From: a virus
DNA: 42,070 nucleotides
Direction: 5' to 3' (one strand)
Virus record (IMG/VR): IMGVR_UViG_3300034683_000027
Coordinates: 1 to 42,070 of that record
Shown here: one piece after another, positions 1-42,070 of the stretch
Numbering within the stretch: position 1 is the stretch's first letter
Layout of the letters: each line of letters starts with the position of its first letter
Position numbers and translations under genes: made by a program
Notes under the pieces: generated by a model
Databases searched by the model: none
What the model saw: the letters and a program-made list of their open reading frames with translations, nothing else
What the model was told of the DNA's origin: nothing

Positions 1-1867
1 GCTTAAGAGTGCGAATAACATCCATAAGAGGACGCTTGAGTAAATTGCCTTTTTCAAGAGCAATTACATCGCCTCGGATAATCTTGTTATTTGCACCAAA
101 CAACCCTTCCAACCTACTAAAGAACCCATTGTATCCACCAGCAGGATCGCTGATAGTGTTGAAATTGATTCCAAGATAATGCTTAAGTTTTCCAATTAAA
201 TCATCGGCAGATTGCGGCAATACTTCTGCTTTGAGAAGTCTCTCAGCAATCTCTGCTTGCTTCACTTTTACAAAGTTAGCAATATCAGCAGCGCCTGTGA
301 TTGTCCTAGCTTCAGTAGCAGCACCGCCCTCAGGAATAATTTTAATACTAGTCAGCCCGTCTCTCTGAGCTTTTTGCAGCAATGGCAGATCTGTCTCATG
401 AATCATGACTGAACCGTCATCTGCAAACTTAGGAATCAATTCAGACCAAACCTGACGCGCCTCAATCTGCTCGTGACTAAGGCCCATAATATTAAATGGA
501 CGATATGGATTATTCTCCTGCTTAAAAGTTTTATACGAACCTACAACTACTGCATCTCCATTTTTAGACAATGAGATCTTTTCACCAGCCTTAAGCTTAT
601 CTCCAAGATATATCAGTGCAGGACGATCAGGCATTACATCACCTGTACGATTGTCCATATAAGAGACTGCATAGCGCAGAAACTCTTCTTTATCTTCAGG
701 CTTGGCATTCAAAGGATCATTGCGCAGTTTCTTATAAGCTGCGTTCATCCGCTTCTCTGCCTCACTCGTAACTCCAATTCTAGTGATATTCTGTGCCTCA
801 AGCAGATTGGCAATATTTTTATTAGTCGGCAAGTTCTCAATAGAGTGCATCAGCATATCTGCCAATTGCTGATCGCCGCCGGTAAGATTACCAGCCTCGG
901 TTCTAATCTCACTCATCAAACGAGTTTTAGTTGCTTGTGCTTCTCTACCGGCCCTCTCGGCAAATTCAAAGTTAGGATCAATTGCCGGAAGATCATCAAT
1001 CTGACGTAGCTTAAAAAGAATCCTATCAGAAGCACTAGCAGATTCGATGGGCTGCTCAAGTTTCATCCAAGGACTAACAGCCTCAGTTGCAGCATCAGCA
1101 CCGCGCTTAATAGCATACTTACTAGCGATGCCGAGAATACCACCGCCAATGGCCGCATCAAACAATCCACCAGTTACAACATCCCAAGCCAAATCACTAG
1201 CACTGCGATCATCGAGAATAGGAGACTGATTCATGGTCGCATTTACAGCGCCAGTGAATACAGCACCTTCTATGAATTGTCCCCAAGCACCAGTTGCAAG
1301 TGCTTTCAGTGTATTAGTCTCAGTCAATGAAAATGCATTGCCAGTCTTGCCAATCTGAGAAATAGCTTGTGCAAGATACTTCTCTCGATTAGGCGCCAAA
1401 AGTCCAAAAGCATTAGCAGTCATTTTGCCCATGTTGCCAGTAGCCACTGCTTCACGCATGGCTATTTGACCTACTTTTAATACCTTAGTAGCGCCAAGCC
1501 CGGGCACAAAAGATCCTGCAACAAATCCTGCCACATCAATTCCAAGTTGATGAGCATCGTAATAATTAACTAAATCAGAATCGAAGTCAGCAATCCTTTG
1601 ACGAGTAGATACAATCTCCTGCTCGCCACCGAACATACGCCCGATAGTTGCAGGAATATTTGCAATCTCATTACCAGCTGCAATAAGAGTTGCAGGAATG
1701 CCTTTAGTAACTAGCTCAACAGAAGATTCCAGAAATCCTTTATCTTCATTAGGATCTGGATTTGCGCCAAGAGCACTGTGAATACCAGAAGCTACCAGAA
1801 AGGCTGGTGGAGTATATCCAGAATCTACTGACTCTTGTTGCTGACTCTCAAATTCTTCATTTGCCAT
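1..1867 (-). CDS. Internal virion (DNA ejection) protein, N-terminal part, cut by window edge
   Basis: An open minus-strand frame starts at ATG 1867 (protein begins MANEEFESQQQE) and runs 622 codons plus one base off the left edge without a stop. The start lies two bases after the stop of the upstream gene, whose last codons supply a GAAGGAG ribosome site. The protein has several Gly/Ala-rich hydrophobic stretches in residues 60-220, then a mostly helical charged region. I recognise no catalytic motif in this part. Position at the end of the structural block, after two coiled-coil or low-complexity virion proteins, suggests a giant ejection protein such as podoviruses place last. The frame at 38597-42070 is probably its C-terminal part, with the genome opened inside the gene. 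Function is inferred from context and composition only. Confidence 0.75.
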   Translation of the reverse strand, partial: MANEEFESQQQESVDSGYTPPAFLVASGIHSALGANPDPNEDKGFLESSVELVTKGIPATLIAAGNEIANIPATIGRMFGGEQEIVSTRQRIADFDSDLVNYYDAHQLGIDVAGFVAGSFVPGLGATKVLKVGQIAMREAVATGNMGKMTANAFGLLAPNREKYLAQAISQIGKTGNAFSLTETNTLKALATGAWGQFIEGAVFTGAVNATMNQSPILDDRSASDLAWDVVTGGLFDAAIGGGILGIASKYAIKRGADAATEAVSPWMKLEQPIESASASDRILFKLRQIDDLPAIDPNFEFAERAGREAQATKTRLMSEIRTEAGNLTGGDQQLADMLMHSIENLPTNKNIANLLEAQNITRIGVTSEAEKRMNAAYKKLRNDPLNAKPEDKEEFLRYAVSYMDNRTGDVMPDRPALIYLGDKLKAGEKISLSKNGDAVVVGSYKTFKQENNPYRPFNIMGLSHEQIEARQVWSELIPKFADDGSVMIHETDLPLLQKAQRDGLTSIKIIPEGGAATEARTITGAADIANFVKVKQAEIAERLLKAEVLPQSADDLIGKLKHYLGINFNTISDPAGGYNGFFSRLEGLFGANNKIIRGDVIALEKGNLLKRPLMDVIRTLK

Positions 1868-1869
1868 TT

Positions 1870-3588
1870 TTATTTAGCTCCTTCAATCGGAGGAAGATTA
1901 AGCAATTGTTCACGAATTGATTTTGCGCTTACTGGCGTAGATGTTCTATACAGATTAGCTGCATTGATATTAGCTGTAATCGGCGCCGCAGTAATTGCCA
2001 GTTCTGGCTTCGCTGCAACAATCTCACTGACAATATTTGCTGCTAGTACCTGATTTACAGAGACTGGATCTAACATATCCACAGTCTTAGTATCTTTAAA
2101 GAATCCTGCAAATCCCGGAGACAGCGTGATGCGAGTTTTATACTCAGATTGCTCACGTCCAGCAACTTTCTCAAACTGATGCACAGTATTATTAATAGCA
2201 ACAGCTTGACGGAATACGGAATTCACAAAGCTTACAACATCAGAAGAACTAGCAGCTCTTTCTTTCAGTGCCTTATTAGCAACACTAAGAATAAACTCAG
2301 GCGTCACTGGAGTATTGCTACTAGTTTCAGTGAGCGTAGGAGCTACGTATTTTTGCCATAGCGGATCGCGTGAAATAGCAGTTCCATCATATGCGCTGAA
2401 AGCAGGAGCGGAGAATGGAGATCCTTCTTGAATGTTATTTTGCGCAGCCTCAAAATCTTTAGCGAAAATTTTATTTGCTTCTATAGCTTTTTGTTTCTTA
2501 TCCGTTACAGTAGGATCAACTTTACGATAAGCTTCGTCCTGCATCAGAATAGCGCGTTCCTGCTGCTTAGTACGCGGCTGGAATCCAATCTGATCCATCA
2601 TAGCTACACGTGATTCAATAGTAGTACCAAGCGAATGATTCATATTTCCACTGGTATAAATATCAAAGCCACGTTTGATAAGAGCTTCTAGCTGCTTGCC
2701 TGCAACTCCTTTGTATTGATTAAGTTTACCAATATCTTCGAATTCTTTCTTACCTTCAGAACGAAGTGCAAGATTGGCGAACATAAGGAATTCTGCTTCT
2801 GCAGTATCTTTGTCTTTAAGAGCTTTTTGTCGCTCTTTCCACATCTCATCTTGGCGTTCTTGATTACGCCGCGCCATAGCCATCTGTTCTTCGCCGTGTC
2901 GCAGCTGTACATCTTTCATATACAATTCAAGCGCGTCTTTATTCATAGCGCGGACGCGATCTAAGCCTTCCATGCCAAGCTTAGCTGCATTAATCCTAGC
3001 TTGTGAAGCAAGTTGTTTCTGCCAATTTTCAAGCGCAGTTGCCTGCTCCGCCAAAGTCTGTGCAGTAACTTTCTCTTTAATAGCATCCGCAGTAACAGCA
3101 GATTGTTGCACATGACTGTGTGCATTATCCATTGTTTTCTTGAGAGTAGCTTCTCGTTCTTCAATTGCAGAAAGCCTCTGCTCATCCCACGGAAGTGTGA
3201 AAGCATTTGCTATGGCAGTGAGAGGATCATCAAAGAATGAAACTGAAGCATCTTTAACAATCTTAGCAGTTACTTCCTGCTTTTGCTGCATAGTTGATCT
3301 TAACTCTTGGCCAAAATCAACTGCCATATTTTCCCAATCAGCTCCAGCAGCTACTGCACGCGCTTGATTTTGCGCCATTAAATTAGCCTGCTGCTCCTGC
3401 ATAATCATGCCAGCAGTCTTGCCTCCAGTACCTGGAAGAATCTGAGGACCAGATGTTTGCGCCTCTAGCATACTTTGTGATTCAGCAGTAATAGTATCAA
3501 GCAGTGATTCAATCTGCAATCTACTCTGAGCTTGGCTTAAAGCTACCTGCTGAGGAGACATCATTCCTTGGATATCAGATGTTGCCAT
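1870..3588 (-). CDS. Probable internal virion / ejection protein, coiled-coil rich (572 aa)
   Basis: The start MATSDIQGMM follows an AGGAGATTATCATA ribosome site. The sequence is Gln-, Ala- and Met-rich at the N-terminus. Residues about 140-300 form long charged helices rich in Glu, Lys and Gln (for example KERQKALKDKDTAEAEF), which look like coiled coil. No enzymatic motif is visible. It sits between a Ser/Thr-rich virion protein and the giant edge gene, with near-contiguous spacing (stop to next ATG two bases). That neighbourhood and composition resemble internal core or ejection proteins of podoviruses. The assignment is by context; a structural role is likely, the exact one is not. Confidence 0.65.
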   Translation of the reverse strand: MATSDIQGMMSPQQVALSQAQSRLQIESLLDTITAESQSMLEAQTSGPQILPGTGGKTAGMIMQEQQANLMAQNQARAVAAGADWENMAVDFGQELRSTMQQKQEVTAKIVKDASVSFFDDPLTAIANAFTLPWDEQRLSAIEEREATLKKTMDNAHSHVQQSAVTADAIKEKVTAQTLAEQATALENWQKQLASQARINAAKLGMEGLDRVRAMNKDALELYMKDVQLRHGEEQMAMARRNQERQDEMWKERQKALKDKDTAEAEFLMFANLALRSEGKKEFEDIGKLNQYKGVAGKQLEALIKRGFDIYTSGNMNHSLGTTIESRVAMMDQIGFQPRTKQQERAILMQDEAYRKVDPTVTDKKQKAIEANKIFAKDFEAAQNNIQEGSPFSAPAFSAYDGTAISRDPLWQKYVAPTLTETSSNTPVTPEFILSVANKALKERAASSSDVVSFVNSVFRQAVAINNTVHQFEKVAGREQSEYKTRITLSPGFAGFFKDTKTVDMLDPVSVNQVLAANIVSEIVAAKPELAITAAPITANINAANLYRTSTPVSAKSIREQLLNLPPIEGAK

Positions 3589-3605
3589 TATGATAATCTC
3601 CTAGT

Positions 3606-4367
3606 TTAGAACCAGCCACTAATAGTATCCCACAGATCCTTAGCGCCAGTGGAAATACTGTCAAACAATCCGGAATCTGTAACAGAAGATGCAACATCTC
3701 CATAGTCAATACTAGACACAATCTCACCTAGCGGATTAGCAATCAAGTCAGTCCATGCACTTGTAGTAGATTGCAGTGCGCCAGTTCCAAGATTAAAAGC
3801 AGTATCAAGAGCGCTACTGTAGGTGCCAGAATCTATAACACTCATGCCACCGAGTGCAAAATCTCCAGACTCAGAACTGCCGCCGCCAAATACAGAGCCA
3901 AGAAGATTATCAAATACAGATTTACCTGCGTCATCTTTCTTCATTAGCAGTCCCGCTCCTAGCAGAGGAAGCAAGACATTAGAATTAGCGCCAAGCACTC
4001 CCTGAGAGGCTGTTACTTGAGTCTGCGGAGTCGTGGTAGTTGTGGTAGTCGTGGGCGCGCTTGCAAGAGCAGCAGCATTAGATGCACGAGAAATAAGATC
4101 ATTCACAAGCAATGTGTTACTGCTAGCATTATACAATCCAGCTTGCTTAGAACCAGATGCAACCTTAGCCAATCCTGTACTTTGATCTTCAAGCATAGAT
4201 TGGATAAGAGATTGCAAGCCATCTGCATCGATATTAGTCTGCTTAGTAGTAGTGCTAGTACCACCCGATGTAGTAGTAGTCTTATCTCCACTACCAAGCA
4301 GTGTAGAAAGTAAAGATGCAATAGATGCAGCCGTATTGATATTTTGACCGAGTGCGGAGGTAGCCAT
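3606..4367 (-). CDS. Low-complexity virion protein (253 aa), probable internal or ejection protein
   Basis: It begins MATSALGQNINTAAS after a GGAG ribosome site. Composition is dominated by Ser, Thr, Gly and Ala, including a run of eight threonines near residue 108 and a short hydrophobic Leu/Gly segment near residues 124-142 ending in MKKDD. This segment could insert in a membrane, and the rest looks flexible. Several neighbours in this phage also begin MATS, suggesting a shared initiation context for virion genes. Position just before the two ejection-type genes supports a virion role. I do not recognise a family. Confidence 0.6.
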   Translation of the reverse strand: MATSALGQNINTAASIASLLSTLLGSGDKTTTTSGGTSTTTKQTNIDADGLQSLIQSMLEDQSTGLAKVASGSKQAGLYNASSNTLLVNDLISRASNAAALASAPTTTTTTTTPQTQVTASQGVLGANSNVLLPLLGAGLLMKKDDAGKSVFDNLLGSVFGGGSSESGDFALGGMSVIDSGTYSSALDTAFNLGTGALQSTTSAWTDLIANPLGEIVSSIDYGDVASSVTDSGLFDSISTGAKDLWDTISGWF

Positions 4368-4391
4368 AATAAACTCCTTTAACGATTTATG

Positions 4392-4423
4392 CTATGGTAT
4401 AGAATTATAATCTATACCTATAG
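4392..4423 (-). repeat. Intergenic palindrome / hairpin
   Basis: In the 61-base gap between two virion genes lies a perfect 8-bp inverted repeat, GGTATAGA (4396-4403) and TCTATACC (4411-4418). It extends outward by CTAT/ATAG with one bulged base, and the loop is AT-only. On the minus strand a TATAAT hexamer falls in the arm and loop but has no matching -35 box at the right distance. It could be an mRNA hairpin or a protein-binding dyad. No U-run follows, so it is a poor intrinsic terminator. Confidence 0.5.
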
Positions 4424-4428
4424 ATGGG

Positions 4429-4953
4429 TTAGAATTGCGGATTAAACCACAAGCGAGTATCTGATAGTGCATATCCTACAAACTGAGTCCCTGATCCAGC
4501 TACACCAACTACTCCAGCCGTAGCAGATTGATAGTATCCAGCTCCGGGAGTAAGCGTACCCGCTGTAAAAGGAGGAAATAATCCAAGTAGTTGAATCTCA
4601 GTAATTTCTCCAACTGCCGCACCTTCTGGATCTGAGCAGAATCCTACACACGCACGTACACCACCTTGAGCTTTATATGCTTTTCCATCGCCGCCGATTC
4701 CAACAGTATTTCCGTAAGACAGTGCTTCTGCTGCCTCTACATATATCTTACTCATATTGCCTACAGTAAGACGTGTAAATCCAATCTCATCCCAGTATTC
4801 CTTATCAGGAGATATAGCTCCAGTATTATTATCTACCGCCTGTAATGTCAATCGTATTGCATTATAAACTCGCAAGAATTCATAGTACATCTCCTGATCT
4901 GATACTAGAGGCTGCGCCGGTAGTCCCAAATTCACTGACTGTGAAGTAGCCAT
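4429..4953 (-). CDS. Virion protein, probable tail component (174 aa)
   Basis: The start at 4953 (MATSQSVNLG) is preferred over ATG 4959 because GGAG lies 10 bases upstream of it, whereas 4959 would leave only four. The N-terminal third (residues 15-50) is helical; the rest is Gly-rich and beta-like, with repeated G/A/T strands up to the C-terminal WFNPQF. It directly follows the beta-propeller-like tail gene with a short overlap-type junction, so the two are likely co-translated. It may be a small tail or fibre-associated protein. I recognise no named family. Confidence 0.6.
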   Translation of the reverse strand: MATSQSVNLGLPAQPLVSDQEMYYEFLRVYNAIRLTLQAVDNNTGAISPDKEYWDEIGFTRLTVGNMSKIYVEAAEALSYGNTVGIGGDGKAYKAQGGVRACVGFCSDPEGAAVGEITEIQLLGLFPPFTAGTLTPGAGYYQSATAGVVGVAGSGTQFVGYALSDTRLWFNPQF

Positions 4954-4955
4954 AA

Positions 4956-6509
4956 TCATCTAGCTCCGTGCGGTGTGAATGTAAGAACCAGAGACACTGC
5001 ATTAAATGCACCTTTAAAAAGCAGTGAATGATTCTTACCAGTTTTATGAAATTTGTATTCTCTTGCTTTTGAACCAGATACTGGAGGTACAGCATATCCT
5101 TCTATTTTATCATACCATACTTTGCCATCCATGGATGGAAGTAATTGTAGCGAGAAATTATCTCCAGTATTCACATTCTCAAATTCAACAGCTTGCATTG
5201 TAAGAAACCTACTGCGAACATATTGATACTTGCCAAGAATCATTACACCGTTGCTGTTAGGACTATTGATATCAGTATCAAGAATATGAATAGACCCGCC
5301 TGCTCCTAGAAATGCAACCGACTTCTTAGGCACTTCTACTACAGCACTAGCATACTGTTGAAATTCAAAACAATCAGTGTGCTCAATCTTAAGCTTACCT
5401 ACTTGCTTGAGAGCTGAATCGATGAATATTGCATGTGTAAGCTTCTCTTTTCCGTAAGATATAATAATGTATCTATCAGCAACAACAGCGATTCGCTTCT
5501 TGGTTTCAGAGCCAGCTGTGCTGATAAGTTCCAACTCATCGGTGAGTTCGTTGAAATCCTCCAGCAATCCACCAGAGATAAAATCTGTAATCTCAGGGAA
5601 GATAGATGTAGCTTTTTTCAGTGTTACAGTCTGCAATCCAGATGTAGTATAGGCATGGAGTGCTCCACTGTTAGCGTCGTATGATACAAATTGTGAATCA
5701 GTGAGGCCGCCGCATCCAGTAATTTCCACAAAATTATAAGGATATCTAGCATTAGAGGAATAGATGCAAGCCACTGCATTACGTTCAGTAAATACAATCA
5801 TACCTCCGTATACAGGCTCTACAGTTACTATATTACCGCGTGCTGACTCTACCTGACCGCCGCCAGCTCCGGTAGTAAGACTAGGTACGAAATCAGTAGG
5901 ATCTATAGTAGATGACCATGCAACAGCATCTTTAGAATATGCAATAAGATAACCACTATTACCTACAATGCCAATAATATCAGAGGTTGTTAGACCAGTG
6001 AGAGTTACGCTAGAGATTGTATTAGTATTCCAGTCGTAGGAATAACAGCCAACACCTTCGAAATAAATATAAGTAGTACCAGCGACAAATGCAACAGACA
6101 TTCTCTTGCCCGCAATAGTTGCTGCATCTGGTGGCGTATTTGGCGCCGTCCAAGTACTGGCTCCAGTAGGCATTACATACAAATTACCAAGAGCAGTAGC
6201 TGATAACAATGCATAATTACCGACTGAATCTCTGATAGACACCACTTGATTAAACAGAGTAGCATCAGGAAATGCAGCGCTGGTATGCTCAGAATAACCT
6301 ACACTCTTGTAGCCATAATCTGTAGGTACAATATTATGAGCATAGTAAATCTGAGGAATGCCCATAGCTGTAGCGATAGATTCCTGATCTGCTACGTATG
6401 GTACATATCCTTGATCTTGATTCCTAACAATTACCGTCTGCCCTTGTAGTTCTGAGAGCATAGGAATCTTAGTAGTTTTAAGATTAGCACGCCACGTGAT
6501 GTCAGCCAT
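4956..6509 (-). CDS. Beta-propeller-like tail protein (517 aa), possible tail nozzle/stabilisation protein
   Basis: The start MADITWRANLK has a good upstream GGAG. The protein has many short aromatic/hydrophobic beta-strand repeats with Gly/Asp turns (YAYSKD, YIYFEGVG, VYGGMIVF), with few helices and no cysteine clusters. This is the look of a WD- or Kelch-like propeller. In podoviruses a protein of this size and type (P22 gp10 / T7 gp12 analogues) forms the tail nozzle below the connector. That role is inferred from size, fold impression and place in the structural block, not from a diagnostic motif. Confidence 0.6.
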   Translation of the reverse strand: MADITWRANLKTTKIPMLSELQGQTVIVRNQDQGYVPYVADQESIATAMGIPQIYYAHNIVPTDYGYKSVGYSEHTSAAFPDATLFNQVVSIRDSVGNYALLSATALGNLYVMPTGASTWTAPNTPPDAATIAGKRMSVAFVAGTTYIYFEGVGCYSYDWNTNTISSVTLTGLTTSDIIGIVGNSGYLIAYSKDAVAWSSTIDPTDFVPSLTTGAGGGQVESARGNIVTVEPVYGGMIVFTERNAVACIYSSNARYPYNFVEITGCGGLTDSQFVSYDANSGALHAYTTSGLQTVTLKKATSIFPEITDFISGGLLEDFNELTDELELISTAGSETKKRIAVVADRYIIISYGKEKLTHAIFIDSALKQVGKLKIEHTDCFEFQQYASAVVEVPKKSVAFLGAGGSIHILDTDINSPNSNGVMILGKYQYVRSRFLTMQAVEFENVNTGDNFSLQLLPSMDGKVWYDKIEGYAVPPVSGSKAREYKFHKTGKNHSLLFKGAFNAVSLVLTFTPHGAR

Positions 6510-6521
6510 CTCCCTATCTCC

Positions 6522-7106
6522 TTACGGTTCAGTGGCCAGAACTTGAACTGCGCCTGTAGGAAATTGTACTACTAGTTGCGTCTTACCGCTACCATTATCC
6601 TTTGTATACAATCTGCTCTTATTTGCAGATGGATTTGAAGGTGCTATAATTTCATCCAGTTCAATAAATTTAGTATTAACAGCAGCTATATCACCATTCG
6701 TAAGATCTACAACCTGTAGAAATGGCTCAGCAGAAACTCCAAAGTCTACGGCGCGCAGCAATACACCATTAGTTCCTTGCTGCTTAACTGCAATACCACT
6801 CTTAGAAATAGGAGAATCTCCGGCATCAGAAGATAAGAACGTGACTACGCCATCAGCTCCAAACACTACAAGAGTGATATTAGGAGTCAATACAAGACTG
6901 GCTTCAGTATATGCAACTCCTACAGGAATAATTACAAAACCTGATACTGCCGCCTGTATTGCAAGGTTAATAGCGATTGTATTTTCAGACGCAGTATTGC
7001 TTTGAGCGGCACCGTAATCTGCTGCATCTACAAGTCCAGTCAGCTTCTCTTCAACGGTACGGCCGCTGGAAAGTGTAGTAAAATCAGCTTTCATCTTAGT
7101 GGTCAT
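6522..7106 (-). CDS. Tail-spike-like or fibre-related virion protein (194 aa)
   Basis: It begins MTTKMKADFTTLSSGRTVEEKL. The region YGAAQSNTASENTIAINLAIQ (about residues 31-51) resembles the head-binding start of beta-helix tailspikes, where a DYGA-type motif is followed by a helix-forming N-terminal cap. A run of hydrophobic beta rungs follows (residues 55-150), but the length is too short for a full depolymerase spike. There is no catalytic pair visible. It lies between the propeller protein and the holin. It may be a tail-fibre adaptor or a truncated spike. Confidence 0.5.
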   Translation of the reverse strand: MTTKMKADFTTLSSGRTVEEKLTGLVDAADYGAAQSNTASENTIAINLAIQAAVSGFVIIPVGVAYTEASLVLTPNITLVVFGADGVVTFLSSDAGDSPISKSGIAVKQQGTNGVLLRAVDFGVSAEPFLQVVDLTNGDIAAVNTKFIELDEIIAPSNPSANKSRLYTKDNGSGKTQLVVQFPTGAVQVLATEP

Positions 7107-7120
7107 TTTGAAACTCCTTA

Positions 7121-7510
7121 TTACTTCTTGAGAATATTCGCTATCGTGGGAAGTACTTTTTCTGCACTACGTCCCATCACATACCCGCCAAGTCCAAGCT
7201 GTACAATATCCCAAAGTTTAAGATATTCTTCAACAGATAGATTAGGAGCCGCTATCCCAAACCAGCGAGCTACAATTAACGACGTAAATGTCAGCATTGT
7301 GATAGGTCGCCAAGAAGCTGCAAGCCAAGATTCAGAGGCAGCTTCTTGCTTAATAATAGCTGCACGTGCAGATAATTCTGTAAGTTCGCCTTTTTGGGCC
7401 ATCTCAAAAAGTTGCAATTTTGCTTTAGCTGCATCTTCTGGAGATGGCCACAGACGATCAATTAACTTACCGCCAATATCTAAAGCAGCAGTTACAGGAT
7501 CAAGGCTCAT
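7121..7510 (-). CDS. Holin, 3TM type
   Basis: This 129-residue protein starts with a short amphipathic helix (ALDIGGKLIDRLWPSPEDAAK), then an acidic/basic helix, then hydrophobic segments around WRPITMLTFTSLIVARWFGI (residues 67-86) and the IVQLGLGGYVMGRSAEK region (residues 102-118). The WRP motif, GGYV-GRS motif and size match the 3TM-type holin family of Gram-negative phages. Its start overlaps the endolysin stop by four bases, so lysis genes are translated together. It would permeabilise the inner membrane to release the endolysin. Confidence 0.8.
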   Translation of the reverse strand: MSLDPVTAALDIGGKLIDRLWPSPEDAAKAKLQLFEMAQKGELTELSARAAIIKQEAASESWLAASWRPITMLTFTSLIVARWFGIAAPNLSVEEYLKLWDIVQLGLGGYVMGRSAEKVLPTIANILKK

Positions 7511-7893
7511 TTATATGTACTCCAAGGAAGTTGAAAATGAGGGCCATCCTTAAATGATTTCCAATCACCGCCCCACTCAACCGGGAGTTTCAATTCATCA
7601 GCTGCGGCCTTCATAGCGGCAGCAATCATTTCATAATATCGCCAATCCCAACTAATCTTACCATCTACATAAGCACCTAAATCTACAGCATGTCCAGTAA
7701 GATGTCTTGATTTCAGAGTAGTAGTAGCACCTTCTACTAATAGCTGTTTTTGCCTATCAGCAGATCGAAGTCCTTCTATTACTGTGAAATCAATCTCAGT
7801 TAATTCAATAGCTCTATTTACAATTCGTACTAAATCAGGATGAACTCCAAGGAGTCTATCTCTACTTCTCTGCCCAAGATTATATTTACTCAT
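7507..7893 (-). CDS. Endolysin, M15-family (VanY-like) peptidase
   Basis: The 128-residue protein contains the M15 zinc signature SRHLTGHAVD (residues 62-71, fitting S-x-H-x-x-G-x-A-x-D), with H64 and D71 as expected ligands. The downstream VEWGGDWKSFKDGPHF segment carries E106 and the third ligand H119. GLRSADRQ near residue 41 is the usual conserved lead-in of the family. This family cleaves peptidoglycan peptide stems (L-Ala-D-Glu or D-Ala-D-Ala type). It has no signal peptide, so release depends on the adjacent holin. The length is normal for a single-domain phage M15 endolysin. Confidence 0.9.
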   Translation of the reverse strand: MSKYNLGQRSRDRLLGVHPDLVRIVNRAIELTEIDFTVIEGLRSADRQKQLLVEGATTTLKSRHLTGHAVDLGAYVDGKISWDWRYYEMIAAAMKAAADELKLPVEWGGDWKSFKDGPHFQLPWSTYK

Positions 7894-7894
7894 T

Positions 7895-8275
7895 TTATGA
7901 TTTCCTTATTAATGTAACTACATGCTCCCATACAGTTACAGCTATAAATCCAATTGCTGCTATTAGTGCCCAAGTTACTGTAGATTGACTTATCTTTTCA
8001 AAGGCTGCACTGCGTTTTTTATTCTTTTCGATTAAACTATTTACATACTCAGCGCGCTCTCTTACGGAATCTGTTCCACCGACTTCCTCCAGCAATGCAG
8101 TAAACTTAGTTTCTCTTTCAGTGTGAGGTATAAGAACTGCCGCAATTCTATTCATTGAATACAGTAACAATCTATCAATATCTCTTCTATCACCTTTTAG
8201 AAACATATTTATTTCTTCTTCTGAAAATACTTTTGGAACATGCGGATGTCCCCAAGATTCGTTGTTATCTTCCAT
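7895..8275 (-). CDS. Small membrane-anchored protein of the lysis region (126 aa)
   Basis: The start is ATG 8275 (MEDNNESWGH), which overlaps the previous stop as TGATG and has AAGGA nine bases upstream. The earlier in-frame codon is a TTG. Most of the protein is charged helix; the C-terminus has one clear membrane segment (about residues 99-117, TWALIAAIGFIAVTVWEHV) followed by a short basic tail. Tail-anchored topology next to the endolysin and holin would fit an accessory lysis or spanin-like role, but there is no lipoprotein partner beside it. Function is unproven. Confidence 0.6.
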   Translation of the reverse strand: MEDNNESWGHPHVPKVFSEEEINMFLKGDRRDIDRLLLYSMNRIAAVLIPHTERETKFTALLEEVGGTDSVRERAEYVNSLIEKNKKRSAAFEKISQSTVTWALIAAIGFIAVTVWEHVVTLIRKS

Positions 8276-8886
8276 CAGCTGATGTCCTTCCAAGGAGTAA
8301 TAAGAGAGACTAATCCTTTATACCTATCACCAATGTCAGCTGTAGATAACGTTCCATTATGTGAGAGTTTAATCTTCCAGCCAAGATCAATTTCAAAAGC
8401 ATGGCTAGGATCAAACCAATAAGGTAGACAGATAAAGAGACGGAAATATTTACCGTCATCTGTTACCAGTAATTGAGAGCCTCCTATTCCAGTCTTTTCT
8501 ACTACTACACCATCTCCCCACTTTTTAACTATAACTACTTTACTTAGATCACAGCCGGCTGTAATTCGGTTAAAGTAATTAGCAGGATTACGGATAGCAA
8601 GCCATATATACTTAGCTAAAAAAGATGGATATGTAATTCCTTTTTCAATGCACCAATTTGCAAACCACCCACGCTTATCTCCTCTGGTTCCATCGCTAGG
8701 ATTCCCCCAAGGACCAGAGAAATTCTCAAATACCCAATCACCATACTGTGGATATTGAGTAAATTGTTTGCGAGTAGTTTCATCTGTCTTTGAGAATTGT
8801 AGAAAAACTGGAACTACGAATAGTCCCAGAAATTCCACAACTAGCGAGGCGAAGAAATAGCAGATATACCTAACTACTGATTTCAT
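8275..8886 (-). CDS. Membrane-anchored phage protein, unknown function (203 aa)
   Basis: The start ATG 8886 (MKSVVRYICYFF) is chosen because GAGGA lies eight bases upstream; a longer frame would need a TTG codon. An N-terminal hydrophobic segment (about residues 4-28) is followed by a soluble, Trp/Tyr-rich domain with WGNPSDGTRGD, NPANYFNR and GWKIKLSHNG. Proteins of this form recur in phage lysis and fibre regions (I believe the DUF7338 type), with no known function. It overlaps the fibre chaperone gene upstream and the membrane protein gene downstream, indicating translational coupling. Confidence 0.6.
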   Translation of the reverse strand: MKSVVRYICYFFASLVVEFLGLFVVPVFLQFSKTDETTRKQFTQYPQYGDWVFENFSGPWGNPSDGTRGDKRGWFANWCIEKGITYPSFLAKYIWLAIRNPANYFNRITAGCDLSKVVIVKKWGDGVVVEKTGIGGSQLLVTDDGKYFRLFICLPYWFDPSHAFEIDLGWKIKLSHNGTLSTADIGDRYKGLVSLITPWKDIS

Positions 8887-9193
8887 CTGCGGATTCCTCA
8901 ATGAGAGGTTTTGGATATTTTGCTTTCACAGCAAGACAGGCATCAATATAAGCCTGAACCTGCTCTGTATCTCCTTTTACAATACCATCGATGTAATCTT
9001 CGATAGGCGGGTACTCCGCTCTACGAAGTTCTGCATAGGATTTTTCAGGGATCGGATCAGCTTCTTCCGGAGTATTCCCTTCCGACAACCAGAGTAGATA
9101 GGCTTGATAGTCGCTATTCCCCTCATCTTTCGGAATGAAGGCATTGTCGGAAAGACGAAGAATGGAATCTGTTCGAGTGAGTTTATAGGTCAT
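8870..9193 (-). CDS. Tail fibre assembly chaperone-like protein (107 aa)
   Basis: It begins MTYKLTRTDSILRLSDNAFIP, followed by DYQAYLLWLSEGNTPEEADP. This order (a short strand, the N/D-x-DYQ-YL-WL-GN-PE motif, then an acidic helix) is the common pattern of phage tail fibre assembly or tail-chaperone proteins. It lies immediately after the fibre gene, where such chaperones are encoded. It would assist folding or trimerisation of the preceding fibre. The size is typical. Confidence 0.65.
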   Translation of the reverse strand: MTYKLTRTDSILRLSDNAFIPKDEGNSDYQAYLLWLSEGNTPEEADPIPEKSYAELRRAEYPPIEDYIDGIVKGDTEQVQAYIDACLAVKAKYPKPLIEESADEISS

Positions 9194-9202
9194 AATTTCC
9201 TC

Positions 9203-10210
9203 TTAAAGTTCAGCACTAATAGCCGCATTTGTAGCTACAAGACGGCCCCCACTGCTTCTAAAATCAGAGCCACTATACCTAAATAATACATAGGTATTTC
9301 CCGCACTAATAATTGGAGTACTAGCGTGATGTCCCTCTAATCCCCAACTAGATGCGGTTACGGTTCCAACCGCCCTCATTGACACTGGAAGTGTATACAT
9401 TCCCGCAAGATAATTCGTTCCCCCCTCCGCTGCACTCGCCATGACACACACAGTAGTTAAGGTTGTTGGGTACGCGTATGGCCCTAACAGAACGTAATAC
9501 CGCTGACAAAGCGCCAATTCCAATCCAATCGGACGATGCTCGAATGGTGTGGCGATGGAGCCCTCTTCATACTGAACTTTACTAATTGTCCCGGTGCTGA
9601 ATTCAATAGATTGATTTGTGCCGCCTACCGCTGTTCCAGTAATTCCAGATGCACCATAGGCACCAGAGTCAATACGCCCTTGTGCTGTTCCTTGCCAAGA
9701 TAGGATGTGAGTTCCAGATTGAAGGTTTAACCCTTCGATCACTTGCATCAAAGAGCCGGCAGTAATCGTAATCGTGGTTACATTATTCGAGGTTGCAAAG
9801 GTGTAGGTGCATCCTGAACTCCCCGCTTTCCAACGATCGTGACCATACGCCCCGGCGGCCAAAGTTACCGTACCAGAAACGCCTCGCTGATTGACTCCGA
9901 AATTGCCATTAATAATCTTGTTCCTGAACCCCGCCAATTGACCGGAGTTATCCCCACCAAAGCGAACAATATCTACACCGTCTTTTCGTAGAACTACGTT
10001 ATCAGCAGTTGTATTAAATGCAGTGTCTGTAGTAATAGATCCAGTAAATTCTGGCTCACTAGCTTTGACCAATGGAAATCCACCAACTGTAGCACCATCA
10101 TGTACAACAGCAACTTTTTTACTAGTATCTACAGTGATTTCCCCCTCAGCTCCGGTGAATGTAGAGTGCTGTGCAGTAGTGCCGCGGCGCCATCTAATTT
10201 GAGTACTCAT
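9203..10210 (-). CDS. Tail fibre / receptor-binding protein (335 aa)
   Basis: The N-terminal 50 residues (MSTQIRWRRGTTAQHSTFTG, then GEITVDTSKKVAVVHDG) form the widespread phage fibre start that trimerises as a repeated strand module. Residues about 95-115 (NKIINGNFGVNQRG) open a second module common to phage fibres, and the GTISKVQYEEGS...FEHRPIGLELALCQRYY stretch is a frequent carbohydrate-binding-like fibre module. The C-terminal half should contact the receptor. Base composition of that half looks clearly more GC-rich than surrounding genes, a sign of modular exchange. The chaperone gene follows it. Confidence 0.75.
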   Translation of the reverse strand: MSTQIRWRRGTTAQHSTFTGAEGEITVDTSKKVAVVHDGATVGGFPLVKASEPEFTGSITTDTAFNTTADNVVLRKDGVDIVRFGGDNSGQLAGFRNKIINGNFGVNQRGVSGTVTLAAGAYGHDRWKAGSSGCTYTFATSNNVTTITITAGSLMQVIEGLNLQSGTHILSWQGTAQGRIDSGAYGASGITGTAVGGTNQSIEFSTGTISKVQYEEGSIATPFEHRPIGLELALCQRYYVLLGPYAYPTTLTTVCVMASAAEGGTNYLAGMYTLPVSMRAVGTVTASSWGLEGHHASTPIISAGNTYVLFRYSGSDFRSSGGRLVATNAAISAEL

Positions 10211-10223
10211 GTATAACTACTCC

Positions 10224-10796
10224 TTACAGTGTTCCAAAATCAGTTGGAAATAATACCACAGGATCTGCTACACTACCAAAGTCAAATGCATTGGTAGTAT
10301 TAAAACCTATGGAAGAAAAAGCTTCACACTCAAGCGCTGATGCCGCTGCGGCATTCTCACTGGCAGCGGCTTGCATAGAATAATACTTTGCTGAATATTC
10401 AGATCCATCTACAGCTCCATCTATCTTACTTGCCCAATCTTTAGCTAGTAAGGCTGCTGCTTCTGATGCTGCCTGTGCAGCTTCTGCTGCCGCAACTGCT
10501 GCATCAACTACACTAGATCCACCTGCAATCTCAAGAAAACCTACAGCTACTACAACAGTACCGGCAGATACTCCAGAATCTAATTCAAAACTAGCACTAT
10601 CAACTTCTGTAAAATCTACACTAGCTACTTGAAAGCCTCCATTAACAAATACGTAGAGGCTATTAGTACCAAGCGCATATGTAAAATCAGTAATATTAAA
10701 TAATGTCTGACCTTCCGTAGCAATAAATCGCTGAGTAGATATAGAAGAGTTGGCGCTGATTGAAGTACCCGGCGCCCAGATGTTAGGATTTGCCAT
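10224..10796 (-). CDS. Tail fibre N-terminal / adaptor protein (190 aa)
   Basis: After a short start (MANPNIWAPGTSIS), residues 22-90 (RFIATEGQTLFNITDFTYAL, NSLYVFVNGGFQ, VDFTE) match the collar-attachment domain seen at the N-terminus of many podovirus fibres. This is followed by an Ala-rich helical segment (AAEAAQAASEAAALLAKDW) resembling a trimeric coiled coil. It ends where a full fibre would continue, so it is probably an anchor on which the next protein (9203-10210) is mounted. It is a fibre split over two genes or a separate adaptor. Confidence 0.7.
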   Translation of the reverse strand: MANPNIWAPGTSISANSSISTQRFIATEGQTLFNITDFTYALGTNSLYVFVNGGFQVASVDFTEVDSASFELDSGVSAGTVVVAVGFLEIAGGSSVVDAAVAAAEAAQAASEAAALLAKDWASKIDGAVDGSEYSAKYYSMQAAASENAAAASALECEAFSSIGFNTTNAFDFGSVADPVVLFPTDFGTL

Positions 10797-10817
10797 AGGG
10801 GTTTCCTTTAATTAACT

Positions 10818-10845
10818 GAAGTGATTTTATTTTTATTATCACTTC
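10818..10845 (-). repeat. Intergenic hairpin at gene end
   Basis: A perfect 8-bp inverted repeat (GAAGTGAT / ATCACTTC) with a 12-base A/T-only loop spans the stop codon of the 378-aa gene; the TGA stop lies within the stem. No U-tract follows on the minus strand. It could protect the mRNA end or dampen translation of the next gene. Its function is not known. Confidence 0.45.
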
Positions 10846-11975
10846 TCTGCGAGTGGAGTTAATTTACTTTTTACAAAACCTACAATATAGCAAATAGGTT
10901 CGAATATATTACGATAGATGCAGCCAAGAATGTCGCGGCGGCGTCCTTGCATAACGGCGCGCAAGTCTGCTGTTCTGTGACGTGCAATATTTTCCAGAAT
11001 CCTTTTAAGCATGTTACTGGGCTTCTTAGCATAATATGCACGCTGCACCAGTGGTAGAAAAATTGCATGGTATCCAATTTGATGATAAGGAGACATATGC
11101 TTTTTAGAATATTTGAGCCAGATTGCGTTGCGATAGGACCCAAAGCCGTAGGCTGCATTCATTGCAGTGCATACAATTTTATCGCTACTGCTGGATGAAG
11201 ATGACTCATTTGCAGCGGATATATCAGAGTAAGAAGTTTCTGGAGCCTCTCCTGCGTAACCACCGGAGAAAGATTGTCCTTCAGAAAATCCTTCATTAAA
11301 ACCGCCGCTAGGCCCAGCATCTGCTTTAGGCCCCGTGTAGTTGTCAGGAACTCCATAAGCTGTCAGGTCAATGTCAGATATTGTAGTTTCCATAGCATCC
11401 AACATAGCTGCAAATGTAGTTCTTCCTCGATCTGGAGCATATCCAAGAGTTTCATCACTTGGACCAAATACTGCACCTATATCCATCAACCCAATTTTTT
11501 CTGCTGCTTTTTTACCTATGGAATAAGCAGTAACTAGTGTTGGATTTAAAGCTGTAAGAACTCCTTTTAATCCAATCTCAGCAGCAGTAGCTTTATCAAG
11601 ACCTTCTGTTGCAATAGCTTCCATTAGATCGCTTGCAATAGAAGTAACAGGAGCTGGAAGTCCAGCCATCGCTCCCCCTACTCTGCTAACAGTACCAACT
11701 ACATTTCCAGTGGTAGGACTGAATCCAAGACCTTCAGCTTTGGTGCCTGTAGCAGTGGTGGATTCCGTATCTTGACCTGTGTATCCATTTCCACTAGCAG
11801 CACTAATCAAGTCTTGCAAAGAACTATCAATATTTTCAGTTACATCGCCACTTCTCGTAGATGGAAAAAAAGCCAGTGGAGTAGCAACTCCACCAGCGAT
11901 GTTAGAGATCCCGCTAGGAGTAGAAGGGAGCCTAAAATTATAAGTCCCCATTCCATATTGTTGACTAATAGCCAT
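10839..11975 (-). CDS. Virion-associated protein with conserved Cys/His-containing C-terminal domain (378 aa)
   Basis: The N-terminal 270 residues are Gly/Ser/Thr-rich and disordered in look, ending in a run of serines (near residue 259). The C-terminal ~110 residues are very different: basic, aromatic and helical, starting KIVCTAMNAAYGFGSYRNAIW and continuing with HMSPYHQIGYH and RILENIARHRTADLRAVMQG. I recognise this as a recurrent phage module attached to varied virion proteins, of unknown function. It sits between a head-completion-like gene and the fibre genes. A tail or connector role is possible. Confidence 0.6.
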   Translation of the reverse strand: MAISQQYGMGTYNFRLPSTPSGISNIAGGVATPLAFFPSTRSGDVTENIDSSLQDLISAASGNGYTGQDTESTTATGTKAEGLGFSPTTGNVVGTVSRVGGAMAGLPAPVTSIASDLMEAIATEGLDKATAAEIGLKGVLTALNPTLVTAYSIGKKAAEKIGLMDIGAVFGPSDETLGYAPDRGRTTFAAMLDAMETTISDIDLTAYGVPDNYTGPKADAGPSGGFNEGFSEGQSFSGGYAGEAPETSYSDISAANESSSSSSSDKIVCTAMNAAYGFGSYRNAIWLKYSKKHMSPYHQIGYHAIFLPLVQRAYYAKKPSNMLKRILENIARHRTADLRAVMQGRRRDILGCIYRNIFEPICYIVGFVKSKLTPLAEK

Positions 11976-11982
11976 ATCTCAC

Positions 11983-12567
11983 CTACTCTCCGTAACCTAC
12001 AACTTCTTGCTTCAGAATTTGATATTGTTCCATAACTTCTTGTCTGATACTGGATGCTTGTTCGTCAAACCCGATCTGTTTGAAAATACTTCTAGCCGCT
12101 TCGTAACTGATTGCATATGGGTGATCTAGTGCAATCCAAGATGAGAAGTTATTTTCATCGGTATTGGGATTCACATAGCAGGCAATTATCATATACGCAT
12201 CTTCTGTGGAAGAGCGAATTTCCAACATTTCTCCAGCGATGTAACAGATATCAGCTTTTTGATATCCATATGAATCCAATACTTGCTCAGGCGTAAGCAT
12301 TTTAATGAAATCGCCGGGCATTCCATTAGAATATTTACGCAGATATTTAAACGCTCTCCAACGCGGAACCAATGCACGATAATCAATCGACTGAATATAT
12401 GCAGGTTCACTCCAAGTGATTCCAGTCTCGAAAAGATCTTTAGGGTAAAAATCCGATTGGTGAGCTTTGAGAGTGGCCGCCTTCACAGCCAGTTTCGTCT
12501 CGGCTACCAGATCAGGACGATTGGTAAGAGTGTAAACATCCGAAACCAATTCTGCGAAAGTGGCCAT
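11983..12567 (-). CDS. Head completion / head-tail adaptor-like protein (194 aa)
   Basis: It begins MATFAELVSDVYTLTNRPDL, a mostly helical start typical of adaptor proteins placed just after capsid genes in podoviruses (roles like T7 gp11 or P22 gp4). The middle has WSEPAYIQSIDYRALVPRWR, with helices after residue 140. AAGGAAAT precedes the ATG. Function is inferred from gene order (capsid, small protein, then this) and the helical profile, not from a diagnostic motif. Confidence 0.6.
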   Translation of the reverse strand: MATFAELVSDVYTLTNRPDLVAETKLAVKAATLKAHQSDFYPKDLFETGITWSEPAYIQSIDYRALVPRWRAFKYLRKYSNGMPGDFIKMLTPEQVLDSYGYQKADICYIAGEMLEIRSSTEDAYMIIACYVNPNTDENNFSSWIALDHPYAISYEAARSIFKQIGFDEQASSIRQEVMEQYQILKQEVVGYGE

Positions 12568-12591
12568 CTCTATTTCCTTCTATTATTACTA

Positions 12592-12930
12592 TTACTTAGA
12601 CTTCGACTCAGCAGCAACTGCGCCAACACTGGCAGAAGTTACAGTGCCTGTAGATCCACCAGCAGCTTTTGCGGCTTCATGCTCTTTGATGATTTTTTCC
12701 TTAATAGCGTTCAACGGATCGAGCTGCTCTTTGGTAACAACTTCTTGACCCGCTTTTACATAGATCATCGGATGCTTCAGTTTAATTTCACCGTCAAGGA
12801 ATTTAATTTCTTCCTCATCGCTAGTAACATAATAACCAGCAACGAATGCAATGCGCTTTCCATTTGGCATAATGATACCAAGCTTAGGACGAGTGCAGAA
12901 ATATTGCTTAAATTTTTCTTCAGATGCCAT
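12592..12930 (-). CDS. Small virion/head-associated protein (112 aa), unknown
   Basis: The first 60 residues form a compact beta-like domain (FCTRPKLGIIMPNGKRIAFVAGYYVT). The remainder is a charged helix (LNAIKEKIIKEHEAAKAAG) ending in a flexible Ser/Ala/Val tail. TAGGAGATAACATC gives a good ribosome site. It directly follows the capsid gene and the RNA pseudoknot. It may be a head decoration or connector accessory protein; I cannot name a family. Confidence 0.55.
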   Translation of the reverse strand: MASEEKFKQYFCTRPKLGIIMPNGKRIAFVAGYYVTSDEEEIKFLDGEIKLKHPMIYVKAGQEVVTKEQLDPLNAIKEKIIKEHEAAKAAGGSTGTVTSASVGAVAAESKSK

Positions 12931-12955
12931 GATGTTATCTCCTAAAAGTGGGCAG

Positions 12956-12994
12956 TCCTAGTTTTTATTTAACGTCAGAACTAGGAAACTGACG
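12956..12994 (-). ncRNA. Predicted H-type RNA pseudoknot after the capsid gene
   Basis: Read on the minus strand, CGTCAG (12994-12989) pairs with CTGACG (12978-12973) as stem 1. The loop of that hairpin, TCCTAGTT (12986-12979), pairs with AACTAGGA (12963-12956) as stem 2. Loop 1 is TT (2 bases), there is no base between the stems, and loop 3 is TTAAATAAA (9 bases, A-rich). This is the classical H-type geometry. It begins 16 bases downstream of the capsid stop and ends before the next ribosome site. Possible roles are mRNA protection from 3' exonucleases or control of the next gene. Confidence 0.6.
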
Positions 12995-13010
12995 GCCCAG
13001 GGGAGGAAGA

Positions 13011-14201
13011 TTAGCCTACAGCAGCAGCGGTAAGACCATAAATAACAGCGTTGGCCGGAGGATTCTTGACCAAGCAAGTCATTTCAGTAGTGAGAGATCC
13101 AGAAACAGCATCTTCACCAGCATCCGTATCATTCTCAGCTTTCGTCTTACGATCGCCAAGATATGCAACTCCGAATGTGCTGAGGTCAACTGCAACTGCC
13201 ATTGCGCTCCAGTCGGTGTTAGTATTGAACAGTGGGTGCTCAATAACACGGAACGTACCGCGGGCAGTCTTAAACGTGGAGAATTGCAGGCCCCACGTAG
13301 TTTGACCATCCACCAACTGATAAGTACCGTTCAGACGACCGATATTATTAAGAACTCGCTTACCAATACCGCCAACAAAAAGAACACGCTCGTTGGCAAC
13401 TTTCGGATCAGTAGCTTGATTAAATACAGGGTCAAGCATCGTTTCCAATTGCGTATAAGTCGTGGTGGCGGCCGCAGTATGTACGTTATCTTGAGCGGTG
13501 TATTGCTCAACAATGCTAATCAAACCATCCATCGTGCGGAACGGTTTGCCGTTGCGAGTGCCACTAGATTTCTGGCCAAAGAAAAGAGCCTTTTCAATGT
13601 CAGCTGCGTGGAAAGCTGCGCAGTCTTGGCGGTTTTCGGCAACGGTGGTATCGCCAGCGATAACTTGCGTGGCACGAGCCGTATCAGTCAGTGCCCAAGT
13701 ATTACGGAAAATCTGGGTGTAATTCGTAATACGAACCGGAGTGATGTTGAGAGCCGTCGGACGATCCGAACCTTCTTCAAATGCGTTACCGACTTGATAC
13801 AACTTAACACCATCTGCAATCGCAGCAGCAGCAGTAACGCCAACGCCACGGGCCACAACTACGTGAGTTGCATCAGTAACACTAACAATGAGAATATTCT
13901 CACCAGTAGTATTAACTCGCATCACCATACCCGGAAGAACATTCGCAGTAGAATCGACAGTGAAAATAGTCGTAACACCATCAGCAATAGCGCCATTCAA
14001 CTGCAGTTCAGGGAAAAGCATAGTCTTAGCAAAGTAACCATGCTCAACCTGAACAGCAGTTTCAGACGTCAGCATTGACGTAAGACCAAACAGCGGCGCA
14101 GTACCATTAGGCATCAGCCGCGTAATCATTCCAGCAAACGACTTTTTCGCAAGATCAGTCGTAAAATTGCCAGTGTTAAACATCCCAGTAAACGAGCCCA
14201 T
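13011..14201 (-). CDS. Major capsid protein, SU10-like family
   Basis: The 396-residue protein matches the SU10-like (DUF5309-type) HK97-fold major head family as I know it. Features are the N-terminal PLFGLTSML...VEHGYFAKTM segment (residues 36-60), an inserted beta domain (residues about 70-135), and the RITNYTQIFRNTWALTDTAR motif near residue 155. The central helix region (FHAADIEKALFFGQKS) follows. AAAGGAAG precedes the start. It sits downstream of a scaffold gene and upstream of small head genes, the usual order. Codon use looks more GC-ending than neighbours, as expected for a highly expressed gene. Confidence 0.88.
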   Translation of the reverse strand: MGSFTGMFNTGNFTTDLAKKSFAGMITRLMPNGTAPLFGLTSMLTSETAVQVEHGYFAKTMLFPELQLNGAIADGVTTIFTVDSTANVLPGMVMRVNTTGENILIVSVTDATHVVVARGVGVTAAAAIADGVKLYQVGNAFEEGSDRPTALNITPVRITNYTQIFRNTWALTDTARATQVIAGDTTVAENRQDCAAFHAADIEKALFFGQKSSGTRNGKPFRTMDGLISIVEQYTAQDNVHTAAATTTYTQLETMLDPVFNQATDPKVANERVLFVGGIGKRVLNNIGRLNGTYQLVDGQTTWGLQFSTFKTARGTFRVIEHPLFNTNTDWSAMAVAVDLSTFGVAYLGDRKTKAENDTDAGEDAVSGSLTTEMTCLVKNPPANAVIYGLTAAAVG

Positions 14202-14243
14202 TTAGCTTCCTTTCAAGAAGATTGGATACAAAAAAATCAGAGA

Positions 14244-15029
14244 TTAGCCAAAAAATTCATCCCAGTTGGTATCATTCGCATCTGCATTTGCCGGAGTGGC
14301 AGGCTTAGGAGAGAATGAAGTACCGAGAGCTTCTACGTATTGCTTTGCCATCTGCGTGATTTCCCCTGCTGTTGCTCTGGGATATTTAACAGTTAGCTGT
14401 GCTTCCAACGCAGAAATAACAGGTTGTACTGCAGGATTTTGAAACACTGGGTTTTCAGCCCGGAGATTTTCAGAAACAGTATGTTTCTTGATATGTTGCG
14501 GAAGTTCAGACAGGATAGTATCTTTACCGCGCGCCATTGCTTGTTCTACAATCTTAGTTGTAGCAAAAGCAGATTGCGCGTAAGTCGTTTGTGCTACTTT
14601 ATTCAACGCTGCTGCAAAAGCTTGAACTGCACCTTCACCTCCTTGTGAAATAGCAGTCATCTGCTCAGGAGTAATAACTTTGGTAAAATCAATCTTACCA
14701 GCAGCCTCCATAAATTTCTTAGGATCTACATTGTTAAAAACTCCTGTCGGTGCAGCATTTGGATCTACTGGGTCATTGTTCCAAAGATCCTTAAATGAAT
14801 CGAGGGGAGTTGCTTCGGCAGAAGTATTTGAATCTTGATTCCCCGGAAGAACTCCATTAGGAGCAGTGTTAGGATTAGAAACTCCTGTGCCTGCTGCTGT
14901 ATCTGGAATGTTTCCCGGCGTCGGTGCGCCATTCTGAGTTCCTGCCGGTGCTGCTGGTGTAGCAGGTGCGGCTGCGCCAGAACTGCCACTACCAAACATA
15001 TTGCTGAACATGCTCATAACTCCGCTCAT
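14244..15029 (-). CDS. Capsid scaffolding protein (261 aa)
   Basis: A long Ala/Pro/Gly/Thr-rich N-terminus (residues 15-75) is followed by charged helices (KKFMEAAGKIDFTKVITPEQ; residues 160-245) and an acidic C-terminal end (DTNWDEFFG). This low-complexity plus helical pattern, the size, and position directly before the major capsid gene are typical of scaffolds. It would direct procapsid assembly and leave before DNA packaging. No protease is encoded nearby. Confidence 0.75.
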   Translation of the reverse strand: MSGVMSMFSNMFGSGSSGAAAPATPAAPAGTQNGAPTPGNIPDTAAGTGVSNPNTAPNGVLPGNQDSNTSAEATPLDSFKDLWNNDPVDPNAAPTGVFNNVDPKKFMEAAGKIDFTKVITPEQMTAISQGGEGAVQAFAAALNKVAQTTYAQSAFATTKIVEQAMARGKDTILSELPQHIKKHTVSENLRAENPVFQNPAVQPVISALEAQLTVKYPRATAGEITQMAKQYVEALGTSFSPKPATPANADANDTNWDEFFG

Positions 15030-15046
15030 TTCAAATCTCCTAGGTA

Positions 15047-15319
15047 TTAAAGGGTGAGGTTACTGCTGGGTTGGATTGCTGCTTCGTGTAAATCTAGCAG
15101 ATGATTTAACATATCTAGTTGTCCTCGCAGATATGCTTCATCTTGGGCAAATTTAGTTGGTTTATCTGTATCTAGTGTTAGATTTAATTTCTCCTCTGCA
15201 ATATTGGATCTTAGGTTTTGGATAACTGCAATGTTAAGTGAGCTAAGAGTACAACCATTATTATACTCTATCTCATCTAAATTATAGCTGGTAAAACTAT
15301 TGACCTTGGGGTGCGCCAT
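15047..15319 (-). CDS. Small portal-associated unknown protein (90 aa)
   Basis: ATG 15319 (MAHPKVNSFTSYN) is the likely start because AAGGAG lies nine bases upstream; an upstream in-frame ATG lacks such a site. The gene overlaps the last 23 bases of the portal gene. The protein is helical, with TKFAQDEAYLRGQLDMLNHLLDLH near the C-terminus. It may be a small assembly factor; the family is unknown. Confidence 0.6.
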   Translation of the reverse strand: MAHPKVNSFTSYNLDEIEYNNGCTLSSLNIAVIQNLRSNIAEEKLNLTLDTDKPTKFAQDEAYLRGQLDMLNHLLDLHEAAIQPSSNLTL

Positions 15320-17321
15320 TTTGTTGTGCTCCTTGTTGTGCTTGCGGATTTGGATTATATCCATACTGCTGCGGCTGAGGCTGAGGCGGAATCTGTTTCA
15401 TCAATTCACTGATAGCTGCCGGATCATCTAGTTTCTGAATCTGCTGTGCAATCAATCCTACTGCTTGCTGCCACTGCCCTAATGCCTGCTCATACGCCAT
15501 CTGTTCAGGAGATTTTTCAAACTCTTGAATTCTACCGCCTTGCGTTTTAATCATATACGAGAATAGCGGTGCGATGTTGTAACCTGCTGCAATCTGCGGC
15601 GAGGATCCGATTACTTGCATTGCTACTTGCAAAGTATCAGAATCTATGAGTTTATCACTAGGTGTAAGACCATCAGAGATTTTAAAATCCAATACAGCTT
15701 TGCGCAATGCTACTGGATCAATAGTAACTTCGCGCTGCAGATCTCTATTGAATAGAGAAACGCCGCCTTGGTATTGGAGAATATTAATCTTAAGAATCTC
15801 TTTAAGTGGAGTAAATACCTGAGCTTCCAAGAGCAGAGAAGTCATCTGATCGCGGCCGTTCGCATTGGCCATGACTGAGTCAAATTCACTGCGTGTCTTA
15901 TTTCCTTTGACAAACTGTCCTTGTCTGACAGGATTCTGGCCGGTGATCACATTAGCAAATTGCAGCAATTGCTGAGATTCTTGCATCAGAATCGGAGATT
16001 GATCATCGCGGAATGGAATAGGATAATAAGATTCAGCTACAGGTTTACCATAGGCTGCCGGACGTACAGGAATCTTTGCTGCTGGATTTTCATTATTAAT
16101 ATGATGTTCAGAGATGCGGGATGGATCATAAATTCCGCGATCACTAATTGCTCTCCTTCGAGCTGCAATTACAGAATTCCACATCGCGCTGGTAATCTCT
16201 TGAATTGGGGTGACATTAGTTGCAAGAGACTTAGTCTGATAGTCTAATCCATCTTCCAGTGGCTGCCCAAACAGCATCGGTAAATAACCGTGTGCATTAG
16301 TCTGACGCTCTGCGTAAATAAGAACTGAATGATTTACAAAGATAAGTTTCCAAACTTGCGGCGTATTTGGAGATGGTACGCGAATACCAAAATCAGAAGG
16401 AAGAATCTTAGCATAGATAGTAGTGACTTCATACATATCTTTGTATTGAATCTTCTGCTCACTAGCAGCTACGCCGGCCCACGCAAGCCAATTAGTACTG
16501 GTGCGAGGATCACGATCAAGAATTGCATCAGGATTAAGCTGCGGAATGTAGAATCCATTATAGGAACTGGATGTGGAGATTCCAGCAAATCCGAGACCAG
16601 ATTCAAAAGCATCTTTAATGTTATCTACCATTTTATCCGGCAGAGCTGCAATAAAGGCTTTCAATTGAATTCGTGTGAATATCTCATTGTAACCTGCAAA
16701 CTCTCCACGCCAGTAAATCTCAGACGGAGATACGCGAGTATCAAAGATAAGATTGTATGGATCTCTACGACGAATACAATTGCCTTCCCAGATTACTTCT
16801 TTTGGGCGCGCCTGAGTAGTAGAAAATCCCAAATCAGTTTCTAGTGCAGCAGTTACAGTGCGATCCCAATTAACTTCCAGTGCGGATAGATTATATTTAA
16901 ATCCATCGCGGAAAAACATCATAATCTCACGCACCCAACCTCCGCGCGTAGATTGATCTTCAATCACAGTTTCCATCTGCATCGCAGCATCCATATTCTG
17001 CGGATTGGAAACCACGCCAAAAATAGGATGACCAGTAAGGAATACAGAAGTTTGGTAAGTCACTGCGCCTTCTACTGCTGGAAGTACGATAGGCACAGTA
17101 ATATTCTGAAACTTATTGCTGTCACCGTAGCGATTGGCTAATTTAGCTTTTGCTTGTTCTTGTGTGAAATCTACTTCTCGCATGTATGCGCGATCAATAC
17201 GCTCCATCTGTGAGCGTAGATTCCAGTTGCGAGCCTGCAAATCAAAACACTGATGATGATATTGCAGCAATCCTTCTTGAGATTTCTTACTGAGAAGAAT
17301 TGGAGTATTTGAAGTTGCCAT
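15297..17321 (-). CDS. Portal protein
   Basis: The 674-residue protein has the size and pattern of podovirus portals: an N-terminal helical segment with DRAYMREVDFTQEQ, then conserved FQNITVPIVLPAVEGAVTY and TSVFLTGHPIFGV strands. A long wing/stem domain follows (residues 130-420), then a GQNPVRQGQFVKGNKTR motif (near residue 465) seen in this portal group. The C-terminus is rich in Gln, Pro and Asn, ending in a repeated QP/QQ tail. It follows the large terminase and precedes the scaffold, the canonical place. It forms the dodecameric DNA channel. Confidence 0.85.
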   Translation of the reverse strand: MATSNTPILLSKKSQEGLLQYHHQCFDLQARNWNLRSQMERIDRAYMREVDFTQEQAKAKLANRYGDSNKFQNITVPIVLPAVEGAVTYQTSVFLTGHPIFGVVSNPQNMDAAMQMETVIEDQSTRGGWVREIMMFFRDGFKYNLSALEVNWDRTVTAALETDLGFSTTQARPKEVIWEGNCIRRRDPYNLIFDTRVSPSEIYWRGEFAGYNEIFTRIQLKAFIAALPDKMVDNIKDAFESGLGFAGISTSSSYNGFYIPQLNPDAILDRDPRTSTNWLAWAGVAASEQKIQYKDMYEVTTIYAKILPSDFGIRVPSPNTPQVWKLIFVNHSVLIYAERQTNAHGYLPMLFGQPLEDGLDYQTKSLATNVTPIQEITSAMWNSVIAARRRAISDRGIYDPSRISEHHINNENPAAKIPVRPAAYGKPVAESYYPIPFRDDQSPILMQESQQLLQFANVITGQNPVRQGQFVKGNKTRSEFDSVMANANGRDQMTSLLLEAQVFTPLKEILKINILQYQGGVSLFNRDLQREVTIDPVALRKAVLDFKISDGLTPSDKLIDSDTLQVAMQVIGSSPQIAAGYNIAPLFSYMIKTQGGRIQEFEKSPEQMAYEQALGQWQQAVGLIAQQIQKLDDPAAISELMKQIPPQPQPQQYGYNPNPQAQQGAQQNGAPQGQ

Positions 17322-17354
17322 TTGGAGATTATCCTTTCGCTATTTGGTGTGCTA

Positions 17355-18908
17355 CTAGAAACAGCAATTTACACCGGCAGGGAGTACCTCAATAGAGGAG
17401 TTGTCATCATTAATTATTATATTCATTGAAACTATATATTCTCCAAACATATCTATGACTTTCGGTGCATAGGTAAGCAAGTCTAGGATATCATCGATGT
17501 TATCTCTCTTGAGTGGATTGAATTGCATGATTTGTAAAAATACTTCAGACCTGCAAGTATCGTGTACAAATATCTCACCTTTTGAGAGCTGCTTAAACAT
17601 TGTGAGAATTCTAGAATTTTTGCTGCTGCCTCCGGGATATATTTCTACACATTCTATTCCATAAATTCCGCGCTGCTCACAAATGAATTTAAACCAATAG
17701 CCTAGAGTTGCTTGATATGCTACAGATTCAATACAAATGAGGCGACAATTATGTCTTAGCGCCAGCTCTAACGCTACTCGTATGGATTCGCCTGGAGAGA
17801 ATCTTTCATTACGTAATTCTTTTAGTACTGGATAGCCTTCATATACTTCAAAGTAACCAATTGCAAGTGCGTCGCTATTTACCTTACCTGTAGCAGGATC
17901 AATCACTATGAAATTCCCTGCCGGTATATCACCATCTTCATATGGTAATGGAGGAAGTTTTGAGAGATCAATTAGATTATTTGCAGATGCAGTTTCGTCA
18001 TTGAGAACTTCTGCATAGAAAATCTCAGGATGTCCTGATTCTAAGTCATTTTCATACTCTCTTAACAGTTGTTCAATTGGCTGCAAATCTTCCCAGAGTG
18101 AGCTGCCGTCAGCGAGGATGCCGCCAGTAATGAATTTAGTCCAATTGCGATTTTTCTTAAGTTTTCTAAGAATTGACCAATTAGTAGGATACATGTTAGC
18201 TGTAAATAGAAACATACAGCCAAATGGAGACTTAGCTTTCATGAGCGTGCCGTAGATCCATCGCTCAAGAGTTGCTGATTGTTGTTCTGAGTCTGCGCAG
18301 TCTCGTGATTGAATGTCGTCCATTAGAATAATATCTGGACGTTGATTTTTAATATTGAGACCGCGCGGATCGCCACCAGAACCAAGGGCGGCCAACGTGA
18401 TATTTCTACCACGATATCCAAATTTCTTTAAATCTAAGCGCTCGTTCTCAATACCAAGTCTCCAGTCTCCAAATGTCTTTTTAATATTCTCTTCTTCTAG
18501 CATATCCATTACGTCAGCTAGAATATTTTCAGCTTTTTTAAGGTTCTCTGCTACGATGAGAATAAATTTCTTATCAGTGAATAAGATACAGTACAGGATG
18601 AATAATTTCATCACAGTAGTTTTGGAGAAGCCGCGCGGCAATCCTAGCGCTAGCTGTGGAAATTCTCGTTGCTTGTGTGCAAATGAGATCAGCCAATCCC
18701 ACACAGCTAGGAATACTGGAGGAAATGCGAATTGATAAACTGTAGGCATGGCGAGGCCCGCCAGAAAATCCAGCGAGCTACGCGATAAATCTATTACTTG
18801 TTGTGCCTCTAGTGAAACTTCTGTGGCTGTCGGCGGGGCCGCGGCCGGAACTTCTGCAATGGCTGCAATCTCACCATCATTAAACCCTAAATCATTCAGT
18901 AGACTCAT
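17355..18908 (-). CDS. Terminase large subunit
   Basis: The 517-residue protein has an ATPase half with a variant Walker A, GLPRGFSKTT (residues 89-98), and Walker B IILMDDIQ near residue 195. The nuclease half opens with FIVIDPATGKVNSDALAIGY (RNase H fold, first Asp in VIDPA) and continues with LICIESVAY, a second acidic site. It would cut concatemeric DNA and pump it into the head. The start overlaps the 57-aa ORF upstream. A GxPRGFSKTT P-loop with Arg/Phe is a normal terminase variation. Confidence 0.9.
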   Translation of the reverse strand: MSLLNDLGFNDGEIAAIAEVPAAAPPTATEVSLEAQQVIDLSRSSLDFLAGLAMPTVYQFAFPPVFLAVWDWLISFAHKQREFPQLALGLPRGFSKTTVMKLFILYCILFTDKKFILIVAENLKKAENILADVMDMLEEENIKKTFGDWRLGIENERLDLKKFGYRGRNITLAALGSGGDPRGLNIKNQRPDIILMDDIQSRDCADSEQQSATLERWIYGTLMKAKSPFGCMFLFTANMYPTNWSILRKLKKNRNWTKFITGGILADGSSLWEDLQPIEQLLREYENDLESGHPEIFYAEVLNDETASANNLIDLSKLPPLPYEDGDIPAGNFIVIDPATGKVNSDALAIGYFEVYEGYPVLKELRNERFSPGESIRVALELALRHNCRLICIESVAYQATLGYWFKFICEQRGIYGIECVEIYPGGSSKNSRILTMFKQLSKGEIFVHDTCRSEVFLQIMQFNPLKRDNIDDILDLLTYAPKVIDMFGEYIVSMNIIINDDNSSIEVLPAGVNCCF

Positions 18909-19065
18909 TCTTCTTCTCAGTTACGTATGATACTTGTTTTCCGGAGATTTCCAGCAATAATGCATGCGCCAATTCTTTATTCTTTTGGCGCAGTGCTTCT
19001 TTCTTAACTGCCACTTCGATAGTATCAATTATCAGTGTGCGCTCCAGCAATGAGCTTAGCATCAT
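18892..19065 (-). CDS. Small overlapping ORF between terminase genes (57 aa)
   Basis: A minus-strand frame starts ATG 19065 (MMLSSLLERTLIIDTIEVAV) and ends at TGA 18892. It overlaps the end of the upstream gene by 41 bases and the start of the large terminase by 17 bases. It is entirely helical and charged (VKKEALRQKNKELAHALLLE), like a short coiled coil. Without it, 116 bases between the terminase genes would be non-coding, which is unusual in this tight block. It has a purine-rich GAGAAGAGAA ribosome site. It might assist terminase assembly. Confidence 0.6.
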   Translation of the reverse strand: MMLSSLLERTLIIDTIEVAVKKEALRQKNKELAHALLLEISGKQVSYVTEKKNESTE

Positions 19066-19573
19066 TTCTCTTCTCCTTTATTAATGAGTCTAGTGAACCT
19101 GACTGAATTGTAAGTAATGATTGTTCAGAATTTTCTGAAATAATTTTTGTAACTTGTCCTTCTGGATTTACTGTGAATTTATTGATAATTTGGATAGGAA
19201 TTTGCAATTGAATAACTTGTTGTTTTTCGAGTATTGCATCTGGCGTGCTGGTGCCGCGCCGCTTAGCTGCATTAATTACAGAAATGGATTTAAGAATTTC
19301 CATCGGGCGATGCATAAGTGGCAATGCATCTTCCATTTTTTGTAATAATTTATCTTCTAATGAATCATAAGTAGCATCGCGCTGATTATGTTTTTGCAAA
19401 TTCTCATATCGTAGATTTGCTACTTTCTGTGCGAATTCATCTTCACTTAGTAATTGAGAGATACGAGATTCAGTTACTCCTAGCGAGGCCGCAACTACTG
19501 ATGCAGAAATGCCGCTACCTAACAGTGCCAGCGCGCGGCTCTCTGTACTATTATCAATATTAGTATTGCCCAT
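19025..19573 (-). CDS. Terminase small subunit-like protein with N-terminal HTH (182 aa)
   Basis: Residues 22-45 (GISASVVAASLGVTESRISQ) form a helix-turn-helix like that of small terminases and DNA-invertase-type resolvases. Helices and a beta segment (QVIQLQIPIQIINKFTVNPEG, residues 118-138) follow, resembling the small-terminase oligomerisation domain. It is the first gene of the leftward block, directly before the large terminase. It would recognise the packaging site. Its start is placed 35 bases downstream of a good promoter (see promoter entry) with an AGAGGA ribosome site. Confidence 0.75.
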   Translation of the reverse strand: MGNTNIDNSTESRALALLGSGISASVVAASLGVTESRISQLLSEDEFAQKVANLRYENLQKHNQRDATYDSLEDKLLQKMEDALPLMHRPMEILKSISVINAAKRRGTSTPDAILEKQQVIQLQIPIQIINKFTVNPEGQVTKIISENSEQSLLTIQSGSLDSLIKEKRNDAKLIAGAHTDN

Positions 19574-19587
19574 ATCTATAATCCTCT

Positions 19588-19601
19588 TAGCTAATTAGCT
19601 A
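19588..19601. promoter_or_regulatory. 14-bp perfect palindrome in the late leader
   Basis: TAGCTAATTAGCTA is a perfect 14-bp palindrome between the predicted leftward start point and the ribosome site of the first late gene. This is a plausible operator or mRNA structure element, placed where a bound protein would block leftward transcription. No regulator is identified. Confidence 0.45.
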
Positions 19602-19614
19602 TCTGTTGATTGAG

Positions 19615-19643
19615 AGTATAATCTAGGATGAGAAAAATAGCAA
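19615..19643 (-). promoter_or_regulatory. Predicted sigma70-type promoter for the late (leftward) block
   Basis: On the minus strand, TTGCTA (19643-19638) and TATACT (19620-19615) are separated by 17 bases, a close match to the host sigma70 pattern. Transcription would begin near 19608 and enter the terminase genes. No phage RNA polymerase gene is visible, which agrees with host-type promoters. Confidence 0.6.
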
Positions 19644-19655
19644 CTGCATGGGTTA

Positions 19656-19740
19656 GTTTCTCTATATGCTAGATTTAGATGATTAATGATTACATGTTTC
19701 TCTATATGCTAGATTTATGCTAGATTTAGATGATTACATG
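19656..19740. repeat. Direct repeats in the divergent control region
   Basis: A 22-base repeat beginning GTTTCTCTATATGCTAG occurs at 19656-19677 and 19696-19717. Its 11-base end TGCTAGATTTA occurs a third time at 19718-19728. GATTACATG follows both blocks. The copies lie upstream of the leftward promoter -35 box. They could bind a regulator that switches between the early and late blocks. Confidence 0.6.
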
Positions 19741-19860
19741 TATTTATAAAAAGTTTAGAAATATTTGGGGATTGCTATAGGATACCACCTGCGCGACAGA
19801 CTAAAAAAGGTTCCCACCCCCCGGTAGTTGAGATTGATTATCATTTTCAATGTATGAGTC
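19741..19860. other. Non-coding middle of the divergent region
   Basis: No plausible gene is seen here. It contains A-runs, a short C-run and a GATTATCATTTTC stretch. I see no convincing terminator or promoter in this piece. Confidence 0.5.
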
Positions 19861-19878
19861 TGTTACAATCTGTTACAA
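19861..19878. repeat. Helically phased TGTTACAA direct repeat
   Basis: TGTTACAA occurs at 19861-19868 and 19871-19878, ten bases apart, placing both on one face of the helix. It lies 30 bases upstream of the rightward -35 box, an activator- or repressor-like position. Confidence 0.45.
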
Positions 19879-19907
19879 AATACTGGCCACTACTGATTGT
19901 TATTTTC

Positions 19908-19935
19908 TTGCATTATTGTGAGGATGTGATATTAT
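19908..19935 (+). promoter_or_regulatory. Predicted promoter for the early (rightward) block
   Basis: TTGCAT (19908-19913) and TATTAT (19930-19935) are separated by 16 bases, and the -10 box is preceded by TGA, which gives an extended -10 (TGn). Transcription would start near 19942 and run into the 46-aa gene. This is the best rightward promoter upstream of the early block. Confidence 0.6.
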
Positions 19936-19950
19936 GTAGTTGTAGTCAGT

Positions 19951-19970
19951 TAGTTGTGGTTAGTTGTGGT
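19951..19970 (+). repeat. Tandem decamer in the early leader
   Basis: TAGTTGTGGT is repeated head to tail twice, followed by a partial third copy. It would be transcribed in the early leader just before the first ribosome site. The role is unknown. Confidence 0.5.
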
Positions 19971-19989
19971 TAGTTCAATGAAAGGAAAT

Positions 19990-20130
19990 ATGAAAATGTC
20001 AGTTGCGGAAAAAATCAGAAGCAATGCAGAAGTGCATGGAGTTGCATTTGCCGCAGCAGTCGCGCGCAAACAGCGTATTCCATTCGATACGTTTTACTTT
20101 GTGATGTTTGGCAAATATCCAGTGCGCTAG
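19990..20130 (+). CDS. Small early protein (46 aa)
   Basis: ATG 19990 (MKMSVAEKIRSNAEVHG) has AAAGGAAA directly upstream; another in-frame ATG lies 12 bases earlier. The protein is basic and helical, ending VMFGKYPVR. It is the first gene after the early promoter, a place where phages often encode small host-takeover proteins. I do not recognise it. The middle (AFAAAVARKQRIPFDTF) resembles a short DNA-binding helix pair, but this is speculative. Confidence 0.65.
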   Translation: MKMSVAEKIRSNAEVHGVAFAAAVARKQRIPFDTFYFVMFGKYPVR

Positions 20131-20134
20131 GCGC

Positions 20135-20162
20135 AATCTTAATCTTAATCTTAATCTTAATC
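20135..20162 (+). repeat. AATCTT tandem hexamer repeat
   Basis: AATCTT is repeated four times in tandem from 20135, then AATC. It fills the gap between the 46-aa gene and the next ribosome site. Slippage could vary its length. Confidence 0.75.
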
Positions 20163-20179
20163 ATATTAAGGAATCTATC

Positions 20180-20815
20180 ATGTCAACCTTTTACAATGTC
20201 GAATCGCTTAAAACCATCAGCAAGAAAGAAGTGCCGGCAGGAAATCGCCTTGCGCGTATCATCTTCAAAAAGGATCGCAAGACTGGAATTGAAAAAGATA
20301 GCAAAGGACTTTGGGTTGCTGAAATTTCATCCTCTTTACTTACTCTGATTAGCAATGATTCTCGCGGCGCGGAATTCTTGAAAGGAAAAATCGCAGAGGT
20401 GCAAGACTCGCTGATTCGCAAATTGGTAGAAGCGGGCAAGATTGTTATTAACTCTGATGAGATAGACTATGAGAAGATTCTCGCTGCAATGGCAGCTACT
20501 AATGAAAGTGTAAGATTTAGCAAGGAATCGATCGCGGCATGGTTTGGTGATTATCTGCGCGAACCGCTTGCCGATGCAATTAAGAATAAAATGGCTGGCA
20601 TATCAGAGTCTCAACTAAATAAACTACTTGGGAATTATCTTGAATCATTCCAGATTCTTGCACAGCGGCAGCCGAGTATGAGCAATGATATTAAAACTGG
20701 ATTGATTCGCGCAATGGAATTCTTGCCGGAAGATCATGACTCGGTGACTGCTTGCACTATTGCTAGTAAGCTAAGTGAAGTGCAGGAAGCTTCTGTTACA
20801 TTGGCTGCATTGTGA
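20180..20815 (+). CDS. Early protein of unknown function (211 aa), possible paralogue of the 26135-26776 gene
   Basis: ATG 20180 (MSTFYNVESLKTISKKE) has AAGGA eight bases upstream; a longer frame would overlap the 46-aa gene. A beta-like N-terminus with basic patches (RIIFKKDRKTGIEKDSKGLW) precedes a long helical part (residues 60-205). The helical part resembles that of the protein at 26135 in size and in spaced positions (KE..., DY, SE..Q, FQ, the I..L helix), suggesting a distant common origin. Function is unknown. It is followed by the large repeat-rich non-coding region. Confidence 0.75.
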   Translation: MSTFYNVESLKTISKKEVPAGNRLARIIFKKDRKTGIEKDSKGLWVAEISSSLLTLISNDSRGAEFLKGKIAEVQDSLIRKLVEAGKIVINSDEIDYEKILAAMAATNESVRFSKESIAAWFGDYLREPLADAIKNKMAGISESQLNKLLGNYLESFQILAQRQPSMSNDIKTGLIRAMEFLPEDHDSVTACTIASKLSEVQEASVTLAAL

Positions 20816-20842
20816 TTAATTGGTAGTTTCATAAACAAAAGG

Positions 20843-20924
20843 TTACAGGATAATGGGATGATGGTCTAACAGGATGCAATCCCGTTATCCTGTTATCCCG
20901 CCAGACTGTTATCCTGTTATCCCG
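20843..20924. repeat. ATCCTGTWA dyad repeat array, candidate origin or operator
   Basis: The nonamer ATCCTGTWA occurs inverted at 20843-20851 and 20867-20875, then direct at 20887-20895 and 20911-20919. Starts are 24, 20 and 24 bases apart, so the array is symmetric. A fifth copy is at 21227-21235. A 15-bp inverted repeat with one mismatch (20845-20859 and 20879-20893) and a 17-bp direct repeat (20884-20900 and 20908-20924) overlap it. The TTATCC cores resemble DnaA-box halves. Regular multimeric sites suggest a replication origin or a repressor cluster. Confidence 0.6.
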
Positions 20925-20965
20925 TGCCCCCTTCCCCGGACCCCCTCTCCGGCCAGTCGCCCAAA
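20925..20965 (+). other. C-rich strand-biased stretch
   Basis: The + strand is strongly C-rich here (for example GCCCCCTTCCCC), with a small CCGGA/TCCGG hairpin. It lies between the repeat array and an AT-rich stretch. No gene is seen. Such an asymmetric tract next to an AT-rich segment is reminiscent of origins. Confidence 0.4.
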
Positions 20966-20966
20966 T

Positions 20967-21158
20967 CTACCAGATGATATATCTATATATAGCTACCAAT
21001 AGTGTATATAGATATATTATTACCAGTAGGTATGTTTATAATTAATTTTTTAAAAGGAGGGTCTAATATACACATCTTCCACCTATGGCTCACTAATCTG
21101 GTAGATGCATATGGATATATGGGAGTTATAGATGCCATACATGATATGTAACTACCAA
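20967..21158. repeat. AT-rich region with CTACCA repeats and a 13-bp inverted repeat
   Basis: CTACCAG/A-type heptamers occur at 20967-20973, 20993-20999, 21020-21026 (TTACCAG), 21098-21104 (inverted) and 21152-21158. Between the first three lies a perfect 13-bp inverted repeat, ATATATCTATATA (20977-20989) and TATATAGATATAT (21005-21017). The segment to about 21055 is nearly pure A/T. A long frame on the minus strand here is not convincing. It could be a DNA-unwinding element with iterons. Confidence 0.55.
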
Positions 21159-21170
21159 CTGACTGACCTA

Positions 21171-21197
21171 TTGACACCGCCCTAAGTGGGGTATAGG
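21171..21197 (+). promoter_or_regulatory. Possible promoter for genes from 21261
   Basis: A perfect TTGACA (21171-21176) is followed 15 bases later by TATAGG (21192-21197). The short spacer makes it weak. It lies 64 bases before the next gene and would restart transcription after the repeat region. Confidence 0.35.
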
Positions 21198-21260
21198 CTA
21201 CGGGATAGCAGTCTAGCAGTCTGGTCATCCTGTAATCTGTTTTTTCTAGGAGTTTCAAAA

Positions 21261-21452
21261 ATGAATAAAAGAATGATGGTTTCTGAAATGAAGTCTGGGC
21301 AATTGTTTGCATTTTCTAAACAATCACTTAATGACTCAATCATCTGGCAAAAGAAAGGAACTAGAACAATCAGTAGGATTAATAAAGAGACTGGTGAAAT
21401 ATTAGCTACTTATTATTTCACTAAAGAAGATTTTGGATATTGCATTGATTAA
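21261..21452 (+). CDS. Small unknown early protein (63 aa)
   Basis: ATG 21261 (MNKRMMVSEMKSGQLF) has AGGAG nine bases upstream. Basic, beta-like sequence with an N-terminal helix and a KETGEILATYYFTKEDFGY end. No family is recognised. It is the first gene after the repeat-rich region. Confidence 0.6.
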   Translation: MNKRMMVSEMKSGQLFAFSKQSLNDSIIWQKKGTRTISRINKETGEILATYYFTKEDFGYCID

Positions 21453-21482
21453 AATCAAAATCAAACTGGAGAATTAAATATC

Positions 21483-21851
21483 ATGAGACTATCTACATTT
21501 GCAAAATTAGTATCAGCGGAATGGAATAAGAATAATCAATCATATACTGATCGTGGGAATGAATTTATTTGTATCACCGCATATGATGTAATGCAAGAAT
21601 TAAAACACAATACAAATAATCCTAAATTGAAAGAACAATACGACTCTCATTGTCAGAAATATATTGATAGAGTAGCTTATATACTTAAGTTTTGTGGCAC
21701 AATTACGACATTTCTCATTGATTATAAAAATGATTATTTTCATAGCTTTGAGGATTATAATGAGGCCAAATGGCTTTATCGTAAAGATGTAATACTGCCG
21801 CAATTGATTGCTTATTTTCAATCACTAGAGGAGTTACAAATTAAATCATGA
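21483..21851 (+). CDS. Unknown early protein (122 aa)
   Basis: Helical, Lys/Tyr/Asn-rich protein with a possible long helix in RNEFICI...QELKHNTNNPKLKEQ (approximately residues 20-55). AACTGGAGAATTAAATATC provides the ribosome site. The stop overlaps the start of the lipoprotein gene by four bases (ATGA), so they are co-translated. Function is unknown. Confidence 0.6.
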   Translation: MRLSTFAKLVSAEWNKNNQSYTDRGNEFICITAYDVMQELKHNTNNPKLKEQYDSHCQKYIDRVAYILKFCGTITTFLIDYKNDYFHSFEDYNEAKWLYRKDVILPQLIAYFQSLEELQIKS

Positions 21852-22039
21852 AAAATGCAATCGCAATCATAACAGCCAGCGCCTTAATTGGAACTGGCTG
21901 TTCCACCACATCTAGCTTAGGATACTTGGCTAAATCACCTTCCGAAATGACACAAGAAGAAAGAGATTTAGATAAGAATATTGCAGATGTGATTGATATT
22001 ATAAATAGTGGAATCATCACTTATTTTCAATATCATTAA
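21848..22039 (+). CDS. Predicted lipoprotein (63 aa)
   Basis: A basic start (MKNA) and hydrophobic segment lead to a lipobox, ALIGTGC, with the acceptor Cys at residue 18. The mature peptide is about 45 residues, acidic, with a polar STTSS start and a hydrophobic helix near the end. Gram-negative signal peptidase II would process it, and no Asp follows the Cys, so the outer membrane is the likely location. It is in the early block, not beside the lysis genes, which argues against an Rz1 role and suggests host modification or superinfection exclusion. Confidence 0.65.
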   Translation: MKNAIAIITASALIGTGCSTTSSLGYLAKSPSEMTQEERDLDKNIADVIDIINSGIITYFQYH

Positions 22040-22094
22040 CATCATTAATATTAATATTTTGATTCTATAAATTAACAAAGGAGATTCTATAATC

Positions 22095-23114
22095 ATGGCA
22101 AAGATTCTATGTTCAAAGTCTGGAATTCAATTCCAATGCGAGCACTTTCCAATTAGTTTCACTCAAAATGAAGTGCATCATCCAATATTTTCAGCATCCT
22201 TGAAACAATTATGGAAATACTATCCTAAGTGGCAAGCTGGAGAATTGAATTCAATTGATTCATATTTGCTATTTCTAGCATTACTGAATTCAACTGATTT
22301 AATAGAATTCCGTTGTGCAGCAATTAGGCATAATCATACTGATTCCATAGTATCATCTAACATGGAATCTCTTTATCGCACTCTCGGCCACATAGCCGCA
22401 ATTCGTAATCCTAGATTCATTCTTCCTCGCTTTGTTATCTCTCACGACACAAGAACATTGGCTAATGTAAAACATTGGCTAGAATTGTGGGAAGATAACT
22501 ATCAAGATTTTATGTCCGGAATGAAACAACAAGAATTAAAATCCAGACTCCAGAAAAGAGAATCAGCATTAGAGCGATTGATTAAAAATCCTGCAATTAA
22601 GCCGGAAAAATACTCACATTTGCTTGCAAATTGGGCATCAATTGCTGCTGAATTTCCTACATCAGAAACTACATTGCCAAATGGCACCAAAACTACAATA
22701 TCAGAATACTGGCAATCTATTATAATGAAATGCTACAATAGCATTGATATTATTCAAATTGAGAGAAAAGATTTAGTAGAACTAATCGAACATTGCGAAG
22801 AGTGGATAGAATTAGGCTCAATATTCTCATATCAATTATTCACAACATTGCGAGAAGGTCTTGATACAATCGATGGATTCTTCAATATTGGTAATCAAAC
22901 CACATTCGCAATTATAGGTGATGGAGATTCTGTAGAATCATCAAATCTCCAATTACTGATTAATTCTGCTCCAGCAACTGCGCCGAAAAGAACAGAATAT
23001 CCGACTGATTTTGCCTTCCTAAAAGCTAAGATGAAATGGAATCTTGCAAATGCATCTGCTGCATCTGCTGCATCTGCTGCTAATTCTGATAGCAACAACT
23101 CAGTTGATATTTAA
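22095..23114 (+). CDS. Large unknown early protein (339 aa)
   Basis: It starts MAKILCSKSGIQFQC after CAAAGGAGATTCTATAATC. Residues 6-15 have two Cys nine apart (CSKSGIQFQC), perhaps a metal site; the rest is mainly helical with ALERLIKNPAIKPEKYSHLL. The C-terminus carries three tandem AAS repeats (GCATCTGCT units) and a Ser/Asn tail, so it is disordered. Proteins like this accompany the replication genes of related phages as I recall, but with no assigned role. It is the largest unidentified protein of the early block. Confidence 0.7.
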   Translation: MAKILCSKSGIQFQCEHFPISFTQNEVHHPIFSASLKQLWKYYPKWQAGELNSIDSYLLFLALLNSTDLIEFRCAAIRHNHTDSIVSSNMESLYRTLGHIAAIRNPRFILPRFVISHDTRTLANVKHWLELWEDNYQDFMSGMKQQELKSRLQKRESALERLIKNPAIKPEKYSHLLANWASIAAEFPTSETTLPNGTKTTISEYWQSIIMKCYNSIDIIQIERKDLVELIEHCEEWIELGSIFSYQLFTTLREGLDTIDGFFNIGNQTTFAIIGDGDSVESSNLQLLINSAPATAPKRTEYPTDFAFLKAKMKWNLANASAASAASAANSDSNNSVDI

Positions 23115-23151
23115 TATTTAATATTTAATATCTGATATAAAGGAATCTATC

Positions 23152-23385
23152 ATGACAAACGAAACTAAGAAATTATACATCGTAGTAAATATTGGATGTA
23201 TAGAGTGTGGCGTCTCTTCGAACATAGTGGGGATCTTTGACGATAAAGAATTAGCTGACACAATAGCAGACAAATTATGTTCTACTATGGGATGGAGAGA
23301 TAACGGACAAAATGATTATGAAGTATTCGAAATGCCAGAAGTAAATACAATTACTGAAGAATATATTTCTGGATTGGAGGACTAA
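23152..23385 (+). CDS. Small unknown protein (77 aa)
   Basis: A short beta-alpha protein (KLYIVVNIGCIECGVSSNIV, then FDDKELADTIADKLC) with a YEVFEMPEVN end. A CxxC pair is at residues 15-18. The ribosome leader GGAATCTATC is identical to that of the 211-aa gene at 20180. Function is unknown; it resembles small phage proteins that look like truncated regulators. Confidence 0.6.
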   Translation: MTNETKKLYIVVNIGCIECGVSSNIVGIFDDKELADTIADKLCSTMGWRDNGQNDYEVFEMPEVNTITEEYISGLED

Positions 23386-23387
23386 TC

Positions 23388-23771
23388 ATGAAATCGCAAC
23401 AATCGCAACAATTAACTCTCAATCTCACATCACGCCAGCCTAATGTAGATCATATCATCATGCGTTCTGGCATTCGATTCTATTCAACTAAATGTTTCCG
23501 TATCCCATCTCCAATAGTGGAATCCTATTTTGACGCATACAATCTACTCTACTGGAGTGTAAAGCATACATATCATAGAATCATCGAAGGATACATCACA
23601 ATAGAAGATTGTAAATATCAAGTAGTGTATAATGGAATCACCAGAGGACAGCTACTTGCAGCAATTCAAAATGATTGTGGTCATATGCAAGTTCCAATAT
23701 CATTTCGCAAACCTAAACCTGAATGGAACCTTCCTGCAATTGCAATGATAGGTATTCCATCCACTTTTTGA
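23388..23771 (+). CDS. Unknown early protein (127 aa)
   Basis: It begins two bases after the previous stop with GGAGGAC nearby. Sequence is basic and Tyr/His-rich (SVKHTYHRIIEGYITIEDCK), likely alpha/beta. No motif allows a name. It lies immediately before the helicase gene. Confidence 0.6.
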   Translation: MKSQQSQQLTLNLTSRQPNVDHIIMRSGIRFYSTKCFRIPSPIVESYFDAYNLLYWSVKHTYHRIIEGYITIEDCKYQVVYNGITRGQLLAAIQNDCGHMQVPISFRKPKPEWNLPAIAMIGIPSTF

Positions 23772-23790
23772 TTCTATAGGTAATCATACC

Positions 23791-25536
23791 ATGAGCAAAC
23801 TATCTGAATTACTTGCAGCAGCTAAAGCAAAGGCGAAGCCGGCCCTCACAGCTTCCCCAGAATTTAATTCTAATCCAACAATTGAGCCAACTACTACAAT
23901 CATTGCTAATAACATAGCTACTATCGGCGAAACTGCACACTCTGGAATTGGCAAACATGGTGAGCCAATCATCTATAATCAAAAACAGTGGGAATTCATA
24001 CAATTAGTTCTTAGTGGACAATCTGGGATTCTAATTGGTGCAGCAGGTACAGGTAAAACTACCTCAGTTCGCGGCGCAGTATCTAAACTAATCAAAGAAA
24101 AATACATTCCTCAGATTCAAGATGAGCATAAATACTTGCCAGCAAACGCACCGGGAATTGTAGCAATTTCCTATACTCGTCGCGCTGTAATGAATCTTAA
24201 GCAAGCGATGCCGCCAGAATTGGTAGATAACTGCATCACCATTCATAAGTTGCTAGAATATCAACCAACATTCTATGAAATATTCGATGAAGAATCTGGT
24301 GAATATAAAAAGACAATGCGATTCGAACCTAATCGTAATGCGTATAATAAATTGCCAGAGACAATTAAAACAATCATCATCGATGAATCATCTATGGTAT
24401 CTGTAGATTTATACCATAAAATCTGGACAGCATTGCCTGATCCATCATCAGTACAATTTCTTTTCCTAGGCGATATTAATCAATTACCTCCAGTATTTGG
24501 TAGCGCAATTCTAGGATATAAAGGACTTACTCTGCGAACTGTAGAATTAACTGAAGTATATCGTCAAGCTCTTGAGTCTCCAATCATTCGACTAGCTCAT
24601 CGTATCCTTAGCGGAAATCCAATTCCTCACACCGAATTGCTATCAGCAAATTGGAATATTCCTAATAAGATAAAACTGCATCCTTGGAAGAAGAAAATCT
24701 CAGCAGACAGTGCGTTACTTACAGTTGCAGCATTCATCAAGCAAGCATACAGCGCAGGACATTACAATCCTGAATCTGATATGATCCTAATTCCATTCAA
24801 TAAAGCATGTGGAACTGATGAATTAAATAAACATATTGCTAATCATATCGCTCGCTGTCATGGCCGCCCCACATTTGAAGTAATTGCAGGATACAATAAG
24901 CATTACTTCACAGTAGGTGAGAAACTTCTGTATGAAAAAGAAGATGCCACACTAATAGATATCAAACGTAATCCTACTTATGTAGGCAAGTGGCCGCAGC
25001 ATTCATCTACTAAACTCAATTATTGGGGACAATTAGATACCAACGATGAAGAAGAATCGATCCTAGACTTAGGTTCAGATAGCAATGACAATACTGATAC
25101 TGAGACTGATGCAGATATAGATCGTATGCTAGAACTCATCGCTGATTCTGACGTAGAAGATCGAGTGAGAGAATGTTCTCATATTCTCACAATCAGACTC
25201 AATGATTCTGAGAGAGAAGTAGAAGTAAAGACAGCAGCAGAAGTTAATTCTCTCATAATGGCGTACGCTCTCACAATCCATAAATCACAAGGATCAGAAT
25301 GGAGAAAAGTCTATTGCATATTCCATCAATCACATAACACAATGATTCAACGTGAACTTCTCTATACTGGAATTACTCGTGCAAGAGAAGAACTATATGT
25401 AATTTGTGAGCCTGATACATTTGAGAAAGGAATAAATGGACAGAGAATCAAAGGTAACACACTCGCTGAGAAGTATGAATATTTCAAAGGTAAATTAGAA
25501 TCAGGGGAAGAACCATTCATTAAGGAGATTTTGTAA
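23791..25536 (+). CDS. SF1 DNA helicase, RecD/Dda-like
   Basis: The 581-residue protein carries motif I GAAGTGKTT (residues 83-91), motif II IIIDESSM (DExx-type), motif III FLGDINQLPPV, the VELTEVYRQ segment (motif IV region), and motif V/VI elements in AYALTIHKSQGSEW and LYTGITRAREELYVI. This set is that of SF1B helicases such as RecD2 and T4 Dda. A flexible Ala/Lys N-terminus precedes it, and an acidic insertion (residues about 415-460, many D/E) interrupts the C-terminal RecA domain. It would unwind DNA during replication or recombination. Confidence 0.9.
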   Translation: MSKLSELLAAAKAKAKPALTASPEFNSNPTIEPTTTIIANNIATIGETAHSGIGKHGEPIIYNQKQWEFIQLVLSGQSGILIGAAGTGKTTSVRGAVSKLIKEKYIPQIQDEHKYLPANAPGIVAISYTRRAVMNLKQAMPPELVDNCITIHKLLEYQPTFYEIFDEESGEYKKTMRFEPNRNAYNKLPETIKTIIIDESSMVSVDLYHKIWTALPDPSSVQFLFLGDINQLPPVFGSAILGYKGLTLRTVELTEVYRQALESPIIRLAHRILSGNPIPHTELLSANWNIPNKIKLHPWKKKISADSALLTVAAFIKQAYSAGHYNPESDMILIPFNKACGTDELNKHIANHIARCHGRPTFEVIAGYNKHYFTVGEKLLYEKEDATLIDIKRNPTYVGKWPQHSSTKLNYWGQLDTNDEEESILDLGSDSNDNTDTETDADIDRMLELIADSDVEDRVRECSHILTIRLNDSEREVEVKTAAEVNSLIMAYALTIHKSQGSEWRKVYCIFHQSHNTMIQRELLYTGITRAREELYVICEPDTFEKGINGQRIKGNTLAEKYEYFKGKLESGEEPFIKEIL

Positions 25537-25724
25537 TGATTACTATCGAAGTTTCCAATATGGAAGCCCCGTTGTCAGAAGAATTAGTGGCAGAGGAAAT
25601 ATATATAAGATTATATATGCTCGGTATGGAAGTATGCCTAGAGACAAATAAAAACTGCATAATAGGCGGTAAAATAAACTCACAGGCCTCTGTTAAAATA
25701 ACAGTAATAGATAAAATTAATTAG
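25536..25724 (+). CDS. Small unknown protein (62 aa)
   Basis: The start overlaps the helicase stop (TAATG). An acidic alpha segment (SEELVAEEIYIRLYMLGM) is followed by beta strands. A 15-base direct repeat, AGGAGATTTTGTAAT, lies at its start and end (25523-25537 and 25723-25737), as if the gene was inserted or duplicated with its ribosome site. Function is unknown. Confidence 0.5.
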   Translation: MITIEVSNMEAPLSEELVAEEIYIRLYMLGMEVCLETNKNCIIGGKINSQASVKITVIDKIN

Positions 25725-25738
25725 GAGATTTTGTAATC

Positions 25739-25978
25739 ATGGCCGCATATCCTCACGCACAACACATTGAATTAAAAACATCTCTGCAATCATATCCAAC
25801 TCATTCGTATCATCTATCAGAAATTCGCAGTATTGAGAGAATTAAAACTAAGCAATCAATGGAAGCAGGAGAGTCATGTAAAACTTGTGCATATTTTACC
25901 GCATCATCTAAATGTAAAATGAAAGGTAATAAGCAAGTTAAGAGTTACAATATCTGTCAGTACCATAGCTGTAAGTAA
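25739..25978 (+). CDS. Small Cys-rich, probable zinc-binding protein (79 aa)
   Basis: The C-terminal half has CKTCAYF, C (SSKCKMKG), and ICQYHSC, so a pattern of CxxC then two further Cys and a His, like small phage zinc-ribbon proteins. The N-terminus is flexible and His-rich. AGGAGATTTTGTAATC precedes the start. Role unknown; nucleic-acid or protein binding is plausible. Confidence 0.6.
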   Translation: MAAYPHAQHIELKTSLQSYPTHSYHLSEIRSIERIKTKQSMEAGESCKTCAYFTASSKCKMKGNKQVKSYNICQYHSCK

Positions 25979-26004
25979 TTCTTAGTTATAACAACAAGGA
26001 GGGC

Positions 26005-26033
26005 TTGACAAGCATCCCCACTTGTGAGACTAT
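26005..26033 (+). promoter_or_regulatory. Possible promoter before the 213-aa gene
   Basis: A perfect TTGACA (26005-26010), a 17-base spacer, then GACTAT (26028-26033), a weak -10. It sits in the gap between genes, upstream of a hairpin and the 213-aa gene, which is likely highly expressed. Confidence 0.35.
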
Positions 26034-26054
26034 GCGAACTCACTCTCCTTCATC

Positions 26055-26092
26055 GAGAACCGGGAGATGCCACAAAACAAAGGTTCTCTTTT
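26055..26092 (+). terminator. Hairpin with U-run, possible terminator or leader structure
   Basis: GAGAACC (26055-26061) pairs with GGTTCTC (26082-26088), followed by TTTT. The loop is 20 bases, so the hairpin is modest. It lies between a possible promoter and the 213-aa gene, so it could attenuate that gene or end the upstream transcript. Confidence 0.45.
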
Positions 26093-26134
26093 CAATCTAG
26101 TATCACAAATCTTTGCAAAGAAAGGTAATACAAA

Positions 26135-26776
26135 ATGACTGACCAAGCTACCCAAGAAATCCAAGCTAACTTTGATAACAAAGTTGATATCAAAGATTAC
26201 AAATTCCATTTCAAGACTGTAAAGGATAAGGAATCTGGAATTGAAACCAAGCGTCCTACCATTGAATTGAAACTTCCGGTTCCTAGCGTAGAAGGTATCA
26301 TTGCTATTCTGGAAGCTGGCGGAAAGCAACTGGAACTTCTGCAATCTGCTGTTGAGTCTGTCATTGTTGGCCAAGCTCGTAGCATTCTTGGCGACAATGA
26401 AAACATGACTGACAAAGATTTCCCACTGGAGCAGTGTCTTTGGGAATTCATTGCCAACATGCCGGAAGCAGAAAAACGTGGTCGCGGTATTCCGAAGGAA
26501 GTTTGGGAAGAATTTGCTGCTGATTATATTGAAGTTATGCCGTCTGTTACTGGCAAATCTTCTGAGCAAGTTGCTCTTGCTGCTAAACTGTTCCTCAATA
26601 AGTTCCAGCAAGTTAAAACTAACAAGCCAGTCATCAGCAAGCTGCGCGAACAATTGGCAATCTATGCTAATAACAGCAAGCAAGCTGAAAACTTCGCAGA
26701 TTGTATCAAGTTCCTTGACGATAAGGCAAACGATCTTCTGCAAGCTGATGAAACTGCATTGTTGGCGAACCTTTAA
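26135..26776 (+). CDS. Early protein of unknown function, likely abundant (213 aa)
   Basis: A leader GAAAGGTAATACAAA precedes ATG; the same leader precedes the 30087 gene. Codon use (GCT, AAC, GTT) differs from neighbours and suggests high expression. An N-terminal beta-like segment (YKFHFKTVKDKESGIETKRP) is followed by long helices. It may be a paralogue of the 211-aa protein at 20180. Replication or recombination function is possible; none is shown. A longer antisense frame on the other strand is rejected because this gene has a strong ribosome site and normal protein composition. Confidence 0.75.
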   Translation: MTDQATQEIQANFDNKVDIKDYKFHFKTVKDKESGIETKRPTIELKLPVPSVEGIIAILEAGGKQLELLQSAVESVIVGQARSILGDNENMTDKDFPLEQCLWEFIANMPEAEKRGRGIPKEVWEEFAADYIEVMPSVTGKSSEQVALAAKLFLNKFQQVKTNKPVISKLREQLAIYANNSKQAENFADCIKFLDDKANDLLQADETALLANL

Positions 26777-26823
26777 GCCACTTTTTGGGTCTGTAATCTC
26801 AGATTCTTGTAATTGATTTACCC

Positions 26824-26855
26824 ATTGCATCTTTCAAATCATCGAGAGATGCAAT
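26824..26855 (+). repeat. 9-bp stem hairpin after the 213-aa gene
   Basis: ATTGCATCT (26824-26832) and AGATGCAAT (26847-26855) form a perfect stem with a 14-base loop. No immediate U-run follows, so it is more likely an mRNA 3' protection element or a weak terminator. The surrounding 120 bases carry no gene. Confidence 0.5.
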
Positions 26856-26899
26856 CAATAAATTAATTATTATCTTCTAACAATAACTAGGAGAATTAA

Positions 26900-27076
26900 A
26901 TGAAATTTCGATTCTACATTACAGATACTTACGATGGTTGTATCAAAGGTACTAATGATCCTGAAGCTGCACGTGCATTTGCAGAGTGTGAAGATTTCTT
27001 TGTAGTTGATACGGAAACTGGAAGGTGGTTAGTATCAGCACAAGACGATGTAGAAATTGAAGATGCACATAAATAA
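26900..27076 (+). CDS. Small unknown protein (58 aa)
   Basis: ATG 26900 (MKFRFYITDTYDGCIKG) follows CTAGGAGAATTAA. The acidic protein ends VSAQDDVEIEDAHK. FYITDTYDGCIKG and TNDPEAARAFAECEDFFVVDTETG look like a small beta-alpha module. Three bases separate its stop from the next start. Function is unknown. Confidence 0.65.
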   Translation: MKFRFYITDTYDGCIKGTNDPEAARAFAECEDFFVVDTETGRWLVSAQDDVEIEDAHK

Positions 27077-27079
27077 ATC

Positions 27080-27334
27080 ATGCCAATAGAACAACAGACA
27101 TCCAGATACTTACCAATCTGGCTGCAACTTAAATCAAAACATGAATGCAAAATAACTGCACCGCCACAGTTTCATATGCGGATTATCAAAGCAGTTAAAA
27201 AGCGTAGAGATAAAGACACAGCATTTCTTTATCAACTAGCTGAAAGTGGACATAAGCATTTTATTAAATTTAAAATTGATGGTTCAGTTATTCACTTCAC
27301 ACTGAAGATTGAATTGTCAATATCGGCGTTATAG
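27080..27334 (+). CDS. Small basic unknown protein (84 aa)
   Basis: Basic protein (RIIKAVKKRRDKDTAFLYQL) with the look of a nucleic-acid-contacting protein. It starts three bases after the previous gene. No motif names it. Confidence 0.55.
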   Translation: MPIEQQTSRYLPIWLQLKSKHECKITAPPQFHMRIIKAVKKRRDKDTAFLYQLAESGHKHFIKFKIDGSVIHFTLKIELSISAL

Positions 27335-27357
27335 TTTTAATCACAGGAGTCATAGTC

Positions 27358-27642
27358 ATGTCAGATAATAATGATACTGCAATTGAAATCAATCCAGAAT
27401 TGCAAATGAAAATCTCCTCATTGGAGGAAGCAATTCTCAAAGCGCATCCTACGATGCCCATTCTTTTGAAAGAGATTCACACAATTCTCAAGAATGATCC
27501 TACCAATGTCACACTGCTTAGTGAATCTGACATTGCTGTAATAGTATCAGGACTTAAGCAACAAACTAAGACTGAGATTACAGCCTCCACAATGAAAAAG
27601 AAATCAGCTGCATTGAAGAATGTATCTCTTGCTGACCTATGA
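27358..27642 (+). CDS. Conserved phage protein, unknown function (94 aa)
   Basis: Helical protein whose core (ELQMKISSLEEAILKAHPTM, then LLKEIHTILKND) I have seen in many unrelated phages near replication genes, without known function. It is followed within four bases by the next gene. No enzyme motif. Confidence 0.65.
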   Translation: MSDNNDTAIEINPELQMKISSLEEAILKAHPTMPILLKEIHTILKNDPTNVTLLSESDIAVIVSGLKQQTKTEITASTMKKKSAALKNVSLADL

Positions 27643-27645
27643 TCT

Positions 27646-27966
27646 ATGATCCTAGCACTGGAGCGCCTAAAGCAACAAAGAGAATTAGCAAATAAGCCAT
27701 TTCCACTATGGGCATTATTAATTCTCTGTGAAACAGGCAACCGCGCAGATTGGTACTGTAACTACTTCGAAGGATTCAAGCTATTAGTTAATTGGCTAGG
27801 TCCAATAGAGTTACCAGCAGCTCCAGCATCGTTACAAATACCAAGACTGCATCGCACATATGAAATACAAGAAATCGCAAAGATTCTAAATACAAATCAA
27901 GAGGTTATATATCATGGATATTCGGTTACGTTCTCTCAGTTATTCAAGTCTACTAACACTTCATAG
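27646..27966 (+). CDS. Unknown protein (106 aa), overlaps the nuclease gene
   Basis: ATG 27646 (MILALERLKQQRELAN). A Trp/Cys-containing middle (LWALLILCETGNRADWYCNY) and C-terminal helices. Its last 53 bases overlap the nuclease gene in another frame, so the C-terminus is constrained. Function is unknown. Confidence 0.55.
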   Translation: MILALERLKQQRELANKPFPLWALLILCETGNRADWYCNYFEGFKLLVNWLGPIELPAAPASLQIPRLHRTYEIQEIAKILNTNQEVIYHGYSVTFSQLFKSTNTS

Positions 27967-28834
27967 CTGTCCTCGCAAGTATCAACTCAAGCGAATGGAA
28001 GCTGATGAAATCAATCCAGAAGATTCTTCTTCCTCAGTTACATTTGCATTTGGCCACGTCGTTGGTCTTGGCATTCAGGAATATCTCACACATAAAGATG
28101 TAGATAAAACTATTTGGGAATGTTTCCTGATGTGGGAACCTGATCTGCTACAAGATAATCCCAAACAAAATAAATCTTTCTGGCTTGCCATTGCCGCAGT
28201 TCAGCGTTTTATTTCCAGCTATGATGCTGGATTCCTTAACGATTACGAACTTGCATATTACAATGGCAAACCAGCAACCGAATTGTCATTCATCATCCAT
28301 TTTCCTAATGGCTATACTTACAAAGGATATGTGGACGCAGTTCTAGTCCATAAAACTACCGGCGAAGTAATGGTACTGGAAGTAAAAACAACCAGTGCCA
28401 ACAGTGTGAACAATGCAACATACAAAAATAGCGCACAAGCAATTGGTTATAGCATTGTATTGGATGCACTGTTTCCTGATCTTAGCTCATACACTGTGCA
28501 GTATCTAGTGTATAAAACAAAAGCTACAGATTATGAGGTGTTGCCATTCACCAAAACATATCTTGATCGTGCATTGTGGATCAGAACAATTCTTCTGGAT
28601 ATTGATACTATTAATATGTATGAAGCTGCTGGTATCTATCCAATGCGCGGTGAAAGTTGTAATGAGTTTTACAGAGAGTGTGAATACTTTGGTATTTGCT
28701 CTCTAGCAACCGAGACATTAGTTTCTCCACTGAATGAAGAAGAAACAGCAAAGATCCAGAATAGGCTGAATACTGAATTCCAAATCACACTCACATTAAA
28801 TGATTTGATTCAATCTCAATTGAGTAAGGAGTAA
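27914..28834 (+). CDS. PD-(D/E)XK nuclease, Cas4/RecB-like with Fe-S cysteines
   Basis: The 306-residue protein has the RecB-nuclease core GYVDAVLVHKTTGEVMVLEV (around residues 139-158) continuing as KTTS: Asp, then E-x-K. QAIGYS (about residue 176) is the family QxxxY motif. Cysteines at 19 (SCPRKY), 249, 256 and 262 give a C...C-x6-C-x5-C layout like the 4Fe-4S site of Cas4 and AddB nucleases. It would resect dsDNA to provide ssDNA for the neighbouring Sak4-type protein. AGAGG lies ten bases before the ATG. Confidence 0.85.
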   Translation: MDIRLRSLSYSSLLTLHSCPRKYQLKRMEADEINPEDSSSSVTFAFGHVVGLGIQEYLTHKDVDKTIWECFLMWEPDLLQDNPKQNKSFWLAIAAVQRFISSYDAGFLNDYELAYYNGKPATELSFIIHFPNGYTYKGYVDAVLVHKTTGEVMVLEVKTTSANSVNNATYKNSAQAIGYSIVLDALFPDLSSYTVQYLVYKTKATDYEVLPFTKTYLDRALWIRTILLDIDTINMYEAAGIYPMRGESCNEFYRECEYFGICSLATETLVSPLNEEETAKIQNRLNTEFQITLTLNDLIQSQLSKE

Positions 28835-28843
28835 ATATAAATC

Positions 28844-29692
28844 ATGAAACTAACTAATGTAGTACCATCACAAACACATAGAGTTCTTATCTTCGGCGCC
28901 CCCAAGTCTGGTAAAACTCAGCTTGCATCTACACTTGCTGCTAAGTATAATCTGATTTGGTTTGATTTGGAGAATGGTTATGGCACGCTCCTTAAACTAC
29001 CGACTCACCAGCAGGAGAAGATCGAACTTATCTCACTTCCTGATTCGAAAACATTTCCAATTGCTGTCGAAACAATGCTCAAAGTTGTTGCTGGCAACGC
29101 AGTTTCTATATGCGAAGAACATGGCAAAGTTAACTGCCCAATCTGCAAGAAGGATAATAAACCTGCAACTGAAGTCTCGCTCAAAGACCTTGACAATAAC
29201 ACCGTGGTAGTGATAGACTCACTTACACAATTCACCAACAGCGCAATTGCATTTATCACAAAGAATCAACCTGAAGATTACAAAATGCAATTCGATGATT
29301 GGGGAAATCTGCGAGCGATTGTAGAAAAGTTTCTCTCTCAGATTCAGCAAGCTAAATACAACGTAGTTTGCATCAGTCATGAAGAAGAAGTGGAGATGGA
29401 AGATGGAAGAAAAAAGATTGTTCCTGTCTGCGGCTCTTCTAAGTCTAGTCGTAATACTGCAAAGTATTTTGATCACGTGGTATACTGTGAAGTTAAAAAT
29501 AAAAAACACATTAGCGCAAGTAGTACTACATTTGCTAATAATATTGTTACAGGTAGCCGCACTGATTTTATTATGGAGCAATCAATTGAACCAAGTCTTA
29601 TCAGTCTTTTTGAATCACATGTAAGTAAGCCAGAAGTGCCGGGAGCTAAGGCATTAAATCAATTGAAGTCACTTAATATCGGAGGTAAGTAA
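28844..29692 (+). CDS. RecA-fold ATPase, Sak4-like ssDNA recombination protein
   Basis: Residues 18-25 (GAPKSGKT) are the Walker A loop and TVVVIDSLTQF (about residue 123) is Walker B. The size (282 aa) and overall order match the phage AAA_24/Sak4 group of Rad51-like annealing proteins. Between them a Zn-knuckle-like insertion, CEEHGKVNCPIC (residues about 89-100), gives CxxH and CxxC pairs. It lies directly after the nuclease gene and shares its stop/start with the next gene. Role: ssDNA annealing or recombination, with ATP binding. Confidence 0.8.
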   Translation: MKLTNVVPSQTHRVLIFGAPKSGKTQLASTLAAKYNLIWFDLENGYGTLLKLPTHQQEKIELISLPDSKTFPIAVETMLKVVAGNAVSICEEHGKVNCPICKKDNKPATEVSLKDLDNNTVVVIDSLTQFTNSAIAFITKNQPEDYKMQFDDWGNLRAIVEKFLSQIQQAKYNVVCISHEEEVEMEDGRKKIVPVCGSSKSSRNTAKYFDHVVYCEVKNKKHISASSTTFANNIVTGSRTDFIMEQSIEPSLISLFESHVSKPEVPGAKALNQLKSLNIGGK

Positions 29693-29997
29693 TGGCAACA
29701 GTAAAGAAACAAAATCCTAATCAGACACCACAATCAATCCAAGAAGTACTGACTGAGCGTGGAAATAATTACGGCAGCTTTGATAGTCATGCAGCAATTA
29801 CGCAAGGACTTAAAGATGTAATGCGTTCTTGTACTAAGTGGCAAAATCTCAGCGATGCACAAAAAGAATCACTTGAAATGATTGCTCATAAAATCGGGCG
29901 CATTCTCAACGGTGATCCTAACTATCTTGATAGTTGGGTAGACATTGAAGGATACACTCACTTGGTTGTGAAACTTCTTCAAGGTCAGAAGTTGTAA
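29692..29997 (+). CDS. Small helical phage protein, DUF6378-like (101 aa)
   Basis: The core has VLTERGNNYGSFDSHAAITQ, then ESLEMIAHKIGRILNGDPNY and DSWVDIEGYTHLV. This pattern matches the DUF6378 proteins common in phage replication clusters. No activity is established, although the helical bundle with His/Asp resembles MazG-like NTP pyrophosphohydrolases in form. It starts in the stop codon of the Sak4-like gene. Confidence 0.7.
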   Translation: MATVKKQNPNQTPQSIQEVLTERGNNYGSFDSHAAITQGLKDVMRSCTKWQNLSDAQKESLEMIAHKIGRILNGDPNYLDSWVDIEGYTHLVVKLLQGQKL

Positions 29998-30010
29998 GTT
30001 GTAAGTAGTT

Positions 30011-30045
30011 GTATCATAGCAGTACCAAGTAGTATCATAGCAGTA
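30011..30045 (+). repeat. 14-bp direct repeat, 21-base period
   Basis: GTATCATAGCAGTA occurs at 30011-30024 and 30032-30045, exactly 21 bases apart (two helix turns), upstream of the 30087 gene. A TTGTAAG repeat precedes it. A regulatory binding site or promoter control element is possible. Confidence 0.5.
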
Positions 30046-30086
30046 AAATCAAATCTCAATCAACTAAATAGTGAAAGGTAATACAA

Positions 30087-30518
30087 ATGTCTAATATCGA
30101 TCTTGACAGCATTCTGGACAGCAGTATCGACGACTTGGCTGATCTTCCTGAGTTTGGTATCTATCCTAGCGGCGCACACCGTGTTAGTATCAAGTGGGAA
30201 AGTAAAGAAGTTAACAAGCATCCGTCAATGGAAATGAAGATGACGATGATTGAAACTGTCGAACTTACTAATCCTGAAACTGACCAACCAGTTGCACCGG
30301 GCGTAGAATCTTCTGCTCTCTTCATGCTGGATAATGAATTCGGACAAGGTGCATTTAAGAAGATTATGAAATCTCTTGCTGAAGCTTGCGGTACGCAGAA
30401 GATTTCTGAAACTGTTGAAGCGTCGAATGGTATGGAAGTTACAGTTGTTGTTGTCACGAAACCTGACAAGAAAGATCCTTCGACGATGCGTATGAATGTT
30501 CGTAGTGTCACTGTTTAA
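30087..30518 (+). CDS. Candidate single-stranded DNA-binding protein (143 aa)
   Basis: The 143-residue protein is mostly beta-like with acidic N-terminus (DLDSILDSSIDDLADLPEFG), then YPSGAHRVSIKWESKEV and a KKIMKSLAEACG helix, ending TMRMNVRSVTV. Length, position next to the nuclease and Sak4-like protein, strong expression signals (the GAAAGGTAATACAAA leader and codon use) and OB-fold-like strand order fit an SSB or SSB-like protein. No OB-fold motif can be proven by eye, so this is tentative. Confidence 0.55.
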   Translation: MSNIDLDSILDSSIDDLADLPEFGIYPSGAHRVSIKWESKEVNKHPSMEMKMTMIETVELTNPETDQPVAPGVESSALFMLDNEFGQGAFKKIMKSLAEACGTQKISETVEASNGMEVTVVVVTKPDKKDPSTMRMNVRSVTV

Positions 30519-30524
30519 TACTGC

Positions 30525-30590
30525 ACTAGAGGCAGTTAGTTAAATCAAAAGCCTCTAGTCAGTAATATGATTAGGGGCTTTTCTTTTAAT
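30525..30590 (+). terminator. Intrinsic terminator with mutually exclusive upstream hairpin
   Basis: AAAAGCCTCTA (30547-30557) pairs with TAGGGGCTTTT (30572-30582; one G-U) and is followed by CTTTT, a typical intrinsic terminator. The upstream ACTAGAGGC (30525-30533) is the exact complement of GCCTCTAGT (30551-30559) inside the terminator 5' arm, so the first hairpin would prevent the second. This is an antiterminator-like arrangement directly after the candidate SSB gene. Confidence 0.65.
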
Positions 30591-30621
30591 TCACTGACAA
30601 ACACCTATAAGGAGAATCATA

Positions 30622-31011
30622 ATGGCAGCACCGAGTAATAAATACAGACCGTATCTAACAATGCAGCAGATTAAATACTTTATTCAACTCGCTGAATCAG
30701 ACCAGAGAGCAGAGACTGAAGCACTGAGACTTAGATCGTTGCGAGAACTTAAACTATTCGTAGCTAAGTCTGATTTAGGCTTAGTTAATTCTGCACTTAC
30801 GGTAGTAGGCAAGCAATCAACTGAGGATAAGTTAGGATTTACTTCGGAATCAGGAGATACTCCAGAGCAGAAGCGAGAAAAAGCATATCAATTATGGAGA
30901 GTAAATCCACAGCTGTGTGATGATAATCAGATTCAGATGGCTAAACTTTATATGTACGAGAATGATTTAATGTCACCAGACGAGGAAGCAGAATATGAGT
31001 CAAGCATATAA
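30622..31011 (+). CDS. Unknown helical protein (129 aa)
   Basis: Begins MAAPSNKYRPYLTMQQIKYF after TAAGGAGAATCATA. It is helical and charged, with two weakly similar helix pairs; similar proteins occur in many phages without function. It overlaps the next gene by 17 bases. Confidence 0.65.
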   Translation: MAAPSNKYRPYLTMQQIKYFIQLAESDQRAETEALRLRSLRELKLFVAKSDLGLVNSALTVVGKQSTEDKLGFTSESGDTPEQKREKAYQLWRVNPQLCDDNQIQMAKLYMYENDLMSPDEEAEYESSI

Positions 31012-31450
31012 TATTCAGGATATTAACATGCACGGACGCCGCTTTCAGCAAATCTGGACAGCACTGCAAAAAGGCGAAAAGTTAGATAAGTATACTGCAT
31101 CTGATAAATACCACTGCGATCAACGCACCGCACAGAGGATTCTTTCTTATCTGCATGTAGAAAAGTTTACTCGCATTTGTGGTTGGGTATTTGCAAAAAA
31201 TTCTCACGTACGTATTCCAGTGTATGAAGTTATAGACGAGGATGTAGGACATACAGAAGATGTACCTGCACCACTAGCTGCTAGAAAAAATAACACAACT
31301 TATCAAGCACAGCGGCGAGAAGATTCAGTAATAAGAGAAGGCGAGAATGCAGTTAAAAGAAATAAGAGAGTAATTGAGACTGCGAAAAAGAGGTTCAATG
31401 ACTCCGGTTGCAGTATGTGGAAATCATTGTTAGGTGTAGATTTACCATAG
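30995..31450 (+). CDS. Putative winged-helix DNA-binding protein (151 aa)
   Basis: After a short start, residues 32-70 (KYTASDKYHCDQRTAQRILS, then YLHVEKFTRICGWVFAK) resemble a helix-turn-helix with a beta wing. The C-terminal part is basic and flexible. GAGGA lies eight bases before the ATG. A transcription regulator is the simplest reading, but the motif was judged by eye only. Confidence 0.5.
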   Translation: MSQAYNIQDINMHGRRFQQIWTALQKGEKLDKYTASDKYHCDQRTAQRILSYLHVEKFTRICGWVFAKNSHVRIPVYEVIDEDVGHTEDVPAPLAARKNNTTYQAQRREDSVIREGENAVKRNKRVIETAKKRFNDSGCSMWKSLLGVDLP

Positions 31451-31459
31451 GAGATTACA

Positions 31460-31897
31460 ATGAGTGCATTTGATGATTGGTATGACAGTCAACCGCTTGT
31501 AATTATTGACAGAAAAACTGAACATAGACTTACTTGGGAAGCAGCAATGCAGCAGCAAGCCGCAGAAATCTCCCGGCTGAAGTCTGAGCTTCAAGATTTA
31601 CATAAGCGAAATTACGTAACCCACAGTCTGTTTGAAACAGGAGATGCAGACTGCCCGGAGCAGGCGAAAGATAGAAACGGGGAAGTAGTTCTCGGCGTAT
31701 GCAAAAACTGCGGACGAGTTGAGGTAGAACTCGCAGAGCCTTGCGATCACCGGGAGGAAATCACCCGGCTCAAGGCGGTGATTGCGAAGTGCAAGGATGC
31801 TGTCGAATGTGCCTTGAGCCACGATCTTCCTTACATCAACAAATGCAAAGAAGCCCTCGCCGCGATAGAGGAGATTAAACATGACACTACTGACTGA
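31460..31897 (+). CDS. Zn-ribbon and coiled-coil accessory protein (145 aa), mosaic gene
   Basis: Residues 30-50 (QQQAAEISRLKSELQDLHKR) form a coiled coil, and VCKNCGRVEVELAEPCDH (about residues 80-97) is a CxxC...CxH zinc-ribbon found in accessory phage genes. The first 90 bases look AT-rich like neighbours; from about 31545 the sequence is clearly GC-richer, with different codon use, suggesting fusion or recombination within the gene. It overlaps the next ORF by 17 bases. Confidence 0.65.
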   Translation: MSAFDDWYDSQPLVIIDRKTEHRLTWEAAMQQQAAEISRLKSELQDLHKRNYVTHSLFETGDADCPEQAKDRNGEVVLGVCKNCGRVEVELAEPCDHREEITRLKAVIAKCKDAVECALSHDLPYINKCKEALAAIEEIKHDTTD

Positions 31898-32075
31898 GCA
31901 GGAAATCGAAGACCTGTACTACACAGAAATTGATCGGCGTGAATTGTCCTTCGCCCGAGCCATCGAAGCCAAGGTGATCGAGAAGATCAAGGCGGAGCGG
32001 CCGGTTAGCGTCGAAACACTGACTTCTGGTGGGAAAAAGATCAATTACTATTATCCCCTTCCTGAAGGAGATTGA
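31881..32075 (+). CDS. Small unknown protein of the GC-rich cassette (64 aa)
   Basis: ATG 31881 (MTLLTEQEIEDLYYTEIDRR) has GAGGAG upstream. It is acidic and helical. It is a common accessory ORF type in phage genomes. Its base composition is higher in GC than the polymerase that follows. Confidence 0.6.
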   Translation: MTLLTEQEIEDLYYTEIDRRELSFARAIEAKVIEKIKAERPVSVETLTSGGKKINYYYPLPEGD

Positions 32076-32078
32076 GAC

Positions 32079-32627
32079 ATGATAGACCCAAGAATACCTC
32101 TAGCTTTGGGTGACGAAGTGGATCAACTCCGCGCCGAAATAAACGAACATGCACGTCTGCACGAGATCAGTGCAGAGAAGGAACTTGCATTGCGTGCTGA
32201 GAACGAGCAGCTGAAAGCTGAACTCGCCGAGAAAGAAGCGGAGATACTAAAGCTGAATCAAATGTATCCTGCGACAGCTTATACCTTGGAGATTGAAAAG
32301 CAACTCGCCGCAGCACTGGCAGCGTGTGAGGCGAAGGATACGGCTTTGGAAAGCCTGATCTCACACACACTGTCCTGCGAGCAGCGTCTTGATGAGTTTC
32401 ATGGGTTGGGTAATGACTCAGGAAGCGGGTGCTCTATTGAATTATGTAACGCTTCTGCCGCCCTAGCCATCAAGCCCGACGCCTCCGCGCTCAAGGCTCA
32501 TGACATTGCAGTGTTTCGTAAAGGTGCTGAATACGCTTTCGAAGTTACAGGAGGTAATAAGGGATTGACTGTCTCTGACGAAGAGGTCATACGAGAACTG
32601 AAATTGAAATCAAAGGATGAAAACTAA
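32079..32627 (+). CDS. Coiled-coil accessory protein (182 aa)
   Basis: Residues 12-100 form a long coiled coil (QLRAEINEHARLHEISAEKE, then ENEQLKAELAEKEAEILKL). The remainder is short and GC-rich, with an alpha/beta HDIAVFRKGAEYAFEVTGG segment. Proteins built this way are frequent accessory (EaA/Ea8.5-type) genes in phages. It is the last gene of the GC-rich cassette and ends three bases before the polymerase start. Confidence 0.6.
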   Translation: MIDPRIPLALGDEVDQLRAEINEHARLHEISAEKELALRAENEQLKAELAEKEAEILKLNQMYPATAYTLEIEKQLAAALAACEAKDTALESLISHTLSCEQRLDEFHGLGNDSGSGCSIELCNASAALAIKPDASALKAHDIAVFRKGAEYAFEVTGGNKGLTVSDEEVIRELKLKSKDEN

Positions 32628-32630
32628 ACT

Positions 32631-34880
32631 ATGACACGACTTCTATTCGTAGGAACTCCAGCAGATAAAGCATACCTGCCGCGCCTTAAGCCCTGTATTG
32701 GTAACGCATCGTGTGCAGTAATACTGGAAACACCTACAACATTTTTCGAATTATCCAAGATTGCAGAATCTAAACAAGCAGATGCAATCATTTCCACATC
32801 GCAAGCATTGCTAACAAAACTAGTAGCACTGCCCAATGTTCGCAAGAAACCAAGCATTGATAATTATGCTGGTAGTATCTTCCGAAATAATGGCCGCGAA
32901 ATTCTTTTCATAAATCCACTAGAGCAACTTATTACAGTTCCTTACGGGCCATTTCTTGCGACCAGATACATTTCAAAACTAGTATATCCAGAAAGGTGGA
33001 AAAAGTTTGGAGAATTCAATTGGAGTCTATTTGATCCAGCAGCAGCAGATAGCATACTAGATAAATTCAAATCACAGCAAACACTTGCAATTGCAATTGA
33101 TATCGAAACATTCTCCAACCCATTATCAATTCGCTGCGTAGGATATACGGCAGTATTCAAAGATGGATCATTTCAGTCGCTGGTAATTCCCTGCGATTCT
33201 GAATTGAATCTATCTTACATTCGCCGCTTCAATTGGGACTGCAAAGCACCGAAGATCTTGCAAAATGGTAAATATGATATTGCATATCTATCTCGCTATA
33301 ATGCGGTTCCCTATAATTATCTCTGGGATACAGCAACATTATTCCACAGTTGGTACAGTGAATTGCCGAAAGACTTGGCCTCACTGAATAGTTTCTGCGT
33401 ACGTGACAGTATGTACTGGAAAGACTTAGCTGATACATCAGACTTGCATACTTATTATCTATATAATGCTAAGGATACATACGCAACTGCTTGTGTGTGG
33501 CTAAGTATGATGGATGAGATGCCGCAGTGGGCAAGAGATAATTACAGCAATGAATTCCCTCTGCTATTTCCTTGTCACATGGCAGAGATGACAGGAATCA
33601 AAAGAGATGTACCCTCTTTAAGAATTCAATGCAAAGAGGTAGAATCAGAAATCTCATCACTTGTGGCATCTCTCTCTAATCAACTAGGCGTATCTGAATT
33701 TAATGTGAATAGTCCAATTCAGATGAAGGAGTTGCTAAAGATTTTAGGTTGTGGTGATCTTGAGAGCGCCGATGCAAAGAATCTAGCAAAGGCAAAACTA
33801 CGTCATCCTCTAAACGCTCGCATCATCAATCAAGTATTGGAAATAAGAAAGAAAAGAAAACTTGTATCCACGTACTTAACTCCAGGGAAAGAATTCAATG
33901 GAAGAATATTATACTCTCTTAATCCGCATGGAACTGACACGGCTAGACTCGCCTCTAAAGAGCATCACTTCTGGTGCGGATTACAGATTCAAAACATTCC
34001 CAGAGGCGATGTCGTTAAGAAAACTCTTGTGGCAGATGATGGATTCGCTATGTGCGAGTGCGATCTTGAACAAGCAGAGAGTAGGGATACAGCTCATATC
34101 GCAGGTGATGAGAATCTTATCAGAGCTGTCTCAGGGACACGAGACTTCCACTCAGTCAATGCTAGCTCTTTCTTCGGTGTGCCATATGACAGTATATATG
34201 ACAGTGAAAAAGGAAAGACAAAAGACAAAGCTCTCCGAGACTTAGCAAAGCGAGTTAACCACGGTGCTAATTATAACATGGGGCCGAATGTCTTAGTGGA
34301 TACAATGGGAGAAGATAAGATTGCAGAGGCAGCGCGACTTTTGAAACTTCCACGACTGTGGTCTTACAAACAAATCGCAGAGGAATTACTTTCCAGATTC
34401 CACCGCACATATCCGGCAATATCTAAGATTTACTATCCCGGAGTAGTCCATGAGATCGCTACCACCAAGAGGCTTACTTCGAAAGCTAGACATGATGTAC
34501 CTTATCAGTCATCTACTAATGGCTGGACACGTTATTGTTTTGGCGATCCTAGTAAGTCTAAGTCTGCCCTTAATGCTTATGTTGCACATTGTCCTCAGAG
34601 TCTTAATGCGATTACTCTCAATAAAGCATTCATGAGAGTGTTCTACGAAATAGCGTTGGCAGAACCAAATGATTTCAAACTATTCGCACAAATTCATGAT
34701 TCAATCTTTTTTGAATTCCGCAAAGGTCGCACAGATTTGATTCAAAAGGTAAAAGAGTGTATGGAAATTCCAGTCACGGTAGAAGGTTATGATGGTAAGA
34801 CAAGAACATTCATAGTACCAGCAGCAGCTAAGGCTGGAACCGATGGACAAGGTGCAGCTAATTGGGGTGTCACAGAATAG
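32631..34880 (+). CDS. DNA polymerase, family A, with 3'-5' exonuclease domain
   Basis: The 749-residue protein has an N-terminal ~140-residue region, then Exo I DIET (157-160), Exo II NGKYDIAYL, and Exo III YNAKDTYA. Polymerase motif A is CDLEQAESR (catalytic D478), motif B RDLAKRVNHGANYNMG (K540, H544, Y548) and motif C QIHDSIFFEF (H689-D690). All metal-binding acids are present. The O-helix position usually held by Phe or Tyr is His544, and the Gly after the conserved Tyr is Asn. It would be the replicative polymerase. It has no 5'-3' nuclease domain. Confidence 0.93.
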   Translation: MTRLLFVGTPADKAYLPRLKPCIGNASCAVILETPTTFFELSKIAESKQADAIISTSQALLTKLVALPNVRKKPSIDNYAGSIFRNNGREILFINPLEQLITVPYGPFLATRYISKLVYPERWKKFGEFNWSLFDPAAADSILDKFKSQQTLAIAIDIETFSNPLSIRCVGYTAVFKDGSFQSLVIPCDSELNLSYIRRFNWDCKAPKILQNGKYDIAYLSRYNAVPYNYLWDTATLFHSWYSELPKDLASLNSFCVRDSMYWKDLADTSDLHTYYLYNAKDTYATACVWLSMMDEMPQWARDNYSNEFPLLFPCHMAEMTGIKRDVPSLRIQCKEVESEISSLVASLSNQLGVSEFNVNSPIQMKELLKILGCGDLESADAKNLAKAKLRHPLNARIINQVLEIRKKRKLVSTYLTPGKEFNGRILYSLNPHGTDTARLASKEHHFWCGLQIQNIPRGDVVKKTLVADDGFAMCECDLEQAESRDTAHIAGDENLIRAVSGTRDFHSVNASSFFGVPYDSIYDSEKGKTKDKALRDLAKRVNHGANYNMGPNVLVDTMGEDKIAEAARLLKLPRLWSYKQIAEELLSRFHRTYPAISKIYYPGVVHEIATTKRLTSKARHDVPYQSSTNGWTRYCFGDPSKSKSALNAYVAHCPQSLNAITLNKAFMRVFYEIALAEPNDFKLFAQIHDSIFFEFRKGRTDLIQKVKECMEIPVTVEGYDGKTRTFIVPAAAKAGTDGQGAANWGVTE

Positions 34881-34892
34881 AAGGGATATGAT

Positions 34893-35357
34893 ATGCTTGT
34901 AATTAATATAGCTGGCAATGAGTGCCTATTCGACGACGATGATAGTTGGATAACTCGCTATTCAGTAGCAGTTGCTGACAATGGGGCAGGACATTTACGT
35001 CTAGTTTTTACGTCAGGTGAATTGGCTGGTAAGTATGTGGCAAGAGTTATACTAAATACGCCAAAAACATTACTAGTAGATCACATAAATCATAACCCAC
35101 TTGATAATAGAAAATGCAATTTACGCCACGCTTGTCACACACTTAATGCAGTAAATGCAGGTGTTCACAGAGATAAGAAGACAAAATTACCTAGAGGTAT
35201 AGATATTACAAAGTCAGGTAAATACAGAGCTAGACTTACAATAAAAGGTATTAGATTTACAATCGGCTTATACGATACTCCAGAAGAAGCTATAGCTTCT
35301 TACGAGAAAGATGCTAGGATATTTAATCCCGGATGGCATGATGGCTCAAAGAGATGA
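34893..35357 (+). CDS. HNH endonuclease with AP2-like DNA-binding domain (154 aa)
   Basis: The HNH core is VDHINHNPLDNRKCNLRHAC (approximately residues 65-84; His in DHI, then Asn, then the second His/Asn). After it, SGKYRARLTIKGIRFTIGLY and DTPEEAIASYEKDA form an AP2-type strand-helix domain. Related to the ORF at 36572 (see finding). It sits between polymerase and helicase genes; its end overlaps the helicase start by 20 bases. Likely a free-standing homing endonuclease. Confidence 0.88.
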   Translation: MLVINIAGNECLFDDDDSWITRYSVAVADNGAGHLRLVFTSGELAGKYVARVILNTPKTLLVDHINHNPLDNRKCNLRHACHTLNAVNAGVHRDKKTKLPRGIDITKSGKYRARLTIKGIRFTIGLYDTPEEAIASYEKDARIFNPGWHDGSKR

Positions 35358-36582
35358 TTTTATTTCCGCGTATTTAGCGTATATAGGTGAGAGCGAATGT
35401 CCTGCTACATTTAATAGATGGAGCTGTATCTCAATCTTAGGAGCTTGGCTAGGACGAAGATACAGTTTTCAGCTTGGTCATTTCAATATAGCTAGTAATG
35501 TATATTGTATGCTGATGGGTGGCGCCGGTTCTCGTAAATCTACAGCAATTAAAATTGCTACTAATCTTATACGAAAGGCAGGTTATGAAAACATAGCAGC
35601 AGAGAGAACTACTAAAGAGAAGTTCCTGATGGACTTAGCCGGCGAAGAATCAGCAATTGATTCTGGAGATATTATGGAACATAATCTTTTCGGCCCCGCA
35701 GAAACTACCAGTGAGATTCTTGTTGCAGCAGATGAATTTAATACATTCATTGGCAATGGTAATATAGAATTTCTCTCACTACTAGGAGTATTGTGGGATT
35801 ACTCAGGTCAATTCAGCGATAGAAAAAAGAATTCAAAGTCTTTAATAATATCTGACCCAACAGTCACAGTCTTATCCGGCAATACTGCAACTGGTTTTTC
35901 ACTTGCATTTCCAGCAGAAGCAATTGGTCAAGGTATTTTTTCCAGACTTATTCTTGTGTATGGAGAAAAGACTGATAAAAGAATTACATTTCCGGAGCCG
36001 CCATCACCTGAATCTGAGAAACTTCTCATTGACATACTAGCAGCTATCAGACAAGTAGCCACAGGTAAAGCAGATTTAACAGACGAAGCTAAGAAACTTC
36101 TCGATCACATTTACAAAACATGGAACGGAATCACAGATGTTAGATTTGATTCTTACGCCAATCGTCGCTTTTCTCATCTGCTTAAGTTGTGTCTTATTTG
36201 TAGCGCTGCGGCACTTCGATCAATTATTACTGAGGAGGACGTCATTTATGCTAATACAATTCTGACTCACGCAGAGCATTCAATGCCAAAAGCTCTAGGA
36301 GAATTTGGTAAGGCTAAGAATTCAGATATTGCCCACAAGATTATTCAGTTACTTGAGAATAGTGTATTGCCGATGCCAGTAAAACAAATCTGGAAAGCAG
36401 TACATAATGACCTAGAGGATATGTCAATGCTGAAAGATATACTGGGTAATCTAGTATTAGCAGATAAGGTTATTCAAACACAATCTGGATTCTTAGCAAA
36501 GCGTAGGATGCTGGAAGAAGTATCAACTGATGCAGTAGATTTTTCATTTCTCACTAATGAGGAGCGTCGCTATGTTGCATAG
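35338..36582 (+). CDS. DUF3987-like replicative helicase / ATPase (414 aa)
   Basis: The start is ATG 35338 (or 35341), overlapping the HNH gene; a longer frame begins 27 bases earlier. Walker A GGAGSRKST occurs at residues 61-69; Walker B is VAADEFNTFI near residue 138. A Gln/Asn-rich loop (LSGNTATGFSLAF) and GIFSRLILVYGEK are typical of phage DUF3987 proteins, a group of primase-helicase C-terminal-like RecA-fold ATPases. There is no separate primase motif. It should unwind DNA at the fork with the PolA-type polymerase. Confidence 0.78.
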   Translation: MMAQRDDFISAYLAYIGESECPATFNRWSCISILGAWLGRRYSFQLGHFNIASNVYCMLMGGAGSRKSTAIKIATNLIRKAGYENIAAERTTKEKFLMDLAGEESAIDSGDIMEHNLFGPAETTSEILVAADEFNTFIGNGNIEFLSLLGVLWDYSGQFSDRKKNSKSLIISDPTVTVLSGNTATGFSLAFPAEAIGQGIFSRLILVYGEKTDKRITFPEPPSPESEKLLIDILAAIRQVATGKADLTDEAKKLLDHIYKTWNGITDVRFDSYANRRFSHLLKLCLICSAAALRSIITEEDVIYANTILTHAEHSMPKALGEFGKAKNSDIAHKIIQLLENSVLPMPVKQIWKAVHNDLEDMSMLKDILGNLVLADKVIQTQSGFLAKRRMLEEVSTDAVDFSFLTNEERRYVA

Positions 36583-37057
36583 ATGTCAGTACCTTGGAGC
36601 AGAGCTTATATTTGATACGGAGGATATTGAACTTGTTCCTCTCATATCAACACTACTGTATAAACCTGATGGAACTCCAGACGCAGTAATTATAGCATTA
36701 CCTTCAGGAGAACGTATCAGAGTTCACAGACATATAATGGCAGCTCCTCCAAATATGTACGTAGACCATATAGATGGAAACTGTTTTAATAATAGTAGAA
36801 GTAATTTGCGCCTAGCTACAAATGCACAGAATCAAATGAATGCAAGACCTCATAGTGATAAGCAGTCTAAATTACCAAAAGGAGTAACTAAATCAAAATG
36901 CAATCCAAGCTATCCATATCAAGTAAGACTGTCTTGGAATGGAACGCGTATTCAAGTAGGTTACTTCAAAACTCCAGAAGAGGCTGAGGTAGCATACAAG
37001 AAAGCAGTAGAATTTTATCATGAAAATTTTTCTTATCATCTTTGTAGGAGCAAATAA
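36572..37057 (+). CDS. HNH endonuclease, second copy (161 aa)
   Basis: ATG 36572 (MLHRCQYLGAELIF) has GAGGAG eight bases upstream and overlaps the helicase stop by 11 bases. The HNH core VDHIDGNCFNNSRSNLRLAT and the AP2-type end (RIQVGYFKTPEEAEVAYKKA) align with the first HNH protein across the gene length. The pair brackets the helicase gene. It is likely a homing endonuclease. Confidence 0.87.
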   Translation: MLHRCQYLGAELIFDTEDIELVPLISTLLYKPDGTPDAVIIALPSGERIRVHRHIMAAPPNMYVDHIDGNCFNNSRSNLRLATNAQNQMNARPHSDKQSKLPKGVTKSKCNPSYPYQVRLSWNGTRIQVGYFKTPEEAEVAYKKAVEFYHENFSYHLCRSK

Positions 37058-37059
37058 CA

Positions 37060-37620
37060 ATGAGCCTTCTTTCGTATCTTGAACTTCGCGACCTTATTGA
37101 CTCTGGGGTAATTGAGAATTCAAATTATGACGCTATTAATTCTGCGTCTATTGATCTTACTTTGGGCAGCATTATCTTAGTTGAAGAGGCAGTATTACAT
37201 AATGATTTTAAACGCCTCAATAAAAAAGCAAGTCTTAATGTACGCAGAGTAGAACTAGGTCCAGAGACTGAATACACGCTGCATCCGGGAGAGTTTATTC
37301 TTGCACAGACTGTTGAAGTTTTCAATCTACCTAATAACATATCTGCAGAATATAAATTAAAATCGAGTATGGCAAGATTAGGATTGGATCATCTTAACGC
37401 AGGGTGGGCAGATAGCGGGTGGTTTGGCTCTGTTCTTACTCTCGAATTGAAAAACGTGACACGTAATCATACCATCGTCCTTCGCGCCGGAGATAAGATT
37501 GGTCAAATGGTATTCTTCCGACACACCGCCGTACCAGATGATAAATCTTATGCAGTTCGCGGCTCATATAATGGAGACAAAGAAACCACTGGAGTAAAGG
37601 TAAAAGGAGATGTGAAATGA
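37060..37620 (+). CDS. dcd: dCTP deaminase family (dCTP deaminase / dUTPase-like) protein (186 aa)
   Basis: SASIDLTLGS (residues 28-37), HPGEFILAQTVEVFNLP, KSSMARLGL (residues 101-109) and GSVLTLELKN (residues 123-132) are the conserved blocks of the dCTP deaminase/dUTPase superfamily, with the active-site Ser-Ser and R106 and the catalytic glutamate in TLEL (E129). It would convert dCTP to dUTP, feeding dTTP synthesis. It fits an AT-rich phage with its own polymerase. Start has GGAG upstream. Confidence 0.85.
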   Translation: MSLLSYLELRDLIDSGVIENSNYDAINSASIDLTLGSIILVEEAVLHNDFKRLNKKASLNVRRVELGPETEYTLHPGEFILAQTVEVFNLPNNISAEYKLKSSMARLGLDHLNAGWADSGWFGSVLTLELKNVTRNHTIVLRAGDKIGQMVFFRHTAVPDDKSYAVRGSYNGDKETTGVKVKGDVK

Positions 37621-38135
37621 TGAATCTAATGATTGATATTGAAACTCTTGGGACAAAGCCGGGCTGTGCAATTCTTTCTATCGCCGCTGTTCCATTTGGC
37701 CCTGAGTCTGAATTCTTCTCTGAATTCTATCAACGCATAGATAAAGATTCTAATATAGACATAGGACTTATCAGCGATCCAGTTACTCTCAGTTGGTGGG
37801 CCAAGCAAAGCGTAGAATCTTATGCCGAAGCATTTGGAGGTACGCTTCACATCAGAGAAGTACTGCAATCATTTTATCAATATTGCAAACAATTTGATAA
37901 GTTGCGAGTGTGGGGAAATGGTGCATCGTTTGACGCTCCGATACTAGAAGCAGCATTTGCAGCAGCTGGTATGAAAGCACCTTGGAAGTATTATGATTCT
38001 ATGTGCTATCGTACTATGAAGAATCTATTCCCTCACGTACCGTTTACTAGGACTGGAACAGCGCACAATGCACTAGAAGATGCAAAGTCTCAGGCAGATC
38101 ATTTAAAAAGAATCTTTCACTTCATGGAACACTGA
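37617..38135 (+). CDS. DnaQ-like 3'-5' exonuclease (172 aa)
   Basis: The start overlaps the previous stop (ATGATG). Exo motif I is MIDIETLG (D7, E9), motif II is NGASFDAPIL (Asp), and motif III is HNALEDAKSQ (His and Asp, HxxxxD). The size is near that of ExoX/Rv2179c-like small exonucleases. It is a second, free-standing proofreading-type nuclease in addition to that in the polymerase. Role in DNA or RNA turnover is not decided by sequence. Confidence 0.82.
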   Translation: MMNLMIDIETLGTKPGCAILSIAAVPFGPESEFFSEFYQRIDKDSNIDIGLISDPVTLSWWAKQSVESYAEAFGGTLHIREVLQSFYQYCKQFDKLRVWGNGASFDAPILEAAFAAAGMKAPWKYYDSMCYRTMKNLFPHVPFTRTGTAHNALEDAKSQADHLKRIFHFMEH

Positions 38136-38145
38136 GGACATTAAT

Positions 38146-38385
38146 ATGCCAGTTATAATTGAAATGTTTCCTCCTGTTATGCTAGCGATAAACAAGGAAC
38201 TTGAATATCATCCTATGCTAACTAGCATACTGCGACCTGAGATGTCATTGGAGGAAAAGATAGGACACATTGCTGCATATTGTAATGTAGTAATTGACGA
38301 TTACTTCATCGAGGAAGAACTAGATACATTGATGCATTTGCTGCTACAGAGATTGAAGAATAAGAGTATCGCAATTATTAACTGA
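38146..38385 (+). CDS. Unknown small protein, last early gene (79 aa)
   Basis: Helical, acidic protein (MPVIIEMFPPVMLAINKEL, EEKIGHIAAYCNVVIDDYF) followed by the terminator region. GAGGACATTAAT precedes the ATG. Function is unknown. Confidence 0.6.
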   Translation: MPVIIEMFPPVMLAINKELEYHPMLTSILRPEMSLEEKIGHIAAYCNVVIDDYFIEEELDTLMHLLLQRLKNKSIAIIN

Positions 38386-38403
38386 TTATCTAGTGTAAAA
38401 CAA

Positions 38404-38442
38404 AAAGGGCTACAAGGAGAATATCCAAGTAGCCCTTTATTT
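38404..38442. terminator. Bidirectional terminator between converging blocks
   Basis: AAAGGGCTAC (38404-38413) and GTAGCCCTTT (38429-38438) make a 10-bp perfect stem with a 15-base loop. ATTTTAT follows on the + strand and a T5 run on the minus strand. It sits between the last rightward gene (stop 38385) and the end of the leftward small gene (38461), so it ends both transcripts. Confidence 0.75.
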
Positions 38443-38460
38443 TATCTATGATTCCTGAAA

Positions 38461-38595
38461 CTATTTCTTCTTACCACCGCTGCCTTTCTTACCACAGCCC
38501 ATCGCATCACCTCCTCTCAAATTGGTTCTAGCCATCCATGATGACAACGCTATCATCATCTCCTCCACAGTCGGCAGCGTATCTAACATGCTCAT
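38461..38595 (-). CDS. 44-aa small protein with Gly/Lys C-terminus and internal start
   Basis: ATG 38595 begins one base after the stop of the large virion gene (TAA, then T, then ATG), preceded by GGAGAGGA. The 44 residues start MSMLDTLPTVEEMMIALSSW and end with GCGKKGSGGKKK. Inside, in frame, GAGGAGGTGATGCG precedes ATG 38502, a stronger ribosome site than any other in the window, which would make a separate 13-residue peptide MGCGKKGSGGKKK. It is the last gene before the terminator in the leftward block. Confidence 0.6.
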   Translation of the reverse strand: MSMLDTLPTVEEMMIALSSWMARTNLRGGDAMGCGKKGSGGKKK

Positions 38596-38596
38596 A

Positions 38597-41500
38597 TTAA
38601 TCCTCTCCACCATTCATAATAGTCTGCAGTGTAATAGATTTAGGATTACCGATACTTCTACGCATCTGCTCAGCTTGAGATACATTTGCATTGCTATATT
38701 GATTAGCCATCCAAGATCCAAACTCTTTCATCTTACCTCCAGTTTTAGCATAAGATTCAGCAAAAGCGTTAACTTGTTCAGGAGATAAAGGATCACCTTT
38801 CAGAATAGTATTCTTAACAGTCTCTCCTAACACCTTTCTTCTCTGCGCATCAGCAGTTCTGTAAGTATTAATTCTGAACATGGTATCATTTACAATTGCT
38901 TCATCCAGCGGTTTAGCGCCAGCGATTCTCATAAGACTACTAAGAGAGTACAAATCATGGGCCATCAGCATATTGCCTTGCTGATTGGTAGAGATAAGCT
39001 TCTTATCATCGCGCCCCATAGCTTCGAGTACTTGAGCCAATCCAGCAAGCGGCCGCGAGATTCCATTCTGTTCCACACCTTTCAGGAATGTAGTCCAGAT
39101 ATCCCCGCCCATAGATACCTTAGTATATCCTTCTTTGAGATTGTTAAACAATCTTTCAGTTGCTTGGTAGATAGGCACCTTACTAGGATCAGTTGGAACA
39201 AGAGTGATATTTCTAGGATTAATATCTCCACGAGTGTACAGGTTTACTTTAAGATCAGGGTGGAATAATCCAAGTCCGTTACTAAGACCGCCATACAATA
39301 ACCACTCTCCGGCTTCTTTACCGGCACCGCTAAATATAGCATCGTACAGATTCTTGTGCTCAGAATTTCCACCAGCAGCGCCAATAATATGAGTATTAAT
39401 AGCATTAAATGCAGGCAATCCATTGAGCCCAAAAATACCTGCTTGCAGACCAGCCATGGTAGCAACATTTTTCCACTGACCTTCACCGATATGTCGTGTA
39501 AGTTGTTGCAGTAGGTTAAATTGATAAGTCTGAAATAGACCAATAGCTTGACCTACAGGCCCTTGGAAAATACCGGGACGCTGAGATGCAAGATAATTAC
39601 CCTGCGTACGATTTACAAAAGTATTGATATAAGAAAGTTGAATATCTTCTGACATCAATCCACGCTTCACAGCAATATCTGTAATGTCCTTTGCAACACC
39701 AGCCGCGACATATCGGTTAAATTCTTCTGCAAGTTTATTAGCAGTAAACTTCTCAGCCTTGTCTCCAAGATTCTTAGCGCCAACAAGAGCTTTAGAGAGA
39801 TATGATTCATCTCCTTTCGCTACAGACAATGCAATATTATCCAACACTTGGTCGTATTGATCTGAGATAGTGGAGATAAATCCATTACGCTTAAACCACT
39901 CCCTGCCTTCCTTATCTTGGAAGAACTTACTCATACGAGCAGCAATGAGTTTAGCTGGAGACATTACCATATCACCAGTGCCGGGAGTTTTAATTTTGGC
40001 AATTGCATCGAACTCAGCAGCAGCTTCAGGAATATCTTGCACAGCCTTAATCAATGCCTTAGTTTCAGGCCCCAGAAGTACAGTGGCACCTACTGCATTA
40101 TTCAGCGCATTGAATGGATCAGCTCGCAGCGCCAAGGTTGCAATAATAGCATTGCCGCGATTGATAATGGTAGATAGTTTGCCGCGAGGCACTGCGCCAT
40201 TCATAGCCTCATACAGCGGTGCATCTACTAGAGGGCCACTATATCCATGTTTCTCCAACGCTGCATTGACTTCATCCAGATGTTCGACACTAGTGGCAGA
40301 TGAGAATGATTTACCTACTTTATCTACAAGAGTAGAAAAACCAGCATCTAGGAATTTATTCAGCGGTGTCCAAATAGGATACTCATCAACTTTAGAAATA
40401 TCCAACGCCATCTTGATGAGATTACTAGCAGGATTACTTACACTATTCTCAGCAAAAGACAGAGGACTTATGTATCCAAAGCGAGACTTAGAAGCATTTA
40501 CAGTAGGCTCAGCGGCAGTCCTAAAATATGCAAAATCCTGTGCGTACTTATGCTCTACCACACTACGAATAAATGCAGCATCTCTAGCTTGATGCCAATC
40601 TAAGAAATCAGTTACAATCTTATTCGGATCAGTAATCGGCAGGAATGACTTACTCTTACCACTACGGGCAAGCGCAGTAGTAATATAATTATCAGAGATA
40701 GTACGTTCAAATTCAAACTTACCAATACTCTTGTAGTACTCCTCTGCTTCTGTCTTGTCAATCACAGTTAGTCCCATCTCACGGAGCTTAGGATCACTCA
40801 TGATTTCATTACGCATCTGTTCCAAAGTCTGCGCATCTTTGGCGTAGATCATTTGGGAATGGCCGCGCCCAGTAGTATGCTCATCAACCACAAATGCAAA
40901 GAATGGAGTATCTTTAGGATTACGAGGAATAGGATAGAACACTCCAGCTTTGAAATTATCTTGTGCTCCATTGTTTGCATGAATCTTCTGCAACGGAACT
41001 CTGCGGCTATCGTTACGGCCAATATGATCTGCAACAAGACGACTAACCAGTGGAGACTGTATTTCAATCTCCATAGGAATGCCCTCAGCTTTAAGTTTCT
41101 CCACTAGCTCAGCCTGCTTAGACAGAGCTTTTTCATAAGCAGCAGCATTGGCGAAATCTTCCTGCACTATTTCCTTGGCACCATATATAAGTTTAGTACC
41201 ATCATCGCTGAGGAAATAATTATTAGGCAGTCCGCGAAGCTTCTCATTAAGCATTGAGAATTCAATGGCATCATCTGTACGAGTAGCTAGTTGTTGCAGA
41301 GTAGGATTGAAAATATCAGCAGTCTTAGCTTTAGCCAGCTTGATGAGGTTGTGAGTGCGCTGTCCTACATCTGAGAAGAAACTGCTCCAAGAGCCATAGC
41401 CTCCACTTTCTGATCCTAGGAATCCGGGGCCAGTTTCTTGGCCAATCAGCTTACCTTTCATCCCAGCAGAGCTAGGAAGATTAATATCAATATGAGCAGC

Positions 41501-42070
41501 GTATTCAGACAGCGCATCAGTAACTACACGATCAGTAGCCTCTTGATGCAGCTTGGCTTTCTGGTCGATAATAGCCATACCTTCCAAAAGATTACCATCC
41601 ACAGAAATTCTATCTCTGCGGGTAATAATCTTAGAATAAGTAGGCTGACTATACGGGTCAATAGCGCGGCCAGATTTCTTTACTTCGGCGCGAGTGAAGT
41701 TACGAAGATCCCACTTAGAGGCATCGTCAACAGCGCCAAAAAGTACATCCTCATGCGCATTCACAATCTTAGCAATCTCAGCTTTAGTAGGCTTAATTGC
41801 ACGACGCGAAACTGCGTCAAGAACCTCCTGCGGAATCGGGCGAACAAGATGTCCAGCAAATTTATCAAACTCAGAATACTTAGAAAGTTGCTTAGGATTG
41901 CGTGCAAGATAGCTGAAAGCATCCGCAAAGAGTTCATGCCAATTCTCACGATAGGCAATCATCTTAGGGTCAGTAGACTTCCACAGCGACGGCCGCACCT
42001 GCTTAGACATATCTTGAATCTCTTTAGCCAACAGCGGCCAAGCATATCCAAGATTATCTTTAGTCACACC
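38597..42070 (-). CDS. Giant virion protein, C-terminal part, cut by window edge
   Basis: An open minus-strand frame enters from the right edge with no start and ends at TAA 38597 (1,157 residues visible). HELFADAFSYLARNP near its beginning (about 41938-41894) resembles the third-motif region of zincin-like peptidase domains in polyvalent phage proteins. The rest is long, helical and charged, with Ala/Gly hydrophobic stretches near residues 650-690 and 880-925. This profile fits ejection proteins carried in the capsid. It is probably the continuation of the frame at 1-1867; the two would encode one protein of at least 1,779 residues. Confidence 0.7.
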   Translation of the reverse strand, partial: GVTKDNLGYAWPLLAKEIQDMSKQVRPSLWKSTDPKMIAYRENWHELFADAFSYLARNPKQLSKYSEFDKFAGHLVRPIPQEVLDAVSRRAIKPTKAEIAKIVNAHEDVLFGAVDDASKWDLRNFTRAEVKKSGRAIDPYSQPTYSKIITRRDRISVDGNLLEGMAIIDQKAKLHQEATDRVVTDALSEYAAHIDINLPSSAGMKGKLIGQETGPGFLGSESGGYGSWSSFFSDVGQRTHNLIKLAKAKTADIFNPTLQQLATRTDDAIEFSMLNEKLRGLPNNYFLSDDGTKLIYGAKEIVQEDFANAAAYEKALSKQAELVEKLKAEGIPMEIEIQSPLVSRLVADHIGRNDSRRVPLQKIHANNGAQDNFKAGVFYPIPRNPKDTPFFAFVVDEHTTGRGHSQMIYAKDAQTLEQMRNEIMSDPKLREMGLTVIDKTEAEEYYKSIGKFEFERTISDNYITTALARSGKSKSFLPITDPNKIVTDFLDWHQARDAAFIRSVVEHKYAQDFAYFRTAAEPTVNASKSRFGYISPLSFAENSVSNPASNLIKMALDISKVDEYPIWTPLNKFLDAGFSTLVDKVGKSFSSATSVEHLDEVNAALEKHGYSGPLVDAPLYEAMNGAVPRGKLSTIINRGNAIIATLALRADPFNALNNAVGATVLLGPETKALIKAVQDIPEAAAEFDAIAKIKTPGTGDMVMSPAKLIAARMSKFFQDKEGREWFKRNGFISTISDQYDQVLDNIALSVAKGDESYLSKALVGAKNLGDKAEKFTANKLAEEFNRYVAAGVAKDITDIAVKRGLMSEDIQLSYINTFVNRTQGNYLASQRPGIFQGPVGQAIGLFQTYQFNLLQQLTRHIGEGQWKNVATMAGLQAGIFGLNGLPAFNAINTHIIGAAGGNSEHKNLYDAIFSGAGKEAGEWLLYGGLSNGLGLFHPDLKVNLYTRGDINPRNITLVPTDPSKVPIYQATERLFNNLKEGYTKVSMGGDIWTTFLKGVEQNGISRPLAGLAQVLEAMGRDDKKLISTNQQGNMLMAHDLYSLSSLMRIAGAKPLDEAIVNDTMFRINTYRTADAQRRKVLGETVKNTILKGDPLSPEQVNAFAESYAKTGGKMKEFGSWMANQYSNANVSQAEQMRRSIGNPKSITLQTIMNGGED

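Follow-up and report, generated by a model that had tools for sequence, protein, structure and literature searches.

Repeated sites near 20.9 kb of the virus record IMGVR_UViG_3300034683_000027 raise the question of what they serve, a sequence-only reading having proposed either a replication origin or a master operator whose binding factor also acts where the genes restart at 21.2 kb. The window analyzed here is the whole record of 42,070 bases, a podovirus-like genome. On its left side, the minus strand encodes the terminase, portal, capsid, and tail proteins; on its right side, the plus strand encodes a helicase, an exonuclease, a Sak4-like protein, a DNA polymerase, a primase, and a dCTP deaminase. 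Its close relatives are uncultured IMG/VR contigs. A DNA similarity search against named phages gave no match, and among such phages the nearest TerL proteins were those of Aeromonas phage P5 (39%) and the Pseudomonas 119X/PaP2 group (33%). Rfam and tRNA scans of the record gave no match.

The repeats had been described as a symmetric array of ATCCTGTWA nonamers overlapped by a 15-bp inverted repeat. All four nonamers were recovered at 20843(−), 20867(−), 20887(+), and 20911(+), with spacings of 24, 20, and 24, and the inverted repeat (arms 20845-20859 and 20879-20893, 93% complementary) lies inside the array, here called U. Counting the whole record, including the fifth copy already noted at 21227(+) and a stray sixth at 7492(−) in the late-gene region, six nonamers were observed against 1.07 expected, and six or more occurred in 0 of 100 shuffles. 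The array is real and above chance; the nonamer, however, is not its true unit, which is instead a grid of 8-bp boxes. Array U consists of four reversed boxes at 20844-20875 (in order, TACAGGAT AATGGGAT GATGGTCT AACAGGAT), a GCA centre at 20876-20878, and six forward boxes at 20879-20926 (in order, ATCCCGTT ATCCTGTT ATCCCGCC AGACTGTT ATCCTGTT ATCCCGTG). I-SceI-like text within it (CCTGTTATCCC at 20889 and 20913) is regarded as coincidence. CsrA-type GGA motifs, an idea that came from the likeness of CAGGAT to CsrB repeats, were discarded in view of the mirror symmetry of the arrays and of the change of letters to TTGGCA in relatives.

The nonamer at 21227 proved to be the final box in another array, L, which reads CGGGATAG CAGTCTAG CAGTCTGG TC ATCCTGTA, ends in an inverted box, and starts 1 nt past the −10 of a TTGACA-17-TAGGCT promoter (Table 1). 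Array U lies ∼245 bp upstream of this early promoter and is inverted relative to L, and the two are the sole triple-box clusters in the 42-kb record. The nine top scores of a three-box matrix (up to 27.2 bits) all fell at U or L, with at most 10.2 bits elsewhere in the record; on shuffled records, the maxima averaged 13.8 and went no higher than 17.6. Since the two places share the same boxes and the letters of both copies co-vary in relatives, the proposed action of one factor at both the array and the gene restart is probable; a "master" role acting genome-wide found no support, there being no further box cluster in the record. On the outward strand of U no promoter was found (6.4 of 12 consensus matches, versus 7.1 for random sequence and 9.5 for L), and U as a second, divergent promoter was rejected, having no −35/−10. 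Lacking a promoter of its own, U is not simply another leader. The T-rich tract after L may possibly form an attenuator together with the inverted box.

TABLE 1 Positions of the arrays, the promoter, and the genes considered
Feature	Position	Strand	Remarks
46-aa protein gene	19990-20130		Small family, relatives in several loci of the clade
p211, early gene directly before U	20180-20815	+	Fast-evolving family, 30 of 31 loci
Array U, candidate upstream operator	20844-20926	.	Box grid; lag-8 periodicity of homologous arrays in relatives
C-rich stretch adjoining U	20927-20965	+	Contains CCTCTCCGGCCAGTCGCC; similar C-rich/GTCGCC text here in L043 and L011
AT-rich centre between U and L	20970-21061	.	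50-nt window at 14% G+C; ends in TAATTTTTTAAAAGGAGGG
Element TAATTTTTTAAAAGGAGGG	21043-21061		Like the conserved element of relatives
Early promoter, sigma70-like	21171-21199	+	TTGACA 21171-21176, 17 nt, TAGGCT 21194-21199; relatives have a promoter at the same place
Array L, candidate promoter operator	21201-21234	+	Three boxes, 2 bp, one inverted box
T-rich tract TGTTTTTTC after L	21239-21249	+	Such a tract in some relatives only
First gene past promoter, 63 aa	21261-21452	+	No family
p339, conserved early protein	22095-23114	+	Used to gather relatives
p211 paralogue, 213 aa	26135-26776	+	Hidden under a spurious minus-strand ORF
129-aa protein, KYRPYLT family	30622-31011	+	Weak candidate binder; in relatives usually downstream of the early promoter, first gene in several
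HNH endonuclease genes, two	34893-35357 and 36557-37057		Either side of the primase gene

With p339 as the query, 58 loci were gathered, and the mirror pair was present in about 30 of these, on related uncultured phage contigs, in which the layout was kept while the box letters changed. In L010, L053, L014, L011, L013, and L043, a similar layout lies between the p211 gene and the next early genes: first, in several of them, a hairpin resembling a terminator, then a box array or an inverted repeat, an AT-rich stretch, a TTGACA promoter, and a second repeat at the transcript start, with ATCCTATT as the box letters in L010 and L053 and GCCAATT in L014 and L013. Array U of the relatives lies ∼240 bp upstream of the −35 and is nearly always inverted relative to L. 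Across 27 loci chosen by their U/L similarity, identity at a lag of 8 was 0.494 for L and 0.535 for U versus 0.27 for the controls (none of 5,000 shuffles), with 0.42 and 0.47, respectively, at a lag of 16 and 0.20 to 0.30 at other lags. Moreover, when promoters were picked from the leader side only, blind to U, the mean similarity was 14.3 when U and L were cognate and 9.0 when they were foreign to each other (none of 20,000 permutations). Scored with a box matrix trained on most of the same loci (consensus YRG[G/T][A/C]T-RR, 5.4 bits), the 20 loci with clear boxes had their best U on the strand opposite L in all but one case (19/20) and their L start at −6 to +18 nt from the −10 end. L064, L070, and L073, which were outside the matrix training, carry box pairs 269 to 300 bp apart that scored 18 to 24 bits against a null maximum of 11.2. 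The same layout with poor or no canonical boxes was seen in L058, L084, L098, and L100, and inspection by eye of Tiera and P5 phages revealed no clear module. In close relatives, a short ORF with a GTG start comes after the TAATTTTTTAAAAGGAGGG-like element.

We regard the module as real, conserved, and regulatory: each genome has two arrays, and their position, periodicity, mirror orientation, and co-diversification recur across the phages. Its two operators, read by a putative binder, probably switch the early promoter. By a modest balance of probability, we take U and L to be an operator pair for one phage-encoded, cooperative, sequence-specific DNA-binding protein, with L blocking the early promoter and U bridging to it by looping; we infer the protein binding, the phage coding of the protein, the repression, and the looping alike. 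The putative protein would assemble cooperatively on the contiguous 8-bp boxes, and, as L would cover the transcription start of the promoter with its TTGACA at 21171, protein on L would block initiation or escape. Array U would then be bridged to L, the intervening DNA folding into a loop that would tighten control of the rightward early operon, and the inversion of U would present the same face in an antiparallel loop. A constant layout with diversified letters is what would be expected if a regulator and its operator evolve together. A plain operator pair does not account for the AT-rich centre or for the conserved element that it holds.

The main rival to the operator pair is a replication origin, with U and L as iteron-like initiator sites flanking an AT-rich unwinding element, promoter transcription aiding the opening, and the promoter boxes serving autoregulation. 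We consider this rather unlikely, although all 31 centres have a 50-nt stretch at 6 to 26% G+C (for the median centre, only 11% of comparable stretches are as AT-rich), the centre of this phage has the composition of such an unwinding element (Table 1), and an element TAATTTTTAAAA-GGGG occurs in the centre of 11 of the 31 phages while being absent from 130,724 nt of flanks. In L061 and L062, moreover, the centre holds two perfect inverted DnaA boxes, TTATCCACA and TGTGGATAA, 15 nt apart and shortly after U; such boxes are missing from the other 29 of the 31 centres, this phage included. The resemblance to half of a DnaA box that had been pointed out is likewise not borne out here, as the module has no TTATNCACA, the sole copy in the record being at 22836 inside a gene. 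GC skew, which had been put forward as a check, shows no switch at the array and no clear extreme at 20.9 kb; it follows gene direction and is uninformative for an origin. Iteron origins, like P4 ori/crr, resemble the module in that short sites recur at two positions next to AT-rich DNA, but iteron spacing in plasmids is 17 to 22 bp, and the 8-bp spacing here is far below that. In addition, L is tied to the position of the −10, as expected of a promoter operator. An RNA mechanism, in which the U transcript would pair with the L leader as an antisense or anti-terminator or the arrays would act as RNA hairpins or attenuators, is improbable. The array RNA folds strongly (−42.8 kcal/mol; z, −4.8), U matches the complement of L at 21 of 25 positions in this phage, and a T tract follows L in this phage and some relatives. 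However, mismatches between U and L have no G-U bias (41 compatible versus 45 incompatible transitions), and this lack of wobble preference makes RNA pairing unlikely and favors recognition of double-stranded DNA. In several relatives a terminator-like hairpin lies ahead of U and sets it apart from the p211 gene, so transcription across U is probably low, and several have direct repeats with no evident hairpin; no terminator-like site was found at the array of this phage.

Chance or neutral tandem duplication without function is scarcely credible: slippage can grow 8-bp repeats, and copy number does differ between close relatives (three forward boxes in L010, five in L053), but place, orientation, and relation to the promoter are constant in about 30 phages despite their different letters. 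Operators built on comparable lines are known. MetJ, a bacterial metabolic repressor, binds cooperatively to tandem 8-bp met boxes at promoters, which, unlike the boxes here, are palindromic and without an upstream mirror copy. Known users of contiguous 7- to 8-bp promoter repeats, such as MetJ and omega, belong to the ribbon-helix-helix class. The lambda-type OL/OR system likewise controls early transcription through two operator clusters with the same boxes and looping, but its sites are 17-bp palindromes ∼2.4 kb apart at two promoters, whereas the module has 8-bp boxes, one promoter, and a distance of ∼245 bp, and no CI/Cro-like gene was recognized among the early proteins scanned. As in looped two-operator repression, two copies of the same sites lie near one promoter, one of them over the start. 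The arrays are contiguous, non-palindromic short repeats overlapping a promoter (8-bp boxes near the −10 with lag-8 periodicity), and this geometry comes close to that of pSM19035 parS, where 7 to 10 contiguous non-palindromic short repeats overlap promoters and omega (ParB) binds with one dimer per repeat and high affinity for adjacent repeats only (PMC9499535). A partition or carrier-state site, with the arrays as centromere-like sequences that also control the promoter, as omega/parS does, is nevertheless quite improbable. The repeats here have 8 bp, against 7 in parS, and mirror copies stand around a single promoter; a search with the RHH_1 profile, with working controls, gave matches in 0 of 26 records. 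The cultured phage Shea (Jamesmcgillvirus) is reported to be an episomal pseudolysogen for which no lysogeny genes were predicted (PMC13348215), but it belongs to the PaP2/119X group and is only distantly related (TerL, ∼33% identical). At the matching place, 119X and 20Aug470 have CAAGGT...ACCTTG inverted repeats with a spacing of ∼10 to 13 bp, which are possibly an analogue only; in 119X (NC_007807.1) the ends of the record fall within this intergenic region, which is intact in 20Aug470 (L120 684-1253). The immunity operators and stoperators of mycobacteriophage L5 are, like the boxes here, asymmetric phage sites whose specificities diverge between relatives, but they are distributed genome-wide (PMC9283540, PMC6550527) rather than in two clusters.

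Several candidates were considered for the protein that would read the operator pair. PHROG and Pfam searches of the early proteins recognized no DNA-binding regulator family. The 151-aa protein with an HTH-like appearance was set aside, having been undetected in 26 related records by a single-sequence query. The p211 protein is predicted to be mostly helical and evolves fast (47% identity to L058, versus 71% for p339 and 78% for the p211 paralogue); most relatives hold both p211 copies, of which the module-side one evolves much faster (median identity, 0.27 versus 0.46). As a binder p211 was rejected, because its partial correlation with box similarity vanishes once helicase is also controlled. 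When p211 and p339 were modeled with AlphaFold, neither model had a convincing match in the PDB or a known fold. Box similarity tracks overall relatedness, and among the nine families compared, KYRPYLT alone clearly exceeds that relationship, with the best partial correlation (0.357; 1/1,000) after control for helicase and p339, which is modest evidence given that nine families were compared. In most of the loci with a KYRPYLT gene, this gene is no more than 5 kb downstream of the promoter; here the distance is 9.4 kb. It is absent from G001 and G016, whose modules (L058 and L084) have no canonical boxes, but present in other records without canonical boxes. The 129-aa KYRPYLT family is thus the best candidate for the box-binding protein, though a weak one on correlative evidence.

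We searched the literature for octamer repeats at early promoters of phages and for related terms, and the papers covered do not describe such a module. It is conceivable, and we suggest it only tentatively, that this is a new early-gene switch of a podovirus clade, in which a new protein class (perhaps KYRPYLT) recognizes, in two mirror arrays, 8-bp boxes that are specific to the phage and confers an immunity-like specificity on each phage. Were this true, phages without a recognizable repressor or integrase could owe episomal carrier states (pseudolysogeny) to the switch. The module, with its two arrays and one promoter, is a defined target for the study of early-gene control in these phages and would offer a starting point for the carrier state reported for the cultured, distantly related Shea (PMC13348215). 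Elsewhere in the record, the two HNH genes beside the primase gene are probably homing endonucleases, and direct repeats of TTTCTCTATATGCTAGATTTA at 19655-19745, between terS and the 46-aa gene, may belong to the divergent late/early promoter region.
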